Positions 1 through 52,317 of a stretch of 52,317 nucleotides of DNA are shown piece by piece. The position numbers and the translations under genes were made by a program. Source of the DNA: an uncultured Verrucomicrobiales bacterium (GTDB lineage: Bacteria; Verrucomicrobiota; Verrucomicrobiia; Verrucomicrobiales; Akkermansiaceae); NCBI GenBank assembly GCA_937969495.1, contig CALBVY010000020.1, forward strand, positions 1 through 52,317, read 5' to 3'. Position 1 is the stretch's first letter. Each line of letters begins with the position of its first letter. The notes beneath the pieces are model-generated. The model saw only the letters and a list, made by a program, of their open reading frames with translations. It was not told the origin of the DNA and searched no databases.

Positions 1-1
1 A

Positions 2-136
2 GACTCCGTGAAGTTCTTCCACCGCGCAGGACTTAACTACGTGTCATGTTCACCATTCCGTATCCCTGTAGCACGTCTTGCTCTTGCTCAAGCAGCGCTT
101 GAAGAGAAAGGCCTCGCTCGTGGAGAGGTTAGCTAA
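2..136 (+). CDS. ppdK: Pyruvate, phosphate dikinase, C-terminal fragment
   Basis: This is the last 44 codons of a gene that begins outside the window. The visible protein contains [18 protein letters not shown] followed by an alanine-rich helix, which is the conserved C-terminal end of the PEP-binding TIM barrel of PPDK, including the catalytic cysteine of the YVSCSPFR motif. PPDK interconverts pyruvate, ATP and phosphate with PEP, AMP and pyrophosphate in the cytoplasm. The gene ends in TAA and is followed 26 bases later by a strong intrinsic terminator, so its transcription unit ends here. The family assignment rests on this short motif only, but the motif is very characteristic. Confidence 0.85.
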
Positions 137-162
137 ACTAACCTAACCGATTAAAAAGTCAC

Positions 163-197
163 AAGCCCCGATCAGGAAACTGATCGGGGCTTTTTTT
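163..197 (+). terminator. Intrinsic terminator of the ppdK unit
   Basis: A perfect 12-bp stem (arms 163-174 and 181-192) with a 6-base loop leads directly into a run of seven T residues. It lies just after the ppdK stop codon and is the clearest Rho-independent terminator in the window. Confidence 0.93.
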
Positions 198-384
198 GAA
201 GCCAACAAGGGAATTAGCATTCATGACTGAGAGGTTTTCGTCGCAACGGACAACCCCAGATTAAACAAATTTATCAAATACGTAACTTCTATGCCACGCC
301 TTCCGTTTCCCAGAAACGGAACCGCCTCACTGCTTGATCGAATTCAGATTTGGTGGGGCTGAGTATATCCATAAATTTGGTAGT
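198..384. other. Gene-free stretch with one hairpin, end of minus-strand unit
   Basis: No coding region is supported between the ppdK terminator and the end of the small minus-strand gene. The stretch contains a perfect 8-bp inverted repeat (301-308 and 314-321, loop of 5). It lies downstream of the minus-strand unit and could be its 3' hairpin, but no T run follows on that strand, so a terminator role is uncertain. Confidence 0.4.
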
Positions 385-906
385 TTATGTGTGTTTTAAC
401 CTTGATGGCCAGAAACAATGCCCTCCGTCAAAGAACACCACATAGAATGTGTTCTTGCTGATTGTGAACTCGGAATCTATTCCTGGGAATTTTTCGCCGT
501 GGAGTTTGCCAGGCATAATGAATCCCACAATCCTTTGTAGACCACCTAAGTGAAATTCATACCATTCCGCGCATGTGGGAACATTCGGCGGCATGTGAAG
601 TCGCGCATCAGAAGGTTGTGCGCTCTTGTCTTTTAAGCACTTTAGCATTCCTCTCATACTCTTATCGGACAGCATGCCCTTTAAGCTACGCTTGGAATAG
701 CTTTGCAGCTTTGTGAGGTGCTTTGATAACAAACCTTCTCTTTCCCAATATGCGATGGTAGAACACTCAACACTCTGATCTTCCGTTAGAAAAAAGAAAT
801 TAAACGAACAAGAATCGATCAGTTCTATGGTCGGGAGGGCTTGGCTAGATAGAGCTTTGACCTGTTTGCTTTTACGCTTGTTACCGAATTGTTTCCTCTT
901 GCTCAT
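385..906 (-). CDS. Small basic protein of unknown function, partner of the adjacent ATPase
   Basis: The gene encodes 173 residues that I do not recognise as a named family. The N-terminus is very basic (MSKRKQFGNKRKSKQ) and the middle part is Lys/Ser rich. The last third has a beta-hairpin-like pattern: WYEFHLGGLQRIVGF, then FYVVFFDGGHCFWPS. This vaguely resembles the C-terminal strands of small RNase-type toxins, with a hydrophobic strand, Arg and His, but the resemblance is weak. The gene begins 11 bases after the ATPase stop on the same strand, so the two are almost certainly co-transcribed. Such ATPase-plus-small-protein pairs are common among anti-phage and abortive-infection modules. 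A role as effector or accessory subunit is an inference from context. There is no signal peptide or membrane segment. Confidence 0.6.
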   Translation of the reverse strand: MSKRKQFGNKRKSKQVKALSSQALPTIELIDSCSFNFFFLTEDQSVECSTIAYWEREGLLSKHLTKLQSYSKRSLKGMLSDKSMRGMLKCLKDKSAQPSDARLHMPPNVPTCAEWYEFHLGGLQRIVGFIMPGKLHGEKFPGIDSEFTISKNTFYVVFFDGGHCFWPSRLKHT

Positions 907-917
907 TTGCGCGGCAC

Positions 918-2090
918 TTAAGATATTTTTAGAGGCAGTTGTAAGGAACGATCGATTTTGGGTCTTCCGCCGAGCATGTTCTTTTCATAGTAAGTTCTTA
1001 TAGAGCGGTCAGTCCTGATTACGTTTTGCTCTATCTCATCGGCCCGGTAAGCGTAACTTTCACTGTTTTCTTTTTCGACGATATACAGCTGATATTTAGA
1101 AAGCATGTTCAAAACCTCGGAATTATGAGATGTGAAAATGATTTGAGCTCCTTTTTTGTTGTTTTCCTTATTGGTAAAGAGTTCCAGAATCAGAGCGATG
1201 ATGTCGGGGTGCAGGTTGGCATCTAGTTCGTCAAAAATGAGACAGCCACCGAGAGCCAGAGTATGTAAAATGCGAATGCACTCGTTGTAGAGTATTTTTG
1301 TGCCGTTGGATTGAAGATCAAAATCTAGCTTGGCCTCTCGGGCATTCTCCAATTTGTGAACAAAGACCGGAAGGTAGAACTTCTCACCATTAGCATTGGT
1401 TCTTTCTAGCAACTCAAATTTTTTGATCGACGAGTCAACCTTCGCAAGAAGTTGAGTAGTGAAATAGGCAAAAGATTTGTCTTCGTGGTATATGAATGAG
1501 TTTTCGATATGTTTCAGCTCGTTCGCATTTCTATATCCGCTCCAGTGCAAATTTGAAATACCACATTTCCAATACTCATACACAGGTTTTAACGCCTCTA
1601 CTCTGTGTCCATCCACCAGTGTGCAGATGACGGATGTGTTAGATTTTAGCGTGACATCCTTGTATTTTTTAAGCTCATCCGCGCATTTTAAAATTTGGTC
1701 ATCTTTGCGTTCAAAGACAATCTTTCCAGCTTTAGTGAGTTTTTCTGACATCACTCCCTTACGGGTGCATTTCAGATCGTAGGAGTAAACTTCTCCATTA
1801 ATCTTATATTCCAAGTAAAAGGAACTTGGCTTTTTATTGTTGAAAAAAGAATAAAAGGGAATGGGGTTGTCTTCTTTATCATTGAAAGAGTCCTGAATAA
1901 AATATCCGATAAAAGTAATTATCTTAAGTAAGTTGGTTTTACCAGAGGCGTTCGTGCCGTTCACGCAAATGACCGGAGACACAGGAAAGCCTCCAGTTAT
2001 ATTTTCTGGACACTTTGGAGGGAACTCAAAGGAAACCTCTGCGCCCTCTTTAAAACAGAAAAAATTTTTTGCGCCGTAGTTGAGAATCAT
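918..2090 (-). CDS. AAA/ABC-type ATPase (AAA_15/AAA_21, RloA/AbiLii-like)
   Basis: The 390-residue soluble protein has the layout of the SMC/ABC-like ATPases found in defence modules such as RloA, AbiLii and the ATPases of PARIS-type systems. Walker A is NGTNASGKT at residues 44-52. An ABC-signature-like LQSNGTK lies near 259-265. Walker B is CLIFDE at 283-288, followed by the D-loop (LDANLHP). The switch histidine is in TSHNSE near 322. The roughly 200 residues between Walker A and the signature are the usual variable insertion. There is no TOPRIM domain at the C-terminus, so it is not an OLD nuclease by itself; an activity could come from the small downstream gene. The gene is divergent from the AbiE pair, and the intergenic region contains inverted repeats. 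Base use is more AT-rich than in the surrounding housekeeping genes, which suggests horizontal acquisition. Confidence 0.8.
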   Translation of the reverse strand: MILNYGAKNFFCFKEGAEVSFEFPPKCPENITGGFPVSPVICVNGTNASGKTNLLKIITFIGYFIQDSFNDKEDNPIPFYSFFNNKKPSSFYLEYKINGEVYSYDLKCTRKGVMSEKLTKAGKIVFERKDDQILKCADELKKYKDVTLKSNTSVICTLVDGHRVEALKPVYEYWKCGISNLHWSGYRNANELKHIENSFIYHEDKSFAYFTTQLLAKVDSSIKKFELLERTNANGEKFYLPVFVHKLENAREAKLDFDLQSNGTKILYNECIRILHTLALGGCLIFDELDANLHPDIIALILELFTNKENNKKGAQIIFTSHNSEVLNMLSKYQLYIVEKENSESYAYRADEIEQNVIRTDRSIRTYYEKNMLGGRPKIDRSLQLPLKIS

Positions 2091-2198
2091 GTGGATTGGT
2101 TAATGTTGAAATCTCTCAGTAGCAAGTGATAAATTAAAATTGAGGACAGATTTGTCATCAAATGATCCTCTTTATTTTAGGGGTATGCAATATAGAAG

Positions 2199-2221
2199 GG
2201 AAGCGTGCTAATCACGCCTCC
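2199..2221. repeat. Inverted repeat in the divergent defence-gene intergenic region
   Basis: Arms of 9 bases (2199-2207 and 2213-2221) pair with one mismatch around a 5-base loop. No gene ends here: the flanking genes diverge. It is therefore more likely an operator or DNA structural element than a terminator. There is no T run on either strand. Confidence 0.4.
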
Positions 2222-2237
2222 ATAAACTTAACATAAA

Positions 2238-2254
2238 CTTGCAAATATTGCAAG
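2238..2254. promoter_or_regulatory. Inverted repeat inside the abiE promoter, likely operator
   Basis: The sequence CTTGCAA-ATA-TTGCAAG is a perfect 7-bp inverted repeat. It covers the presumed -35 element (TTGCAA, 2239-2244) and runs into the spacer before a TATATT -10 (2261-2266, 16-base spacing). AbiEi antitoxins of known systems repress their own promoter by binding inverted repeats there, so this is the obvious autoregulatory site. The promoter elements are assigned by eye. Confidence 0.5.
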
Positions 2255-2272
2255 CTTGTGTATATTTTTTTC

Positions 2273-2827
2273 ATGACTCCGATGAAAATGCTGATTTCGA
2301 CGCTCCGTGCTTTGGCGGATCGAGAGCGGTGTGTGTTTTCTGCATCTGACTTGGCGGGGGCGGTTCCTTTGAGTGGTGTGGGGAGTGATCAGATGGCGGT
2401 TTTGCTATCGCGAGCGGTGACGGCGGGGGAATTGAAGAGAGTTTGCCGGGGGATTTATTATTATCCGGTGAGTGGGTATCGGCAGGAGAATTTGCTTTTT
2501 CATGCGGCGTCGCGTTTGCGTGCAGGGGAGTTGAACTACCTCAGTCTGGAAACGGTGCTGAGTGAGGAGGGGGTGATTTCCCAAGTGCCTATGAACTGGA
2601 TCACGCTGATGGGCTCAGGGCGAAGTCATGTGGTGGACTGTGGTGATTATGGAAGGATCGAATTTGTGCACACGGCGCAGCGGGCGGAGGATTTGCAAGG
2701 TGAACTGGCATATGATGCTGAGCGGCGTTTGTGGCGGGCATCGGTGCGGCAGGCGATGCGAGATTTACGAGTGACAAGGCGGAGTAAGGATTTGATTAAC
2801 AAGGAGGTGGCGAATGAGTTTGTTTGA
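2273..2827 (+). CDS. abiEi: AbiEi-family type IV antitoxin / transcriptional regulator
   Basis: The 184-residue protein matches AbiEi antitoxins in layout. An N-terminal winged helix-turn-helix (about residues 5-65) ends in the typical beta-wing RGIYYYP, and is followed by the AbiEi C-terminal domain (LNYLSLETVLSEEG, then a basic C-terminal helix). It is paired with an AbiEii nucleotidyltransferase, which it overlaps by 14 bases. In known AbiE systems the antitoxin represses the operon and counteracts the toxin without direct binding. The reading frame is open back to a GTG at 2258, but that codon lies just after the likely operator and before the -10, so the ATG at 2273 (or 2282/2288) is more plausible. 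With the TATATT at 2261 as -10, the transcript would be leaderless or nearly so. Confidence 0.82.
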   Translation: MTPMKMLISTLRALADRERCVFSASDLAGAVPLSGVGSDQMAVLLSRAVTAGELKRVCRGIYYYPVSGYRQENLLFHAASRLRAGELNYLSLETVLSEEGVISQVPMNWITLMGSGRSHVVDCGDYGRIEFVHTAQRAEDLQGELAYDAERRLWRASVRQAMRDLRVTRRSKDLINKEVANEFV

Positions 2828-3674
2828 TACCTTGGTGGACGAGGCTCTGAGGTCTCGTGAAGATTTGCATGTGCTACGCCCGGTCGTGGAGAAGGAATTG
2901 CTACATCACGATATTTTGCGTGAGATGAGTGATGCAGGATTGTTAGGTGGGCTGACGTTTATTGGCGGCACCTGTCTGCGTGCCTGTTATGGATCGGTGC
3001 GACTTAGTGAGGACCTTGATTTTACCGGGGGTGTGGATTTTAAACGAGAAGATCTCGCCTCTCTAGGAGAGGTTTTAGTGGAGAGGCTGGAGACTCGTTA
3101 TGGATTGCCCGTCAAGGTGGGCGTGCCAGTGAAGGAAGGCGGCAATGTCTCCACATGGAAGATGACGGTGGAAACGAGGCCGGGGCTCAGGCACATGCCC
3201 GCTCAACGGATTCATTTGGATATCTGTGCTATCCCCAGCCACGATCGGAGACCGATGATGTTGCGAAATTTGTATGGTGTGGATTTAGGAACCTCGGGGT
3301 TAATTTTTCAGGCTCAAAGTCGGGAAGAAATTCTAGCAGATAAAGTGGTCGCATTTGCCTTCCGCGAAAACCGAGTGAAAAATCGAGACTTGTGGGACAT
3401 GGTATGGCTCACTCAGCAGGGGGTGGAGTTGCGGAAAGAATGGATACCATTAAAGGTTGCCGACCACGAAAGGGAGTGGCGGCAGTTTGTTGATCGTATC
3501 GAGGAGAGGACTGAGGCCTTAAAAAGCGATCATAATATGCAAAATGACTTCGTAACAGAAATGCGGCGATTTCTTCCCGTAGCTACCGTCAAAGAAACGG
3601 TGGAGCGTGATGATTACTGGGAGTATTTGACAAACGTAGTGGGAGATCTTTGTAAGAGAGCAACTAATGAATAG
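2814..3674 (+). CDS. abiEii: AbiEii/AbiGii-family nucleotidyltransferase toxin
   Basis: The 286-residue protein carries the DNA polymerase beta-like nucleotidyltransferase signature: FIGGTCLR (about residues 49-56) followed by LSEDLDF (64-70) with the two metal-binding Asp. The conserved lysine region is REEILADKVVAF, and NRVKNRDLWDMVWL follows, as in other AbiEii proteins. Family members transfer nucleotides (GTP, or CTP to tRNA in related MenT toxins) and arrest growth during phage infection. Start choice is firm: the ATG at 2814 follows AAGGAGG at 2801-2807 with 6-base spacing, one of the few strong ribosome binding sites here, and it overlaps the antitoxin gene by 14 bases, suggesting translational coupling. 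It is full length with no obvious damage. Confidence 0.9.
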   Translation: MSLFDTLVDEALRSREDLHVLRPVVEKELLHHDILREMSDAGLLGGLTFIGGTCLRACYGSVRLSEDLDFTGGVDFKREDLASLGEVLVERLETRYGLPVKVGVPVKEGGNVSTWKMTVETRPGLRHMPAQRIHLDICAIPSHDRRPMMLRNLYGVDLGTSGLIFQAQSREEILADKVVAFAFRENRVKNRDLWDMVWLTQQGVELRKEWIPLKVADHEREWRQFVDRIEERTEALKSDHNMQNDFVTEMRRFLPVATVKETVERDDYWEYLTNVVGDLCKRATNE

Positions 3675-3871
3675 GTATTTTTGATCTAGCACGCCTTGCG
3701 ATCACTTCATGTAAGCGAGAAAAACTGGACTACGTGCATCCCTAGCGTGTGTTGGTGATTATAAATTTATGTTAGATTGAGCGTTGGCAGGTTCTCTCTT
3801 CGACTTATTAATAAGGTTTATTTTTTGTTAGTTTATCCATGGTGGAGCTAAGCAATTCATTTGGAGGTTTC

Positions 3872-4531
3872 TCAAAGATCATCGTACCACTGGAGGGAAG
3901 GATTCAGTGTGGATCGATCTGCGTATTCAATATGAATTACTCTTCTTTGAGCTGGGGTGGTTGATTTGGCTGATGCGTGGAGGATAAGAGGCTTTATGAG
4001 CAGCAGATCACCTCTTGCGCATGTGCAGATGGTGGATTTTGTGGCAGTTTTTGCAGTGATTTCTGAGCTTTGAATCCTGCCTAACTGGTGACTCCCGGGG
4101 ATAACTTTCAGTGCGCCGTTTTCTGCTGATGTTTCGTCGAGATGAATGCGGGCGGTGATCATTTTCTCCATGAGGTGCACTGGAGGTTGCACGTGGGGAA
4201 CATTGTCTTTCTGTGACCAGTTTAGGTAGCCTTCCACAGCCACTTTTTCTTTGACTGCAATCGTCAAGTCTTGGTGCCAGGCGACAGGCCAGTTATGCTT
4301 TGCGGTTTTATTAAAAAGAATACAGCGTACTGGAGTGAAATTATCAGGAAGGTAACGGAGTAATTCCGGTGAGATAGCAAATGATCGAATGATGTCTGAG
4401 AGCGTGAAGACTTGTCGTACACAGATATTGCCCGTTAGCTCTGAGAGACGATCAAACTCAGTAATTAAGGTGTCGCGCAAGTGGTTGTACAGCAGTCCCT
4501 GTATGAGTTCGAAACCTTGTTTTTCAAGCAT
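3872..4531 (-). CDS. Phytanoyl-CoA dioxygenase (PhyH) family protein
   Basis: The 219-residue protein belongs to the Fe(II)/2-oxoglutarate oxygenase family PhyH. The 2-His-1-carboxylate iron triad is visible as WHQD (H86, D88) and H185 in LILHAS. The 2-oxoglutarate-binding Arg is R197 in QRRVIHIEY. The family core ARIHLDETSAENGALKVIPG is also present. The substrate cannot be told from sequence. The gene starts 6 bases after the hemE stop on the same strand, so it is probably co-transcribed with hemE. That link may simply be operonic, although an oxygenase next to haem synthesis is worth noting. No signal peptide is present, so it should be cytoplasmic. Confidence 0.85.
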   Translation of the reverse strand: MLEKQGFELIQGLLYNHLRDTLITEFDRLSELTGNICVRQVFTLSDIIRSFAISPELLRYLPDNFTPVRCILFNKTAKHNWPVAWHQDLTIAVKEKVAVEGYLNWSQKDNVPHVQPPVHLMEKMITARIHLDETSAENGALKVIPGSHQLGRIQSSEITAKTATKSTICTCARGDLLLIKPLILHASAKSTTPAQRRVIHIEYADRSTLNPSLQWYDDL

Positions 4532-4537
4532 GGATAC

Positions 4538-5575
4538 TTACTTCGAGAACTCTGAGACGGTTTCACACAGCACCTGCATGTTCTCTGGTTTTGCGGAGGG
4601 GAGGATGCCGTGGCCGAGGTTGAGGATGTGGCCGTGGCGGCCGTTCATTTTTTCTAACAAAATCTGGGTCTCCGTGCGTACGACATCGGCACTGGATGAT
4701 AGAATAAGGGGATCGAGGTTTCCCTGCACGGCGACGTTGTCTGGGAGGCTGTCGTAGTAGCTCGGGAGATCGATGGTCCAGTCGATGCTCAGGACGCTGG
4801 CACCTGTGGCGCAGAGGGAGTCTTTCTGGTGAGCCATGCCTTTGGCAAAGATGATGACGGGGAAATCGGCGGGGAGGGAGTCGGTGATTTTTTTGATCCA
4901 CTTCAGCGACATTGCTTCATACTGGTGGCTAGGGCAGAAGGCGCCTGCGGAATCGAAGATCTGCACGGCATCGATTCCGGCATCGATCTGCATTTTAAAT
5001 AAATCAATCACCGCATCTGTGACCTTGTGCATGAGTTTTTCAAACACAGCTGGCTCTGAATAGAAGAGGGACTTCAGGGCGGCGAGATCCTTGAGCGATC
5101 CTCCTTCGGTCATGTAAGCTGCGAGTGTCCAAGGTGAACCGCCGAATCCTAACAGGGTTTTGTCTTCACCGATTTCCTGTCGGGTCATCCGCAGAGCGTC
5201 GGGAAGGTAGGCTAGTTTTTCTTCGATGCCTGAGCCATCGAGAGCGTCGATTTTTGTCTCGGAGTCGAGTAGGTAGTCCATGGCAATACCTCCACCTATG
5301 GATTTATCGCGGAAGTGGTAAGGCTGGCCGAGTGCTTCTGGAATGATGAGGATATCAGAAAAAATAATTGCAGCATCCAGAGGGAAGCGTTTCAGGGGTT
5401 GGAGTGTTACTTCAGTGGCTAGCTCAGGAGTCTGTGCCATTTCAATGAAGCTGTATTTTTCCTTCAGAGCACGGTATTCTGGGAGATAACGGCCTGCTTG
5501 GCGCATCACCCATACGGGGGTGCGGTCTGTAGGTTCACGGCGGATACTGGCGAGAAATCGTTCACGAGAAGTCAT
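4538..5575 (-). CDS. hemE: Uroporphyrinogen decarboxylase
   Basis: This 345-residue cytoplasmic enzyme decarboxylates the four acetate side chains of uroporphyrinogen III to give coproporphyrinogen III in haem synthesis. The family hallmarks are TPVWVMRQAGRYLPEYR near the N-terminus, LGFGGSPWTLAAYM in the middle, and VQGNLDP near the C-terminus. The frame is open further upstream to 5674, but homology begins at MTSRERFLASI, and the ATG at 5575 gives the usual family length. The longer start would also run into the divergent lipoprotein's promoter region. It is the first gene of a two-gene unit with the PhyH gene. Haem supply fits the divergent cytochrome c maturation genes. Confidence 0.96.
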   Translation of the reverse strand: MTSRERFLASIRREPTDRTPVWVMRQAGRYLPEYRALKEKYSFIEMAQTPELATEVTLQPLKRFPLDAAIIFSDILIIPEALGQPYHFRDKSIGGGIAMDYLLDSETKIDALDGSGIEEKLAYLPDALRMTRQEIGEDKTLLGFGGSPWTLAAYMTEGGSLKDLAALKSLFYSEPAVFEKLMHKVTDAVIDLFKMQIDAGIDAVQIFDSAGAFCPSHQYEAMSLKWIKKITDSLPADFPVIIFAKGMAHQKDSLCATGASVLSIDWTIDLPSYYDSLPDNVAVQGNLDPLILSSSADVVRTETQILLEKMNGRHGHILNLGHGILPSAKPENMQVLCETVSEFSK

Positions 5576-5661
5576 AAATCGGTGGCAATATGTGTCGGTG
5601 AAGGCCTTGAGGGAAGCGTGAATTTCGGCGTTGGGTAATTTACAATTATATTGGGCAATTC

Positions 5662-5677
5662 CACTTGCACGCAAGTG
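5662..5677. promoter_or_regulatory. Inverted repeat between hemE and the cytochrome c maturation operon
   Basis: CACTTGC-AC-GCAAGTG is a perfect 7-bp inverted repeat with a 2-base spacer, located in the 123-base divergent gap between the hemE start and the lipoprotein start. Its position suits a shared operator. No regulator is identified. Confidence 0.35.
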
Positions 5678-5698
5678 ATTGCAGGACTATGTGGACGC

Positions 5699-6250
5699 AT
5701 GAGGTTGAAAGGATTCATGGCAGTATTAACGCTTCTACCCCTGTGGCTTTTGGCGTCTTGTAAAGAGGCATCAGAAGAGAAGTTAGTCATTGATGAAACG
5801 AGGCCGCTAACCATATGGGATGAGCCGCGTTTGCCGATTATTGCGATGATGCCTCCGGAGTGGCGGCAGGTAGCGGGTAATGATATGCGAATTTTAAATT
5901 ACCGCTTTGGTAAAGACGGTGAAGTTTATGTATCAAATACAAAAGGTGGAGTGTTACCAAATGTTAATAGATGGTTAAAGCAGTTTGATAAGCCACCTGT
6001 GGAACATCTTGATGAGCTTGCTGAGGTGATGGTTCTTGGTCAGTCTGGGGTTTTAGTGGAAGCTGTGGGTAAATTTGGTGGTGGTATGGGGAAATTACCG
6101 CGTGAAGGAGCAGCTTTACTAGGAGTTGTTTTAGATTTTGGTTCGGGGGTACTGACCATTAAAATGATAGGATCTAAAGAAGCGGTGCAGGCAGAACGTA
6201 AGAGGCTCATTACCTATTGCCAGAATCTACGATATAGTAATGCGGATTAA
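5699..6250 (+). CDS. Predicted lipoprotein ahead of the ResB/CcsA genes
   Basis: The 183-residue product has a lipoprotein signal peptide: basic MRLK, a hydrophobic stretch, and the lipobox LASC with the lipidated Cys at residue 21. The mature part is hydrophilic and contains MMPPEWRQV and a glycine-rich GKFGGGMGKL segment. I do not assign it to a named family. It precedes resB and ccsA on the same strand with short gaps (31 and 14 bases), so it is probably part of the cytochrome c maturation operon and acts at the outer face of a membrane. The open frame extends upstream to a TTG at 5651, but the ATG at 5699 places the signal peptide correctly at the N-terminus. Confidence 0.7.
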   Translation: MRLKGFMAVLTLLPLWLLASCKEASEEKLVIDETRPLTIWDEPRLPIIAMMPPEWRQVAGNDMRILNYRFGKDGEVYVSNTKGGVLPNVNRWLKQFDKPPVEHLDELAEVMVLGQSGVLVEAVGKFGGGMGKLPREGAALLGVVLDFGSGVLTIKMIGSKEAVQAERKRLITYCQNLRYSNAD

Positions 6251-6281
6251 CGCGAGATGATCACTTTGACAACATATTGAT

Positions 6282-7529
6282 ATGTTAGGTAAAAATACAT
6301 GGCCAGCGCGCCTTTTTCGTTTTTTTTCAGGTTATGGACTTGCTGTTACCTGCATGCTTTTGCTGTTTGTTTTGACATGGCTCAGTACATTGGAGCAGCC
6401 AGCAAAAGGGCTGTATGAAGTGCAGAAGCGATACTATGATGCTGAAGCTTGGTATGTCATACCAGATTTACCTTGGTTGTATCTCCCTAATTTATCCTGG
6501 TTGGCAGGGCTTGCTGGTAAGCAGATTATTATTCCTCTTCCTGGTGCCTATTTGGTAAGTGCTGTTTTGTTTGTAAACCTTTGCTTAGGTGGGATTATCC
6601 GGATTCGAAAAGGCTGGAAAAATATCGGAGTGATCATTTCCCACTTCAGTATGGTGAGTCTTCTTTTTGCTGGTTTTGTGGCTCATAAGTACTCGAAGGA
6701 GGGCATTATGTATGTGTTAGAAGATGAAGTTTCTGATTTTGCACAGAGTTATTATGATTATACCATTGAGGTCTGTGAGATTGTTGATGGGAAGAAAACA
6801 GCACCTTATGTCGTCCCGGCGGAGCCTCTTAAAGGATTAGATACAGATGATACTCAGCTTGTTGATTTCCCCAAACTGCCATTTGATATTGAAGTTTCTA
6901 GCTGGATGAGAAATAGCAATGTGGTTAAGTCCTACGATGAAGAAGATCCATTAGTTGTCGATGGTCTCAGGCTGCTTCAGACAGAAAATGCTGTTACAGA
7001 AGAGGAAAATGCGGCGGGCTGTTACATTGATATCTTACCTCATGATAGTGGAGAGGGGAAAACACGCTTGTTGCTTTACGGTCCTGTGCCTGATCCTGTA
7101 ACGGCAACGATCAATGGTAAAATTTATGCCTTCACACTTGTGCGTGAGATCTGGCCGATGCCTTTTCAAGTGCTTCTTGATGAATCTGTGGGTGAGTATT
7201 ACCCAGGGACGCAGAAGCCTAGTTTCTTCATGAGCAAGATTACTCGTATTGCTGATAAGAGTGAGAAAAAGTTTACTATCAAGATGAATGAACCGATGCG
7301 CTATGATGGCTATACCCTATATCAAGCACGTTGGTCAGGAGAGATGGAGCGTGCGCAGTCAGGGTTTGCTATTGTAAAAAACCCCTCTGATCAGTGGCCT
7401 AAGTGGAGTCTCTATGTTTCCATGTTAGGATTATTTATTCATTTTGGAATGAAGCTGGGAGGATTTATATCTCAATCATCAAGGGCTAATAGAAAAGCAG
7501 CCAGTTCCAGTGCCAAAGGCGCCGTTTAA
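6282..7529 (+). CDS. resB: ResB-like cytochrome c biogenesis protein
   Basis: The 415-residue membrane protein corresponds to ResB/Ccs1 of System II cytochrome c maturation, which with CcsA carries haem across the membrane and attaches it to apocytochrome c. Its layout fits: a first membrane helix near residues 15-35 (GYGLAVTCMLLLFVLTWLSTLEQ), a second at about 85-105, a third at about 115-135 (VIISHFSMVSLLFAGFVAHK), a large outside domain, and a last helix near 375-395 (LYVSMLGLFIHFGMKLG). Histidines within and next to the helices may be haem ligands. It is followed 14 bases later by ccsA. Sequence identity to ResB is low by eye, but the partner gene makes the call firm. Confidence 0.82.
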   Translation: MLGKNTWPARLFRFFSGYGLAVTCMLLLFVLTWLSTLEQPAKGLYEVQKRYYDAEAWYVIPDLPWLYLPNLSWLAGLAGKQIIIPLPGAYLVSAVLFVNLCLGGIIRIRKGWKNIGVIISHFSMVSLLFAGFVAHKYSKEGIMYVLEDEVSDFAQSYYDYTIEVCEIVDGKKTAPYVVPAEPLKGLDTDDTQLVDFPKLPFDIEVSSWMRNSNVVKSYDEEDPLVVDGLRLLQTENAVTEEENAAGCYIDILPHDSGEGKTRLLLYGPVPDPVTATINGKIYAFTLVREIWPMPFQVLLDESVGEYYPGTQKPSFFMSKITRIADKSEKKFTIKMNEPMRYDGYTLYQARWSGEMERAQSGFAIVKNPSDQWPKWSLYVSMLGLFIHFGMKLGGFISQSSRANRKAASSSAKGAV

Positions 7530-7543
7530 ACATTAGAGAAATC

Positions 7544-9628
7544 ATGTTAGAAAATCAAAAACAAAGCCGCAGGAAGCTTTCAATGTTAGGCCGATGGATT
7601 GCCTTTTGTCTTGCGATCATTTTTATCGGAGGCTACGGCCTTCTGACGATACGGAAAAATGTTGTTTCTGATAAGCCTGCTGAAATTTCTCAGTATCAAG
7701 TTTGGAAAAGCGAGGTTGTTGATACATCGCGTGACATGGCGATTCAGGATGGTGGGCGGGTAAAGCCATTTTCGACATGGGCTGGCTTTACGATGTTACA
7801 GCTCCACGGGGCGCGGAGCATGAGGATCTCTGTGGATGGTGAAAAAGAAAAACTCAGTCCAGAGGAGGTGATGCTGGATTGCTTATTCCGTCCTAAGCTT
7901 GCCAAGGAGCTGCCCATCTTTAGGGTTGATAACTCTGAGATTATCACAAGCCTTTCGATGGATGATCTATCAGAGGAATCGCTGAAGCATTCAGGAGTTG
8001 ATGAAGCTAAGTTTACCGCTGCTATACAAGAGCTTAGGAAATCAAAAGACAGGAGAGATCGTTATAGTTATAATGAGCTGGCAGATGTCGTTTCTGTCCT
8101 ACTGGCTAAGGCTCACCAGCTTCGTAAGGAACAGCCAGAAAAGGCTAAGATGACAGTTGATAACCGCCAGACGGTGGATCTAGGAGAAAAGATTTGGTTA
8201 TTTATGAAACTTGTTTTCCACATGGATTTTGCCCGTGCGGATGTGGCTATCAAGGAGGGGACGCCGGTCATCAATAAAGAAAATATGCAGAGGATGAGCT
8301 ACTGGATTCGTTCTTTCCCTATATTAGCGCAAGCGGTGAAAGAGATGAATTCTTCTGGAGGTGCTATGCCTGAACATCTGGAGGAGCTTTTCGGTGATTT
8401 ACAGAATCGGATGAGTAGAGCCTCTGAGGATATAGGCATTATTCCTCCGTATGATGAAAAAGAAAAAGAATGGACTCCTGTTGGCGAGCGGATTGAGGAA
8501 GTCGTTAAGGGTGACCGGACCCACGCTGCGCAATTGATTGCGGATATTGAAATATTAGAAAATGCTTTTTTAGCATTGAGAAATGAGGGGCAGATTGCTT
8601 TTGCTGGTGAGCTTGATATTTGGAAGAAATCTATTCATGAAAGAATAGGTTCAGACGCTGTTAACATAGTAGGCTCAGAGGTGGGTTACAATCGGTGGAA
8701 CTATTTTTACAACGCGCTTGTTATTTTTATCTTTGCCTTTGTTTTGATCATGTTTGGCTGGTTAGCGCCGCGGACACTTGGATCTCGGATTTGTAATTGG
8801 ATGGCCGCGTTTTTGGCGATAGCTGCATTGGGTCTGATGATTGCTGGTATTGTCCATCGTTGTATCATTATGGAGCGTTCTCCGATTGGTAACCTTTATG
8901 ACACGATTATCTTTATTGGCACCACAGCAGTGCTGGTGATGCTTTTGGTAGAGTTGATGACAAAGCGCGCAGTAGCCCTTGGGCTTTCTGTCTTTATGGG
9001 TATGGCCTGTATGTTCCTTGCACGGCGTTATGAAATTGGTGATGCGAAGGATCACATGGACCCTTTAGTTGCGGTTTTGAAATCTAACTTCTGGCTGTCA
9101 ACGCATGTTGTCACCATTACCATAGGGTATATGGGAGGGCTTGCTGCTGCCGGGCTTTCCGCCGTTTATCTTTTTGCTCGCGTGTTAGGTATTGACGAAG
9201 GTGATAAGAAATTCCGCCGTGCTATGACACGGATTGCTTATGGCATGGTTTGTTTTACCCTCTTTTTTAGTCTTATAGGAACGGTGCTTGGGGGTATTTG
9301 GGCCAATGATTCATGGGGGCGTTTCTGGGGATGGGACCCTAAAGAAAATGGCGCGCTGATGATTGTTCTATGGTGTCTTGCCGTGCTTCATGCGCGCTTG
9401 GCTGGCTACATTAAGGAGTGGGGTATCCACATCGTGAGTGTGTTTGGTGCTAACATTGTCGCCTTTTCATGGTGGCATGTTAACTCACTAAGTATTGGCC
9501 TACACTCCTATGGCTTTATTGACGGTCTGGGAGTTATTTGGGGTTTCTACGGGCTAATGGTTGCAATCTGCCTGATGGGTATGATCGCGGCATTGATCAC
9601 GAGTAGAGGTGGCAGCCTGCGCCCTTAG
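7544..9628 (+). CDS. ccsA: Cytochrome c biogenesis protein CcsA with large N-terminal extension
   Basis: The C-terminal 300 residues are a CcsA/ResC-type haem-handling membrane protein. They hold eight or so membrane helices from about residue 390 on and the tryptophan-rich motif WGRFWGWDPKENGAL, which binds haem at the outer face. Conserved histidines occur at STHVVTI and FSWWHVNS. The N-terminal half is unusual for a plain CcsA: one membrane helix (residues 17-35), then about 350 hydrophilic residues outside. Fused or extended forms of this kind are known from other phyla. It should form the System II haem lyase with the ResB protein encoded upstream. At 694 residues it is about twice the length of a standard CcsA. 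Confidence 0.92.
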   Translation: MLENQKQSRRKLSMLGRWIAFCLAIIFIGGYGLLTIRKNVVSDKPAEISQYQVWKSEVVDTSRDMAIQDGGRVKPFSTWAGFTMLQLHGARSMRISVDGEKEKLSPEEVMLDCLFRPKLAKELPIFRVDNSEIITSLSMDDLSEESLKHSGVDEAKFTAAIQELRKSKDRRDRYSYNELADVVSVLLAKAHQLRKEQPEKAKMTVDNRQTVDLGEKIWLFMKLVFHMDFARADVAIKEGTPVINKENMQRMSYWIRSFPILAQAVKEMNSSGGAMPEHLEELFGDLQNRMSRASEDIGIIPPYDEKEKEWTPVGERIEEVVKGDRTHAAQLIADIEILENAFLALRNEGQIAFAGELDIWKKSIHERIGSDAVNIVGSEVGYNRWNYFYNALVIFIFAFVLIMFGWLAPRTLGSRICNWMAAFLAIAALGLMIAGIVHRCIIMERSPIGNLYDTIIFIGTTAVLVMLLVELMTKRAVALGLSVFMGMACMFLARRYEIGDAKDHMDPLVAVLKSNFWLSTHVVTITIGYMGGLAAAGLSAVYLFARVLGIDEGDKKFRRAMTRIAYGMVCFTLFFSLIGTVLGGIWANDSWGRFWGWDPKENGALMIVLWCLAVLHARLAGYIKEWGIHIVSVFGANIVAFSWWHVNSLSIGLHSYGFIDGLGVIWGFYGLMVAICLMGMIAALITSRGGSLRP

Positions 9629-9648
9629 GTAAGACAGAGGGGCTAGTC

Positions 9649-10248
9649 TTAATTGGACCATGGGTCTTTGATATGGCTACTGCCTTCTTTGCCAAAGAGT
9701 TCCTCCGCGGTCTTTCCTGCAGGCTTGCATACTACGAGCGGCTTAAGCTGTCTTCCCTGCGCATCATAACGGTGGCGCATGATACGTACGGGCGTTTCTT
9801 TAAACCTAGGTTGATTAGTAGTTGGGTCTATTATCGTATCTCCCCGTTTTACCCTAGCGTCGAACATGTCCTCTGCCACAAGATTACCGGTGGCCCGGTG
9901 ATAGCCGTAGGTTACGCGATAGAGTAACTGGCCAGAGCCATCATAAATTTTGCCGCTACGTAGTTTCCCCTGTTTATCTTTACGGTAAATGACAGACATA
10001 ATGAGGACGCGATCTCCTGCTCCGCCTTTACGATTGGCGTAGGTGCGGCGCTCGATAACTCGATCATCTGAACTGCGTTTAAACTCGGAGATAGAGCCGT
10101 CATCATTACGCATCATCCGGACATCTTTTTTACTTCCAGCATTGGCTTCTGCGTGTTGAATCGATGTTAGGCTCATGATCGTCCAGACGCTTACGCATAG
10201 CGCCTTGCTAAGGAAACGTGGAATTTGAATTTTTAGCATTGTTTTCAT
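9649..10248 (-). CDS. Secreted hypothetical protein
   Basis: The 199-residue product begins MKTMLKIQIPRF and has a hydrophobic segment (about residues 13-32) ending in an Ala-rich AEANA, a likely signal peptidase site, so it should be exported. The mature part is rich in charged residues and beta-type repeats such as GKIYDGSGQLLYRVTYGYH and RIMRHRYDAQGRQLKP. These resemble the YD/RHS-like or MORN-like strand pattern but are too few to assign. The frame is open to 10290, but earlier starts would spoil the signal peptide and overlap folP, so the ATG at 10248 is chosen. It is convergent with ccsA and divergent from folP. Function unknown. Confidence 0.65.
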   Translation of the reverse strand: MKTMLKIQIPRFLSKALCVSVWTIMSLTSIQHAEANAGSKKDVRMMRNDDGSISEFKRSSDDRVIERRTYANRKGGAGDRVLIMSVIYRKDKQGKLRSGKIYDGSGQLLYRVTYGYHRATGNLVAEDMFDARVKRGDTIIDPTTNQPRFKETPVRIMRHRYDAQGRQLKPLVVCKPAGKTAEELFGKEGSSHIKDPWSN

Positions 10249-10300
10249 AGGTGTGTCCATTGACCCTAGACATACTAAGAAAGAATTCAAGTTATCAATA

Positions 10301-11152
10301 ATGATCTGGAAGACACGCCGCTATAAGATTAATTTTCGCGATCAAGAAAATGCTAATGGACTACTGATGGGGATTTTAAATACCACGCCAGATTCTTTTT
10401 CAGATGGTGGGCAGAACTGTGGAGTGAGTGAAGCGGTGCATACGGCTCTTAAGATGGTAGCTGCGGGGGCTAAAATAATTGATATTGGTGGCGAATCTAC
10501 CAGACCCGGTGCGGCGAAGGTATCCGCGGAGGAGGAGATCCAGCGCACCGCGCCTGTGGTTCGCGCACTACGAGAGAAATCTGATGTTTTGATTTCTATT
10601 GATACCTCAAAGGCTGTGGTCGCGGCTGCGGCCTTAGAAGAAGGAGCAGACATCGTAAATGATGTTACAGGCCTCACTGGAGATCCTGCAATGACAAGTG
10701 TGTGCGCTGGAGCGCAATGTGGTGTGGTTATCATGCACATGCAGGGTAATCCACGGACGATGCAGGTAGATCCTCACTATGAACACGGTGTGGTGCAGGA
10801 GCTCCACACATTTTTTGCGGAGCGTTTAGAAACTCTTGCTCAATCTGGTATTGATCCAGAGTGTATCATTCTTGATCCAGGTATTGGCTTTGGTAAAACT
10901 GTGCAGCAGAATATTGCCCTCATGCAACATCTAGCAGATTTCCAGGGGCAGCAAGGCAGGCCTGTCTTATTAGGTGTATCGAGAAAGTCTATTATTGCAG
11001 CACTCACCGGTGTTGAGTCCGTACAAGATCGTGATGCCGCTACAGCTGTGGTTACGGCAGTCAGCGCGCAACAGGGGGTACTGCTTCACCGCGTGCACCA
11101 TGTAGCAATCAATGCTCAGGCTCTGCTGCTGGCTAAGGCTATTTGTTCCTGA
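10301..11152 (+). CDS. folP: Dihydropteroate synthase
   Basis: The 283-residue enzyme condenses p-aminobenzoate with dihydropterin pyrophosphate in folate synthesis and is the sulfonamide target. Motifs in order are MGILNTTPDSFSDGG (the pterin and pyrophosphate loop), IIDIGGESTRPGA, ISIDTSKA, DIVNDVTG, VIMHMQGNPRTMQ, ILDPGIGFGKT and GVSRKS. All key residues are present. The frame is open upstream to 10253, but the ATG at 10301 (MIWKTRRYK) leaves room for the divergent secreted protein's promoter and suits the family length. Confidence 0.96.
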   Translation: MIWKTRRYKINFRDQENANGLLMGILNTTPDSFSDGGQNCGVSEAVHTALKMVAAGAKIIDIGGESTRPGAAKVSAEEEIQRTAPVVRALREKSDVLISIDTSKAVVAAAALEEGADIVNDVTGLTGDPAMTSVCAGAQCGVVIMHMQGNPRTMQVDPHYEHGVVQELHTFFAERLETLAQSGIDPECIILDPGIGFGKTVQQNIALMQHLADFQGQQGRPVLLGVSRKSIIAALTGVESVQDRDAATAVVTAVSAQQGVLLHRVHHVAINAQALLLAKAICS

Positions 11153-11167
11153 GGTATTTTTTGTGGA

Positions 11168-12010
11168 CTACCAGACCCACGATTGATTGAACCAAAACTG
11201 GCGTAACTCCTCAAGGCTGCCATTAAAGCCGCTGCGCTCGAGAGGTCTATCTAGGTTGCCAAAATATTTGGGGGTCTGCCATGTGCCGCCACGATAGTGA
11301 AATGGCTTTGAGCGACCATTTTTCCACCAGACACCACCATACTGCCACATGCACCAGTTCGACCAGACGCCAGACGCTTTAGCTAGTTTTTTAGGTGTTT
11401 TCAGTCCTGCATGGTCACTTGAGTAGAGGGCAAGCCAGTAGGGGCATTTTCGCATGATTGCTTTTTGAGCGCGACTAGCCTTACGCAGGCGACTCCGAAT
11501 CGTGGAGCTATTTTCCAGATAGATCACAGGATATCTGCCTGTAAGAGTTTTGATCCTGCTGACAAACGCGACAATCTCCGAAGGCTTACAATTGGTGTCA
11601 ATATCTGCAACTAACAATATTCTATCTGTGCGGATACCACGACGAGCTTTGATGTCACGGAGTCGATTGATAAAACGCTCCGCGTGATAGGTGGGTGATG
11701 TTCCGGGCAGAAGATAGTAGTAAGAGCCCAGCATCAAGCCTTGTCGATCTGCCCCGGCGAGGAAATCGGCACATTTGGTATCTAATTCAGTTCCTTTTGC
11801 GCAACGTGCAATCATGGCATGCGCGCCATTTGCCTTTAATGCGGATTGATTACTGGGTGAGTAAGAGCGCCCAGAGCGTTGTTTCTCCTTTGGGTCATAG
11901 TGAGAAACATTGATGATCTTTGGGGATTCTGAGTAGGAGACCCTGCCGTATTGAGCACAGGAAGAGATTAGAAGTGTTAGTGCTAAAAAGGTCAGGTGCG
12001 TGGCTTTCAT
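11168..12010 (-). CDS. GH25-fold lipoprotein with altered catalytic residues
   Basis: The 280-residue protein has a lipoprotein signal (lipobox ISSC, Cys18) and a GH25 (Chalaropsis-type lysozyme) fold, judged from NVSHYD (34-39), GAHAMIARCAKGTELD (62-77), AGADRQGLMLGSYYYLLPG (85-103), LLVADIDTN and YPVIYLENS. GH25 muramidases normally use Asp in DVS and an Asp-x-Glu pair. Here the first Asp is Asn34 and the pair reads D136-I-D138. Two key acidic positions are therefore changed, so it may bind peptidoglycan without cutting it, or use a shifted mechanism. It is convergent with folP, 15 bases from its stop, and stands alone as a transcription unit. Confidence 0.8.
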   Translation of the reverse strand: MKATHLTFLALTLLISSCAQYGRVSYSESPKIINVSHYDPKEKQRSGRSYSPSNQSALKANGAHAMIARCAKGTELDTKCADFLAGADRQGLMLGSYYYLLPGTSPTYHAERFINRLRDIKARRGIRTDRILLVADIDTNCKPSEIVAFVSRIKTLTGRYPVIYLENSSTIRSRLRKASRAQKAIMRKCPYWLALYSSDHAGLKTPKKLAKASGVWSNWCMWQYGGVWWKNGRSKPFHYRGGTWQTPKYFGNLDRPLERSGFNGSLEELRQFWFNQSWVW

Positions 12011-12128
12011 GAGGGTGCTAGAGTTATCGGCTGAAGTTGATATGAGAAGAGAAAAATTCTATAGACATATTTTTACTAGCCATACTGAGAACTTTGGGCG
12101 AGAGTAATACCGTAATTTATAATCCATT

Positions 12129-13091
12129 ATGAAACATTCGCTTTTCTGCTTAGCTTTAATTGCTCTCTTACCTCTTAGTTCCCATGCCAAAATCAAAGCA
12201 TTGATTATCGATGGGCAGAATAATCATAAAGTGTGGCCTAAATCCACGATCATGATGAAGCAGTACTTGGAGGAAACTGGACTGTTTGAAGTAGAAGTGC
12301 GCCGCACGAAGTTTACATGGAATGGACAGCGTGAGATGAAATTCCTACCACTCGCCAACGCAGGGGATACTGAAGATCTCAAGAAGCCTAAGGCTGATCC
12401 AGACTTTAAGCCGGAATTCTCAGACTACGCTGTGGTTATATCTAACTTTGGCTATGCTGCTGCTGACTGGCCAGAAGCGACTCGCAAGGAACTGGAAGAT
12501 TACATGTCAGCTGGTGGTGGTTTTGTCTCCGTCCATGCTGCTAATAATTCATTTCCTAAATGGGAAGAGTATAACAGGATGATCGGTCTAGGTGGCTGGG
12601 GAGGACGTAATGAGAAAGATGGCCCATACGTGTATTATGATAATGATGGCAAATTAGTACGTGATGAATCACCTGGTAAGTGCGGAGCACATGGGCATCA
12701 GCATAATATACCTATTACGCTGCGTGTGTCAGACCACCCGATTACCAAAGGCTTACCTGCTACATGGTTGACAGCTAAAGACGAGTGCTATGCTAAACTA
12801 CGTGGGCCTGCTGAAAACATGACCATCTTAGCAACAGGGAAAGATATGTCCAAGAGCGCTCCTACAGATAGGCATGAGCCTATTTTAATGGTGTTAGATT
12901 ATGGGAAGGGTCGCGTTTTCCACACCACGCTTGGGCATGATTCTTATTCCTTTGAATGTGTCGGCTTTATGACAACGTTTCTCCGTGGTACGGAGTGGGC
13001 TGCCACTGGTAAGGTGACTATTGAAGTTCCTAAAGATTTCCCCACGGCGGAAAAAACCAGCAGCAGAGAGTTTATCCTGCAGAATAAATAA
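12129..13091 (+). CDS. Secreted ThuA-domain protein
   Basis: The 320-residue protein has a signal peptide (MKHSLFCLALIALLPLSSHA, cleavage probably after residue 20) and a single ThuA domain: ALIIDGQNNHKVWPKST at the start, DYAVVISNFGYAAADWPE, GGGFVSVHAANNSFPKW, HPITKGLP, and GKGRVFHTTLGHD near the end. ThuA domains have a class I glutamine amidotransferase-like fold and are tied to sugar utilisation, and the family is expanded in Planctomycetes and Verrucomicrobia. The actual reaction is not established for most members. A weak hairpin downstream is the only terminator candidate. No sugar-transport or glycosidase genes lie next to it, so the substrate cannot be inferred. Confidence 0.9.
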   Translation: MKHSLFCLALIALLPLSSHAKIKALIIDGQNNHKVWPKSTIMMKQYLEETGLFEVEVRRTKFTWNGQREMKFLPLANAGDTEDLKKPKADPDFKPEFSDYAVVISNFGYAAADWPEATRKELEDYMSAGGGFVSVHAANNSFPKWEEYNRMIGLGGWGGRNEKDGPYVYYDNDGKLVRDESPGKCGAHGHQHNIPITLRVSDHPITKGLPATWLTAKDECYAKLRGPAENMTILATGKDMSKSAPTDRHEPILMVLDYGKGRVFHTTLGHDSYSFECVGFMTTFLRGTEWAATGKVTIEVPKDFPTAEKTSSREFILQNK

Positions 13092-13097
13092 TGGCTG

Positions 13098-13128
13098 GGG
13101 GATTGAAAATATCCCCTGATCAATTTTT
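13098..13128 (+). terminator. Weak terminator-like hairpin after the ThuA gene
   Basis: A 6-bp GC-rich stem (13098-13103 with 13111-13116) is followed after 7 bases by TTTTT at 13124-13128. The distance to the T run makes it a weak candidate. Confidence 0.35.
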
Positions 13129-13158
13129 ATTGAGTCTTTAGGTTGGGTATCTCTTTGG

Positions 13159-13237
13159 CTGATACGGCTGAGTTTCTATTCGGCGCTTAGAGTATCAGTA
13201 AATAAGAGCTCTAGCGAAGCTGTTTGCTGCGCTAGAG
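13159..13237 (+). other. Two hairpins in the leader of the spermidine-synthase-like gene
   Basis: CTGATAC at 13159-13165 pairs with GTATCAG at 13192-13198. A second, perfect 8-bp stem is formed by 13209-13216 with 13230-13237. Both lie in the 217-base gap before the next gene. There is no T run, so they look like leader or operator structures rather than terminators. Function unknown. Confidence 0.3.
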
Positions 13238-13308
13238 AGAGTAGGTGGTGATTGTTGAATTGAATCACTAGGCTTGTTGATTCTGTGTTTTTAGTGAAGG
13301 GTTTCTAT

Positions 13309-14001
13309 GTGAAGCCCTATATAACTCTCGGAGAGTCTAAAATGTCTGATGGCACTGTGTTTTCTCTGCACAAACACGATGGAAAATTCTACCTGAAGTA
13401 CAATGGCTTTGATCTCATGAGCACAGCACTGACGTTTTCTGAGGAGATGTTGGCACAGATTGGTTGTGCAGATTTGCTGGAAGGAGCCCCGCTGAGGCCA
13501 AAGCACCCTCAGATTCTGATTGGGGGGCTTGGTCTTGGCTTTACGTTAAAGCGAACGCTGGAGTTGGTGGGTAGACCTGCGACGGTGGAGGTGGCTGAGC
13601 TGATGCCGCCCCTGATTGAGTGGAACCGAACATTTCTCGTGGAGCATAACGGGCCTTTGCTGGAAGATGTTAGAACAAAAATCACTCAAGGTGACTTGTT
13701 TGATATCGTTTCCGGAAAACGCAAGGGGAGCTACGACGCTATTCTATTAGATATTGATAACACGCCGGATGATCTTATTACCGCAGGGAATGCGAGGCTC
13801 TATTCGCAGAGTTTTTTGGCAAAAATTAAAGATCTACTCACGCCAAACGGCTGTGTTGCATACTGGCTTTCTGAGCCAGCTCCTAAATTTAAAAAGTGCC
13901 TAGCAAAAGCGGGATTTCATATTGAAGAGCACGCAGCAAAGCCTCACGAGAAATCAAAGCGAGCAAGACACTGTATTTATCAAGCTCGCCGCAGCCGATG
14001 A
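13309..14001 (+). CDS. Spermidine-synthase-like methyltransferase-fold protein
   Basis: The 230-residue protein has the Rossmann-type core of the spermidine synthase/SpeE-like family. ILIGGLGLGFTLKRTL is the nucleotide-binding glycine loop, VEVAELMPPLIEWNR is the acidic loop with the ribose-binding Glu, and YDAILLDIDNTPDD is the active-site loop. This subgroup lacks the aspartates of true polyamine synthases, and members are annotated only as spermidine synthase-like, so no polyamine reaction is claimed. Start choice: the GTG at 13309 gives VKPYITLGES, the usual beginning of the family. Upstream GTGs (13285, 13294) and a downstream ATG (13342) are alternatives. Confidence 0.75.
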   Translation: MKPYITLGESKMSDGTVFSLHKHDGKFYLKYNGFDLMSTALTFSEEMLAQIGCADLLEGAPLRPKHPQILIGGLGLGFTLKRTLELVGRPATVEVAELMPPLIEWNRTFLVEHNGPLLEDVRTKITQGDLFDIVSGKRKGSYDAILLDIDNTPDDLITAGNARLYSQSFLAKIKDLLTPNGCVAYWLSEPAPKFKKCLAKAGFHIEEHAAKPHEKSKRARHCIYQARRSR

Positions 14002-14053
14002 TGGGAGCGAAGTATGATGCTGAGGTGCCTGTCTCTGGGTTGAAGGATTAGAT

Positions 14054-14539
14054 CTAACTATTTCTCTTAGCCCAGTCTAAAGTCTGCTGCATCTCACCCT
14101 CTGAGTCAAAAGACTCTGCTGGCACCCAAGTGTAGGATTTTTTTCCGTGGTAAAGCAAGAGTCCCTGCTTAGTGTGAACAGCTTCTAATAAATCACGCCA
14201 TTTTACTTTTCCTTCTTTATTTTCGCCGAGGATGCTGAAGCCGTCTTGGGTGAATGTGTAGAGCACTGTCTGTCCGTAACCGGGGAGTTTTCTTAAGTTT
14301 CGCGCATGCATTACCTTCCAGATGAGTGGTCGCAAGAGGGCGAAGGTGCCTACCATGAGCATTAATACGGACAGGGGGGTAAGTCCTTCATTGAGGATTA
14401 AAATAACACCTGTTAGTATGATTGAGCCGCTTAAGAAAGTCCGGATCATTAGCCAGGTGCGGTAGCGGTGCCACATGTGTAGCCGGAAGGCGCCGAGGTG
14501 AGAGCTTTCGTCAAATACAACTTTGGCTTTGATTTCCAT
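14054..14539 (-). CDS. YcxB-like membrane protein
   Basis: The 161-residue protein has two adjacent hydrophobic helices (about residues 31-50, LMIRTFLSGSIILTGVILIL, and 54-72) and then a soluble C-terminal domain. That domain has the YcxB pattern, with TQDGFSILGENKEGKVKWRDLLEAV and a terminal aromatic strand. The family's function is unknown. It is a single minus-strand gene, divergent from feoA. Its start is fixed by ATG at 14539 with the usual short cytoplasmic strand MEIKAKVVFDES. Confidence 0.7.
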   Translation of the reverse strand: MEIKAKVVFDESSHLGAFRLHMWHRYRTWLMIRTFLSGSIILTGVILILNEGLTPLSVLMLMVGTFALLRPLIWKVMHARNLRKLPGYGQTVLYTFTQDGFSILGENKEGKVKWRDLLEAVHTKQGLLLYHGKKSYTWVPAESFDSEGEMQQTLDWAKRNS

Positions 14540-14675
14540 GATGAAAAAATAGGCAGCGTGAACCGCGAGCGGAAGGTGGCACGTTCGGGTATGGAGGAAA
14601 AGGCAGAAATCGTCCCAAGCGATAGTAACTCAGGCGGTAGATGGGGTTCTTGGGGGAAGAAAACCTGAGAAACCA

Positions 14676-14724
14676 ATTGCAAACGAGTCTCAATTGCGCT
14701 CTTATTGCGCTCAAGAATGATTGC
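14676..14724. promoter_or_regulatory. Cluster of ATTGC repeats upstream of feoA
   Basis: ATTGC occurs at 14676, 14693, 14704 and 14720. The two central copies are part of a direct repeat ATTGCGCTC with an 11-base period (about one helical turn). The position just before and across the start of the ferrous iron uptake operon suggests a regulator site. It does not match the Fur or DtxR consensus that I know. Confidence 0.3.
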
Positions 14725-14968
14725 AGATATCGCCAGAGATTTAAAAATCGATACCGCTACGACCTTGAGTCAAGCTAGTGCGGGGTGTCAGCTGCGTATT
14801 CGCCAGCTAGAGGGTAAGGCATGTAAGCGTCTGCGTGAAATTGGTTTCTGCGAGGAAATGGAGATCAGCAAGCTCTCTGATGGGCGTAATATGATTTGTT
14901 CTGTTTGCGGCACCCGTATGGCTCTGAGCCGTAAGTTAGGTGATCAGGTGCTGGTTGAGATGGTTTAA
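14717..14968 (+). CDS. feoA: FeoA-domain ferrous iron transport protein
   Basis: The 83-residue protein has an SH3-like FeoA domain: LSQASAGCQLRIRQLEGKACKRLREIGFCEEMEISKL, then a C-terminal strand with VCGTRMALSRKLGDQVLVE. FeoA is a small cytoplasmic partner of FeoB in Fe(II) uptake. The N-terminus carries about 18 extra residues (MIADIARDLKIDTATT) before the domain. The gene is 32 bases upstream of feoB in the same direction. The frame is open to a TTG at 14705, but the ATG at 14717 is preferred. Confidence 0.9.
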   Translation: MIADIARDLKIDTATTLSQASAGCQLRIRQLEGKACKRLREIGFCEEMEISKLSDGRNMICSVCGTRMALSRKLGDQVLVEMV

Positions 14969-15000
14969 GTGGCCGATCAAAAAACCGAATAGTTATCGCC

Positions 15001-17082
15001 ATGGAAACGATTGCTCTGGTAGGAAATCCCAATAGCGGGAAGACAACACTTTTTAATGCTCTCACTGGAGCGAATCAAAAAACGGGAAACTACGCTGGTG
15101 TTACTGTTTCGCGTGTATCGGGTGTGCTGCGTACGCCACACGGTAATCAATATGAATTATTGGATCTTCCTGGCTGCTATTCTTTGTCACCGAACTCTCC
15201 GGACGAGAGAATTACGCGTGATGTTTTGTTAGGTAATCAAGAGGGTGCAGAGTGTCCTGAGGTTGTGGTCTGTGTGGTAGATGCCTCGAATTTGGAGCGG
15301 CATCTGTACTTTGTTTTTCAAGTGATTGATTTGGGGCTGCCTGTGGTGCTGGCGCTGAACAAAGTGGATCTTGCTGAAAAGCAGGGTATCCGAATTAATA
15401 TTGAGCTTTTATCTGAGGAATTGGGGGTGCCTGTCGTGCCTTGTCAGGCGAACAAGGGGAAGGGAGTGATCGATATCAAACACGCCATACGTCATCCGTT
15501 TCCTCATCAATCAAGTCGTACCTGGAGTGCTGATAAAGCTGTAGAAAAGGCGATTATTAAGCTCATTGAGCAGTTAAAGTCTGATGGGGTAAGTGCTCCG
15601 GAGGCTCAGGCCATTCACTTGCTTGCGGATAGTGCTTACCGAACTGAGTCACAGCCGGGGGTAGACGGAGGGATGCAAAAGCAGGCCATAGATATTGCGG
15701 ATACGCTTATTCGTAGTGGCCTTGCGCCGGAGGAGAGTATTTCTAAGGCTCGGACGCGGAAGGTGCAGGAAATTTGTCAAGTAGCTGCTCGCAGGCAGGA
15801 TGCTGGCACGCTTACTCTGAGTGATCGCATTGATCAATTTTTGTTACATCCATTTTTTGGGTGGGTGATTTTTGTGGTGTTGATGCTGATGGTCTTCTGG
15901 ACTATTTTCAGAGTGGCGGAGTATCCGATGGGGTGGGTGGATAGTGGTGTGGGTGCTCTTAGTGATTGGGTCTCAGGGATGATGTCTGAAGGTGATGTGC
16001 GGAGCTTAGTGGTTGATGGCATTATTGCGGGTGTGGGGAGTGTTGTTATTTTTCTGCCTCAGATCTTAATGCTGTTATTCTTTATTGGTCTGATGGAAAC
16101 CACGGGCTACATGTCACGGGCTGCATTTTTGATGGACAACATCATGAGCAAGGTGGGGCTGAGTGGTAAGGCATTCCTGCCATTATTGAGTTCGTATGCC
16201 TGTGCTATTCCAGGGATCATGGCTACACGGACGATGGATAGCGCTAAGCAGAGGTTGCTTACCATTATGATTGCCCCATGGATGAGCTGCACGGCACGGC
16301 TGCCTGTGTATGCTTTACTTATTGGTATGCTATTGGCTGGTCAGGGGGCACTTGTTCAGGCATTGGTGCTCGCAGGGCTTTACTTGCTTGGGACGGTGAC
16401 AGCTTTTATCGCTGCGTGGTTATTAGCTCCGCGTGTTAAAGGGAGTGAGGAGGTAGCGCATTTTATGATGGAGCTTCCTGCTTATGCGGTGCCGGATTTG
16501 AAATACATCGTCCGTCACCTTCTGGAGCGTGCATGGTCATTTCTCTATAAAGCCGGAACGGTGATTTTGGGAATTTGTATTCTTTTGTGGGCATTACAGA
16601 CGTATCCCAAACCTAAAGAGGGAACGCCTGCTGCTGAGGATGCTAGTCTGGCACTTGAGCAGAGCTATATGGGGCAGATTGGTCATGCTATTGAGCCTGT
16701 GGTTAAGCCTCTGGGATATGACTGGCGCACAGGCACAGCTCTGGTGGCGGCTTTTGCTGCCCGTGAGGTGTTTAACTCGAGTTTGGCGATTTCCTATTCT
16801 GTCGATGAAGAGGAATTTGAGGAAGACGATGATTTTCTCGCTCAACTACGGGCGCAGATGGCGGCTGCTACATGGCCGGATGGGAGGCCTGTTTACACGC
16901 CGCTAACAACCTTGAGCCTTCTTGTGTTCTTTGTCTACGCCTTGCAATGTCTGCCAACAACAGCCGTGGTGCGCCGTGAAACTGGATCATGGAAGTGGGC
17001 GCTTGGTCAGCTGGGGGCTATGTCTGTGTTTGCCTGGTTGGCTGCCTTTTTGGTGTTTCAGATCGGTAGCTTGTTGCTGTGA
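15001..17082 (+). CDS. feoB: Ferrous iron transport protein B
   Basis: The 693-residue inner-membrane Fe(II) transporter begins with a GTPase domain: G1 GNPNSGKTT at residues 8-16, G2 at YAGVTVS, G3 DLPGC, and G4 NKVD. A helical guanine-dissociation-inhibitor-like region follows, then the membrane core. The core has Gate motifs FLPLLSSYACAIPGIMATR and, later, FVYALQCLPTTAVVRRETGSWKW, with conserved Cys that coordinate iron. Length and order are normal for the family. It is followed 48 bases later by a small Cys-rich membrane protein often linked to FeoB. Expression with feoA is probably iron-controlled. Confidence 0.97.
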   Translation: METIALVGNPNSGKTTLFNALTGANQKTGNYAGVTVSRVSGVLRTPHGNQYELLDLPGCYSLSPNSPDERITRDVLLGNQEGAECPEVVVCVVDASNLERHLYFVFQVIDLGLPVVLALNKVDLAEKQGIRINIELLSEELGVPVVPCQANKGKGVIDIKHAIRHPFPHQSSRTWSADKAVEKAIIKLIEQLKSDGVSAPEAQAIHLLADSAYRTESQPGVDGGMQKQAIDIADTLIRSGLAPEESISKARTRKVQEICQVAARRQDAGTLTLSDRIDQFLLHPFFGWVIFVVLMLMVFWTIFRVAEYPMGWVDSGVGALSDWVSGMMSEGDVRSLVVDGIIAGVGSVVIFLPQILMLLFFIGLMETTGYMSRAAFLMDNIMSKVGLSGKAFLPLLSSYACAIPGIMATRTMDSAKQRLLTIMIAPWMSCTARLPVYALLIGMLLAGQGALVQALVLAGLYLLGTVTAFIAAWLLAPRVKGSEEVAHFMMELPAYAVPDLKYIVRHLLERAWSFLYKAGTVILGICILLWALQTYPKPKEGTPAAEDASLALEQSYMGQIGHAIEPVVKPLGYDWRTGTALVAAFAAREVFNSSLAISYSVDEEEFEEDDDFLAQLRAQMAAATWPDGRPVYTPLTTLSLLVFFVYALQCLPTTAVVRRETGSWKWALGQLGAMSVFAWLAAFLVFQIGSLLL

Positions 17083-17130
17083 TTCACGAATGAAGTTGCC
17101 TATTTTTTAAATCTCGCTGAACTTTTAATC

Positions 17131-17295
17131 ATGGACTGGCAAAACTGGCAAACTTACGCTGCCCCCGGGATCGTCTTTCTTGTTATGGGTGCATTTATCT
17201 ATCGGTGGATTAAGAAGAGTGAGGCCAACTGTTGTGGAGGTAGGTGTGGCTGTGCTGTTTCTAAACGTAAGAAAAAACTACGTGGTAAATTATAG
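17131..17295 (+). CDS. Small FeoB-associated Cys-rich membrane protein
   Basis: A 54-residue product that is easy to miss: MDWQNWQTYAAPGIVFLV, a single membrane helix (about residues 11-25), a short basic turn (YRWIKKSEAN), then CCGGRCGCAV with four cysteines, and a Lys/Arg-rich tail. This is the layout of the FeoB-associated Cys-rich protein family, a small third component of many Feo operons whose role in iron handling is not settled. It starts 48 bases after feoB on the same strand. No other frame across this stretch looks coding. Confidence 0.78.
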   Translation: MDWQNWQTYAAPGIVFLVMGAFIYRWIKKSEANCCGGRCGCAVSKRKKKLRGKL

Positions 17296-17323
17296 ATTCG
17301 TTTGCTGGTATCTTGTGGGGCAT

Positions 17324-17354
17324 AAAAAAAGCACCCTGAGATCTCAGGATGCTT
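17324..17354 (-). terminator. Intrinsic terminator of rpsU
   Basis: Read on the minus strand, a 12-bp stem with one mismatch and almost no loop (17330-17353) is followed by a run of seven T (the A run at 17324-17330 of the plus strand). It lies between the convergent feo operon and rpsU. It clearly serves rpsU and may also stop feo transcription. Confidence 0.8.
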
Positions 17355-17382
17355 ATTGATAAAAATTTATGTTGAGAGGTGA

Positions 17383-17604
17383 TTAAGCCTCTGTGTCCTC
17401 GGAGGGTTTATCTCTCTGGAAACGCCAGCGGATGGCGTGACGCTTAACGGCTGTGCGCTCTTTACGTTGCTTACGCTGAGTAACAGTTTCGAAAGAACGG
17501 CGGCGGCGCATTTCTTCGAGAATGCCTTCGCCATCAAGAAGTGATTTCAGACGTTTTAGAGCGCGATCAACAGGCTCGTTTTTTTGGATTTCAATGCCTC
17601 TCAT
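17383..17604 (-). CDS. rpsU: 30S ribosomal protein bS21
   Basis: The 73-residue basic protein is bS21. It starts MRGIEIQKNEPVDRALKRLKS, with the typical helix EGILEEMRRRRSFETVTQRKQRKE and a basic C-terminal helix, and has an extra acidic end (SEDTEA). bS21 sits on the 30S platform near the anti-Shine-Dalgarno and influences initiation. It is a monocistronic unit ending in a clear terminator. The rest of the 178-base gap up to the LptF/G-type gene shows nothing I recognise. Confidence 0.95.
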   Translation of the reverse strand: MRGIEIQKNEPVDRALKRLKSLLDGEGILEEMRRRRSFETVTQRKQRKERTAVKRHAIRWRFQRDKPSEDTEA

Positions 17605-17782
17605 GAGATTAATAAAGTTGGGAAATGTTGTGTAGTTCGAATGGTGGACTCCTGTGGCTGAGTGTCTTCCACTCGTGACGGGACGCGGAAACTAGAAGTA
17701 GAGCTTCCAGTGGTCAAGCACGAAAGAGTGAATTATTGAGGTGAAATGAAGGAAGTTGCATCTTGCCCCTAAGTAAGAAGTG

Positions 17783-19153
17783 CTACTCGCCGGAGGGGAT
17801 GAGTTTTTTTAAGCTCTGATAAATGGGGCGCCCTGTGACTCTGCGGTTAAAGAGGTAGAGCGCAACAAGCGCAAAAAGAATATTAGTAGCCCATGCGGCA
17901 AGGGCTGGAGCAAGATGCCCAGCTTCACCAAATGTCAGGAAGAAGCTAGAGGAAAAAAGCATCCCTGCACAGAGAAAGAGGGCAATAGAGACGCCACCAC
18001 CAATACCACGGCGGCTGAATACAATACCGAGAGGTGCTGCGATGAGGATGGTAATCAGGCAGATAACGGGCTGGGCAAGACGGTAGTGCCACTGGGTGAG
18101 ATAGGGTCTGCGGTTTGCCCATTCCACGTCTTTATTGGCACGTAGCCAGCTATTGAGCTCGGGGATGCCTAGATGGCTTTGGTCTAGCCCTGGTTTAACA
18201 ATTTGCCATGGAGTTTCCTGCCAAGTGCGGATGATCTTATCATCTGTTTTGATACGCATGGGCACGGGGGATGCCTGTAGATCAATGAGCTGCACATCGC
18301 TGAACGTCCAGTGCTTGTGCTCTCTTGACCATGCGGCGCTGTCAGCCTCCAGTTTTGTAGTGGGGTGACCGCCCTCGTTAAATGAGCGGATGGTGACATT
18401 ACGTAGTTCACCAGTTTTTTCGAATTGGTATGGAAACGCCCCAACAAGCCAGACACGACGAGATTCTGAATCACGGTAAAGAACGGAACGCGCTTTATCG
18501 GCTTGTCCGTCTTTGGCTATATCGACAATGAGATCTTTGTGCCCTTCTGACCACGGCCCCCAATGATAATTAAAGATCAGGCATATAATTGAGCTGAAAA
18601 TACCAGCCGCTAGCAGTGGGAGTACGATACGTAACACTCCGCGTCCGGTCTGAATCATAGCGACGATTTCTTGATGCCGTGACATCTTCCCCAAACAGTA
18701 GAGTAATGAGAGGAGTAATGCGTAGGGGAGAAGAAAAACAAATACAGCAGGCAGGTGGATACTGTAATAGCTGAAGATTACTTGCCGGGTATTTTCTGCT
18801 TCGCGGAAGTCTGACATATTATTTTGCAGATCCGTCAGCAACATCACCGCGAGCAGGGAGCCCATACAGAGGCCAAAGGCAGCAAGAAACTGCCGTGCCA
18901 TATAGCGATCCAAGGTGCCTGAGAAGCGGTATATCCATGCCCCGACAGCTGGTAGCATGCAGAGTAGAGCCAGTAGATAAGGGCGGAGCTGGTGTCCGGG
19001 GATATCCGTATCTGGAAATCCGATGATATGCTCGTCCACAGCGATGATTTCGCGAGGTACGATCTGGGTGCAAAGAACTACTCCTAACACCGTAAGAAGA
19101 ACGGGCCAGAGGTAGCTTCTGACAGGGGACATGCCAGCCATGCGCGTAATCAT
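17783..19153 (-). CDS. LptF/LptG-family permease with extra N-terminal helices
   Basis: The 456-residue inner-membrane protein belongs to the YjgP/YjgQ family (LptF/LptG), the permease of the LptB2FG transporter that extracts LPS. The family core begins at LDRYMARQFLAAFGLCMGS (about residue 82). It shows the usual three helices, an outside beta-jellyroll domain (VWLVGAFPYQFEKTGELRNVTI and later), and three closing helices with LAQPVICLITILIAAPLGIVFSRRG. The first roughly 80 residues add two more predicted helices (about 13-30 and 57-75) that are not part of the standard protein. A second family member and lptB are not in the window. Whether it acts as LptF or LptG cannot be decided here. Confidence 0.85.
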   Translation of the reverse strand: MITRMAGMSPVRSYLWPVLLTVLGVVLCTQIVPREIIAVDEHIIGFPDTDIPGHQLRPYLLALLCMLPAVGAWIYRFSGTLDRYMARQFLAAFGLCMGSLLAVMLLTDLQNNMSDFREAENTRQVIFSYYSIHLPAVFVFLLPYALLLSLLYCLGKMSRHQEIVAMIQTGRGVLRIVLPLLAAGIFSSIICLIFNYHWGPWSEGHKDLIVDIAKDGQADKARSVLYRDSESRRVWLVGAFPYQFEKTGELRNVTIRSFNEGGHPTTKLEADSAAWSREHKHWTFSDVQLIDLQASPVPMRIKTDDKIIRTWQETPWQIVKPGLDQSHLGIPELNSWLRANKDVEWANRRPYLTQWHYRLAQPVICLITILIAAPLGIVFSRRGIGGGVSIALFLCAGMLFSSSFFLTFGEAGHLAPALAAWATNILFALVALYLFNRRVTGRPIYQSLKKLIPSGE

Positions 19154-19291
19154 GGGTTAGGGTAGCTATGGTGTCGAGTCACGAGTCGTCAGGTATTGGG
19201 AAAACAATGTATTTCCCCAGTTCGAGTGCCTGTCATAAAAGATGGGCTAGCTTGCGGTATCTAGAAAGGCGTGTTAAAGCTATGCATACCT

Positions 19292-20176
19292 ATGGGGTTT
19301 GCAGATCGTACATATCATCAACAAGGCATGCAGATGCAGCGTCCGCCATCACGCCTTGCTGGCTGTCCGGTGACGAAATGGCTGCTGATCAGTAATATTG
19401 CGATTTTTTATCTTAATATGCTCTTCTTCGGTGGTGATAACAATCATTTCGGCCTTCTTAATATCTGGGGTCATTTTAGCGTGGATTTGGTGGTGCATCA
19501 TTTTCAAGTCTGGAGGTTTATCACCTTTCAGTTTCTTCATGCTGATGGGATGCATCTTTTTGGTAATATGTTAGGTATTTTCTTTTTTGGCACTTTTGTA
19601 GAGCGTTGGTGGGGGAGTAAAAAGTTTGCGGTTTTCTATTTAGCCAGTGGTGTGGCTGGGGCCTTGTTCTATATCATGCTATTTTACACAGGGGTGTTTG
19701 GTGATTCTCCATCTTATCGGCCCATGGTAGGTGCCTCTGCGGGAATTTTTGCTATTCTTGTTAGCACGGCAGTGATTGCGCCGAATCTACGTGTGTTACT
19801 CTTCTTTGTTATTCCGATGAGTATGCGGACATTGGCGATTGGCGCGTTGGTATTTGCCACGTTGATGATTCTTACTGATTTAAATGGTAATGCAGGTGGT
19901 GAGGCAGGGCATCTAGGTGGTGCGATTCTTGGATTTATCCTGATGAAAAATCCCCACATGCTATCTTTTTTGGATACCAAAAGAGCAGGGGGAAGGAGGC
20001 GCAGCCGTGTGTTTGATGCCAAGGTGGTGCGGGAGCAGAAGATTCGCCCGAGAATCACTGTGGATATGAATGATACTGAGATCGATAAAATTCTCGATAA
20101 GGTCTCACGTGAAGGTATTCAGAGTCTTACCGAGGAAGAGCGTGAGCTGTTGTTACGTGCTAGTGGTGGGAACTAA
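19292..20176 (+). CDS. Rhomboid family intramembrane serine protease
   Basis: The 294-residue protein has the six-helix rhomboid core. QFLHADGMHLFGNMLG (80-95) includes the HxxxN-type oxyanion region, GASAG has the nucleophile Ser149, and GHLGG has the catalytic His207. An acidic and basic cytoplasmic tail of about 75 residues follows (RAGGRRRSR, later DMNDTEIDKILDKVSREG). Rhomboids cut membrane proteins within or near the bilayer; substrates are unknown. Start choice: the GTG at 19271 is possible, but the ATG at 19292 gives MGFADRTYHQQ, a common rhomboid beginning. It is divergent from the LptF/G-type gene and precedes mazG by 46 bases. Confidence 0.92.
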   Translation: MGFADRTYHQQGMQMQRPPSRLAGCPVTKWLLISNIAIFYLNMLFFGGDNNHFGLLNIWGHFSVDLVVHHFQVWRFITFQFLHADGMHLFGNMLGIFFFGTFVERWWGSKKFAVFYLASGVAGALFYIMLFYTGVFGDSPSYRPMVGASAGIFAILVSTAVIAPNLRVLLFFVIPMSMRTLAIGALVFATLMILTDLNGNAGGEAGHLGGAILGFILMKNPHMLSFLDTKRAGGRRRSRVFDAKVVREQKIRPRITVDMNDTEIDKILDKVSREGIQSLTEEERELLLRASGGN

Positions 20177-20222
20177 GTTTTCTTCCTAGGGTTCCATCCT
20201 TGTTTTTACCCCCTGATCTTTT

Positions 20223-21035
20223 ATGACGTTGTCTATGAATGATGAGGAAATGATCGACTGTCCAGAGGACTCTAAGCAGCTAACAAGACTACGCGCCATC
20301 ATGCACCGGCTACGGGCGCCGGGTGGGTGTCCGTGGGATGCAGAGCAAACACACCAGAGTATTATTTCCAACCTCATCGAAGAGGCTTACGAGACTGTAG
20401 ATGCTATTCAGCGTAGTGACTGGGAGCACCTCAAAGAAGAGTTAGGTGATTTGCTCCTTCAGGTAGTCTTTCATAGCGAGCTGGCTGAAGAGGCTGGGAG
20501 ATATAGTTTTGACGATGTTGCAAGGGTAGTGAGTGATAAACTTATCAGAAGGCACCCTCATGTCTATGGAGGGAGTGAGGTGTCAGATACAGACGCTGTT
20601 CTTCGCCAGTGGGATACCATTAAGCGGCAGGAAAAAGGAGATGAGGAAAAGCCTTATTTACATCATATAGGCAAAGGTCTACCTGCTATGCTAAGGTCGG
20701 CGAAACTCCAGAAAAAAGCAGCCAAAGTAGGCTTTGATTGGCCAGATGATCGCGGAGTAGTCGATAAAATCCGCGAAGAGTTAGAAGAGGTAGAAGTAGA
20801 ACTCCAGTCTGGTGATCAAGATAGACTTGGGGATGAAATTGGAGATCTTCTTTTTTCTGTCGTGAATCTAGCGCGCCGCCATAAGCTTGATCCAGAAGTG
20901 CTTTTAGAAATGACCAATCTTAAGTTTGAGAGCCGTTTTGCCACCATGCATAAAGCTTTGATTGATCAAGGTAACGATCTTGAATCATCATCACTGGATG
21001 AGATGGAGCAGAAGTGGCAAGAGGCGAAGTCTTAG
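20223..21035 (+). CDS. mazG: Nucleoside triphosphate pyrophosphohydrolase MazG
   Basis: The 270-residue protein has two MazG domains. The first holds LRAPGGCPWDAEQTHQSI, then LIEEAYETVDAI and LKEELGDLLLQVVFHSELAEE with the four metal-binding acidic residues. The second is near residues 160-225, with IREELEEVEVE and LGDEIGDLLFSVVNLARR. It hydrolyses NTPs to NMP and pyrophosphate and thereby cleans damaged nucleotides or modulates the stringent response. Length is close to the E. coli enzyme. It follows the rhomboid gene on the same strand. The N-terminus could also begin at MNDEEM a few codons later. Confidence 0.95.
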   Translation: MTLSMNDEEMIDCPEDSKQLTRLRAIMHRLRAPGGCPWDAEQTHQSIISNLIEEAYETVDAIQRSDWEHLKEELGDLLLQVVFHSELAEEAGRYSFDDVARVVSDKLIRRHPHVYGGSEVSDTDAVLRQWDTIKRQEKGDEEKPYLHHIGKGLPAMLRSAKLQKKAAKVGFDWPDDRGVVDKIREELEEVEVELQSGDQDRLGDEIGDLLFSVVNLARRHKLDPEVLLEMTNLKFESRFATMHKALIDQGNDLESSSLDEMEQKWQEAKS

Positions 21036-21038
21036 TGC

Positions 21039-21305
21039 CTACTCTAGGCCTTCTACATTAGCGTATAGGGCGCGGATGTTGAGGAGGGCTTTTTCTAACA
21101 ATGAAGCTTCCTCTGCAGTAAGGTTTCCTTGAGTTTTGGCTGCTAGCATTTCCAATGAGTCAAGTACGGTAGCGGCGGCCTTCAGGTTGACGGTGGTTTC
21201 ACCAGTTGCAGGGTTAGGTAGTTGGCCGAGGAAAAGTCCGGCGTTTTGAGCTTGGAGATAAACGAAGTCATTGAAGCGGAAATCTGCTTTGGGAGTATCG
21301 GACAT
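21039..21305 (-). CDS. DUF1844 family protein
   Basis: The 88-residue soluble protein matches DUF1844: FNDFVYLQAQNAGLFLGQLPNP, then VNLKAAATVLDSLEMLAAKTQGNLTAEEASLLEKALLNIRALY. The family consists of small helical proteins of unknown role, common in Planctomycetes, Verrucomicrobia and Deltaproteobacteria. It is convergent with mazG (3 bases apart) and lies 21 bases downstream of the M16 peptidase gene on the same strand, so it is probably co-transcribed with it. Confidence 0.85.
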   Translation of the reverse strand: MSDTPKADFRFNDFVYLQAQNAGLFLGQLPNPATGETTVNLKAAATVLDSLEMLAAKTQGNLTAEEASLLEKALLNIRALYANVEGLE

Positions 21306-21326
21306 GATATAATGGGTAAATAAAGT

Positions 21327-23843
21327 TTAAGGTTTAGGGCTTACACTGACAATGACAGGTTTTTGCGTACCGAGGTATTTTTTTGCTGCTGCACGGATAT
21401 CTTCGCTGGTGAGCGCCCGGATAGAATCAGGTGCTTGGCAGTGATGATCAGCAGGGAATCCTAAGAGAAGATCAATCGCGCTAAGTCTGGCTAATGATCC
21501 TAGTTTCTGATTGGCTAAGGCGTAAGATGCAAGCCATGTGGTTTTTACATTTTCTAAGGTGTCTTCTGGTATGCCATGTTCAGCGATAGTTTGGATCTCT
21601 CCTAACAGTATTTTCTTGGCGGTGTCTAGCTGCTCTGGAGATGTCCCTAAATAAAAGGCAAACATACCGGTATTTACGCCGTGGAATTGGGTGGCATGAA
21701 CGTAGTAGGCTAGGCCGAGATCTTCACGGATTTTGGTAAATAATGGCCCTGCCATATCTGAGCAGTAGTCATTAATGAGCTCCAGCGCATAGTTGTCATC
21801 ATCGGCAGCACTGGCACCAGGGAAACCAACGGTGATTACCGCTTGTTGTTTATCTAACTGTAGGTGTTTATTGGAAGGCTGGGGGAGGCTTTGTTTGCTG
21901 GCCTGACTACGGTTGCCCTCGGGCATGGCTGAGAATAAAGATTCTACTAGATCAGCGCAGGAGTCGGGCTCGATGTCGCCAAAGATAGCCAGTACGGAGT
22001 TCTTTGCAGTGAAGTATTTCTGGTGATGTTCAGTGAGGTCCTCACGTTTTAAGGAAGTGAGTGACTCTTCCGTACCTTGGCTACTGAGCCCATAACCGTA
22101 TTCACCAAAAAGTGCGGGCCGTAGGTGGCGGAAGGCAACAGACAGTGGGTCTTCTGCTTGTTCCCTGAGTGCGGCAATCATCGCATCACGCTCGCGCTCT
22201 AGGGAGTCTTCGGGTAATATAGGATTCTGAGTGATGTCAGCGATGATTTCTAGAGTGGGTTTAAGATCAGGCTGTAGACATGATGCCGATGTTAGGGTGC
22301 TGTTATTACCACAGCTCACGCTGAAGCTTGCACCCATGGCATCCATGGTGATGGCAATTTCTTCTGCGCTACGGCTTTGGGTTCCCTTGGCAAGGAGTTT
22401 TGCCAGTAGGTTGTTAATCCCACAATTTGCAGAAGTTTCCGATGGTAGACCTGTAAGGGTGGCGAGGGTGATCGAAACGGTGGGTATTCTTCCATCGCGT
22501 TGCGTTACGAGTGTTAGTCCGTTTTTCAGCGTGCGGGTTTCCATTTCCTCACGTTGAGTTGAGTTATCCTTAACTTGATGAGCTTCTTTAGTGCCTTCAG
22601 GATCAAGAGATGTGATCGTAAGCTTGTCAGGGACGAGGTAGGTGTGGGCTACGCGCTGCAGGTCTTCCGTAGTGACGCGTGTAACTTGGTCTAAGTAGTC
22701 ACGTGTGAAGTTGAGATTACGTGTTTCATGCCAATTGGATGCGAGGTCAGAGGCTCTTCCTGAGGCTGTGGTGAGTGTGCGGAATTGGCTAGCAAGCGTC
22801 ATCCGCGTGACTTTGGCGAGCTCGTCATGAAGATCGCTGTTAGTTAGTTTGGTGATTTCCTCAAGAATGGTGGCTTGGAGCGGCTCCCGCTTTTCTACAT
22901 CCACGATAGCGGACACTCCGAACATGCCTGTTCTTCCTGGAGGGCTGGAGCTCCAGCTAGAGATATGGTGGCACAGCCCCTGTTGTTCACGGATGTTTTG
23001 GTAGAGTCTACTTGATCGTCCTGCACCAAGGATGGTGGAGAGTAGATCAAGTGCTGGCGTATCATGATGCTCTAGGCCAGGAACTTGCCATGCGAGATTA
23101 AGTTTGCTGGCAGGGATGGCAAAGGTGTCTCGCTGAAGACGCTGACCAATCTGTGTAGGCTCGATAGATGCATGTGCTAGATGGGTAAAGCTGCGTTTAA
23201 TTTGGCCGCCAATTTCTTTGAGGAAAATAAGCATATCCTCTTTGTTGAAATCACCAGAGATACTGAGGAAAGTGTTTTCCGTGGAGTAGCGCTTGCGGTG
23301 GTAGTCGACCATATCTTCATGGGTGACTTGATTAAATAAATCCATGTGCCCGATGATAGGCTGCCGCCGAGGGTCTACGGTGTAGGCGGTGGAGGAAACA
23401 AGCTGACTATTACGATCGTCTGGATCGTCCAGATACATATCGATCTCGCGGCGGATGACATCTTTTTCCTTTTCAAACTCATCGATAGGAAAGCTAGGCT
23501 TAAATACCATTTCCAAAAGTACTTTGAGAAAAGTCTGCGCACTAGTAGCTGGACCATCGATATAATACACAGTCCGATCATAGGTGGTATAAGCATTCCA
23601 TTCGCCGCCAGCAGCCTGCACGGTATCTGATATAGCCTTACCATCATAGTTTTCTGTGCCTTTAAAAACCATATGCTCCAGAAGATGGGATAAGCCAGCC
23701 CCTAAGAAATCGCCCTCATGAATACTTCCTGTTTCTACCCAAGCTTGGGTGCTGATTACGGGTGCAGAACTATCTGCATCAAGGATGATGGTAAGTCCAT
23801 TATCGAGCTGGTGGAGGCTAGCGGTAGTGGTGGGAAACTGCAT
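21327..23843 (-). CDS. Tandem M16-family zinc metallopeptidase
   Basis: The 838-residue protein contains two full M16 (pitrilysin/insulinase-like) halves. The first carries the inverted zinc motif HLLEH (residues 53-57) with the downstream Glu (about 130, EKDVIRREIDMYLDD) and is catalytic. The second, from about residue 430 (RTLKNGLTLVTQRD), lacks the HxxEH motif (GINNLLAKLLAKG at that place). It has the family's substrate-binding region, with the Arg/Tyr pair near DLGLAYYVHATQFHG, and so is the non-catalytic partner half. Family members degrade peptides in the periplasm or cytoplasm. No signal peptide is visible. Confidence 0.92.
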   Translation of the reverse strand: MQFPTTTASLHQLDNGLTIILDADSSAPVISTQAWVETGSIHEGDFLGAGLSHLLEHMVFKGTENYDGKAISDTVQAAGGEWNAYTTYDRTVYYIDGPATSAQTFLKVLLEMVFKPSFPIDEFEKEKDVIRREIDMYLDDPDDRNSQLVSSTAYTVDPRRQPIIGHMDLFNQVTHEDMVDYHRKRYSTENTFLSISGDFNKEDMLIFLKEIGGQIKRSFTHLAHASIEPTQIGQRLQRDTFAIPASKLNLAWQVPGLEHHDTPALDLLSTILGAGRSSRLYQNIREQQGLCHHISSWSSSPPGRTGMFGVSAIVDVEKREPLQATILEEITKLTNSDLHDELAKVTRMTLASQFRTLTTASGRASDLASNWHETRNLNFTRDYLDQVTRVTTEDLQRVAHTYLVPDKLTITSLDPEGTKEAHQVKDNSTQREEMETRTLKNGLTLVTQRDGRIPTVSITLATLTGLPSETSANCGINNLLAKLLAKGTQSRSAEEIAITMDAMGASFSVSCGNNSTLTSASCLQPDLKPTLEIIADITQNPILPEDSLERERDAMIAALREQAEDPLSVAFRHLRPALFGEYGYGLSSQGTEESLTSLKREDLTEHHQKYFTAKNSVLAIFGDIEPDSCADLVESLFSAMPEGNRSQASKQSLPQPSNKHLQLDKQQAVITVGFPGASAADDDNYALELINDYCSDMAGPLFTKIREDLGLAYYVHATQFHGVNTGMFAFYLGTSPEQLDTAKKILLGEIQTIAEHGIPEDTLENVKTTWLASYALANQKLGSLARLSAIDLLLGFPADHHCQAPDSIRALTSEDIRAAAKKYLGTQKPVIVSVSPKP

Positions 23844-24169
23844 GGCGAAACATGGGCGCAGATTGCCCTACGGAGCAAGTGCCGAATCTCTTGATGTCAA
23901 CATACATTTAGCATTATAGTTTAAGACAGAAAGTAATATCAGATTGCACGTATGTAATCTCCAGTATAGATAATGCGTAGGCTGCTGTGTTCGACCACAA
24001 ATGGAAGCATGCCCGGACCGATAGACTATAATTGAGGGCGGCCCCTACGAGCTGATGTCATGCCTTTTTAGGAAGACAGAAGCACGGAGGATGTCCTCAA
24101 CCTGTTGAGCAACGGGAACGTGGCTCTAGCTCCATGGACGGCACAGCGGCTATATTTTTATATAACTCC

Positions 24170-24183
24170 CATCTTATAAGATG
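24170..24183. promoter_or_regulatory. 14-bp perfect palindrome upstream of the histone-like gene
   Basis: CATCTTATAAGATG is fully self-complementary and lies about 45 bases upstream of a plausible promoter. It is a good size for a dimeric regulator's operator. The regulator is unknown. Confidence 0.35.
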
Positions 24184-24210
24184 AGGATGATATATGATAA
24201 ATCATCGTGC

Positions 24211-24238
24211 TGTTTTGTGCTTGTAAAACACTTATAAT
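24211..24238 (+). promoter_or_regulatory. Candidate promoter of the histone-like HTH gene
   Basis: A consensus TATAAT at 24233-24238 is preceded by TGTTTT at 24211-24216 (16-base spacing). The -10 is perfect and the -35 is weak. Transcription would start about 15 bases before the ATG. Confidence 0.45.
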
Positions 24239-24258
24239 AGGACTTCTCTCACGCCGTC

Positions 24259-24726
24259 ATGCCTAAAAAAGCAAAGAAAAAACCTGTCGCTGGAAAAGCA
24301 TCTGCTACCCCAGCTGTATCAAAAAAAGTATCTAAGCCTAAGACCTCTACCAAGCCTGCTAAAGCAAAATCAGGATCTAGAGGAAAGCGTTATACTTCTG
24401 AGCAAAAAGCTAAGGTGCTAAATTATGTCAATGAAGTAAACTCCAAGAAAGGACGTGGAGGTGCTGCTGCTGCGTCACGCAAGTTCGATATCAGCCAGAT
24501 CACCATTGGCCAGTGGATTAAGAAAGATGGTAAGCCAACTGTTACCAAAAAATCAGCTGCTAAATCAGTAGTTAAAGGTGCGACTAGAGGTCGTCCAAAG
24601 GCTGTTGGTAATAGTATTGCTGCTACGCTTCGCCGTCTTGCAGATATTCATGAGGAGATTTCTCAAACAGAAACACAATTAGCTGCTCTTCAGAAAGAAT
24701 ATGCTTCTTTAAAGAAGGGTCTCTAG
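24259..24726 (+). CDS. Histone-like Lys/Ala-rich protein with transposase-type HTH
   Basis: The 155-residue protein has three parts. The first 50 residues are a Lys/Ala/Pro/Ser-rich disordered segment (MPKKAKKKPVAGKAS) like histone H1 or bacterial Hc1 tails. Residues 52-95 (GKRYTSEQKAKVLNYVNEV then RKFDISQITIGQWIKK) are a helix-turn-helix close in pattern to the N-terminal domain of IS3-family OrfA transposases. A second basic linker (AAKSVVKGATRGRPKAVG) leads to a C-terminal coiled coil (residues 120-155). No transposase catalytic gene or insertion-sequence ends are present, so this looks like a domesticated DNA-binding protein of the nucleoid or a regulator. It is monocistronic with its own promoter and terminator. 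Confidence 0.65.
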   Translation: MPKKAKKKPVAGKASATPAVSKKVSKPKTSTKPAKAKSGSRGKRYTSEQKAKVLNYVNEVNSKKGRGGAAAASRKFDISQITIGQWIKKDGKPTVTKKSAAKSVVKGATRGRPKAVGNSIAATLRRLADIHEEISQTETQLAALQKEYASLKKGL

Positions 24727-24749
24727 TTTGTAAGTTTATAAAATCAGAT

Positions 24750-24785
24750 AGCCGGTATCCTTTTGATGGGGATGCCGGTTTTTTT
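24750..24785 (+). terminator. Intrinsic terminator of the histone-like gene
   Basis: A 9-bp stem (24752-24760 with 24770-24778, one G-U pair) is followed immediately by TTTTTTT. It is well placed 25 bases after the stop codon and before metX. Confidence 0.9.
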
Positions 24786-24851
24786 GTCAGAAAAAACAAT
24801 GTCCTAAAGAATCAATCTGTGGACAATCACGCCGTGTCTATTGATTGCCAG

Positions 24852-26000
24852 ATGACTCCAGAAACTACTATAACGAAGATTTTAAAACTAGATGATAAGC
24901 CATTCCTTTTTGGAAGTGGAGAAGTTCTGCCGTCTATTGATGTTGCTTATGAAACATGGGGGGAGCTCAATGCGGATAAGTCAAATGCCATACTTCTCTC
25001 GCATGCTCTTTCGGGTTCACATCATGCATGTGGGTATAATCCAGATTTGCCAGAAGCTACAGCGCGGTGGAGTGATGAGCTTCATCATGGATGGTGGAAT
25101 GATTTTATTGGATCAGGAAAGGCTTTGGATACGGATAAATTTTTTATCATTAGCGCAAACTATTTGGGAGGATGTTACGGGAGTACTGGTCCGGCATCGA
25201 TTGATCCGGAGACAGGAAAAGCTTATGGCTCTCGTTTCCCCCATCTCGCCATGAGTGATCAAGTGAGGATGCAGGCTCGATTATTAGATCATTTTGGTGT
25301 TGATGTGCTACATGCAGCCATTGGCCCATCAGTGGGTGGGCTGATTACTTTAAGTTTTGCTACAATCTTTCCTGAACGTGTAAAGAGGGTGATTCCGATA
25401 GCTAGTGGGATGAAGACCACAGTACTTAATAGGCTTATTCTTTTTGAGCAAATTCTAGCAATAGAGAACGACTCTCACTTCAATGGCGGAGATTATTATG
25501 ACGGGAGTAGCCCTGATTATGGTCTCGCCCTAGCGCGAATGATTTCACATAAGACATTTGTCCATCTTGATGCCATTGAGAGACGTGCTCGGCAAGAGGT
25601 GAGGCAGGACAGTGAGACTTTAGCATGGTATCAAGTGCAGGATACTTTTCAGAGCTACATGCTCCATCAGGGGAAAAAGTTTGTGCAGCGGTTTGATGCT
25701 AACACCTATCTTCGTATTATCGATATGTGGTCGCGTTATGACGCCTGCCGAGAAGCTGGTGTAGAGACGGTGAAGGAGCTTTTTGACCGCTGTGCCAAGC
25801 ATGGGCACAAGTTTTTGGTATTTAGCATCGATTCTGATTTTTGTTTTTATCCTGAAGAGCAGGCAGAAATCGTAACGGGCTTAGAAGGTAGTGATGTAGA
25901 AACCATGCATATCACAGTGCATTCTGATAAAGGGCATGATTCATTTCTTCTCGAACCAGCACTTTATACACCGCATATTGCCTACGCCCTTTCTTCTTAA
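24852..26000 (+). CDS. metX: Homoserine O-acetyltransferase (MetX-type)
   Basis: The roughly 382-residue alpha/beta hydrolase transfers an acyl group from acyl-CoA to homoserine in methionine synthesis. Motifs are VAYETWGELN, LLSHALSGSHHA (oxyanion), GCYGSTGPASIDP (a family hallmark), and the nucleophile Ser in IGPSVGG (usual form GGSMGG). The catalytic Asp lies in the VFSIDSDFCFYP region and the His is in KGHDSFLLE. Whether acetyl- or succinyl-CoA is used cannot be told reliably. An upstream GTG (24819) is in frame; the ATG at 24852 is chosen because similarity begins right after it. No SAM riboswitch is visible upstream, only the previous gene's terminator. Confidence 0.92.
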   Translation: MTPETTITKILKLDDKPFLFGSGEVLPSIDVAYETWGELNADKSNAILLSHALSGSHHACGYNPDLPEATARWSDELHHGWWNDFIGSGKALDTDKFFIISANYLGGCYGSTGPASIDPETGKAYGSRFPHLAMSDQVRMQARLLDHFGVDVLHAAIGPSVGGLITLSFATIFPERVKRVIPIASGMKTTVLNRLILFEQILAIENDSHFNGGDYYDGSSPDYGLALARMISHKTFVHLDAIERRARQEVRQDSETLAWYQVQDTFQSYMLHQGKKFVQRFDANTYLRIIDMWSRYDACREAGVETVKELFDRCAKHGHKFLVFSIDSDFCFYPEEQAEIVTGLEGSDVETMHITVHSDKGHDSFLLEPALYTPHIAYALSS

Positions 26001-26173
26001 ACGATAAAAATATCGTTGTGCCGCTTTTTATATAAGAGAGTGATGACGAAAAGTCCCTATGCTCAGAAACGAAGAGCTGATTACCGTGCCTATGAGCCCG
26101 GTGCTAGAAACCTCAATAAAACCTAACGATTTTTTAAGGGGGTGCCTTGTGATGGTAAAACTGGTGAGTAGGG
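26001..26173. other. Convergent gap with hairpin and a possible 27-codon ORF
   Basis: A 7-bp AT-rich hairpin (26000-26006 with 26011-26017) followed by TTTTT at 26025-26029 is a weak terminator for metX. An ATG at 26043 opens a 27-codon frame ending at 26126 (MTKSPYAQKRRADYRAYEPG...), basic and aromatic, preceded by AGAGAG. It may be a small protein or chance; I do not recognise it. Confidence 0.3.
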
Positions 26174-28063
26174 CTAACTTAAAATGCTTTGTATCTGGGT
26201 GACGGCATGCTCTGCAGTGAGGCCGTGTTGCTCACGGAGTTGTTCCACCTTGCCGTGATCGATGAATTCGTCAGGCCAGCCGATGCGTGTGACAGGTGTG
26301 GAAATACCGCGGTCACTGAGTAGCTCAATAACGCTAGAGCCAAAGCCGTTGTGAAGTACGTGGTCTTCCATGGTTAGGACGACTTGGCATTTTTCTGCAT
26401 ACTGAGTAATGAGATCTGCATCAAGCGGTTTAATGAAACGCGGATTGATGAGTGCTACGGAGTGCCCAAGTGCCTCTAATTTTTGAACGGTTTCTAAAGC
26501 GGTTTCATACATATGACCGAGTGAAATAATGGCGATGTCGTGACCATCTTGAAGGACTTCACCTTTGCCGATTTCTAATAATGAAGGTTTATCTTTGGGT
26601 TTGGTTCCAATACCTGCTCCACGTGGGTAGCGGATGGCTGTTGGGCCGTCATCGTGGTTGGCCATAGTCCATAGCATATCGATAAATTCATCTTCATCTT
26701 TAGCTTGCATGTGAATGAGGCGAGGGATGGCGCGGAGGTAGGCAATGTCAAAGAGTCCGTGGTGGGTAGGGCCATCATCTCCTGAGAGCCCACCACGGTC
26801 CATACACATTCTAACAGGTAGATTTTGTAGGGCGATATCGTGAATGATCATATCAATAGCGCGCTGCATGAAGGTGGAGTAGATGGCGAGGAAGGGGCGG
26901 AGACCTTGCGTGGCGTGGCCAGAGGCAAAGAGGGCGGCGTGCTCTTCGGCTATGCCAACATCAAAGTAACGATCTGGAAGTTCTTTCTTAAAGATTTCCA
27001 GTTTGGTGCCTCCTGGCATTGCCGCAGTGATGGCGGTGATTTTTTGATCTTCCTTGGCGAAATCTGTTACTGCACGGCCAAAAAGCTCAGAGTAGGTGGG
27101 GTTCCCTCCTGCGGCTGTGGATCCATCCTCTACCTTGTAGGTGCCAAGTCCGTGGAACTTACCTGGATTTTCCAGCGCGGGTTCATAGCCACGGCCTTTT
27201 TCTGTGATGATGTGGAGGATGACTGGCTCGTCTTGAGTTTTGAGGTGTTCGAAGGTTCGGATGAGGAGAGGGAGGTCATGACCATCAATGGGGCCGTAGT
27301 AACGCATTCCGAATTTTTCGAAGAGGACATTAGGTAGGATTAGGTTTTTGGTATTACGCTCTACTTTGTGCGCAAATTTCCTAACACCTTCACCTCCGAT
27401 TTTACCTACAAATTCAGCGGCTTTATTGCGTACTGATGAAAAAGTAGGGTGGGTCTGTAGAGCGTTGAAGTACTTAGCCATAGCCCCGACGTTACGGTCG
27501 ATCGACCATTCGTTGTCATTGAGGACGACGATTAATTTTTTGGTGGTGTCAGCGATGTTATTCATCGCTTCGAGAGTGGGTCCACAGGTGAATGCGGCAT
27601 CGCCAGCTACAGCGACGACATGGTTATCATCATCATTAAGGTCACGGGCGGATGCCATGCCGAGAGCGGCGGAGAGGGCAGTCCCTGCGTGGCCTGCACC
27701 GTAGCAATCGTGTTCAGACTCGGTACGTAGAAGGAAGCCATTAAGGCCGCCTGGGGTACGGATTGTGTGAATTGTTTCAGCACGCCCAGTGAGCATCTTA
27801 TGTACGTAACCTTGGTGGGAAACATCAAAGAGGAACTTGTCATCGGGGCTCTCAAAGACACGGTGCATGGCTAGCGAGAGCTCTACAACACCGAGGTTCG
27901 GTCCTAAATGGCCTCCTGTCTTTGAAAGTGAATGGATGAGGGTGTGACGAATCTCTTCACAGAGGGCGTCAAGTTTTTCTGCAGGTAGTGCTTTGACATC
28001 CTCTGGTCCTTTGATTTGGGAGAGGATTTCAGGGAGTTTAAAAGAGCCGGATTTCGTCGTCAT
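26174..28063 (-). CDS. dxs: 1-deoxy-D-xylulose-5-phosphate synthase
   Basis: The 629-residue thiamine-diphosphate enzyme joins pyruvate and glyceraldehyde 3-phosphate in the first step of the MEP isoprenoid pathway. Landmarks are THSLSKTGGHLGPNLGVVELS-type N-terminal residues, VSHQGYVHKMLTGR, GHAGTALSAALGMA, IVVLNDNEWSID, and IAEEHAALFASGHATQGLRP. DRGGLSGDDGPTHHGLFD and RYPRGAG follow. The metal-binding motif reads GDAAFTCG rather than the usual GDGALTGG, so this is a divergent branch. The start overlaps the end of xseB by 26 bases, which suggests coupled translation. Confidence 0.94.
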   Translation of the reverse strand: MTTKSGSFKLPEILSQIKGPEDVKALPAEKLDALCEEIRHTLIHSLSKTGGHLGPNLGVVELSLAMHRVFESPDDKFLFDVSHQGYVHKMLTGRAETIHTIRTPGGLNGFLLRTESEHDCYGAGHAGTALSAALGMASARDLNDDDNHVVAVAGDAAFTCGPTLEAMNNIADTTKKLIVVLNDNEWSIDRNVGAMAKYFNALQTHPTFSSVRNKAAEFVGKIGGEGVRKFAHKVERNTKNLILPNVLFEKFGMRYYGPIDGHDLPLLIRTFEHLKTQDEPVILHIITEKGRGYEPALENPGKFHGLGTYKVEDGSTAAGGNPTYSELFGRAVTDFAKEDQKITAITAAMPGGTKLEIFKKELPDRYFDVGIAEEHAALFASGHATQGLRPFLAIYSTFMQRAIDMIIHDIALQNLPVRMCMDRGGLSGDDGPTHHGLFDIAYLRAIPRLIHMQAKDEDEFIDMLWTMANHDDGPTAIRYPRGAGIGTKPKDKPSLLEIGKGEVLQDGHDIAIISLGHMYETALETVQKLEALGHSVALINPRFIKPLDADLITQYAEKCQVVLTMEDHVLHNGFGSSVIELLSDRGISTPVTRIGWPDEFIDHGKVEQLREQHGLTAEHAVTQIQSILS

Positions 28064-28352
28064 TATCGTTATTCGAGGTTGTTGCCTCGTTGTTGGTTAA
28101 ATCATTAGGTGCATCTCCGTCAGTAGATGTCTTGGGTGTGAGTGTGATGAGTTCTAGGCGCTTACGGGCGTCATTAAGAACCATCTCACAGTGATTGATG
28201 AGCTCTGCACCACGTTCGTAGCTTGTGATGAGTTTTTCTAATGGGAGGTGGCCCGATTCCATAGTTTCAACCATTTCTCCGAGCTCTTCCATGGCTTGTT
28301 CAAAGGTTGGGGAAGACTCTTGAGGCCGTTGCTTTTTCTTTGCAGATGGCAT
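28038..28352 (-). CDS. xseB: Exodeoxyribonuclease VII small subunit
   Basis: The 104-residue protein has the XseB helical hairpin: SPTFEQAMEELGEMVETMESGHLPLEKLITSYERGAELINHCEMVLNDARKRLELI. The C-terminus adds an acidic/Asn-rich stretch (NNDNDDE). It forms exonuclease VII with the large XseA subunit, which is not in the window. Its gene overlaps dxs by 26 bases, an arrangement like the xseB-ispA-dxs cluster of other bacteria. It lies 13 bases downstream of the glycosyltransferase gene. Confidence 0.93.
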   Translation of the reverse strand: MPSAKKKQRPQESSPTFEQAMEELGEMVETMESGHLPLEKLITSYERGAELINHCEMVLNDARKRLELITLTPKTSTDGDAPNDLTNNEATTSNNDNDDEIRLF

Positions 28353-28365
28353 GTGCTAGGCTTTG

Positions 28366-30165
28366 TTAGTCGTTAGAAGGAAGGACGGTACGGCTGGAGT
28401 AATACATGATGTAGTTGTTAGTGAACAGGGCTTGCTTGTTCGGATACCGTTGGGAGAGAGCTTTGAAGGCTGGGTGTGTATCGATGAAGTTTTTGGCGTT
28501 ACCTAGATTAGCCCATGCTCCGTAGACTAAGGGGTAGAGATCGCCGTATGCGGTGCCTGGTGCACCCGCGGCGAGGATGCGTTGGTTGTTATAAGAATAA
28601 GGTGTGATGACGACACCATTTACGGGCGTTTGCTGTTTTTCTGCGATTTCCTCAATCTGCTCAATTTCCTCAATATCGCGGGGAAGCCATGCAGACATAC
28701 GGTCTGCGTACCATGCTACTGCCCATGGCATATCAGAGATGATGATTTCTTTGGGGGCAGTGTTATCAGCAAGGGTGCGATTGAAAACTTTGGGGAAATA
28801 AGGAGGCCACTCTGGTCTTCCGCCGTATTGAATACCGCTTTTGAGTTGCTGAGGGATTGAAAGCAGCATGGGGCCAGCGCTAATTGCGATTACGGTGATG
28901 AGGTGGGCATGGCGGAAGGCGTAGAACGTATTGGTGATATTTAATCGCGCCCATAGGATGGATACGAGTGCTAATCCGTAAGCAGACATGATGGGAGCAA
29001 AGAGAATATGGATCTGGTTAGGATCTTTTGCGCCACCGCGAATGCCGTAGATGGACATGCCAATACCTGCAAATACCCACATAAGTAAAATCAGCCAACG
29101 GAATGATGCAAGGCTGGATCTTTTAAATGGATGTAGTAGCGCGAGGAAAAACAGAGGTGCGATGAGAATAGCACCGAAATTCTGATGTAGATCTGATATT
29201 TGTAGTAGTGTGCTACGGAAAATATTCATGAGTAACCCTTGCAGTCCCAAGTCTGCTGTTCCAGGAGAGAGAGAGCGCATGATGAAGTCTTCGGAGCTAC
29301 CCAGACCATTATGGATAGCGTAGTAGGCTGTGCCAAATGGGCTGCCTGTAGGGGAGATGTAGAGAAAGTAGACAACGGGGATAACAAATATAGCCAGCAT
29401 GCCAATGAGTGCGGTGGCGATCACTCCGCGTGGTTTGAAGTAAATGGCCGTGAAGATGACATAGCCAATGTAAACCCATAGGGTAATCCAATGTGTCAGC
29501 ACTAGAAGACACATAAAGACACCTGAGATCAGGATGGGGGCAAGAACGGATTTGTTCTCCTCGGCATTCTCCACTGCGCGCCAGACGAATAGTAAGGCAC
29601 TGGAAAACAGCATCAGCATGAGCATCTGCGGTAGTCCAGACTGCGAAAGCTGCCACATAAGTTCGCAAAACAGCATAAGGATAGCGGTGACTGCTGCGAT
29701 GGTGTTATCAAAAATTCTTGATATAAGGAGGTAGTTGACTCCAATGGAAATGAGGAAAAAGATAATGCAAGTGGCAGCAATGATGCGATCAAGTTGATAG
29801 ATATTGGAGTTTTTTGCCATTCGCCAGCGTTTATTGTCTCCAGCATCGGTTGCTTTTAAAACGGCGGCATAGACGCATGGGTTGAGTGGGGCGTGGTAGG
29901 TATCTTGGAGGTTTTGTATGACGGGGTATGCGCCATTAGCTTCCTTCATCTGCGCGAGGGCGGCGGGGCGGATGACCTTGGTGGTATAACCATTACCACG
30001 TGCGATCTCACGGCCTATTTGTGCCTGTTCCATAGCTCGTGGAGAAGATAGGCCTTTAAATGTGAAGAACAGCGATACAATCGCAAGGCTAGCTAGGAAA
30101 ACAAAGAAGATGGCGCGTCTGAGTATTTTAGCTGTATCAGGGCCTTCGGAGTTTGTGGTGCTCAT
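28366..30165 (-). CDS. Polytopic membrane glycosyltransferase (ArnT/PMT-like, GT-C fold)
   Basis: The 599-residue protein has a short cytoplasmic start (MSTTNSEGPD), a first membrane helix at about residues 17-35, and an outside loop with the acidic residues typical of GT-C enzymes. About ten more hydrophobic helices lie up to residue 440, followed by a soluble C-terminal domain. GT-C enzymes use polyprenyl-phosphate sugars to glycosylate proteins, lipid A or other envelope molecules; the acceptor here is unknown. The frame is open to 30279, but the ATG at 30165 avoids overlap with the response regulator. The gene follows the two-component genes by 49 bases on the same strand and may be controlled by them or simply co-transcribed. 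Confidence 0.72.
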   Translation of the reverse strand: MSTTNSEGPDTAKILRRAIFFVFLASLAIVSLFFTFKGLSSPRAMEQAQIGREIARGNGYTTKVIRPAALAQMKEANGAYPVIQNLQDTYHAPLNPCVYAAVLKATDAGDNKRWRMAKNSNIYQLDRIIAATCIIFFLISIGVNYLLISRIFDNTIAAVTAILMLFCELMWQLSQSGLPQMLMLMLFSSALLFVWRAVENAEENKSVLAPILISGVFMCLLVLTHWITLWVYIGYVIFTAIYFKPRGVIATALIGMLAIFVIPVVYFLYISPTGSPFGTAYYAIHNGLGSSEDFIMRSLSPGTADLGLQGLLMNIFRSTLLQISDLHQNFGAILIAPLFFLALLHPFKRSSLASFRWLILLMWVFAGIGMSIYGIRGGAKDPNQIHILFAPIMSAYGLALVSILWARLNITNTFYAFRHAHLITVIAISAGPMLLSIPQQLKSGIQYGGRPEWPPYFPKVFNRTLADNTAPKEIIISDMPWAVAWYADRMSAWLPRDIEEIEQIEEIAEKQQTPVNGVVITPYSYNNQRILAAGAPGTAYGDLYPLVYGAWANLGNAKNFIDTHPAFKALSQRYPNKQALFTNNYIMYYSSRTVLPSND

Positions 30166-30214
30166 AGATCGATCGGGTAGATAGGGTGAGTGATGAGAGG
30201 GATTTGGAAAAAGG

Positions 30215-31639
30215 CTAAGATAGTTCCTTGAGTTTGCGTTGTAATGTTCGGCGGCTGATCCCAAGTAGCTGGGCTGCATCCGTGCGATTATTTTTTGTGT
30301 AATTCAAGGCGCGTTGTATGGTGCGCATTTCGAGTTCATGCAAGTTGAATTCCTGCTCGGAAGCAAGCGGCTTTTCTTTCTTTTCCAAACTGAGGCCCTT
30401 CGTAGTGAGTTCAGAGTCATCGTGAGCTGGCGGTTTTGCTTCTGAGTTTTGGATGAAAGTAGGTAGGTGCCTGACTTCGATGCGGTTGTCATTGCTCATG
30501 ACAATGCCGTGTTCAATGGCTGTGCGGAGCTCTCGGACGTTGCCTGGCCAAGTGTATGACCTTAGTAGAGCTAGTGCGGTATCACTGAGAGGTTTAATGG
30601 CTTTATTGTTTTCGGCAGAAAATTCCTTCAGAAAAGCTTGGGATAGTAATACGACATCTTCCGCGCGTTCTCGTAATGTGGGCATGAGGATACGGACGAC
30701 GTTGAGGCGGAAAAAGAGATCCTCGCGGAAATCTCCCTTTGCTGCCATGCTGCGGAGGTTTTTGTTGGTGGCCGTGATGACGCGTACATCTACTTTGACT
30801 GATTTGTTTGAACCAACACGCTCGATGGTGCGCTCGCTTAAGACGCGTAATAATTTCACCTGCACAGCGGGGTCAATCTCGCCGATTTCATCCAGGAAGA
30901 TAGTGCCTCCATCGGCCTGCTCGAAGCGTCCGATACGCTTTTGGGTGGCGCCGGTGAATGCTCCCTTTTCGTGGCCGAAGAGCTCGCTTTCGAGTAGCTG
31001 AGGTGAGAGTGCGGCGCAGTTTACCACTAATAATTTATCCGCTGGCCTACCACTCATCTGGTGGATGGCGTGTGCAACGAGTTCTTTGCCGGTGCCGCTT
31101 TCCCCTTCGATGAGTACGGTTGCTCGTGTAGGAGCCACTTGAGTAACCATTTCCCCCACTTTGCGCATCGCTTCAGATTGGCCAATTAGTTTTTCCAGAC
31201 CATGTTTGGGAGCGCCGCTCTTAACGCGAAGTTCGGCATTTTCTTGTGCCAGGCGTGTATTACTTTTTTCGAGAGCGCGGCTGCGGAGTGCGCGTTTGAG
31301 AAGTAGCTCTACGCTGTCTAGATTTAGTGGCTTGGTGACAAAGTTCCAAGCACCGCGGCGCATTGCCTCCACTGCTGTATCGACGGAGCCGTAAGCGGTC
31401 ATCATAATCGACACTGGAGGCGATGGTAAGGTGAGTGTTTCATCTAACAAATCCATTCCGCTTTCACCTGCGAGTCGTAGATCGGTGAGCATGAGGTCAA
31501 TAGGCTCAGACTTGAGTATGGACATGGCTTCCTTAATATCGGCAGCGAGGTAGCAATCAAAATGCTCCTCCAAGGCCATGCGGAGCCCATTGCGTGTGGG
31601 CTTTTCATCATCGACGATGAGTAGGGTGGCAGAGGTCAT
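30215..31639 (-). CDS. Sigma-54-dependent NtrC-family response regulator
   Basis: The 474-residue protein has an N-terminal receiver domain with the acidic pair D10/D11 and phosphoacceptor D53 (DLMLTDLRL). A central AAA+ domain (about 150-380) holds Walker A GESGTGKE, the sigma-54-contacting loop GAFTGA and Walker B GGTIFLDEIGEID. A Fis-type helix-turn-helix lies at the C-terminus (NNRTDAAQLLGISRRTLQRKL). All three parts are intact, so it should activate RpoN-dependent promoters when phosphorylated. Its cognate kinase is encoded upstream, with a 5-base gap. Its targets are not known from this window. Confidence 0.95.
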   Translation of the reverse strand: MTSATLLIVDDEKPTRNGLRMALEEHFDCYLAADIKEAMSILKSEPIDLMLTDLRLAGESGMDLLDETLTLPSPPVSIMMTAYGSVDTAVEAMRRGAWNFVTKPLNLDSVELLLKRALRSRALEKSNTRLAQENAELRVKSGAPKHGLEKLIGQSEAMRKVGEMVTQVAPTRATVLIEGESGTGKELVAHAIHQMSGRPADKLLVVNCAALSPQLLESELFGHEKGAFTGATQKRIGRFEQADGGTIFLDEIGEIDPAVQVKLLRVLSERTIERVGSNKSVKVDVRVITATNKNLRSMAAKGDFREDLFFRLNVVRILMPTLRERAEDVVLLSQAFLKEFSAENNKAIKPLSDTALALLRSYTWPGNVRELRTAIEHGIVMSNDNRIEVRHLPTFIQNSEAKPPAHDDSELTTKGLSLEKKEKPLASEQEFNLHELEMRTIQRALNYTKNNRTDAAQLLGISRRTLQRKLKELS

Positions 31640-31644
31640 GTGTG

Positions 31645-32850
31645 TTAGTGAGGGGAGGGTTGCTCGGTAGGCTCTAGCTCAATGATGTGATCGGCTTCAT
31701 TTTCTAGCATTCTAACATTCTTGTCTTGTCGTGGGATCGATAGGGTGACTGTGGTGCCCTCACCGCTTTGGCTTTCAATTTCAATCTCGCCGCCGTGTTC
31801 TCGGATGATGCGTCTGACAATGAGGAGTCCTAGGCCTGTACCGGATTTTTTAGAGCTGCTGTAGGGCTCAAAGATGGATCCCATCACTTCTGGTGAGATG
31901 CCGGAGCCATGATCGTGGATGGTGATAGTGACCTCGTAGTCTGTGGCGCATGAAATGATATCGATCCTTCCACCGCTGGCCGGGAGTGCCTGAAAAGCAT
32001 TTTTAAGAATATTATAAAAAGCTTGTTTGATTTGATTTCCATCCAGTTTGAGTAAGGGGGGATGTTTGGCTAGATCAAGAGAGACTTGCACATTTCGTTC
32101 TTCTAACTCTGGGGCAAGTAGGTTCAGGGTGTCACGGAGTAAATCATGAATTTGTGTCGACTCCCGCTCTGGGTGGGTGGGGCGCATGGCTTGGAGGAAC
32201 TGTTTGAGGATAGTGTCTAGCCGTTGGATCTCGCCTTGTGCGGTTTGTAGGTGATCACTTAGATCTGCCTGATTTTCTGGTGAAAGCTTGTTAATTTTTC
32301 GTTCTAATAACTGGAGGTGAATGCCTAGAGAATTCAGTGGGTTTCCTATTTCATGCGCGACCCCTGCTGCGAGGAGCGTGAGAGCATTGAGTTTTTCGCT
32401 TTCCACATTTTCCTCGGCTTGGATGCGTGAGCGTGTGATGTCGCGCACCAAAAGAACATATCCTAACAGCTGCTCGTTTTTTTCCATCTCGCCATGCATG
32501 GGGGAGAGGTAGAAGTTGAGGTAGCGGCTCTCTGGGTAGAGGATTTCCATGTCTCGGCTGACAATGCTGCTGGGGTCTGCTAGCTTTTTCCAATCGATGC
32601 CACGCACGGTGGAAGATAGATTTTGGCCGATGCATTTAGTGGCGTTGATTCCAAAAATACGTGATGCTGCTTGGTTGACATAAGTGATCTGGCCATCTGG
32701 ATCTAGGATTAGAACCCCCTCCTGAAGTGCCTCGAAGACACTTTCGAGAAATCCTTTCTCTCGAACTAGCCGTGATACCAGTCTCTGAACTTCACCTGGC
32801 TCCACTTGATCAAGGCGGGCGATGAGCTTATCTAGAAAACCGGATTTCAT
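31645..32850 (-). CDS. PAS-domain sensor histidine kinase
   Basis: The 401-residue soluble kinase has a short coiled N-terminus, a PAS domain (about 35-145, with LQEGVLILDPDGQITYVNQAASRIFG), and a HisKA domain with the phosphoacceptor H166 in GVAHEIGNPLNSLGIHLQ. The HATPase domain has NILKNAFQAL (N box), HDHGSGI (G1) and GTGLGLLIVRRI (G2), in the NtrB-like style. No membrane helix is present, so it probably senses a cytoplasmic signal. The frame is open to 32943, but the ATG at 32850 gives MKSGFLDKL and a normal length. It forms a two-gene unit with the response regulator. Confidence 0.94.
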   Translation of the reverse strand: MKSGFLDKLIARLDQVEPGEVQRLVSRLVREKGFLESVFEALQEGVLILDPDGQITYVNQAASRIFGINATKCIGQNLSSTVRGIDWKKLADPSSIVSRDMEILYPESRYLNFYLSPMHGEMEKNEQLLGYVLLVRDITRSRIQAEENVESEKLNALTLLAAGVAHEIGNPLNSLGIHLQLLERKINKLSPENQADLSDHLQTAQGEIQRLDTILKQFLQAMRPTHPERESTQIHDLLRDTLNLLAPELEERNVQVSLDLAKHPPLLKLDGNQIKQAFYNILKNAFQALPASGGRIDIISCATDYEVTITIHDHGSGISPEVMGSIFEPYSSSKKSGTGLGLLIVRRIIREHGGEIEIESQSGEGTTVTLSIPRQDKNVRMLENEADHIIELEPTEQPSPH

Positions 32851-33016
32851 GTTGGATGTTGAGAGCGTTGCAAGGAGGATTGGATTTGGTTTTTGGTATT
32901 TTCTTTTTTCGTAGAGCGTATGAGGCGCGACAGATTGACACACATTGCATGGAATGGCAATACACAGACTGCATGAATATTTGCAGCGGGGAAAAATACG
33001 AGCTTTCAGGTTTTTA

Positions 33017-33046
33017 TTGCGGAAATTAGAAAATCAGCTATATAAT
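33017..33046 (+). promoter_or_regulatory. Candidate promoter of the SNF2 helicase gene
   Basis: A consensus TATAAT at 33041-33046 is preceded by TTGCGG at 33017-33022 with an 18-base spacer. This leaves a leader of about 155 bases, which holds two hairpins. Confidence 0.5.
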
Positions 33047-33074
33047 ACTCCCCCCAACTTCTGGGTTGCCTATT

Positions 33075-33119
33075 GCCGATGTATTTCGGCTATTTGGGTA
33101 TGCCCAAATTTGCGTTTTT
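33075..33119 (+). promoter_or_regulatory. Two leader hairpins, the second attenuator-like
   Basis: GCCGA/TCGGC (33075-33079 with 33086-33090) is followed by a perfect 7-bp stem ATTTGGG/CCCAAAT (33092-33098 with 33103-33109) and, 5 bases later, TTTTT at 33115-33119. The second hairpin resembles a weak terminator located inside the 5' leader, so attenuation is possible. Confidence 0.35.
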
Positions 33120-33207
33120 CAGTTTTTGCTCTGCGTAGTAATTCGCTTTGTAGGTGAAAGCTGAGATGCGTGATTAACTTCATAATTTCACACTGATATT
33201 CCAAGGA

Positions 33208-36200
33208 ATGAATCCAGATAGAGCAACTCTTAATTTTCTCAATAGTTTTCCAGAAAATGCCCGTACGCGTGGTGACTCACTTCAAGAAGAGGGTGCTGTT
33301 ACGCAGATTTTTGGTAATCACCTCTTTATTCAAGGTCGTGTGGAGGATTCCACAGGGACTTTTCGCACCAGCTTGAGGCTGCAAGGTAACCGTTGGTTCG
33401 GTAGCTGCACGGCAGAGGATGAACTGGTCGCTGGTGCTTGTATGTATGCCACTATGGTAGAGCGTATGCACCGGGGTGAAGATCTGCCAGAGAGTCCTAA
33501 TGAATTTGATGATACTCCGATTATTGATGTCATTGAGGAAAAGCTTGGTCGGGAACTCGATGATAAAGAGGCGGACTTCATTGGTAAAGTTGAGAAGCGT
33601 TATCGCCGTTACGTGATTGAGGGAGAGATCCATGATCATGATATGGTGCGTCTTAACCCTCGCTGGGAAATCATTAGCTATGATCCACTGGAGCTTTGGC
33701 CAATGCCTCCAGGAGATATTTTGGAATTTTGGAACTATATCGCCTACGCATTTTATAAAAAGAAACTTCCTTATCCTGAGTTCCTTAATGCAGTCACGGA
33801 TCTAGAAGCTGTGCAGAAAAAAATGCAGGAGTGGGAGCGTGAGCGTGAAGTGGCCGAGTGGTATGATCGTATTGAGAGTGTCAATGAGCGACCTCCCCTT
33901 GATCAGCCACAGCACGTAAAGTTTCGTCTACTGTCTACCATTAATGAAGCTCGGGTAGAGTATCAGGAAGCTGAAGGCTGGATGCCCCTGCGTGAAAAGG
34001 GAGATATTGAACGCTTTGTCAGTCTTTTTGATGATTCAGCTCTTCGTATGGATGCCTCCAGTCAGCTAATTTGGGAGCAGTTTCTCACCTTTTATAAAAA
34101 GGATGCCGATGCGCGGATTGATCTTGATGATGAGGATGCTTGCCGGTTCATGAACCGCATTTTCCGTCAGCCAGCATTGAAGGGCTACGTGGTAAACCTC
34201 GATGAGCGTGAGTTTAAAGTTGTTGATAAGCCGTTGAAGTGGATCTGTGAAGATGATCCTTATGCTCCAGATAGTTTTGCTCTACAGTTAGTTACTTCCG
34301 CTGGTGAGTATGTAACGCACTCAGTGCGTTTGTTGCCAGGTAGAGAGGTTCTTTATCAATCTGATGAGACAGTGTTCCCTGGTCCACCTCGTTGGCTTTC
34401 AGAGACCGATGTTCAACCTCGTTACCACATTCCTAAGGATGTTATCGATAGCTTGGAGGGGGTTGAGTTTCTCCGTAAAGTGGGGGCTTCATTACCCGAG
34501 TCTCTGCGTAAGCGTGTGACAGATCTTGATCTTTATCCGCGCTTTAAGATGAAAATCGAGCAGGGTCTAACCGCTGCTGAAACGGAGCACTTAGTGATAG
34601 ATGTCCGTGCGCTTGAGAAAAAAGAGCGCCGCGAGGAGAAACGGATCAAAGATCAGTGGGAGCTTGTCGAGCAGCAGCCTGTTAAGGGTAAGCAGCTACT
34701 GCGTTTTGCCCGTGAAGATCTCTACCCAGTGCCCTCGCTGCTCGCCCATATGGGGCTGACTTACGATGAGAAGCTAGATGCATTCAAGTCACGTATCACT
34801 AAGCTTTTCCCTGAAAAATTTGCTGAATGGGCCAAGAATCTTCCTGAGTCTTTAGTCACGGAGATGGATGGAAAACTGCAGACCTTGCTGGCAGACCCTG
34901 TCACCGCGGCGATCCGTTTTGAGGTGGTTAATCAGGAGATTGATTGGTTTGATCTACGTATTGTCATTGATGTTGAGGGTGTGACGCTCAGTAATGCTCA
35001 GATTCGTTCGCTGGTAGCAGCGCGTGGTGGCTATGTTCGTATGGACGATGGCGGCTGGATGAGGTTAGAGATTAAACTGGATGCGGATCAGCGTGATGCC
35101 GTTACTCGCCTTGGTCTTGATCCCTTTGATCTTACTGGTGAAACTCACCGTATGCATGCTCTTCAGCTGGCCGATCCTAAAGCCGCTGAGGTATTTGATC
35201 CCAAGGCATGGAAGAGAATCAAGGATCGCTCTCGCGAGATTCAGCTTGAGGTGGATGTGCCTGTGCCGGCGGGGCTGAACGCCACATTGCGTCCGTATCA
35301 GGTGGATGGTTTCCGTTTCCTTGCCTATCTTGCAGTGAACCGTTTTGGAGGCTTGTTAGCGGATGATATGGGGCTGGGTAAAACAATCCAGTCGATCACC
35401 TATCTGCTCTGGCTTCGTGAAGAGGAGGCTAAGAAACACGGTGGGGATATGTCTAAGGTGCCGCCATCATTGGTGGTTTGCCCTAAATCTGTTATTGATG
35501 TTTGGCACTCGGAAACAGAGAAGTTTGCTCCTGAAATTCGTGTTAAAATATTACGCACGCGCGATGATCTCGATCTGAAAATACTGGAAGAAGAGGTGGA
35601 TCTCTTTGTCCTGAACTACGCTCAATTACGCCTCTGCGGTGAGGAGTTAGCGAAGGTGAAGTGGTTGACCTCCATTCTTGATGAAGGTCAGCAAATTAAA
35701 AACCCAGACTCCAAGGCAGCCAAGGCTGCGCGTGATCTCAACTCCATGAATCGATTGGTGCTCACTGGTACTCCTATTGAGAACCGCCTTATGGATATGT
35801 GGTCGTTGATGTCCTTTGCCATGCCGGGTGTTCTAGGTAGTCGTGCCTATTTCAAAAAACGCTTTGATAAGCGTAAAGACCCCAGTGCTCAGAGTCGCCT
35901 AGCATCACGCTTGCGTCCATTCCTGTTACGCCGGACCAAGCTTCAGGTGGCTAAAGATCTCCCGCCAAGAACAGAGGAGGAGGTATTTGCCGAAATGGAG
36001 AGCGTGCAATCTGAGATGTATAAGGCAGAGCTGAAGCGTATTCAGAAAGCTCTGTTAGGATTTGAATCTGATGAGGCTGTGAAGAAAAACTCCTTTGCTA
36101 TCCTTCAGGGGCTGATGCGCTTGCGCCAGATTTGCTGTCACCCTGGCTTAATTGATCCTAAGTTCCTCAAGGAGGAAAGTGCTAAGATGAATGCTCTGTT

Positions 36201-36852
36201 CTATTTGTTAGATCAGTTGCGTGAAGAGGGTCATAAGGTGCTCGTATTCTCTCAGTTTGTTTCGATGCTGGATATTATCAAGGCGCGTCTTGAGGTAGAA
36301 AGTCGCCCATTCCACTATCTGACAGGTCAGACAAAAGATCGTAAGGGGGAAATTGAAAGCTTCCAGACGACTAAAGATCCATCCGTATTCATGCTTTCCC
36401 TGAAGGCTGGTGGAGCGGGTTTGAACCTTACCTCGGCATCCTACGTGATTCTTTATGATCCATGGTGGAACCCTGCTGTGGAGAATCAGGCGATCGACCG
36501 TACCCACCGTATTGGCCAGAAGAATAAGGTGATAGCCTACCGCTTGCTTACACGTGAGACGGTGGAGGAGAAGATCCGGGTGCTTCAGCACCAGAAAACT
36601 CAGCTAGTGACTAACGTGCTAGGGGATGAAGGTTTTGCTAGTAGTCTTGGTATGGATGACTTGGCCTTTATTCTGGGTACTGGTGATGGTGGCTTTGATG
36701 AAGATGATTCTGCTGATGAGAAGCCAGCTTCCAAAAGAAAGGGTAGCATCATTGATGTCGAGGTCTCCGATGTCGATAAGGCGGATGCTGCGGCTAAGAA
36801 AGCCGCGAAAAAAGTGGCTAAGAAGGCCGCTAAAAAAGCGAGTAAGAAGTAA
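33208..36852 (+). CDS. SNF2-family DEAD/DEAH helicase with SWIM-like N-terminus and Lys/Ala tail
   Basis: This large protein (1214 residues) is a bacterial SNF2 ATPase. Residues 1-100 resemble the SWIM-type region common in bacterial SNF2 proteins. The long middle (to about 690) is family-specific. The helicase core begins at LRPYQVDGFRFLAYL: Walker A is DDMGLGKTIQ (about 720), the DExx box reads LDEGQ (usual DEAQ, about 825), then LVLTGTPIENR. The C-terminal helicase lobe has KVLVFSQFVSMLDII, LSLKAGGAGLNLTSASYVI and DRTHRIGQ. The last 25 residues are a histone-H1-like KKAAKK repeat tail, presumably for DNA binding. It acts on DNA or DNA-bound complexes; its cellular role is unknown. A 10-bp hairpin follows the gene. 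Confidence 0.93.
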   Translation: MNPDRATLNFLNSFPENARTRGDSLQEEGAVTQIFGNHLFIQGRVEDSTGTFRTSLRLQGNRWFGSCTAEDELVAGACMYATMVERMHRGEDLPESPNEFDDTPIIDVIEEKLGRELDDKEADFIGKVEKRYRRYVIEGEIHDHDMVRLNPRWEIISYDPLELWPMPPGDILEFWNYIAYAFYKKKLPYPEFLNAVTDLEAVQKKMQEWEREREVAEWYDRIESVNERPPLDQPQHVKFRLLSTINEARVEYQEAEGWMPLREKGDIERFVSLFDDSALRMDASSQLIWEQFLTFYKKDADARIDLDDEDACRFMNRIFRQPALKGYVVNLDEREFKVVDKPLKWICEDDPYAPDSFALQLVTSAGEYVTHSVRLLPGREVLYQSDETVFPGPPRWLSETDVQPRYHIPKDVIDSLEGVEFLRKVGASLPESLRKRVTDLDLYPRFKMKIEQGLTAAETEHLVIDVRALEKKERREEKRIKDQWELVEQQPVKGKQLLRFAREDLYPVPSLLAHMGLTYDEKLDAFKSRITKLFPEKFAEWAKNLPESLVTEMDGKLQTLLADPVTAAIRFEVVNQEIDWFDLRIVIDVEGVTLSNAQIRSLVAARGGYVRMDDGGWMRLEIKLDADQRDAVTRLGLDPFDLTGETHRMHALQLADPKAAEVFDPKAWKRIKDRSREIQLEVDVPVPAGLNATLRPYQVDGFRFLAYLAVNRFGGLLADDMGLGKTIQSITYLLWLREEEAKKHGGDMSKVPPSLVVCPKSVIDVWHSETEKFAPEIRVKILRTRDDLDLKILEEEVDLFVLNYAQLRLCGEELAKVKWLTSILDEGQQIKNPDSKAAKAARDLNSMNRLVLTGTPIENRLMDMWSLMSFAMPGVLGSRAYFKKRFDKRKDPSAQSRLASRLRPFLLRRTKLQVAKDLPPRTEEEVFAEMESVQSEMYKAELKRIQKALLGFESDEAVKKNSFAILQGLMRLRQICCHPGLIDPKFLKEESAKMNALFYLLDQLREEGHKVLVFSQFVSMLDIIKARLEVESRPFHYLTGQTKDRKGEIESFQTTKDPSVFMLSLKAGGAGLNLTSASYVILYDPWWNPAVENQAIDRTHRIGQKNKVIAYRLLTRETVEEKIRVLQHQKTQLVTNVLGDEGFASSLGMDDLAFILGTGDGGFDEDDSADEKPASKRKGSIIDVEVSDVDKADAAAKKAAKKVAKKAAKKASKK

Positions 36853-36874
36853 TTGGATCAATTCAGTGTCTTGT

Positions 36875-36904
36875 GTCTCACTCTTATCATTCATAGAGTG
36901 AGAC
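36875..36904 (+). terminator. Hairpin after the SNF2 gene, U-poor terminator candidate
   Basis: A perfect 10-bp stem (36875-36884 with 36895-36904, loop of 10) stands 22 bases after the stop codon. There is no T run, so it may work as an RNA-stabilising 3' hairpin or a Rho-associated end. Confidence 0.45.
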
Positions 36905-36950
36905 GGGATCTACTATTTGCGCCGATTAGGAAACCGTGTATCCTTTAGCA

Positions 36951-37184
36951 ATGAAAAGTTTACTCGTTTTACTTGCTGCGCTTTTTAGCGTGATCTACCT
37001 GATTAATCCTGGTGCAGGTTTTATTGAGCTATTACCAGATAATATCCCTTTTATTGGGAATCTGGATGAAGCCACGGCTACCGCTATTCTTCTAGCATGT
37101 GCTCGTTATTTTGGCTGGGATATAAGTAACTTCTTTGGCCGGAAAGGTGACGAGAAAGATGACTCGGCTATTGATGTGAAATAG
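36951..37184 (+). CDS. YkvA/DUF1232-like small membrane protein
   Basis: The 77-residue protein has an N-terminal membrane helix (MKSLLVLLAALFSVIYLI) and the DUF1232 pattern of Leu-Pro-Asp-x-Ile-Pro followed by Gly-x-Leu-Asp (ELLPDNIPFIGNLDEATA), then a second hydrophobic helix and a charged tail. Family function is unknown. The frame is open to a GTG at 36936, but the ATG at 36951 starts directly at the hydrophobic helix. It precedes the ExbD-like gene by 42 bases. Confidence 0.7.
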   Translation: MKSLLVLLAALFSVIYLINPGAGFIELLPDNIPFIGNLDEATATAILLACARYFGWDISNFFGRKGDEKDDSAIDVK

Positions 37185-37226
37185 CCTAATTTCTCGTTGT
37201 TTTCATGCGTTTCAACTTATGAAACC

Positions 37227-37676
37227 ATGAAAAAACATCACCACCTGCGTGCCAATCAATCACCCACTTTAGACGAGCCGAAGTTAGAGATTTCATCTCT
37301 CATCGATGTTTGTTTTCTCTTGTTGATCTATTTTCTCGTCACCACCACCATCCAGCCGCGTGAGCAGGATCTGAGCACTTATGTGCCTGGGGCAAGTCAA
37401 ACTCCAGTTTTGCTGTCGCCGATGGTTATAGAAATAATGCAGAATGGAAAAGTGGTGGTTAATCCTGGTGATGCTGCTGAAACTTATGATTCAGATGTCT
37501 CTCAGCGTACACTCCCTCAGCTTGAGGGGAGGTTGCGTATGCTTTCAGGCTGGGGAGCATCGCATGCCCCTAAAGTACTTTTAAAAGTGCATGATGAAGT
37601 GTATCAGCAGCGTTATATCGATGTTGTTAATTGTCTCGCAGGTGCTGGGATCAAGAGTATTGCTCTGGTCGATTAA
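37227..37676 (+). CDS. ExbD/TolR-like biopolymer transport protein, solitary
   Basis: The 149-residue protein has a short basic N-terminus (MKKHHHLRANQSP), then PKLEISSLIDVCFLLLIYFLVTTTIQ, the characteristic ExbD/TolR membrane helix with the conserved Asp in LIDVCFLLLIYFL, and a periplasmic domain that ends in the usual beta-alpha pattern (VLLKVHDEVYQQRYIDVVNCLAGAGIKSIALVD). ExbD/TolR proteins work with an ExbB/TolQ motor subunit to use proton motive force. No ExbB or TonB gene is adjacent, so its partner must be encoded elsewhere. The ATG at 37227 is chosen over the upstream ATT/ATG region because the family starts there. Confidence 0.85.
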   Translation: MKKHHHLRANQSPTLDEPKLEISSLIDVCFLLLIYFLVTTTIQPREQDLSTYVPGASQTPVLLSPMVIEIMQNGKVVVNPGDAAETYDSDVSQRTLPQLEGRLRMLSGWGASHAPKVLLKVHDEVYQQRYIDVVNCLAGAGIKSIALVD

Positions 37677-37748
37677 GCTCGAGCTATGTCTTATTGAAAC
37701 CCAATCATTTACAGCATAAATAGCGATGATTGACAGGTGTCCGAAGAA

Positions 37749-37777
37749 TTGTCATCTCAATGTAATTACATTATAGC
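37749..37777 (+). promoter_or_regulatory. Candidate promoter of the prepilin-like gene cluster
   Basis: TTGTCA at 37749-37754 and TATAGC at 37772-37777 with a 17-base spacer form a good sigma-70 promoter. Between them lies the palindrome TGTAATTACA (37761-37770), a possible operator. Confidence 0.5.
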
Positions 37778-37861
37778 TTGCAGTCTGGATAAAAATAGAC
37801 TACGAATAGTGAAAAGAAGCTTCCATCGATAGAGGAACTTTATACCCTTTTTATCACACAT

Positions 37862-38611
37862 ATGAACTATTTTTCTACCTGCAACACCGTTGTGCGTGCT
37901 CATTTTCCAGTGCGTGGCAAGTCTATTCAACTGCACGCTAAACGCTCGCATGCTGCATTTACTCTGGTGGAAATGCTAGTGGTGATCACCATTATTGGAG
38001 TCTTGTTGACGGTGGGTGCACTGGGACTTCGTAATCTTTCCAAGTCGAGCGGTGTTTCTGCGGGTGTGCCTCTAGCAGAAGCTGTTTTTGCGGAGGCGCG
38101 TGGCTTATCCTCCGGCACTGGCGGTGCTTCACGAGTTTTAATTGCTGCAGACCCTGATGATAATGATAGGTATTTACGTTACATGCTCGTTGTCTATCAA
38201 TCTGAATCAGGGCGATGGGTGGCTGCTAGCCGTGGTATTTATCTCCCTAAGGGTGTGTATTTAAGCCAGAATTTCAGTTACCTCGACCATGCTGGAGAGA
38301 CTGGTGGTATCCCCTCTGAAAACCATCAGGTTTACTCCAGTGATACGGGTGGATCTAGTAATACTAATCTCTCTGGAGCGTATTTCTACTACCAATTCAA
38401 CTCAGAGGGTAATGCTGCTAACCCTGGTGCCAGTTTCATTGTTGGCACGGGAAACAAACCGCCTGGAGCAAGTAATCCTAAAGTTGGATCAGGAAGTGGT
38501 GTGGCTAACTTCGGCGGTTTTATGGTTTGGAAAAAAGGAACCACCTCGATATTCCGCCATCCAGATCAAATGAACATCCCAAGTGAGATCAAAGGTGGCG
38601 AGGATTTTTAA
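37862..38611 (+). CDS. Prepilin-like protein 1 (type II secretion/pilin N-terminus)
   Basis: The 249-residue protein carries a type IV prepilin-type cleavage and methylation segment, AFTLVEMLVVITIIGVLLTVGALGL, with the Glu at +5 after the cleavage point. It is unusual in having a leader of about 33 residues rather than 6-20, and Ala, not Gly, at -1. The rest is a globular Gly/Ser-rich domain with a YLRYMLVVYQSESGRWVAASRGIYLP stretch. It is the first of three pilin-like genes in a row. Such groups, called Verru_Chthon cassettes in related genomes, lack an adjacent pilus machine. Function is unknown; an extracellular or pseudopilus role is assumed. Confidence 0.75.
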   Translation: MNYFSTCNTVVRAHFPVRGKSIQLHAKRSHAAFTLVEMLVVITIIGVLLTVGALGLRNLSKSSGVSAGVPLAEAVFAEARGLSSGTGGASRVLIAADPDDNDRYLRYMLVVYQSESGRWVAASRGIYLPKGVYLSQNFSYLDHAGETGGIPSENHQVYSSDTGGSSNTNLSGAYFYYQFNSEGNAANPGASFIVGTGNKPPGASNPKVGSGSGVANFGGFMVWKKGTTSIFRHPDQMNIPSEIKGGEDF

Positions 38612-38712
38612 TGGTAAACCTCAACCCAACACTCAACAATTTACTCAGTCAACTAGATCCATTCTACATGCTGGATCAATCCTAGATAATCAATATGAAA
38701 TACAGTGGAAAT

Positions 38713-39420
38713 ATGAAAAAACGTGGATTCACACTTGTGGAGACCGTTATCGCCATGGGCATCATCACCATCATGATCACCGCATTCCTAGCTGCTTTCG
38801 GCCCAGCCGTGCAGGGCATACGTAAGTCCATCTCGGCGAAAGAAGCTAATCGCCTAGCGAGCTCCTTAGAGGCAGAGCTATCCGTGCTGCGCCCTGACGA
38901 GGCCGCGGTTTACTCAACAGCTTTTGAGAAGGCATTTACTTGGATTGAAGATTCTGGAGGAGATACCCAAAATAAAATGGTCTTGCTCTATCAATACCGA
39001 GGAGACCCTAATGCCGTCCGTAAGGATGGGACTCTGAAGCCTGTAACAGATCCTAGTGCAGATGATATCCCAGGAAAAGACTACGTGGTTCAGTCTGTGG
39101 TTCGTCGCTTAGAAGATACTGAAGTTCAGGAAGAGCTACAGCCTAGAGTCGTAGAGGGCCGTGTGTTTTATGTGCGTATGAATCAGCTTATTTTTAATGC
39201 AGATGGTGAGCTTGAGCCGAGTGATCAGCCAGGTGTTGTTCGTGAGCAACAGCCTCCGAATGCAACCATGGATTATACCAATTATCCAGATGCAGTCATA
39301 GCATTAGAGACAGAATTTTACGTAATGAAGAGCAGTCTTTACCCTTATATATCTGATGCTTTTGATATTTCTAAACGAGGTAAGCCTGTCTTTAAGCGTA
39401 ACATCGCAGTGCGCCGCTAA
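38713..39420 (+). CDS. Prepilin-like protein 2
   Basis: The 235-residue protein begins MKKRGFTLVETVIAMGIITIMITAFLAAFGP, a standard prepilin segment with Gly at -1, Phe at +1 and Glu at +5. The mature domain is acidic (SAKEANRLASSLEAELSVLRPDEAAVY) and contains a region rich in Glu/Gln (RRLEDTEVQEELQP). An upstream ATG at 38695 would add six residues. It stands between two similar genes in the same direction with about 100- and 37-base gaps, so the three are probably one operon. The sequence is reminiscent of the type B protein of the Verru_Chthon cassette, but I cannot verify this. Confidence 0.75.
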   Translation: MKKRGFTLVETVIAMGIITIMITAFLAAFGPAVQGIRKSISAKEANRLASSLEAELSVLRPDEAAVYSTAFEKAFTWIEDSGGDTQNKMVLLYQYRGDPNAVRKDGTLKPVTDPSADDIPGKDYVVQSVVRRLEDTEVQEELQPRVVEGRVFYVRMNQLIFNADGELEPSDQPGVVREQQPPNATMDYTNYPDAVIALETEFYVMKSSLYPYISDAFDISKRGKPVFKRNIAVRR

Positions 39421-39457
39421 ATCGATTGTCTGATAGCCATTTAACAAAATCTAATTG

Positions 39458-40396
39458 ATGAATATAAAAAAACTCCACAACAGAAAATCAGGATTTACTC
39501 TCGTAGAGCTTCTCGTGGCCATGGCGATCACCATCGTCTTGTTAGGTATATTAGTTTATATGACTGGTATCTCGATGGATACTTATCGTGACACTCGTAG
39601 CGAGGTGCGCGCATCGCGTCAGGCCAAGGAAGCGATTAACACAATTGCCAAAGACTTCGAGAGTATGGTTGTGAGGCAAGGTGGCAATGATTATGAATGG
39701 CTTTATGCGGGGGCAGAAACGAGCCTTCTTAAGGGGCCATCTGGTAAGGAAATTCCTAACACAAGTCATTTGATCTTTTTCACCGGTGCTACAGATCGCT
39801 ATAACGGCGATATTGGAGGTGGTAATGATAATGGTGGGGATGTCTCAGCGGTGAGTTACCGTCTTGTTTACCGTGATCAAATTTCTGATACAGACGATGA
39901 AACGCACGCGGTGTTTTCACTCTACCGTAATTTGAGTAATCCAGATGATACTTTTGATCACTTGCTGGCTACCGCTAATTTGGAGGAAGCATATACCTCT
40001 CAATTTAATGATGCTGCAGATCTACAGGCTGAGAATTTTCTCGTGGAGAACATTTATGAGTTTTCCGTTACCTTCCTCATTGAAGTGACAGTGGATACAG
40101 CAGGAACTCCAGTTACGCACACGGTGAGGGCGACGATGTCTCCTGGGAATATGCTGGATGAGTTTAATATCACAGGCACAGGTATCGAGTATACTGGTGA
40201 TCTTGAGTTTCCTAGTGGTTCAGGTTTGACCAAAAATCTGATGGAGAGCGGTAGTATCGTGGGGGTAGATATTAGTATTACCGTTCTTAGTGATAAGGGG
40301 CTGACTCTTGCTAAAAGGAGTGCCATTAGCCGTGGAGATCTTATCAGGAAGCATGGCTATCAGTATACGAAGAGTATCGTCACGTCGCGTCCATAG
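39458..40396 (+). CDS. Prepilin-like protein 3
   Basis: The 312-residue protein has a prepilin N-terminus, KSGFTLVELLVAMAITIVLLGILVYMTG, with Gly at -1 and Glu at +5. A coiled segment (EVRASRQAKEAINTIAKDFESMV) and a large beta-rich domain follow. That is the layout of minor pseudopilins of the GspJ/PulJ type and of type C proteins of the Verru_Chthon cassette. The ATG at 39458 is used, since the TTG one codon earlier is not needed. It ends 119 bases before thrS. Confidence 0.75.
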   Translation: MNIKKLHNRKSGFTLVELLVAMAITIVLLGILVYMTGISMDTYRDTRSEVRASRQAKEAINTIAKDFESMVVRQGGNDYEWLYAGAETSLLKGPSGKEIPNTSHLIFFTGATDRYNGDIGGGNDNGGDVSAVSYRLVYRDQISDTDDETHAVFSLYRNLSNPDDTFDHLLATANLEEAYTSQFNDAADLQAENFLVENIYEFSVTFLIEVTVDTAGTPVTHTVRATMSPGNMLDEFNITGTGIEYTGDLEFPSGSGLTKNLMESGSIVGVDISITVLSDKGLTLAKRSAISRGDLIRKHGYQYTKSIVTSRP

Positions 40397-40467
40397 AAAG
40401 AAGCCTCGTAAAGGTATAGACTGTTGTGCTGACTGTCTATTTCATCCGTTCTGTTTTGAATACGCTT

Positions 40468-40494
40468 CTGAAAAAGGTTGCAAATCCTTTTCAG
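40468..40494 (+). promoter_or_regulatory. Hairpin in the thrS leader
   Basis: CTGAAAAAGG pairs with CCTTTTCAG (40486-40494), with one bulged A. It lies 22 bases before the thrS ATG, followed by TGGCTTTTTTGCC. It could be the terminator of the pilin genes or an autoregulatory leader of thrS; the sequence alone does not decide. Confidence 0.35.
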
Positions 40495-40515
40495 TAGTGG
40501 CTTTTTTGCCTCGAC

Positions 40516-42420
40516 ATGCCTGATGCTAACGAAGCCGCCAACGAGCCGCCAAAAGACCGCAAGACACTGGAGCAACGTCACCAGATGACAGATCTGGAAC
40601 GTTTGCGGCACTCATGTGCCCACGTGCTTGCTACCGCTGTGTTGCGTATTTGGCCAGATGCCCAGCTGGCGGGTGGGCCTCCGGTAGAGAGTGGTTTTTA
40701 CTATGATATTGATTTATCACATTCCATTACTCCAGGTGACTTCGAGAAGATCGAGGCAGAGATGAAAAAAATCGTCAAAGAAAACCAGACGTTTGAAAAG
40801 ATGGTGGTTTCTCGTGATGAGGCACTGGCCTTGGCAGATAGCGGTCGGCTAGGTGCGCTCTCAGAGCGTGGTGTTGTTAGTCAGTTTAAAATCGATCTAC
40901 TCAATGATATTCCCGAAGGTGAAGAAATTTCTATTTTTAAAAATGGTGAGTTTTGGGATCTCTGTGCTGGTCCTCACGTGGGACGTACTGGCAACTGCAA
41001 GGCCTTTAAGGTGATGAGTGTTGCCTCCGCCTTCTATAAGGGGGATAACACTCGGCCTCAGCTCCAGCGTATTTACGGGACTTGTTTTAAAAATAAAACC
41101 ATGCTCGAGGAGCATCTGGAGAAGTTAGAAGAGGCAAAAAAGCGCGATCACCGTAAGCTAGGGAAAGAGCTTGGGATTTTCCACATTGATGAAGCGGTGG
41201 GGCAGGGGCTTATTCTCTGGAAGCCGAAGGGCGCTTTGATGCGCCGCGCACTCCAAGATTTTATTACCACAGAGCTTGATAAGCAGGGCTACTCTCAAGT
41301 TTTTACCCCCCACATCGGTAAGCTTGATCTCTACCGCGCGAGTGGTCATTTCCCTTACTATCAGGAAAGCCAGTATCCCGCTATTCCTGAACGTGATGCT
41401 CTGGAGAAACTCTCTGATGAAAATGCTAGCTGCTCTCTTCTCACGAATGGTTTGGAGTCAGGGGAAATAGAAGGCTATATGCTGAAGCCGATGAATTGCC
41501 CTCATCATATTAAGATCTTTGCTAGTGATCATCACAGCTACCGTGATCTTCCTGTGAGGCTGGCTGAATTTGGCACAGTTTATCGCTGGGAGCAGTCTGG
41601 GGAGTTAGGTGGAATGACCCGCGTGCGTGGTTTTACTCAGGACGATGCGCATTTATTCTGTACTCCCGATCAGGTGGCCGAAGAGGTGCAGAGCTGCTTG
41701 GCCTTGGTGAAAAAGGTATTAAAGACTCTAGGTATGCATGATTATCGAGTGCGTTTATCTCTTCGTGATCCTGACTCGGATAAATACGTTGGTGATCCAG
41801 AAAACTGGGACAAGGCAGAGGACGCACTGCGTCAAGCTGTTCAAACCCTTGGTGTTGACTACACAGAAGAGGAGGGAGAAGCAGCATTCTATGGGCCGAA
41901 GATAGATTTCGTGGTCAAGGATGTCATTGGTCGTGACTGGCAGCTTGGTACGGTGCAGGTAGACTATAATCTTCCTGAGAGATTTAACCTTTCCTATGTA
42001 GGCTCAGATAATAAACCACACCGCCCAGTGATGATTCACCGGGCACCTTTTGGCTCGCTAGAGCGTTTTGCGGGTCTGCTCATTGAGCATTTTGAAGGTA
42101 AGTTCCCCACTTGGCTTTCACCAGAGCAAGTGCGCGTATTACCCATTTCAGAGAAATTCAATGACGCAGCTGATGAGGTGCTCAAGGCACTTGCCGATAT
42201 TGGAGTGCGCGTCTCTGCGGATAGAAACGCCGATAAGGTAGGGGCTAAGATTCGACTTGCCAGACTTGATCGTGTGCCTTATATGTTAGTCATCGGAGCG
42301 CGTGAAGCTGAAAGCGGCACTGTTACCGTGAGACACAGAGATCGAGATGATCTAGGTGCCATGCCTATTCATGAATTTGTTCAAACCATCCAACAGGAAA
42401 TTGCCGACCGTGCATTGTGA
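40516..42420 (+). CDS. thrS: Threonyl-tRNA synthetase lacking the TGS domain
   Basis: The 634-residue enzyme charges tRNA-Thr. The editing domain starts almost at once: HSCAH (H32, H36), later DLCAGPHVGRTG. The class II catalytic core follows with LKPMNCPHHIKIF, the motif 2 region FGTVYRWEQSGELGGMTRVRGFTQDDAHLFC and motif 3 MIHRAPFGSLERF. A C-terminal anticodon-binding domain ends the protein. The usual N-terminal TGS domain (about 60 residues) is absent, since only 31 residues precede the editing domain. Instead, about 25 extra residues (PAIPERDALEKLSDENA...) are inserted before the LKPMNCP motif. It precedes infC, as in many bacteria. Confidence 0.95.
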   Translation: MPDANEAANEPPKDRKTLEQRHQMTDLERLRHSCAHVLATAVLRIWPDAQLAGGPPVESGFYYDIDLSHSITPGDFEKIEAEMKKIVKENQTFEKMVVSRDEALALADSGRLGALSERGVVSQFKIDLLNDIPEGEEISIFKNGEFWDLCAGPHVGRTGNCKAFKVMSVASAFYKGDNTRPQLQRIYGTCFKNKTMLEEHLEKLEEAKKRDHRKLGKELGIFHIDEAVGQGLILWKPKGALMRRALQDFITTELDKQGYSQVFTPHIGKLDLYRASGHFPYYQESQYPAIPERDALEKLSDENASCSLLTNGLESGEIEGYMLKPMNCPHHIKIFASDHHSYRDLPVRLAEFGTVYRWEQSGELGGMTRVRGFTQDDAHLFCTPDQVAEEVQSCLALVKKVLKTLGMHDYRVRLSLRDPDSDKYVGDPENWDKAEDALRQAVQTLGVDYTEEEGEAAFYGPKIDFVVKDVIGRDWQLGTVQVDYNLPERFNLSYVGSDNKPHRPVMIHRAPFGSLERFAGLLIEHFEGKFPTWLSPEQVRVLPISEKFNDAADEVLKALADIGVRVSADRNADKVGAKIRLARLDRVPYMLVIGAREAESGTVTVRHRDRDDLGAMPIHEFVQTIQQEIADRAL

Positions 42421-42578
42421 GTCGGCATTAGCTCCTCGCATCTCTGAATGCATCCTGTTGATCCGCCATACCGCGCATGGAGAATAAATGGGCATACCTA
42501 TTTTTTTATATGTCATATCGGCATATACTTATGCTTACTTGCGCCGTCATATAAGCAGACCACTTTCCCTAAACAACC

Positions 42579-42584
42579 AAGGAG
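42579..42584 (+). promoter_or_regulatory. Shine-Dalgarno that fixes the AUA start of infC
   Basis: AAGGAG ends 6 bases before the ATA at 42591. An in-frame stop at 42570 and the absence of any ATG, GTG or TTG before 42633 leave ATA as the only initiator served by this site. Confidence 0.75.
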
Positions 42585-42590
42585 AATACC

Positions 42591-43274
42591 ATAGCAAAAC
42601 CAAAAAAAAAGCCATTCCGTAGCCGCCGTGACATGACGCGTGTCAATGAACGCATTCGTGCGCCCAAGGTGCGTGTAGTTTACGAAGACCAACAACTAGG
42701 AGTAATGAGCGCCCGTGTGGCGGTGGAAAAAGCCAAGTCTGTAGGGCTCGATCTCGTAGAGGTAGCACCCAATGCTAACCCTCCAGTTTGCCGTGTCTGT
42801 GATTACGGTAAATACAAATATGAGCAGGCTAAGCTAAAGAAGAAGACGCCTAAGGTTTCTAATAAAATCAAGGAAATCAAGCTTCGTGTTGGTACGGATA
42901 CCCACGATTATAATATCAAGTTAGCACGTGCTGAACAGTTTCTTGATCAGGGGAATAAAGTGCGTGTCAGACTCCAGTTCCGAGGGCGTGAGAATGCGCA
43001 CCGGGAAATTGGCTTTGAAGTACTGAACAAGGTTGCGGAAGATCTGAAGCAGATAGCAAACGTAGACCAAGCACCGCGCTTGGCTGGGCGTGCCGTTAAT
43101 ATGATGCTTTCGCCTCTACCCAAGGAGCAGCGCAAACGCCACTTCTATCTCAGCCACGGTAACCTTGTGGACCCTGACGATGAGGGTGATGAGGATATCG
43201 AGTTTGATGATGACGATGAAAACGAGGGCGATGCTGTGGTGGATCAAAAGCCCGATACAGACACTCAGGAGTAA
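42591..43274 (+). CDS. infC: Translation initiation factor IF-3, AUA start codon
   Basis: The 227-residue protein is IF-3, which binds the 30S subunit, keeps it from joining 50S early and checks the start codon. The N-domain begins at DMTRVNERIRAPKVRVV and the linker is YGKYKYEQAKLKKKTPK. The C-domain has EIKLRVGTDTHDYNIKLARAEQFLDQGNKVRVRLQFRGRE. The C-terminus adds an acidic tail of about 45 residues (DDEGDEDIEFDDDDE...), not found in E. coli IF-3. The ATG at 42633 would remove the basic start AKPKKKPFRSRRD. The strong SD points to ATA at 42591, giving a start on a codon that IF-3 discriminates against, as with AUU in E. coli, and so autoregulation is likely. Confidence 0.9.
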   Translation: MAKPKKKPFRSRRDMTRVNERIRAPKVRVVYEDQQLGVMSARVAVEKAKSVGLDLVEVAPNANPPVCRVCDYGKYKYEQAKLKKKTPKVSNKIKEIKLRVGTDTHDYNIKLARAEQFLDQGNKVRVRLQFRGRENAHREIGFEVLNKVAEDLKQIANVDQAPRLAGRAVNMMLSPLPKEQRKRHFYLSHGNLVDPDDEGDEDIEFDDDDENEGDAVVDQKPDTDTQE

Positions 43275-43292
43275 GCTTTAAAATTGCGTGAT

Positions 43293-43523
43293 ATGGGATT
43301 TCTTGGACCTCTGGGACTTCATGAATTGACCATCATTCTGTTGATCGGTGGCGCATTGATCACTTTTTGGGTGTGGATGCTGGTGGACTGTATTAAGAAC
43401 GAGCCAGCCACAGGCAATGATAAGGTGATATGGGTTGTTGTGATTGCGCTTGTTGGATGGATTGGTGCGCTGATCTACTTGTTCGCGCGTAGGCCTGCAC
43501 GAATCCGTCAATACGGTAGCTAG
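43293..43523 (+). CDS. PLDc_N-type small membrane protein
   Basis: The 76-residue protein has two membrane helices (about 9-28 and 45-63) with LVDCIKNEPATGNDKVIWVVVIALVGWIGALIYLFARRP. This is the phospholipase D-nuclease N-terminal (PLDc_N) pattern, found either at the start of cardiolipin synthases or as a stand-alone small protein as here. Function of stand-alone forms is unknown. It starts 18 bases after infC on the same strand, where rpmI and rplT stand in many other genomes. Confidence 0.75.
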   Translation: MGFLGPLGLHELTIILLIGGALITFWVWMLVDCIKNEPATGNDKVIWVVVIALVGWIGALIYLFARRPARIRQYGS

Positions 43524-43529
43524 CTACGC

Positions 43530-44237
43530 TTACTCATTGCTTTCCTCAATCACCATAGCCTTTGGCGGTGGGCTGCTGAGGGGGTCAGGTAGCGCTGGCT
43601 CTTCAGGGAGAGTTTCTGGCTCTAGTTCTATGACTGTGGTCTGGGTAGAAGGTGGATTACCTTGTGGTGTTGCCGGAGTGGCTGGTGGTAGTTTTTCTGA
43701 TGGCGGAAAGATGACTTTTTGATCTTCAGTCATCATAGCTTCTTGCGATGTGTTAGAATCATCCTGCTCGGAGAACATCGGTTCATATTTTTTATAAGCA
43801 TAAATCCCTCCGCCGATTAGGAGGGCGGTGATGGAAAATACAGTGAGATTTTGTAGTAGTGAGCTACTGCTTATGATGAGCTTTTCTTCATCGTGAGGTG
43901 ACTGGCTGTTCCGAGCCCCCTGCGCTGGCTCGGCATCCTTTCTGCCTAGGTGATCATTGCTTGTATTAAGATAGCTATGATCATTGTCAGAGGAGAGTAC
44001 ATCCCCTGTCTGAAAGGCATCTACCCACTCGCGCGCATCGATATTAAGAAAATCACTATACTGAGAGAGAAAGCTCTTTGCGTAGGTGGGGCTGGGAAAT
44101 ATGGAGTAGTCACTTTCTTCTAGGGCTCTTAGTGTGGCGAGTGGTATACGCGTGGAATGAGTGACGTCCACCAGCTCTAGGTCCATGCTTTCACGGGCCT
44201 TGCGTAATTGTTCGCCTATATCTTTCCATTCGCTCAT
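43530..44237 (-). CDS. RodZ-like HTH membrane protein
   Basis: The 235-residue protein has an N-terminal HTH of the RodZ type (residues 5-70: IGEQLRKARESMDLELVDVTHSTRIPLATLRALEESDYSIFPSPTYAKSFL), a charged linker, one membrane helix at about 126-145 (LTVFSITALLIGGGIYAY), and a Pro/Glu-rich outside part. RodZ couples MreB filaments to the cell wall machine and sets rod shape. It is convergent with the PLDc_N gene (6 bases). No mreB or pbp2 is in the window, so the role is inferred from domain order alone. Confidence 0.8.
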   Translation of the reverse strand: MSEWKDIGEQLRKARESMDLELVDVTHSTRIPLATLRALEESDYSIFPSPTYAKSFLSQYSDFLNIDAREWVDAFQTGDVLSSDNDHSYLNTSNDHLGRKDAEPAQGARNSQSPHDEEKLIISSSSLLQNLTVFSITALLIGGGIYAYKKYEPMFSEQDDSNTSQEAMMTEDQKVIFPPSEKLPPATPATPQGNPPSTQTTVIELEPETLPEEPALPDPLSSPPPKAMVIEESNE

Positions 44238-44319
44238 ATTTTTTTAGGACAGGGGAGGAGTAAACAGAATACACACAGCTGATGGACTTCTCAAGTATCG
44301 ATATTTCAACTAACAGATT

Positions 44320-45108
44320 TTATTGTTCTGAGATCCAGGCGAGACAGCGGGCGACGGCAAAAAAACCGATGGTTGCCGTCATGTGTGTAATGCTGCCATA
44401 GCCTGAGACACAGTTGATCCGTGTATCTGCGCCTTTGAGATGCTCAGGGCGCTGTTCTGAGACTTCGCCATCGCATTGCGGATAAACCGGGCGTTCGGAC
44501 GAGAAAATACAGTTGATGCCAAACTTTTTAAGCTTTCTCTTTTTTTTCACGTCTGGTCCAGCGGGGAATCCATACTTGTGCCGTAGATTACGCCGGACCT
44601 GGTTCATGAGCGAATCATTGTAACATCGTGAGATGTCATCGATTTTAATCTGTGATGGATCACGTAGACCTCCTGCACCACCGCAGCTGATCACAGGAAT
44701 GCCGCGCTTGTGGCAGCCATTCAATAAGAGAGACTTGGATTGGACACGGTCAATGGCATCAATGACGTAGTCAAAACCTTGATCAAGAATTTCATCAGCA
44801 TTCTGACGGCTAAAAAATGCCTCCAGACAGGCTACTTCACATTCTGGGTGAATGGCACTGATGCGGCTGGCCATCGCTGCGGTTTTTTGGCGGCCAATTT
44901 CACCATCCATCGCATGGAGCTGACGGTTGATATTGGTGATACAGATTTCATCAAGATCGATCATCGTGATCTTGCCAATGCCTGAGCGAGCGAGCGCTTC
45001 TACTGCCCAAGATCCTACTCCTCCAATACCTACCACGCAGACGTGTGCTTGGTTAAACTTCTTTAGTGCGGTTTTTCCATAGAGCCGCTCAATTCCTCCA
45101 AAACGCAT
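44320..45108 (-). CDS. tcdA: tRNA threonylcarbamoyladenosine dehydratase
   Basis: The 262-residue protein is an E1-like (ThiF/MoeB fold) enzyme of the TcdA/CsdL branch. It begins RFGGIERLYGKTALKKFNQAHVCVVGIGGVGSWAVEALARSGIGKITMIDLDEICITNINRQ, with the ATP-binding GxGGVGS loop, then DYVIDAIDRVQSK and ISCGGAGGLRDPSQI. It converts t6A at position 37 of tRNA to its cyclic form (ct6A) with ATP. It is 24 bases downstream of gpsA on the same strand. Confidence 0.92.
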   Translation of the reverse strand: MRFGGIERLYGKTALKKFNQAHVCVVGIGGVGSWAVEALARSGIGKITMIDLDEICITNINRQLHAMDGEIGRQKTAAMASRISAIHPECEVACLEAFFSRQNADEILDQGFDYVIDAIDRVQSKSLLLNGCHKRGIPVISCGGAGGLRDPSQIKIDDISRCYNDSLMNQVRRNLRHKYGFPAGPDVKKKRKLKKFGINCIFSSERPVYPQCDGEVSEQRPEHLKGADTRINCVSGYGSITHMTATIGFFAVARCLAWISEQ

Positions 45109-45132
45109 TTTTTCTCTGGTGAAGTGCCTCTG

Positions 45133-46131
45133 TTAGTCCGTTTCTGCCCGGGTATCACGTGTGAGCAGTTCCTCCAGAGCATCTGCCGCAGATTTATGTT
45201 CATATAAAATTTCATAAACAGCATCAATAAGCGGAGTGCGGATGTTTGCCTTATGGCCAGCTTCATGAATGGAGAGGGTGTTAGGAACTCCTTCAGCCAC
45301 CATGCCGAGGTTAGCAATGATGTCATCGAGTTTACCACCTTTCCCAAGTGCTTTACCGACACGGTTATTGCGCGAGTGTGGGGAGTAGCAAGTAGCCATG
45401 AGATCACCTACACCAGAGAGCCCGATGAATGTTTCCATTTTCCCACCTAGCCGAGTGCCCAAGCGTGTCATCTCTGCTAGTCCACGGGTGACAAGTGCCG
45501 CGATGGCATTATCACCGAGGCCTAGTCCGTCTGCTATGCCAGCGGCGATACCAAAGATATTTTTCATGGCAGCTCCTAGCTCAATGCCTGCCACGTCATC
45601 ACTTGTGTAACAGCGGAAGGCATTGGTAGTAAAAATTTTCTGCAGCTGCTGAGCTAGTGCGTGGTCTTGGGCGCCAATGACAGCACAGGTGGCAAGTCCC
45701 TTGCTGACTTCCTCGGCGTGATTAGGCCCAGAGAGGACAGCGAGAGGGTTTTCTGGAAGGTGGAAGTGAATGAGCTCACTCATACGCACACCGGTGTGCG
45801 CTGCGATGCCTTTGGCGCAGGAGACGAGAATAGTATCCTTGGGGAGGTTAATTTCTGTCAATGATTGAGCCGTAGCTTCTGTAGCAGATGTCGGCACTAC
45901 AAAGAGCACCAATGGATAGTCAGCGGCCTTGGTAAGGTCTGTGCTGGCGATGATATTTGTAGGTAGTGGCTGATCTGGAAGGTAGTGATGATTGGTGTGT
46001 TGGCTATTGATCTCCGCAGAGATCTTTTCATTGCGCCCTATGACACAGACCTCATCGAGAGTGTTGGCGAGCAGAGTGGCGAGGGCTGTCCCCCACGAGC
46101 CTGTGCCGAGAATGGCTGCGCTTTTGATCAT
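45133..46131 (-). CDS. gpsA: NAD(P)-dependent glycerol-3-phosphate dehydrogenase
   Basis: The 332-residue cytoplasmic enzyme makes sn-glycerol 3-phosphate from dihydroxyacetone phosphate for phospholipid synthesis. The N-terminal nucleotide loop is ILGTGSWGTALATLLA. SCAKGI, LSGPNHAEEVSKG and AAMKNIFGIAAGIADGLGLGDNA include the conserved Lys residues of the active site, and LSGVGDLMATCYSPHSRNNRVG is the substrate loop. The start codon overlaps the stop of plsY (ATGA-type 4-base overlap), so the two are translationally coupled. Confidence 0.96.
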   Translation of the reverse strand: MIKSAAILGTGSWGTALATLLANTLDEVCVIGRNEKISAEINSQHTNHHYLPDQPLPTNIIASTDLTKAADYPLVLFVVPTSATEATAQSLTEINLPKDTILVSCAKGIAAHTGVRMSELIHFHLPENPLAVLSGPNHAEEVSKGLATCAVIGAQDHALAQQLQKIFTTNAFRCYTSDDVAGIELGAAMKNIFGIAAGIADGLGLGDNAIAALVTRGLAEMTRLGTRLGGKMETFIGLSGVGDLMATCYSPHSRNNRVGKALGKGGKLDDIIANLGMVAEGVPNTLSIHEAGHKANIRTPLIDAVYEILYEHKSAADALEELLTRDTRAETD

Positions 46132-46829
46132 TTCTTTTTCTTGGTAAATTGGTGTTCAGTGCCGTTTTTTAAAGCAATGATATTCGAGCGGTGTCGCCAT
46201 GTTGCTAGAAAGGCAATTACGATGGAAAATACAAAAAGTGGTTTGTTCCAGGTGCCATCTGCTAGGTAGCCATGCCTGTAAGATCCATATAGAGTGACAA
46301 AGGGAACGGCCAGAGCCGTGCCAATACTGGCAATGGATACGTAGCGTGTGGTGAAAAAGAAAAGTAACCAGATGATGAGTAAGATAACTACCCCCACTGG
46401 CATGAGAGCTACGAGCACTCCTCCTGATGTAGCAATACCTTTCCCTCCTTTGAATCCAATCCACGGAGAGTAATTATGGCCAAGGATAGCAGCTAGGCCT
46501 GTTAGTATGATTAAGGTTTGAGCCTTCCACGCATCGATCACAGGGAAAGTGGTGCTTATGCCGTGCAGTGTATCGAGCGACATCTGTGGGTTTTTCCCTT
46601 CAATGAGGCAGACGCTGATGGCGAGTAGTGTGGGGACAAAGCCTTTGAGGAAATCGAGGATGAGGCAGGCGATACCGTAGGGCTTACCGATGATGCGGAG
46701 CACATTCGTCGCTCCGATATTTCCTGATCCATGTTCGCGGATATTGACACCCTTTGCTTTGGCGATCAAAAGGCCAAAGGGGATAGAGCCGGCAAAAAAG
46801 GCAATGAGTGGTGGAATCCAGAGTGGCAT
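46128..46829 (-). CDS. plsY: Glycerol-3-phosphate acyltransferase PlsY
   Basis: The 233-residue inner-membrane acyltransferase uses acyl-phosphate to acylate glycerol 3-phosphate. Motifs are SIPFG, then GSGNIGATNVLR and GHNYSPWIGFKGGKGIATSGG, the three conserved loops of the family. It has about seven hydrophobic segments. The frame is open upstream to 46916, but the ATG at 46829 (MPLWIPPLIAFFAGSIPFG) gives the family start. It overlaps gpsA by 4 bases. Together the two genes make lysophosphatidic acid; the acyl-phosphate synthase PlsX is not in this window. Confidence 0.94.
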   Translation of the reverse strand: MPLWIPPLIAFFAGSIPFGLLIAKAKGVNIREHGSGNIGATNVLRIIGKPYGIACLILDFLKGFVPTLLAISVCLIEGKNPQMSLDTLHGISTTFPVIDAWKAQTLIILTGLAAILGHNYSPWIGFKGGKGIATSGGVLVALMPVGVVILLIIWLLFFFTTRYVSIASIGTALAVPFVTLYGSYRHGYLADGTWNKPLFVFSIVIAFLATWRHRSNIIALKNGTEHQFTKKKK

Positions 46830-46927
46830 GATGATGTGAGTAGGTGACTCGTATGTTGAGTTTACTTTGGTAATTAAAAAATCCAATGGCAATGTTGTTT
46901 CCTTCGGTGGAAACATGACCCCGTAAA

Positions 46928-46969
46928 TGCCAGATGCCGGCCCACTTTAAAATGGGCCGGCATCTGGCA
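46928..46969. repeat. 17-bp perfect palindromic hairpin overlapping the tRNA-Ser 3' end
   Basis: Bases 46928-46944 are the exact reverse complement of 46953-46969, separated by an 8-base AT-rich loop. The right arm includes the CCA end and discriminator of tRNA-Ser. There is no T run on the minus strand, so if it terminates the tRNA transcript it does so by the hairpin alone. Confidence 0.85.
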
Positions 46970-47052
46970 GAGGGGGTGGGATTCGAACCCACGGTGACTT
47001 GCGCCACGCCGGTTTTCAAGACCGGTGCATTCGACCACTCTGCCACCCCTCC
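46965..47052 (-). tRNA. serX: tRNA-Ser (anticodon TGA)
   Basis: Reading the minus strand, the gene starts GGAGGGGTGGCAGAGTGG and has a D-arm, an anticodon stem CCGGT/ACCGG with loop CTTGAAA (TGA), the long variable arm of class II tRNAs, a T-arm GTGGG-TTCGAAT-CCCAC, a 7-bp acceptor (with a G-U pair at position 1) and an encoded CCA. The long variable arm and TGA anticodon identify serine (UCA and UCG codons). No gene overlaps it. Confidence 0.95.
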
Positions 47053-47191
47053 GTGGTGCAATCAGATTGCGGTCTACGAGGAACTTTCATGATTCGCTGC
47101 TAATTTGCAAGAAGAGTTTACATCGATTTGCAGATTTTATGATTGGTTCAAGGCTTGCTTGAAGTGGCGGCGCCGATTAAGAAGGGTGCTT

Positions 47192-48118
47192 ATGAGTAAT
47201 GTCGTTATTTTATTTTCCGGTCAAGGTGCACAGAAGGTAGGTATGGGTAAGGATTTGGTGGATAGCTATTCTGTTGCCAAAGATCTTTTTGCAAAAGCGG
47301 ACGAGGCTTTAGGTTATGCTCTCAGTGAGATTATGTTTACTGGTCCAGATGATCAGCTGACACGCACAGCTTACTGTCAGCCTGCACTGTATTTGCATGG
47401 TCTTGCGTGTTTGGCGGTTTTAAAAGAGAAGGTGCCTGCGTTGAATCCTGTAGCAGCGGCAGGTTTATCTCTTGGCGAGTTTACCGCCCATGCCGCCGCA
47501 GGGACATTTGATTTTGCCACGGGGTTGAGTCTAGTTTCTCAACGTGGTGTATTTATGGAGGAGGCTTGTGAGGCTACTGATGGAGCGATGGCCGCTATGA
47601 TTGGTGGTGATGAAGCGGCGGTAGAGAAGCTGGCTGCGGAGTGCGGTGTGGATGTGGCGAATTTTAATGCCATTGGGCAGATTGTTCTCTCTGGCAGTGA
47701 ACAGGGGGTGGATCAGGCAGTGGCTGGAGCGAAGGCTGCGGGTATCCGCATGGGGAAAAAGCTTAACGTCGCCGGAGCCTACCACTCGCGCTTGATGCAG
47801 AGTGCTCAGGATAAACTGGCTGCAGTGCTGGGGGATACTGAGATGTCAGTGCCCTCGATTCCTGTTATTTGTAATTATGGAGCCCGTGAGGTGAGTGGTG
47901 CGGATGATATTAAATCGATGCTAGAGCAGCAGGTGACTGGCTCAGTGCGCTGGACGGCATCCATGCAGAAGCTCATTGCGGATGGATATACGACCTTTAT
48001 TGAGCTTGGGCCAGGTAAGGTTCTGGCGGGTTTGATGGGTAGAATTGATAAGACGGTTAAGGTGATTTCCATCGAAGATACCGAGAGTTTGAATGCCGCG
48101 GTGGCGGAACTTGCATAA
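47192..48118 (+). CDS. fabD: Malonyl-CoA-ACP transacylase
   Basis: The 308-residue enzyme loads malonate onto ACP for fatty acid synthesis. The N-terminal FSGQGAQKVGMGKDL, the nucleophile S93 in GLSLGE, R118 (QRGVF) and H198 (AGAYHSRLM) form the active site, and ELGPGKVLAGLMGRI ends the protein. The open frame extends to 47105, but the ATG at 47192 (MSNVVILFSGQG) fits the family. It stands alone between two tRNA genes, whereas fabD usually lies in a fab cluster; acpP, fabH and fabG are not in the window. Confidence 0.96.
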   Translation: MSNVVILFSGQGAQKVGMGKDLVDSYSVAKDLFAKADEALGYALSEIMFTGPDDQLTRTAYCQPALYLHGLACLAVLKEKVPALNPVAAAGLSLGEFTAHAAAGTFDFATGLSLVSQRGVFMEEACEATDGAMAAMIGGDEAAVEKLAAECGVDVANFNAIGQIVLSGSEQGVDQAVAGAKAAGIRMGKKLNVAGAYHSRLMQSAQDKLAAVLGDTEMSVPSIPVICNYGAREVSGADDIKSMLEQQVTGSVRWTASMQKLIADGYTTFIELGPGKVLAGLMGRIDKTVKVISIEDTESLNAAVAELA

Positions 48119-48193
48119 AAATACAATTTTCCTTAAAAAAGATATTGCGTATCGGCGTGAATCTTCCTAGTTTCCGCCCGCCCAAGCAAGCAA

Positions 48194-48270
<77 letters not shown>

Positions 48271-48286
48271 CTTGTTTCTTGGATTT

Positions 48287-48312
48287 AGCCTCACTTTATG
48301 TGGGGCTTTTTT
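48287..48312 (+). terminator. Intrinsic terminator of tRNA-Asp
   Basis: An 8-bp stem (48287-48294 with 48300-48307, one G-U pair, loop of 5) leads into TTTTTT. The T run touches the stop codon of the convergent DUF2288 gene, so the two transcripts overlap tightly. Confidence 0.85.
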
Positions 48313-48667
48313 ATGTTGATGGCTTGGCGTATGGTTGCATGAGCACGAAGGGGGAGACGACCAAGGCGGTAAATTCTTGAGGGTTCTCCTCCCACCATTG
48401 TTCATGGAGTTCTGAGGGTTTCACCAGATCACCAGCTTTGAGCCAGGCTGTTATTTGCTCTTTATCATCTGCGGTCACTGCTTGGCCAACTTGGGTGATT
48501 TTTAAGCAGGGATCTACATAGATGAGTGCTCCAGATTTGTAGTGAGGCTTCAGATACTCCCAGTCTACTACGCCAGTGTATTTCTGGAGTTTTTCTTCCG
48601 TGCTCTGTGCATCTTCTCCTACCATGCCGTAGTTCATTTCTTCTGATGCTTGGTGTGGATCGCTCAT
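48311..48667 (-). CDS. DUF2288 family protein
   Basis: The 118-residue soluble protein shows the DUF2288 pattern: VDWEYLKPHYKSGALIYVDPCLKITQVGQAVTADDKEQITAWLKAGDLVKPSELHEQWWE, then FTALVVSPFVLMQP. The family is small, acidic and of unknown function. Its gene ends at the terminator of tRNA-Asp and is divergent from the glycosyltransferase/phosphoesterase gene. Confidence 0.75.
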   Translation of the reverse strand: MSDPHQASEEMNYGMVGEDAQSTEEKLQKYTGVVDWEYLKPHYKSGALIYVDPCLKITQVGQAVTADDKEQITAWLKAGDLVKPSELHEQWWEENPQEFTALVVSPFVLMQPYAKPST

Positions 48668-48819
48668 GGTTCGATATGTAAAAGGGGCGGTTACTCAGCG
48701 TGTGGCTGGGCGTTTCTGTGGCAAAAGTGCTACAGAACAAAGATGCGCGTCAATGCTGCACTTACTGTAAAGCACTACCAATGAATCTCCATGAGCAAAA
48801 AGTAGAGACGGCTATCAAG

Positions 48820-50823
48820 ATGCGTATTGAAATAGTGACGGATACATATTGTCCTGATGTGAATGGAGTGGCGATGACATTGGGGCAGCTGGTCGATGGT
48901 CTTCGTTCCTTTGGTCATCTCGTTTATATCATTCACACTGGGGGTGCTGGGGGGAAGGGTGAAAGCTCGGTGAAATCGGTGCCTCTTCCAGGCTATTCGG
49001 AGGTGAGGGTGGGTTTGCCAGGGAAGGGGAAGCTGAGTAAGCGCTGGAGTCGGAAGCGTCCAGATGTTGTCTATGTTGCTACGGAGAGTCCTCTTGGTAT
49101 GTCTGCTATTAAAGTCGCTAAAAAGATGGAAATCCCTGTGGCTGCTGGGTTTCACACGAATTTTCATCACTACATGAAGCAGTATAAGTTGGGTAAAATG
49201 CAAGATACCGCTTTGCGCTATTTACGCCGTGTGCATGGGCTTGCTAGCTGTACCATCGCACCCTCACCGGATGTGCGTGATATGCTTGTCCGTGATGGAT
49301 TTCAGAATGTTTATTTGTTAGGTCGTGGAGTAGATGTAGAGCTTTTTGATCCTCAGAAACGTTGTGCCAAGCTGCGGATGGAATGGGGAGCTCGTGCGGA
49401 GACACCTGTGGTGATGGTGGTGGGGCGTGTGGCTCCAGAAAAAAATATGGAGCTGGCCATTGAAGCGTTTGATCTGATGCAGAGATCTGTTCCTGATGTT
49501 CGGTGTGTGATTGTGGGTGATGGGCCTAGCCGTGAGCTCTTAGAGCGGAACAATCGGCATATCCATTTTGCTGGAGTGCAGCGTGGTGAGGCACTTGCGC
49601 GGCATTATGCCTCTGCGGATGTTTTACTTTTTCCTAGTGAGACTGAAACATTTGGCAATGTTTTGTTGGAAGGGATGGCTAGTGGGATGATTACGGTAGC
49701 TTATGATTATGCTGCGGCGCGGTTACATACGAGGCATGGCGAAAATGGTTTAGTAGCACCTAAGGGGAATCCTCATGCTTTTCTTAAAATGGCTCTTCAG
49801 GCAGTGAAAATTAATCAGCTGGAACCTCTGCGTGCTCAGGCTAGAGAGAGCACTCTTAAGCTGGGCTGGGGAGAGATTGCCGAGAGCTTTGAGTCATGTC
49901 TGATGACGATTGTGCGTGATGCTGGCATGCCTATTGGCCAGAGTCGCCGGAGGAGGAAGCTTAGCGTCCGCACTTTGTTTTTATCAGACATTCACCTCGG
50001 TACGGATGCTAGTAAGGCGCGCGAAGTGATCGATGTTTTAAAACATACGCGCTGTGAACGTATTGTGCTAAATGGTGATATTATTGATGGCTGGGCGCTG
50101 AAGCGTGGGGGGAAGTGGCGTAGTATTCACACCCGTGTTGTGCGCACGGTGCTTAAAAAGTTAGAAAAAGAAAAAACTGAGATTATTTACCTGCGCGGTA
50201 ATCATGACGACTTTATGACGACGTTCCTGCCCATTGCTCTGGGAAAGTTAAAGTGTGTCTCGGAATACATTCATACCACCCCTGAGGGAGAGCGATATCT
50301 CGTGTTGCATGGTGATGGCTTTGATAGCGTCTCCACTGGGCATAAGTGGATAGCGGTGTTAGGATCGATTGGTTATGATACCTTGTTAAATGTTAATCGC
50401 ATTTATAACCGATACCGCAAGTGGCGTGGCAAGGATTACTACTCGGTGAGTAAAGCGATTAAGGCCCGCGTAAAGTCAGCGGTAAGCTTTGTGGGGAGGT
50501 ATCAGGAGAAGCTTGTTGAGCTAGCTGTAAAACGAAAATGTTCAGGTATCATCTGTGGTCATATTCATACTCCTGCCGATGAGATGATTGATGGAATCCA
50601 TTATCTCAACAGTGGGGACTGGGTGGAGACGCTGAGCTGTATCATTGAGAATCAAAACGGAGGATTTGAAATTCTCTATTACGATGAGTTTTTATCCCGC
50701 ACTCTGCCTGAACAGGCTGCGGGGCATCTAGAGCAGCCTTGTTTTGATCGCGTGCTTAACGAGAACATTGCTGACCGTTCCATGGTTGATTCCTCGCATC
50801 GTGCTGACATGCACGCATCCTAG
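48820..50823 (+). CDS. Fusion of GT4 glycosyltransferase and LpxH-like metallophosphoesterase
   Basis: The roughly 667-residue protein has two enzymes in one chain. Residues 1-365 are a GT4 glycosyltransferase: MRIEIVTDTYCPDVNGVAMTLGQL, GFHTNFHHYMKQY, GRVAPEKNMELAIEAF and FPSETETFGNVLLEGMASG (the E-x7-E donor motif). After a basic linker (GQSRRRRKLS), residues 375-630 are a calcineurin-like phosphoesterase of the UDP-2,3-diacylglucosamine hydrolase type: SDIHLG, NGDIIDGW, RGNHDDF, LHGDGFD and CGHIHTP. In other genomes these two families sit in adjacent genes. The start could also be 48781 or 48700; 48820 begins exactly at the GT4 domain. It probably modifies an envelope lipid. Confidence 0.85.
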   Translation: MRIEIVTDTYCPDVNGVAMTLGQLVDGLRSFGHLVYIIHTGGAGGKGESSVKSVPLPGYSEVRVGLPGKGKLSKRWSRKRPDVVYVATESPLGMSAIKVAKKMEIPVAAGFHTNFHHYMKQYKLGKMQDTALRYLRRVHGLASCTIAPSPDVRDMLVRDGFQNVYLLGRGVDVELFDPQKRCAKLRMEWGARAETPVVMVVGRVAPEKNMELAIEAFDLMQRSVPDVRCVIVGDGPSRELLERNNRHIHFAGVQRGEALARHYASADVLLFPSETETFGNVLLEGMASGMITVAYDYAAARLHTRHGENGLVAPKGNPHAFLKMALQAVKINQLEPLRAQARESTLKLGWGEIAESFESCLMTIVRDAGMPIGQSRRRRKLSVRTLFLSDIHLGTDASKAREVIDVLKHTRCERIVLNGDIIDGWALKRGGKWRSIHTRVVRTVLKKLEKEKTEIIYLRGNHDDFMTTFLPIALGKLKCVSEYIHTTPEGERYLVLHGDGFDSVSTGHKWIAVLGSIGYDTLLNVNRIYNRYRKWRGKDYYSVSKAIKARVKSAVSFVGRYQEKLVELAVKRKCSGIICGHIHTPADEMIDGIHYLNSGDWVETLSCIIENQNGGFEILYYDEFLSRTLPEQAAGHLEQPCFDRVLNENIADRSMVDSSHRADMHAS

Positions 50824-52317
50824 CTAAGCCATACGGTCCATACCAATACGGAACCGCTGGTTTCTCAGCTTGGAGTTACTCAGTTTTTGAATGAGCTGAT
50901 CAGCCACATCCTTTTGTACATCAATGAGGCTGTGGCGTTCAAAGAGCTGAATGCGGCCTACTGAAGAGTCTGGGATACCGCCTTCACGGTAGCACATCCC
51001 AAGAATGTCAGCTGGGCGGACACTGGCCGCTTTGCCAAGGCTGAGGAAGAGAGTCGCCATGTTAGGGTCTTTTTTATGCTCTTTGCCGCCGCCTTTGCGA
51101 TCGCGTCTGTCATAGCGTTCACCACGGTCTGGACGTTCTTTTCGCTTTCTCTCTGACTTGAAGTTAGGGTTATCTTCATCGATGGCCTGACCTTCACGTC
51201 CAATGGATTCGCGGAGGAGTTCAAAGACGCCTGCTGCGATGTCAGTTGCCGTGTGTCCTTGGTCTAACAGGCGATCAATGTAGTGGCGGTAGCTGCGATT
51301 GACTTCTTTCTCCAGGCGAGTTTGCACGAGTTCAAAAAGCTGATCTGCGCGAACGCCTTCCACTTCTTCTTGAGTGGGGATTTTCTTACGCTGAATCTGC
51401 TGCTTCGTGTAGCGTTCAATACTTTGGAGGCGGTAAATATCACGGCCAAAGACAAAGCTAACAGCCTTGCCTTCACGGCCGGCGCGCCCTGTCCGCCCGA
51501 TGCGGTGCACGTAGTCTTCAGGGTCTTGGGGGATGTCGTAGTTAAAGACAGCTTCCACATCGTCGATATCGAGCCCTCGTGCTGCTACGTCGGTAGCAAC
51601 GAGGAGTTCAAATTTCCCTTCGCGGAATCTCTTGGTGGTGCGTTCACGTGCCTGTTGGCCAATGTCACCGTGCAGTTTATCCGCTCCGTAGCCACGTGCT
51701 GTGAGGGCTTCAGTGCATTCATCTACACTGCGTTTGGTGTTACAGAAAATAACCGCCAAGCGTGGGCTTTCTAGGTCAAGGATACGGCTGAGAACCTCGA
51801 CCTTAGAGCGGTTTCTCACCTCGTAGTAAGACTGGCTGATGGTGGAAACGGTTTTGGTCTGCCCTTTGATAGAGATTTCTAGTGGATTATTGCCAAATTT
51901 TTGAATCAGCTTGTCCACATTTTTATTCATCGTGGCGGAGAAGAAGAGTGTCTGGTGGTCTGCCTTCATGGCGCCTAATAAGTCCTCCATATCCTCGCGG
52001 AATCCCATATCGAGCATACGGTCTGCTTCATCAAGGATCGCTAACTTAATGGTGATGGGCTTGAGTGTCTTACGGCGGAGGTGATCGAGTAAACGCCCAG
52101 GAGTGCCGACAACAATGTGTGCGCCTTTTTTAAGCTGGGTGATCTGACGGTCAATCGGAGCACCACCGTAAATAGGAACTGCACGAAGACCCTTCATTTT
52201 TCCACCGAGACGATGCACCTCTTCGCAGACCTGCACACAAAGTTCGCGTGTAGGGGAGAGGATCAGCACCTGAGTGACGTGGTCTTCTAGATCAATCATC
52301 TGCAGTGCTGGTAGGGT
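50824..52317 (-). CDS. DEAD-box RNA helicase with DbpA-type RNA-binding domain (5' end missing)
   Basis: The gene runs off the right edge of the window; the frame is open to the last base, so the start is outside. Visible motifs are PTREL (Ia), TPGRLLDHL (Ib), [12 protein letters not shown] (II, DEAD), SATM (III), RGLDI (V) and [13 protein letters not shown] (VI). Motif I (Walker A) and the Q motif lie outside. The C-terminal half has a basic charged linker ([21 protein letters not shown]) and a DbpA RNA-binding domain ([22 protein letters not shown] then [15 protein letters not shown]-type). It is close to CsdA/DeaD helicases, which act in ribosome assembly and RNA turnover in the cold. It is convergent with the fusion gene, adjacent without overlap. 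Confidence 0.92.

Follow-up and report, generated by a model that had tools for sequence, protein, structure and literature searches.

PlcP, a phosphoesterase (phospholipase C) of phosphate starvation, and Agt, a glycosyltransferase, are separate proteins in the published pathway as it stands in the accessible text of PMC8528852, PMC4796936 and PMC9239053. According to the accessible text of PMC4796936, plcP often lies beside agt, and one verrucomicrobial PlcP occurs among single-cell genomes; this single-cell PlcP and the absence of the protein in methanotrophs are how the Verrucomicrobiota figure in the accessible parts of the PlcP literature (PMC4796936, PMC9239053). With regard to the transferases, UDP-glucose was the donor in the assays of Agt1 and UDP-glucuronic acid in those of Agt2, diacylglycerol being the acceptor (PMC8528852, accessible text). 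No report of a PlcP-Agt fusion was found in the open-licence full-text literature, subscription papers lying mostly outside that search. The word 'fused' is absent from the accessible text of PMC4796936, PMC9239053 and PMC8528852, and 'fusion' appears a single time in each of two papers, where it names an instrument.

The DNA analysed here, referred to as the window, is a stretch of 52,317 nucleotides from an uncultured Verrucomicrobiales bacterium of the Akkermansiaceae. Known PlcP proteins are free-standing, as are the known Agt proteins of P. aeruginosa and, by their papers' descriptions, of A. tumefaciens and SAR11, whereas in the window an Agt-like domain forms the N-terminal half and a PlcP-like domain the C-terminal half of one predicted protein. 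We consider it probable that this fused gene encodes a single-chain PlcP-Agt enzyme of membrane-lipid remodelling, which would lead from phospholipid via diacylglycerol to glycolipid, both activities being predicted from likeness to known proteins. The PlcP-Agt pathway is already known; new is the presence of PlcP and Agt in one chain. The features of the gene are as follows.

48820..50823 (stop included), + strand: fused GT4 glycosyltransferase and PlcP-like phosphoesterase, 667 aa (open frame, fused homologues)
48820..49929, + strand: GT4 (Agt-like) half, residues 1-370 (Pfam, motifs, Agt2 likeness, fold)
49423-49446, + strand: GRVAPEKN, motif of the GT4 half
49645-49671, + strand: E-x7-E, motif of the GT4 half
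49930..49965, + strand: short basic linker, about residues 371-382 (between the Pfam domains; low-pLDDT block 371-380)
49966..50709, + strand: PlcP-like phosphoesterase half, residues 383-630 (Pfam, motifs, tree, fold)
49984-49995, 50074-50094 and 50197-50211, + strand: metal-site motifs SDIH, GDIIDGW and GNHDD, respectively
50308-50325 and 50557-50568, + strand: further metal-site motifs HGDGFD and GHIH, respectively
50710..50820, + strand: C-terminal tail, residues 631-667, variable and predicted to be disordered (alignment; pLDDT < 50)

The gene is a single uninterrupted open reading frame without internal stop or frameshift. Further in-frame starts lie upstream of the ATG at 48820 (at 48781 and 48700); homologues begin at MRI or MKI matching position 48820, which is therefore the best start. 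Pfam GT4 models matched residues 14-341, the three best with 94-100 bits, and the Metallophos model (calcineurin-like phosphoesterase) matched residues 384-585 with 44 bits (cut-off 21.5). The motifs of the GT4 half are complete (GFHTNF at residues 110-115, GRVAPEKN at 202-209 and E-x7-E at 276-284), as are those of the phosphoesterase half (SDIH at 389-392, GDIID from 419, GNHD at 460-463, HGD at 497-499 and GHIH at 580-583). The fused gene is solitary: a divergent DUF2288 gene (48311-48667) precedes it, and a convergent gene for a DEAD-box helicase follows. Judged by eye from the list of open reading frames, gpsA-like and plsY-like glycerolipid genes on the minus strand and a fabD-like gene on the plus strand occupy positions 45133-48118 of the window, 0.7-3.7 kb upstream of the fusion, and two tRNA genes lie in between (Ser, 46965-47052; Asp, 48194-48270).

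A first search for relatives gave 30 loci, 20 of them fused in one frame, six with separate genes and four with one half only. Bacterial genomes were also scanned with an alignment of the phosphoesterase, and among the best 80 of 547 loci, in which several genomes are common to the first search, 23 were fused, 40 had a separate transferase gene upstream and 17 showed no match in the flank examined. The 23 include L047, a locus with the same sequence as L141 (genome G200), in which the transferase has nevertheless decayed. Among the genomes with a fused gene are those of Luteolibacter marinus, Haloferula, Persicirhabdus sediminis and Rubritalea marina, as well as many Akkermansiaceae MAGs. Within the Akkermansia family, to which the window belongs, the phosphoesterase half was matched in 131 and the transferase half in 128 of 260 genomes. 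Pairing was counted on 128 full-length phosphoesterase matches in 127 genomes, seven shorter rows being left out: 114 were fused to the transferase in a single frame, two were adjacent to it but broken or in another frame, and the remaining 12 had no adjacent transferase match. Moreover, the gap between the transferase and phosphoesterase matches was a multiple of three in 115 of 116 cases. These counts clearly demonstrate that the joining of the two halves in one frame across the family is far beyond chance. Together with the intact frame in the window they also exclude an assembly or sequencing frameshift that joined two genes, the artefact which the earlier note had singled out. The claim of that note that the gene is a genuine fusion of a GT4 glycosyltransferase and a phosphoesterase, both keeping their active-site motifs, thus holds for the window, and the fusion is indeed found in other genomes, as the note had proposed to look for.

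One of the family genomes carrying the fused gene (G062; identity 48% for the transferase and 59% for the phosphoesterase) is by our reckoning that of Akkermansia muciniphila ATCC BAA-835. In sister families the transferase and phosphoesterase are separate, often overlapping genes, in agreement with the earlier description of the two parts as adjacent genes elsewhere. Outside the family, only two of the 97 phosphoesterase-bearing genomes in a phylum sample of 387 had frames longer than 600 aa, and neither proved to be a further fusion: the transferase match was absent from the first (G334, locus L137) and lay in another frame in the second (G313, locus L138). It was likewise absent from G610 and G607, and G622 (443 aa) was left out of this reading.

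In a tree of 59 rows, hand-chosen from 128 and rooted on PlcP, 26 family rows formed one clade (85/90) nested in separate-gene lineages, and the sister group of this clade comprised nine rows, all of them separate-gene or single-half loci. When all 128 rows were used with E. coli LpxH, a lone branch of great length, as the root, the fused rows did not form one clade (nine label changes). A fused gene of another family (L022:169-2388), joined via a 73-residue Pro/Ala-rich linker, fell outside the Akkermansia-family clade, and its grouping with the family was rejected (AU p 0.002), the evidence for this locus being one fragmented genome. We conclude that the fusion arose once in the Akkermansia family and, apparently, once elsewhere. 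In several separate-gene lineages the transferase end nearly coincides with the phosphoesterase start, which provides a way in which the fusion can arise. Since joining is easy where genes nearly touch or overlap, as in the sister lineages, it is possible, though in our judgement not probable, that co-transcribed plcP-like and agt-like genes were joined neutrally and that each half works alone on bulk membrane lipid, with no hand-over of diacylglycerol. Neutral joining would also suit the later loss or degradation of one half in some fused lineages, but is harder to reconcile with both halves staying in one frame in 114 of the 128 family matches, with 42 of the 43 chains scored as fused keeping their transferase motifs, and with the apparently independent second fusion and its long linker.

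All 12 family genomes in which no transferase match adjoins the phosphoesterase were inspected; six showed remains of the transferase and six no clear remnant. Three loci (L140, L143 and L144) retain a transferase scar of about 20-45 N-terminal residues and a fourth (L141) two transferase pieces. In L146 and L147 the length of the transferase is kept, at 26% and 23% identity, respectively, and the first glutamate of E-x7-E is missing as judged by eye. These six loci, in all of which the phosphoesterase is intact, look like cases where a domain was lost naturally once the fusion had formed. Homologues with an inactive half, which the earlier note had held to count against its reading, are hence seen in part of the family, while the transferase of the window is intact. 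The converse is seen in at least one locus, L020:1477-2715, in which the transferase is kept and the frame ends just inside the phosphoesterase, the rest of which was not found in the locus. The phosphoesterase motifs were kept in 124 of 124 homologous rows, a set in which inclusion itself required the first motif and from which the frameshifted L070 was dropped. As the transferase has been lost more often than the phosphoesterase, the latter is the half more often kept; it is also evident from these losses and degradations that the coupling is not indispensable. In another genome, a second, partial phosphoesterase match (G035:C17:22072-22371, query residues 158-257) lies about 1.2 kb downstream of an intact fused gene and is perhaps a decayed duplicate.

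The phosphoesterase half is 40.6% identical to an S. meliloti protein encoded beside AHL-synthase and LuxR genes, which from these neighbours we take to be PlcP (SMc00171). The second reference is a P. aeruginosa protein with 41.9% identity to the half. Its gene has a four-base overlap with a GT4 gene, past which there is a gene for an adenylate cyclase; the two overlapping genes are presumably PA3219-PA3218 (PlcP and Agt1). It should be underlined that the reference genes were named in part from the genes beside them. The phosphoesterase comes first in PA3219-PA3218, whereas the fusion has the reverse order, transferase first; the phosphoesterase-first order is also found in Sphingomonas and in Parabacteroides, where the neighbouring transferase gave no match to that of the window. 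The S. meliloti and P. aeruginosa reference proteins share 46.6% identity over 253 columns, which agrees with the 46% given for PA3219 and S. meliloti PlcP in the accessible text of PMC8528852. Identity to E. coli LpxH was 21.8%. A 28-row tree grouped 16 verrucomicrobial with five PlcP or PlcP-like rows (95/94; 21 rows), and the five LpxH rows stood apart (100/98). All 16 verrucomicrobial rows, including the window, and all five PlcP rows carry GNHD, and all five gammaproteobacterial LpxH rows carry GNRD; GNHD also occurs in one Bacteroides LpxH-like row. The half thus shares with PlcP its clade, its metal-site motifs and GNHD, and differs from LpxH in clade, in GNRD and in identity.

What the half has in common with LpxH is the superfamily, the fold and the automatic annotation, homologues being labelled UDP-2,3-diacylglucosamine diphosphatase. 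The NCBIfam LpxH model gave a weak match of 35-37 bits, and a search of PDB sequences returned chance-level hits only. When the phosphoesterase was modelled alone (pLDDT 79.3, pTM 0.74), its closest match among solved folds was LpxH (Z 18.6; 183 residues aligned with an rmsd of 3.5); judging from the model, we read this as a shared fold and not a shared function. Two long helices, at about chain residues 500-571, make up a lid of the phosphoesterase that is modelled with low confidence. These likenesses would favour a true LpxH with a lipid A or LPS glycosyltransferase as its fusion partner, a reading which nevertheless appears very unlikely. The match misses the 134-bit cut-off of the LpxH model, and the two PlcP reference genes score equally low (38 and 55 bits; E. 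coli LpxH, 364). Moreover, the genome of the window has matches to LpxI (155 bits, cut-off 25) and to LpxB (295 bits), so that the lipid A step, which uses UDP-diacylglucosamine, has another candidate, and the neighbours in relatives are diacylglycerol genes (see below). LpxH function was rejected on the separate clade, the missed cut-off, GNHD and LpxI, and on sequence grounds the half is PlcP-like rather than LpxH, which corrects the label on the homologues. The LpxH-like function proposed in the earlier note is therefore not upheld, and UDP-diacylglucosamine, its suggested substrate, becomes unlikely. The broader proposal of a single lipid pathway, in which a phosphate is removed and a sugar added, appears right in outline, with PlcP in the place of LpxH, and diacylglycerol, the other candidate, fits as the intermediate.

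With regard to the transferase half, the closest of the sequences compared was a P. aeruginosa GT4 gene (42.7% identity over 370 columns, 292 bits) that comes straight after plcR and a gene for a phospholipase C, and is therefore taken by us to be PA0842 (Agt2). The gene taken as Agt1 (PA3218) gave 32.9% and 144 bits; both share the GT4 family and E-x7-E with the window. In the whole-chain model (pLDDT 84.4, pTM 0.61), in which the relative placing of the two halves is not fixed, the N-terminal half aligned with MshA, BshA and PimA across some 330-350 residues (Z 33-38). These enzymes have the GT-B fold in common with it but are mostly only 17-27% identical (PimA 25-27%, from the fold tables) and use different acceptors. 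The two best NCBIfam models were N-acetylglucosaminyl phosphatidylglycerol synthase (118 of 480 bits) and alpha-monoglucosyl-DAG synthase (110 of 400 bits). Such matches, with PimA among the best solved ones, would suit a reading in which the head group is taken from another phosphorylated lipid, such as phosphatidic acid or an isoprenoid phosphate, and the transferase makes a different glycolipid, for instance a sugar-phosphatidylglycerol or a PimA-like product. We regard this as unlikely, as both model cut-offs are far off, the gene taken as Agt2 gives the same two models, and the phosphoesterase lies in the PlcP clade. For the single-chain PlcP-Agt enzyme, glucuronic acid is weakly favoured over glucose as the putative donated sugar, since among the relatives compared the nearest seems to be Agt2. 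The genome of the window encodes one protein of the UDP-sugar dehydrogenase family, which also serves other sugars.

In 13 of the best 80 of 547 loci, mostly from Opitutae, the separate transferase and phosphoesterase genes flank two more genes. The families were scanned in L094, and the remaining 12 loci were found by tblastn to match that locus.

Cassette loci (e.g. L094:737-4804): L092, L093, L094, L105, L106, L110-L113, L116-L119
Order of genes: Agt-like GT4, MGDG_synth-family transferase, YegS/DAGK-type lipid kinase, PlcP-like phosphoesterase

The best NCBIfam model for the MGDG_synth-family gene was diglucosyl diacylglycerol synthase (138 of 500 bits). The four genes look like a diacylglycerol branch-point operon of Opitutae, and since all four would use or make diacylglycerol, they lend independent support to diacylglycerol as the shared intermediate. 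As to regulation, the genome of the window contains PhoU, and no Pho-box-like site was found within 300 bp of the fused gene, the consensus used being proteobacterial and possibly not applicable here. By analogy with the PlcP-Agt systems of other bacteria, the fused gene may be induced by phosphate shortage.

We infer the following course for the single-chain PlcP-Agt enzyme. The C-terminal half would strip the phosphate head group from a membrane phospholipid, as PlcP does, to give diacylglycerol, and the N-terminal GT4 half would then attach glucuronic acid or glucose, donated by the corresponding UDP-sugar, yielding a phosphorus-free glycolipid. Through the fusion, both steps would take place at the same membrane site in a fixed ratio of 1:1, with diacylglycerol presumably handed over from one half to the other. 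Counting against this reading are the negative Pho-box result, the transferase-first order, LpxH as the closest solved fold of the phosphoesterase, and the family members in which one half has been lost or degraded. Such a bifunctional phospholipid-to-glycolipid enzyme, passing diacylglycerol between its active sites, may be an ancestral trait of the Akkermansia family, a tentative proposal whose chances we place slightly short of even. With both steps in a single chain, the coupling is directly testable by comparing the fused with a split enzyme.

In Verrucomicrobiota the fusion can serve as a marker of lipid remodelling that is simple to score. Its presence in the presumed type strain of A. 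muciniphila suggests that the envelope of this prominent gut species contains a glycolipid still to be characterised. If the proposed activities are true, A. muciniphila would gain a route to a phosphorus-free envelope glycolipid, perhaps one containing glucuronic acid.
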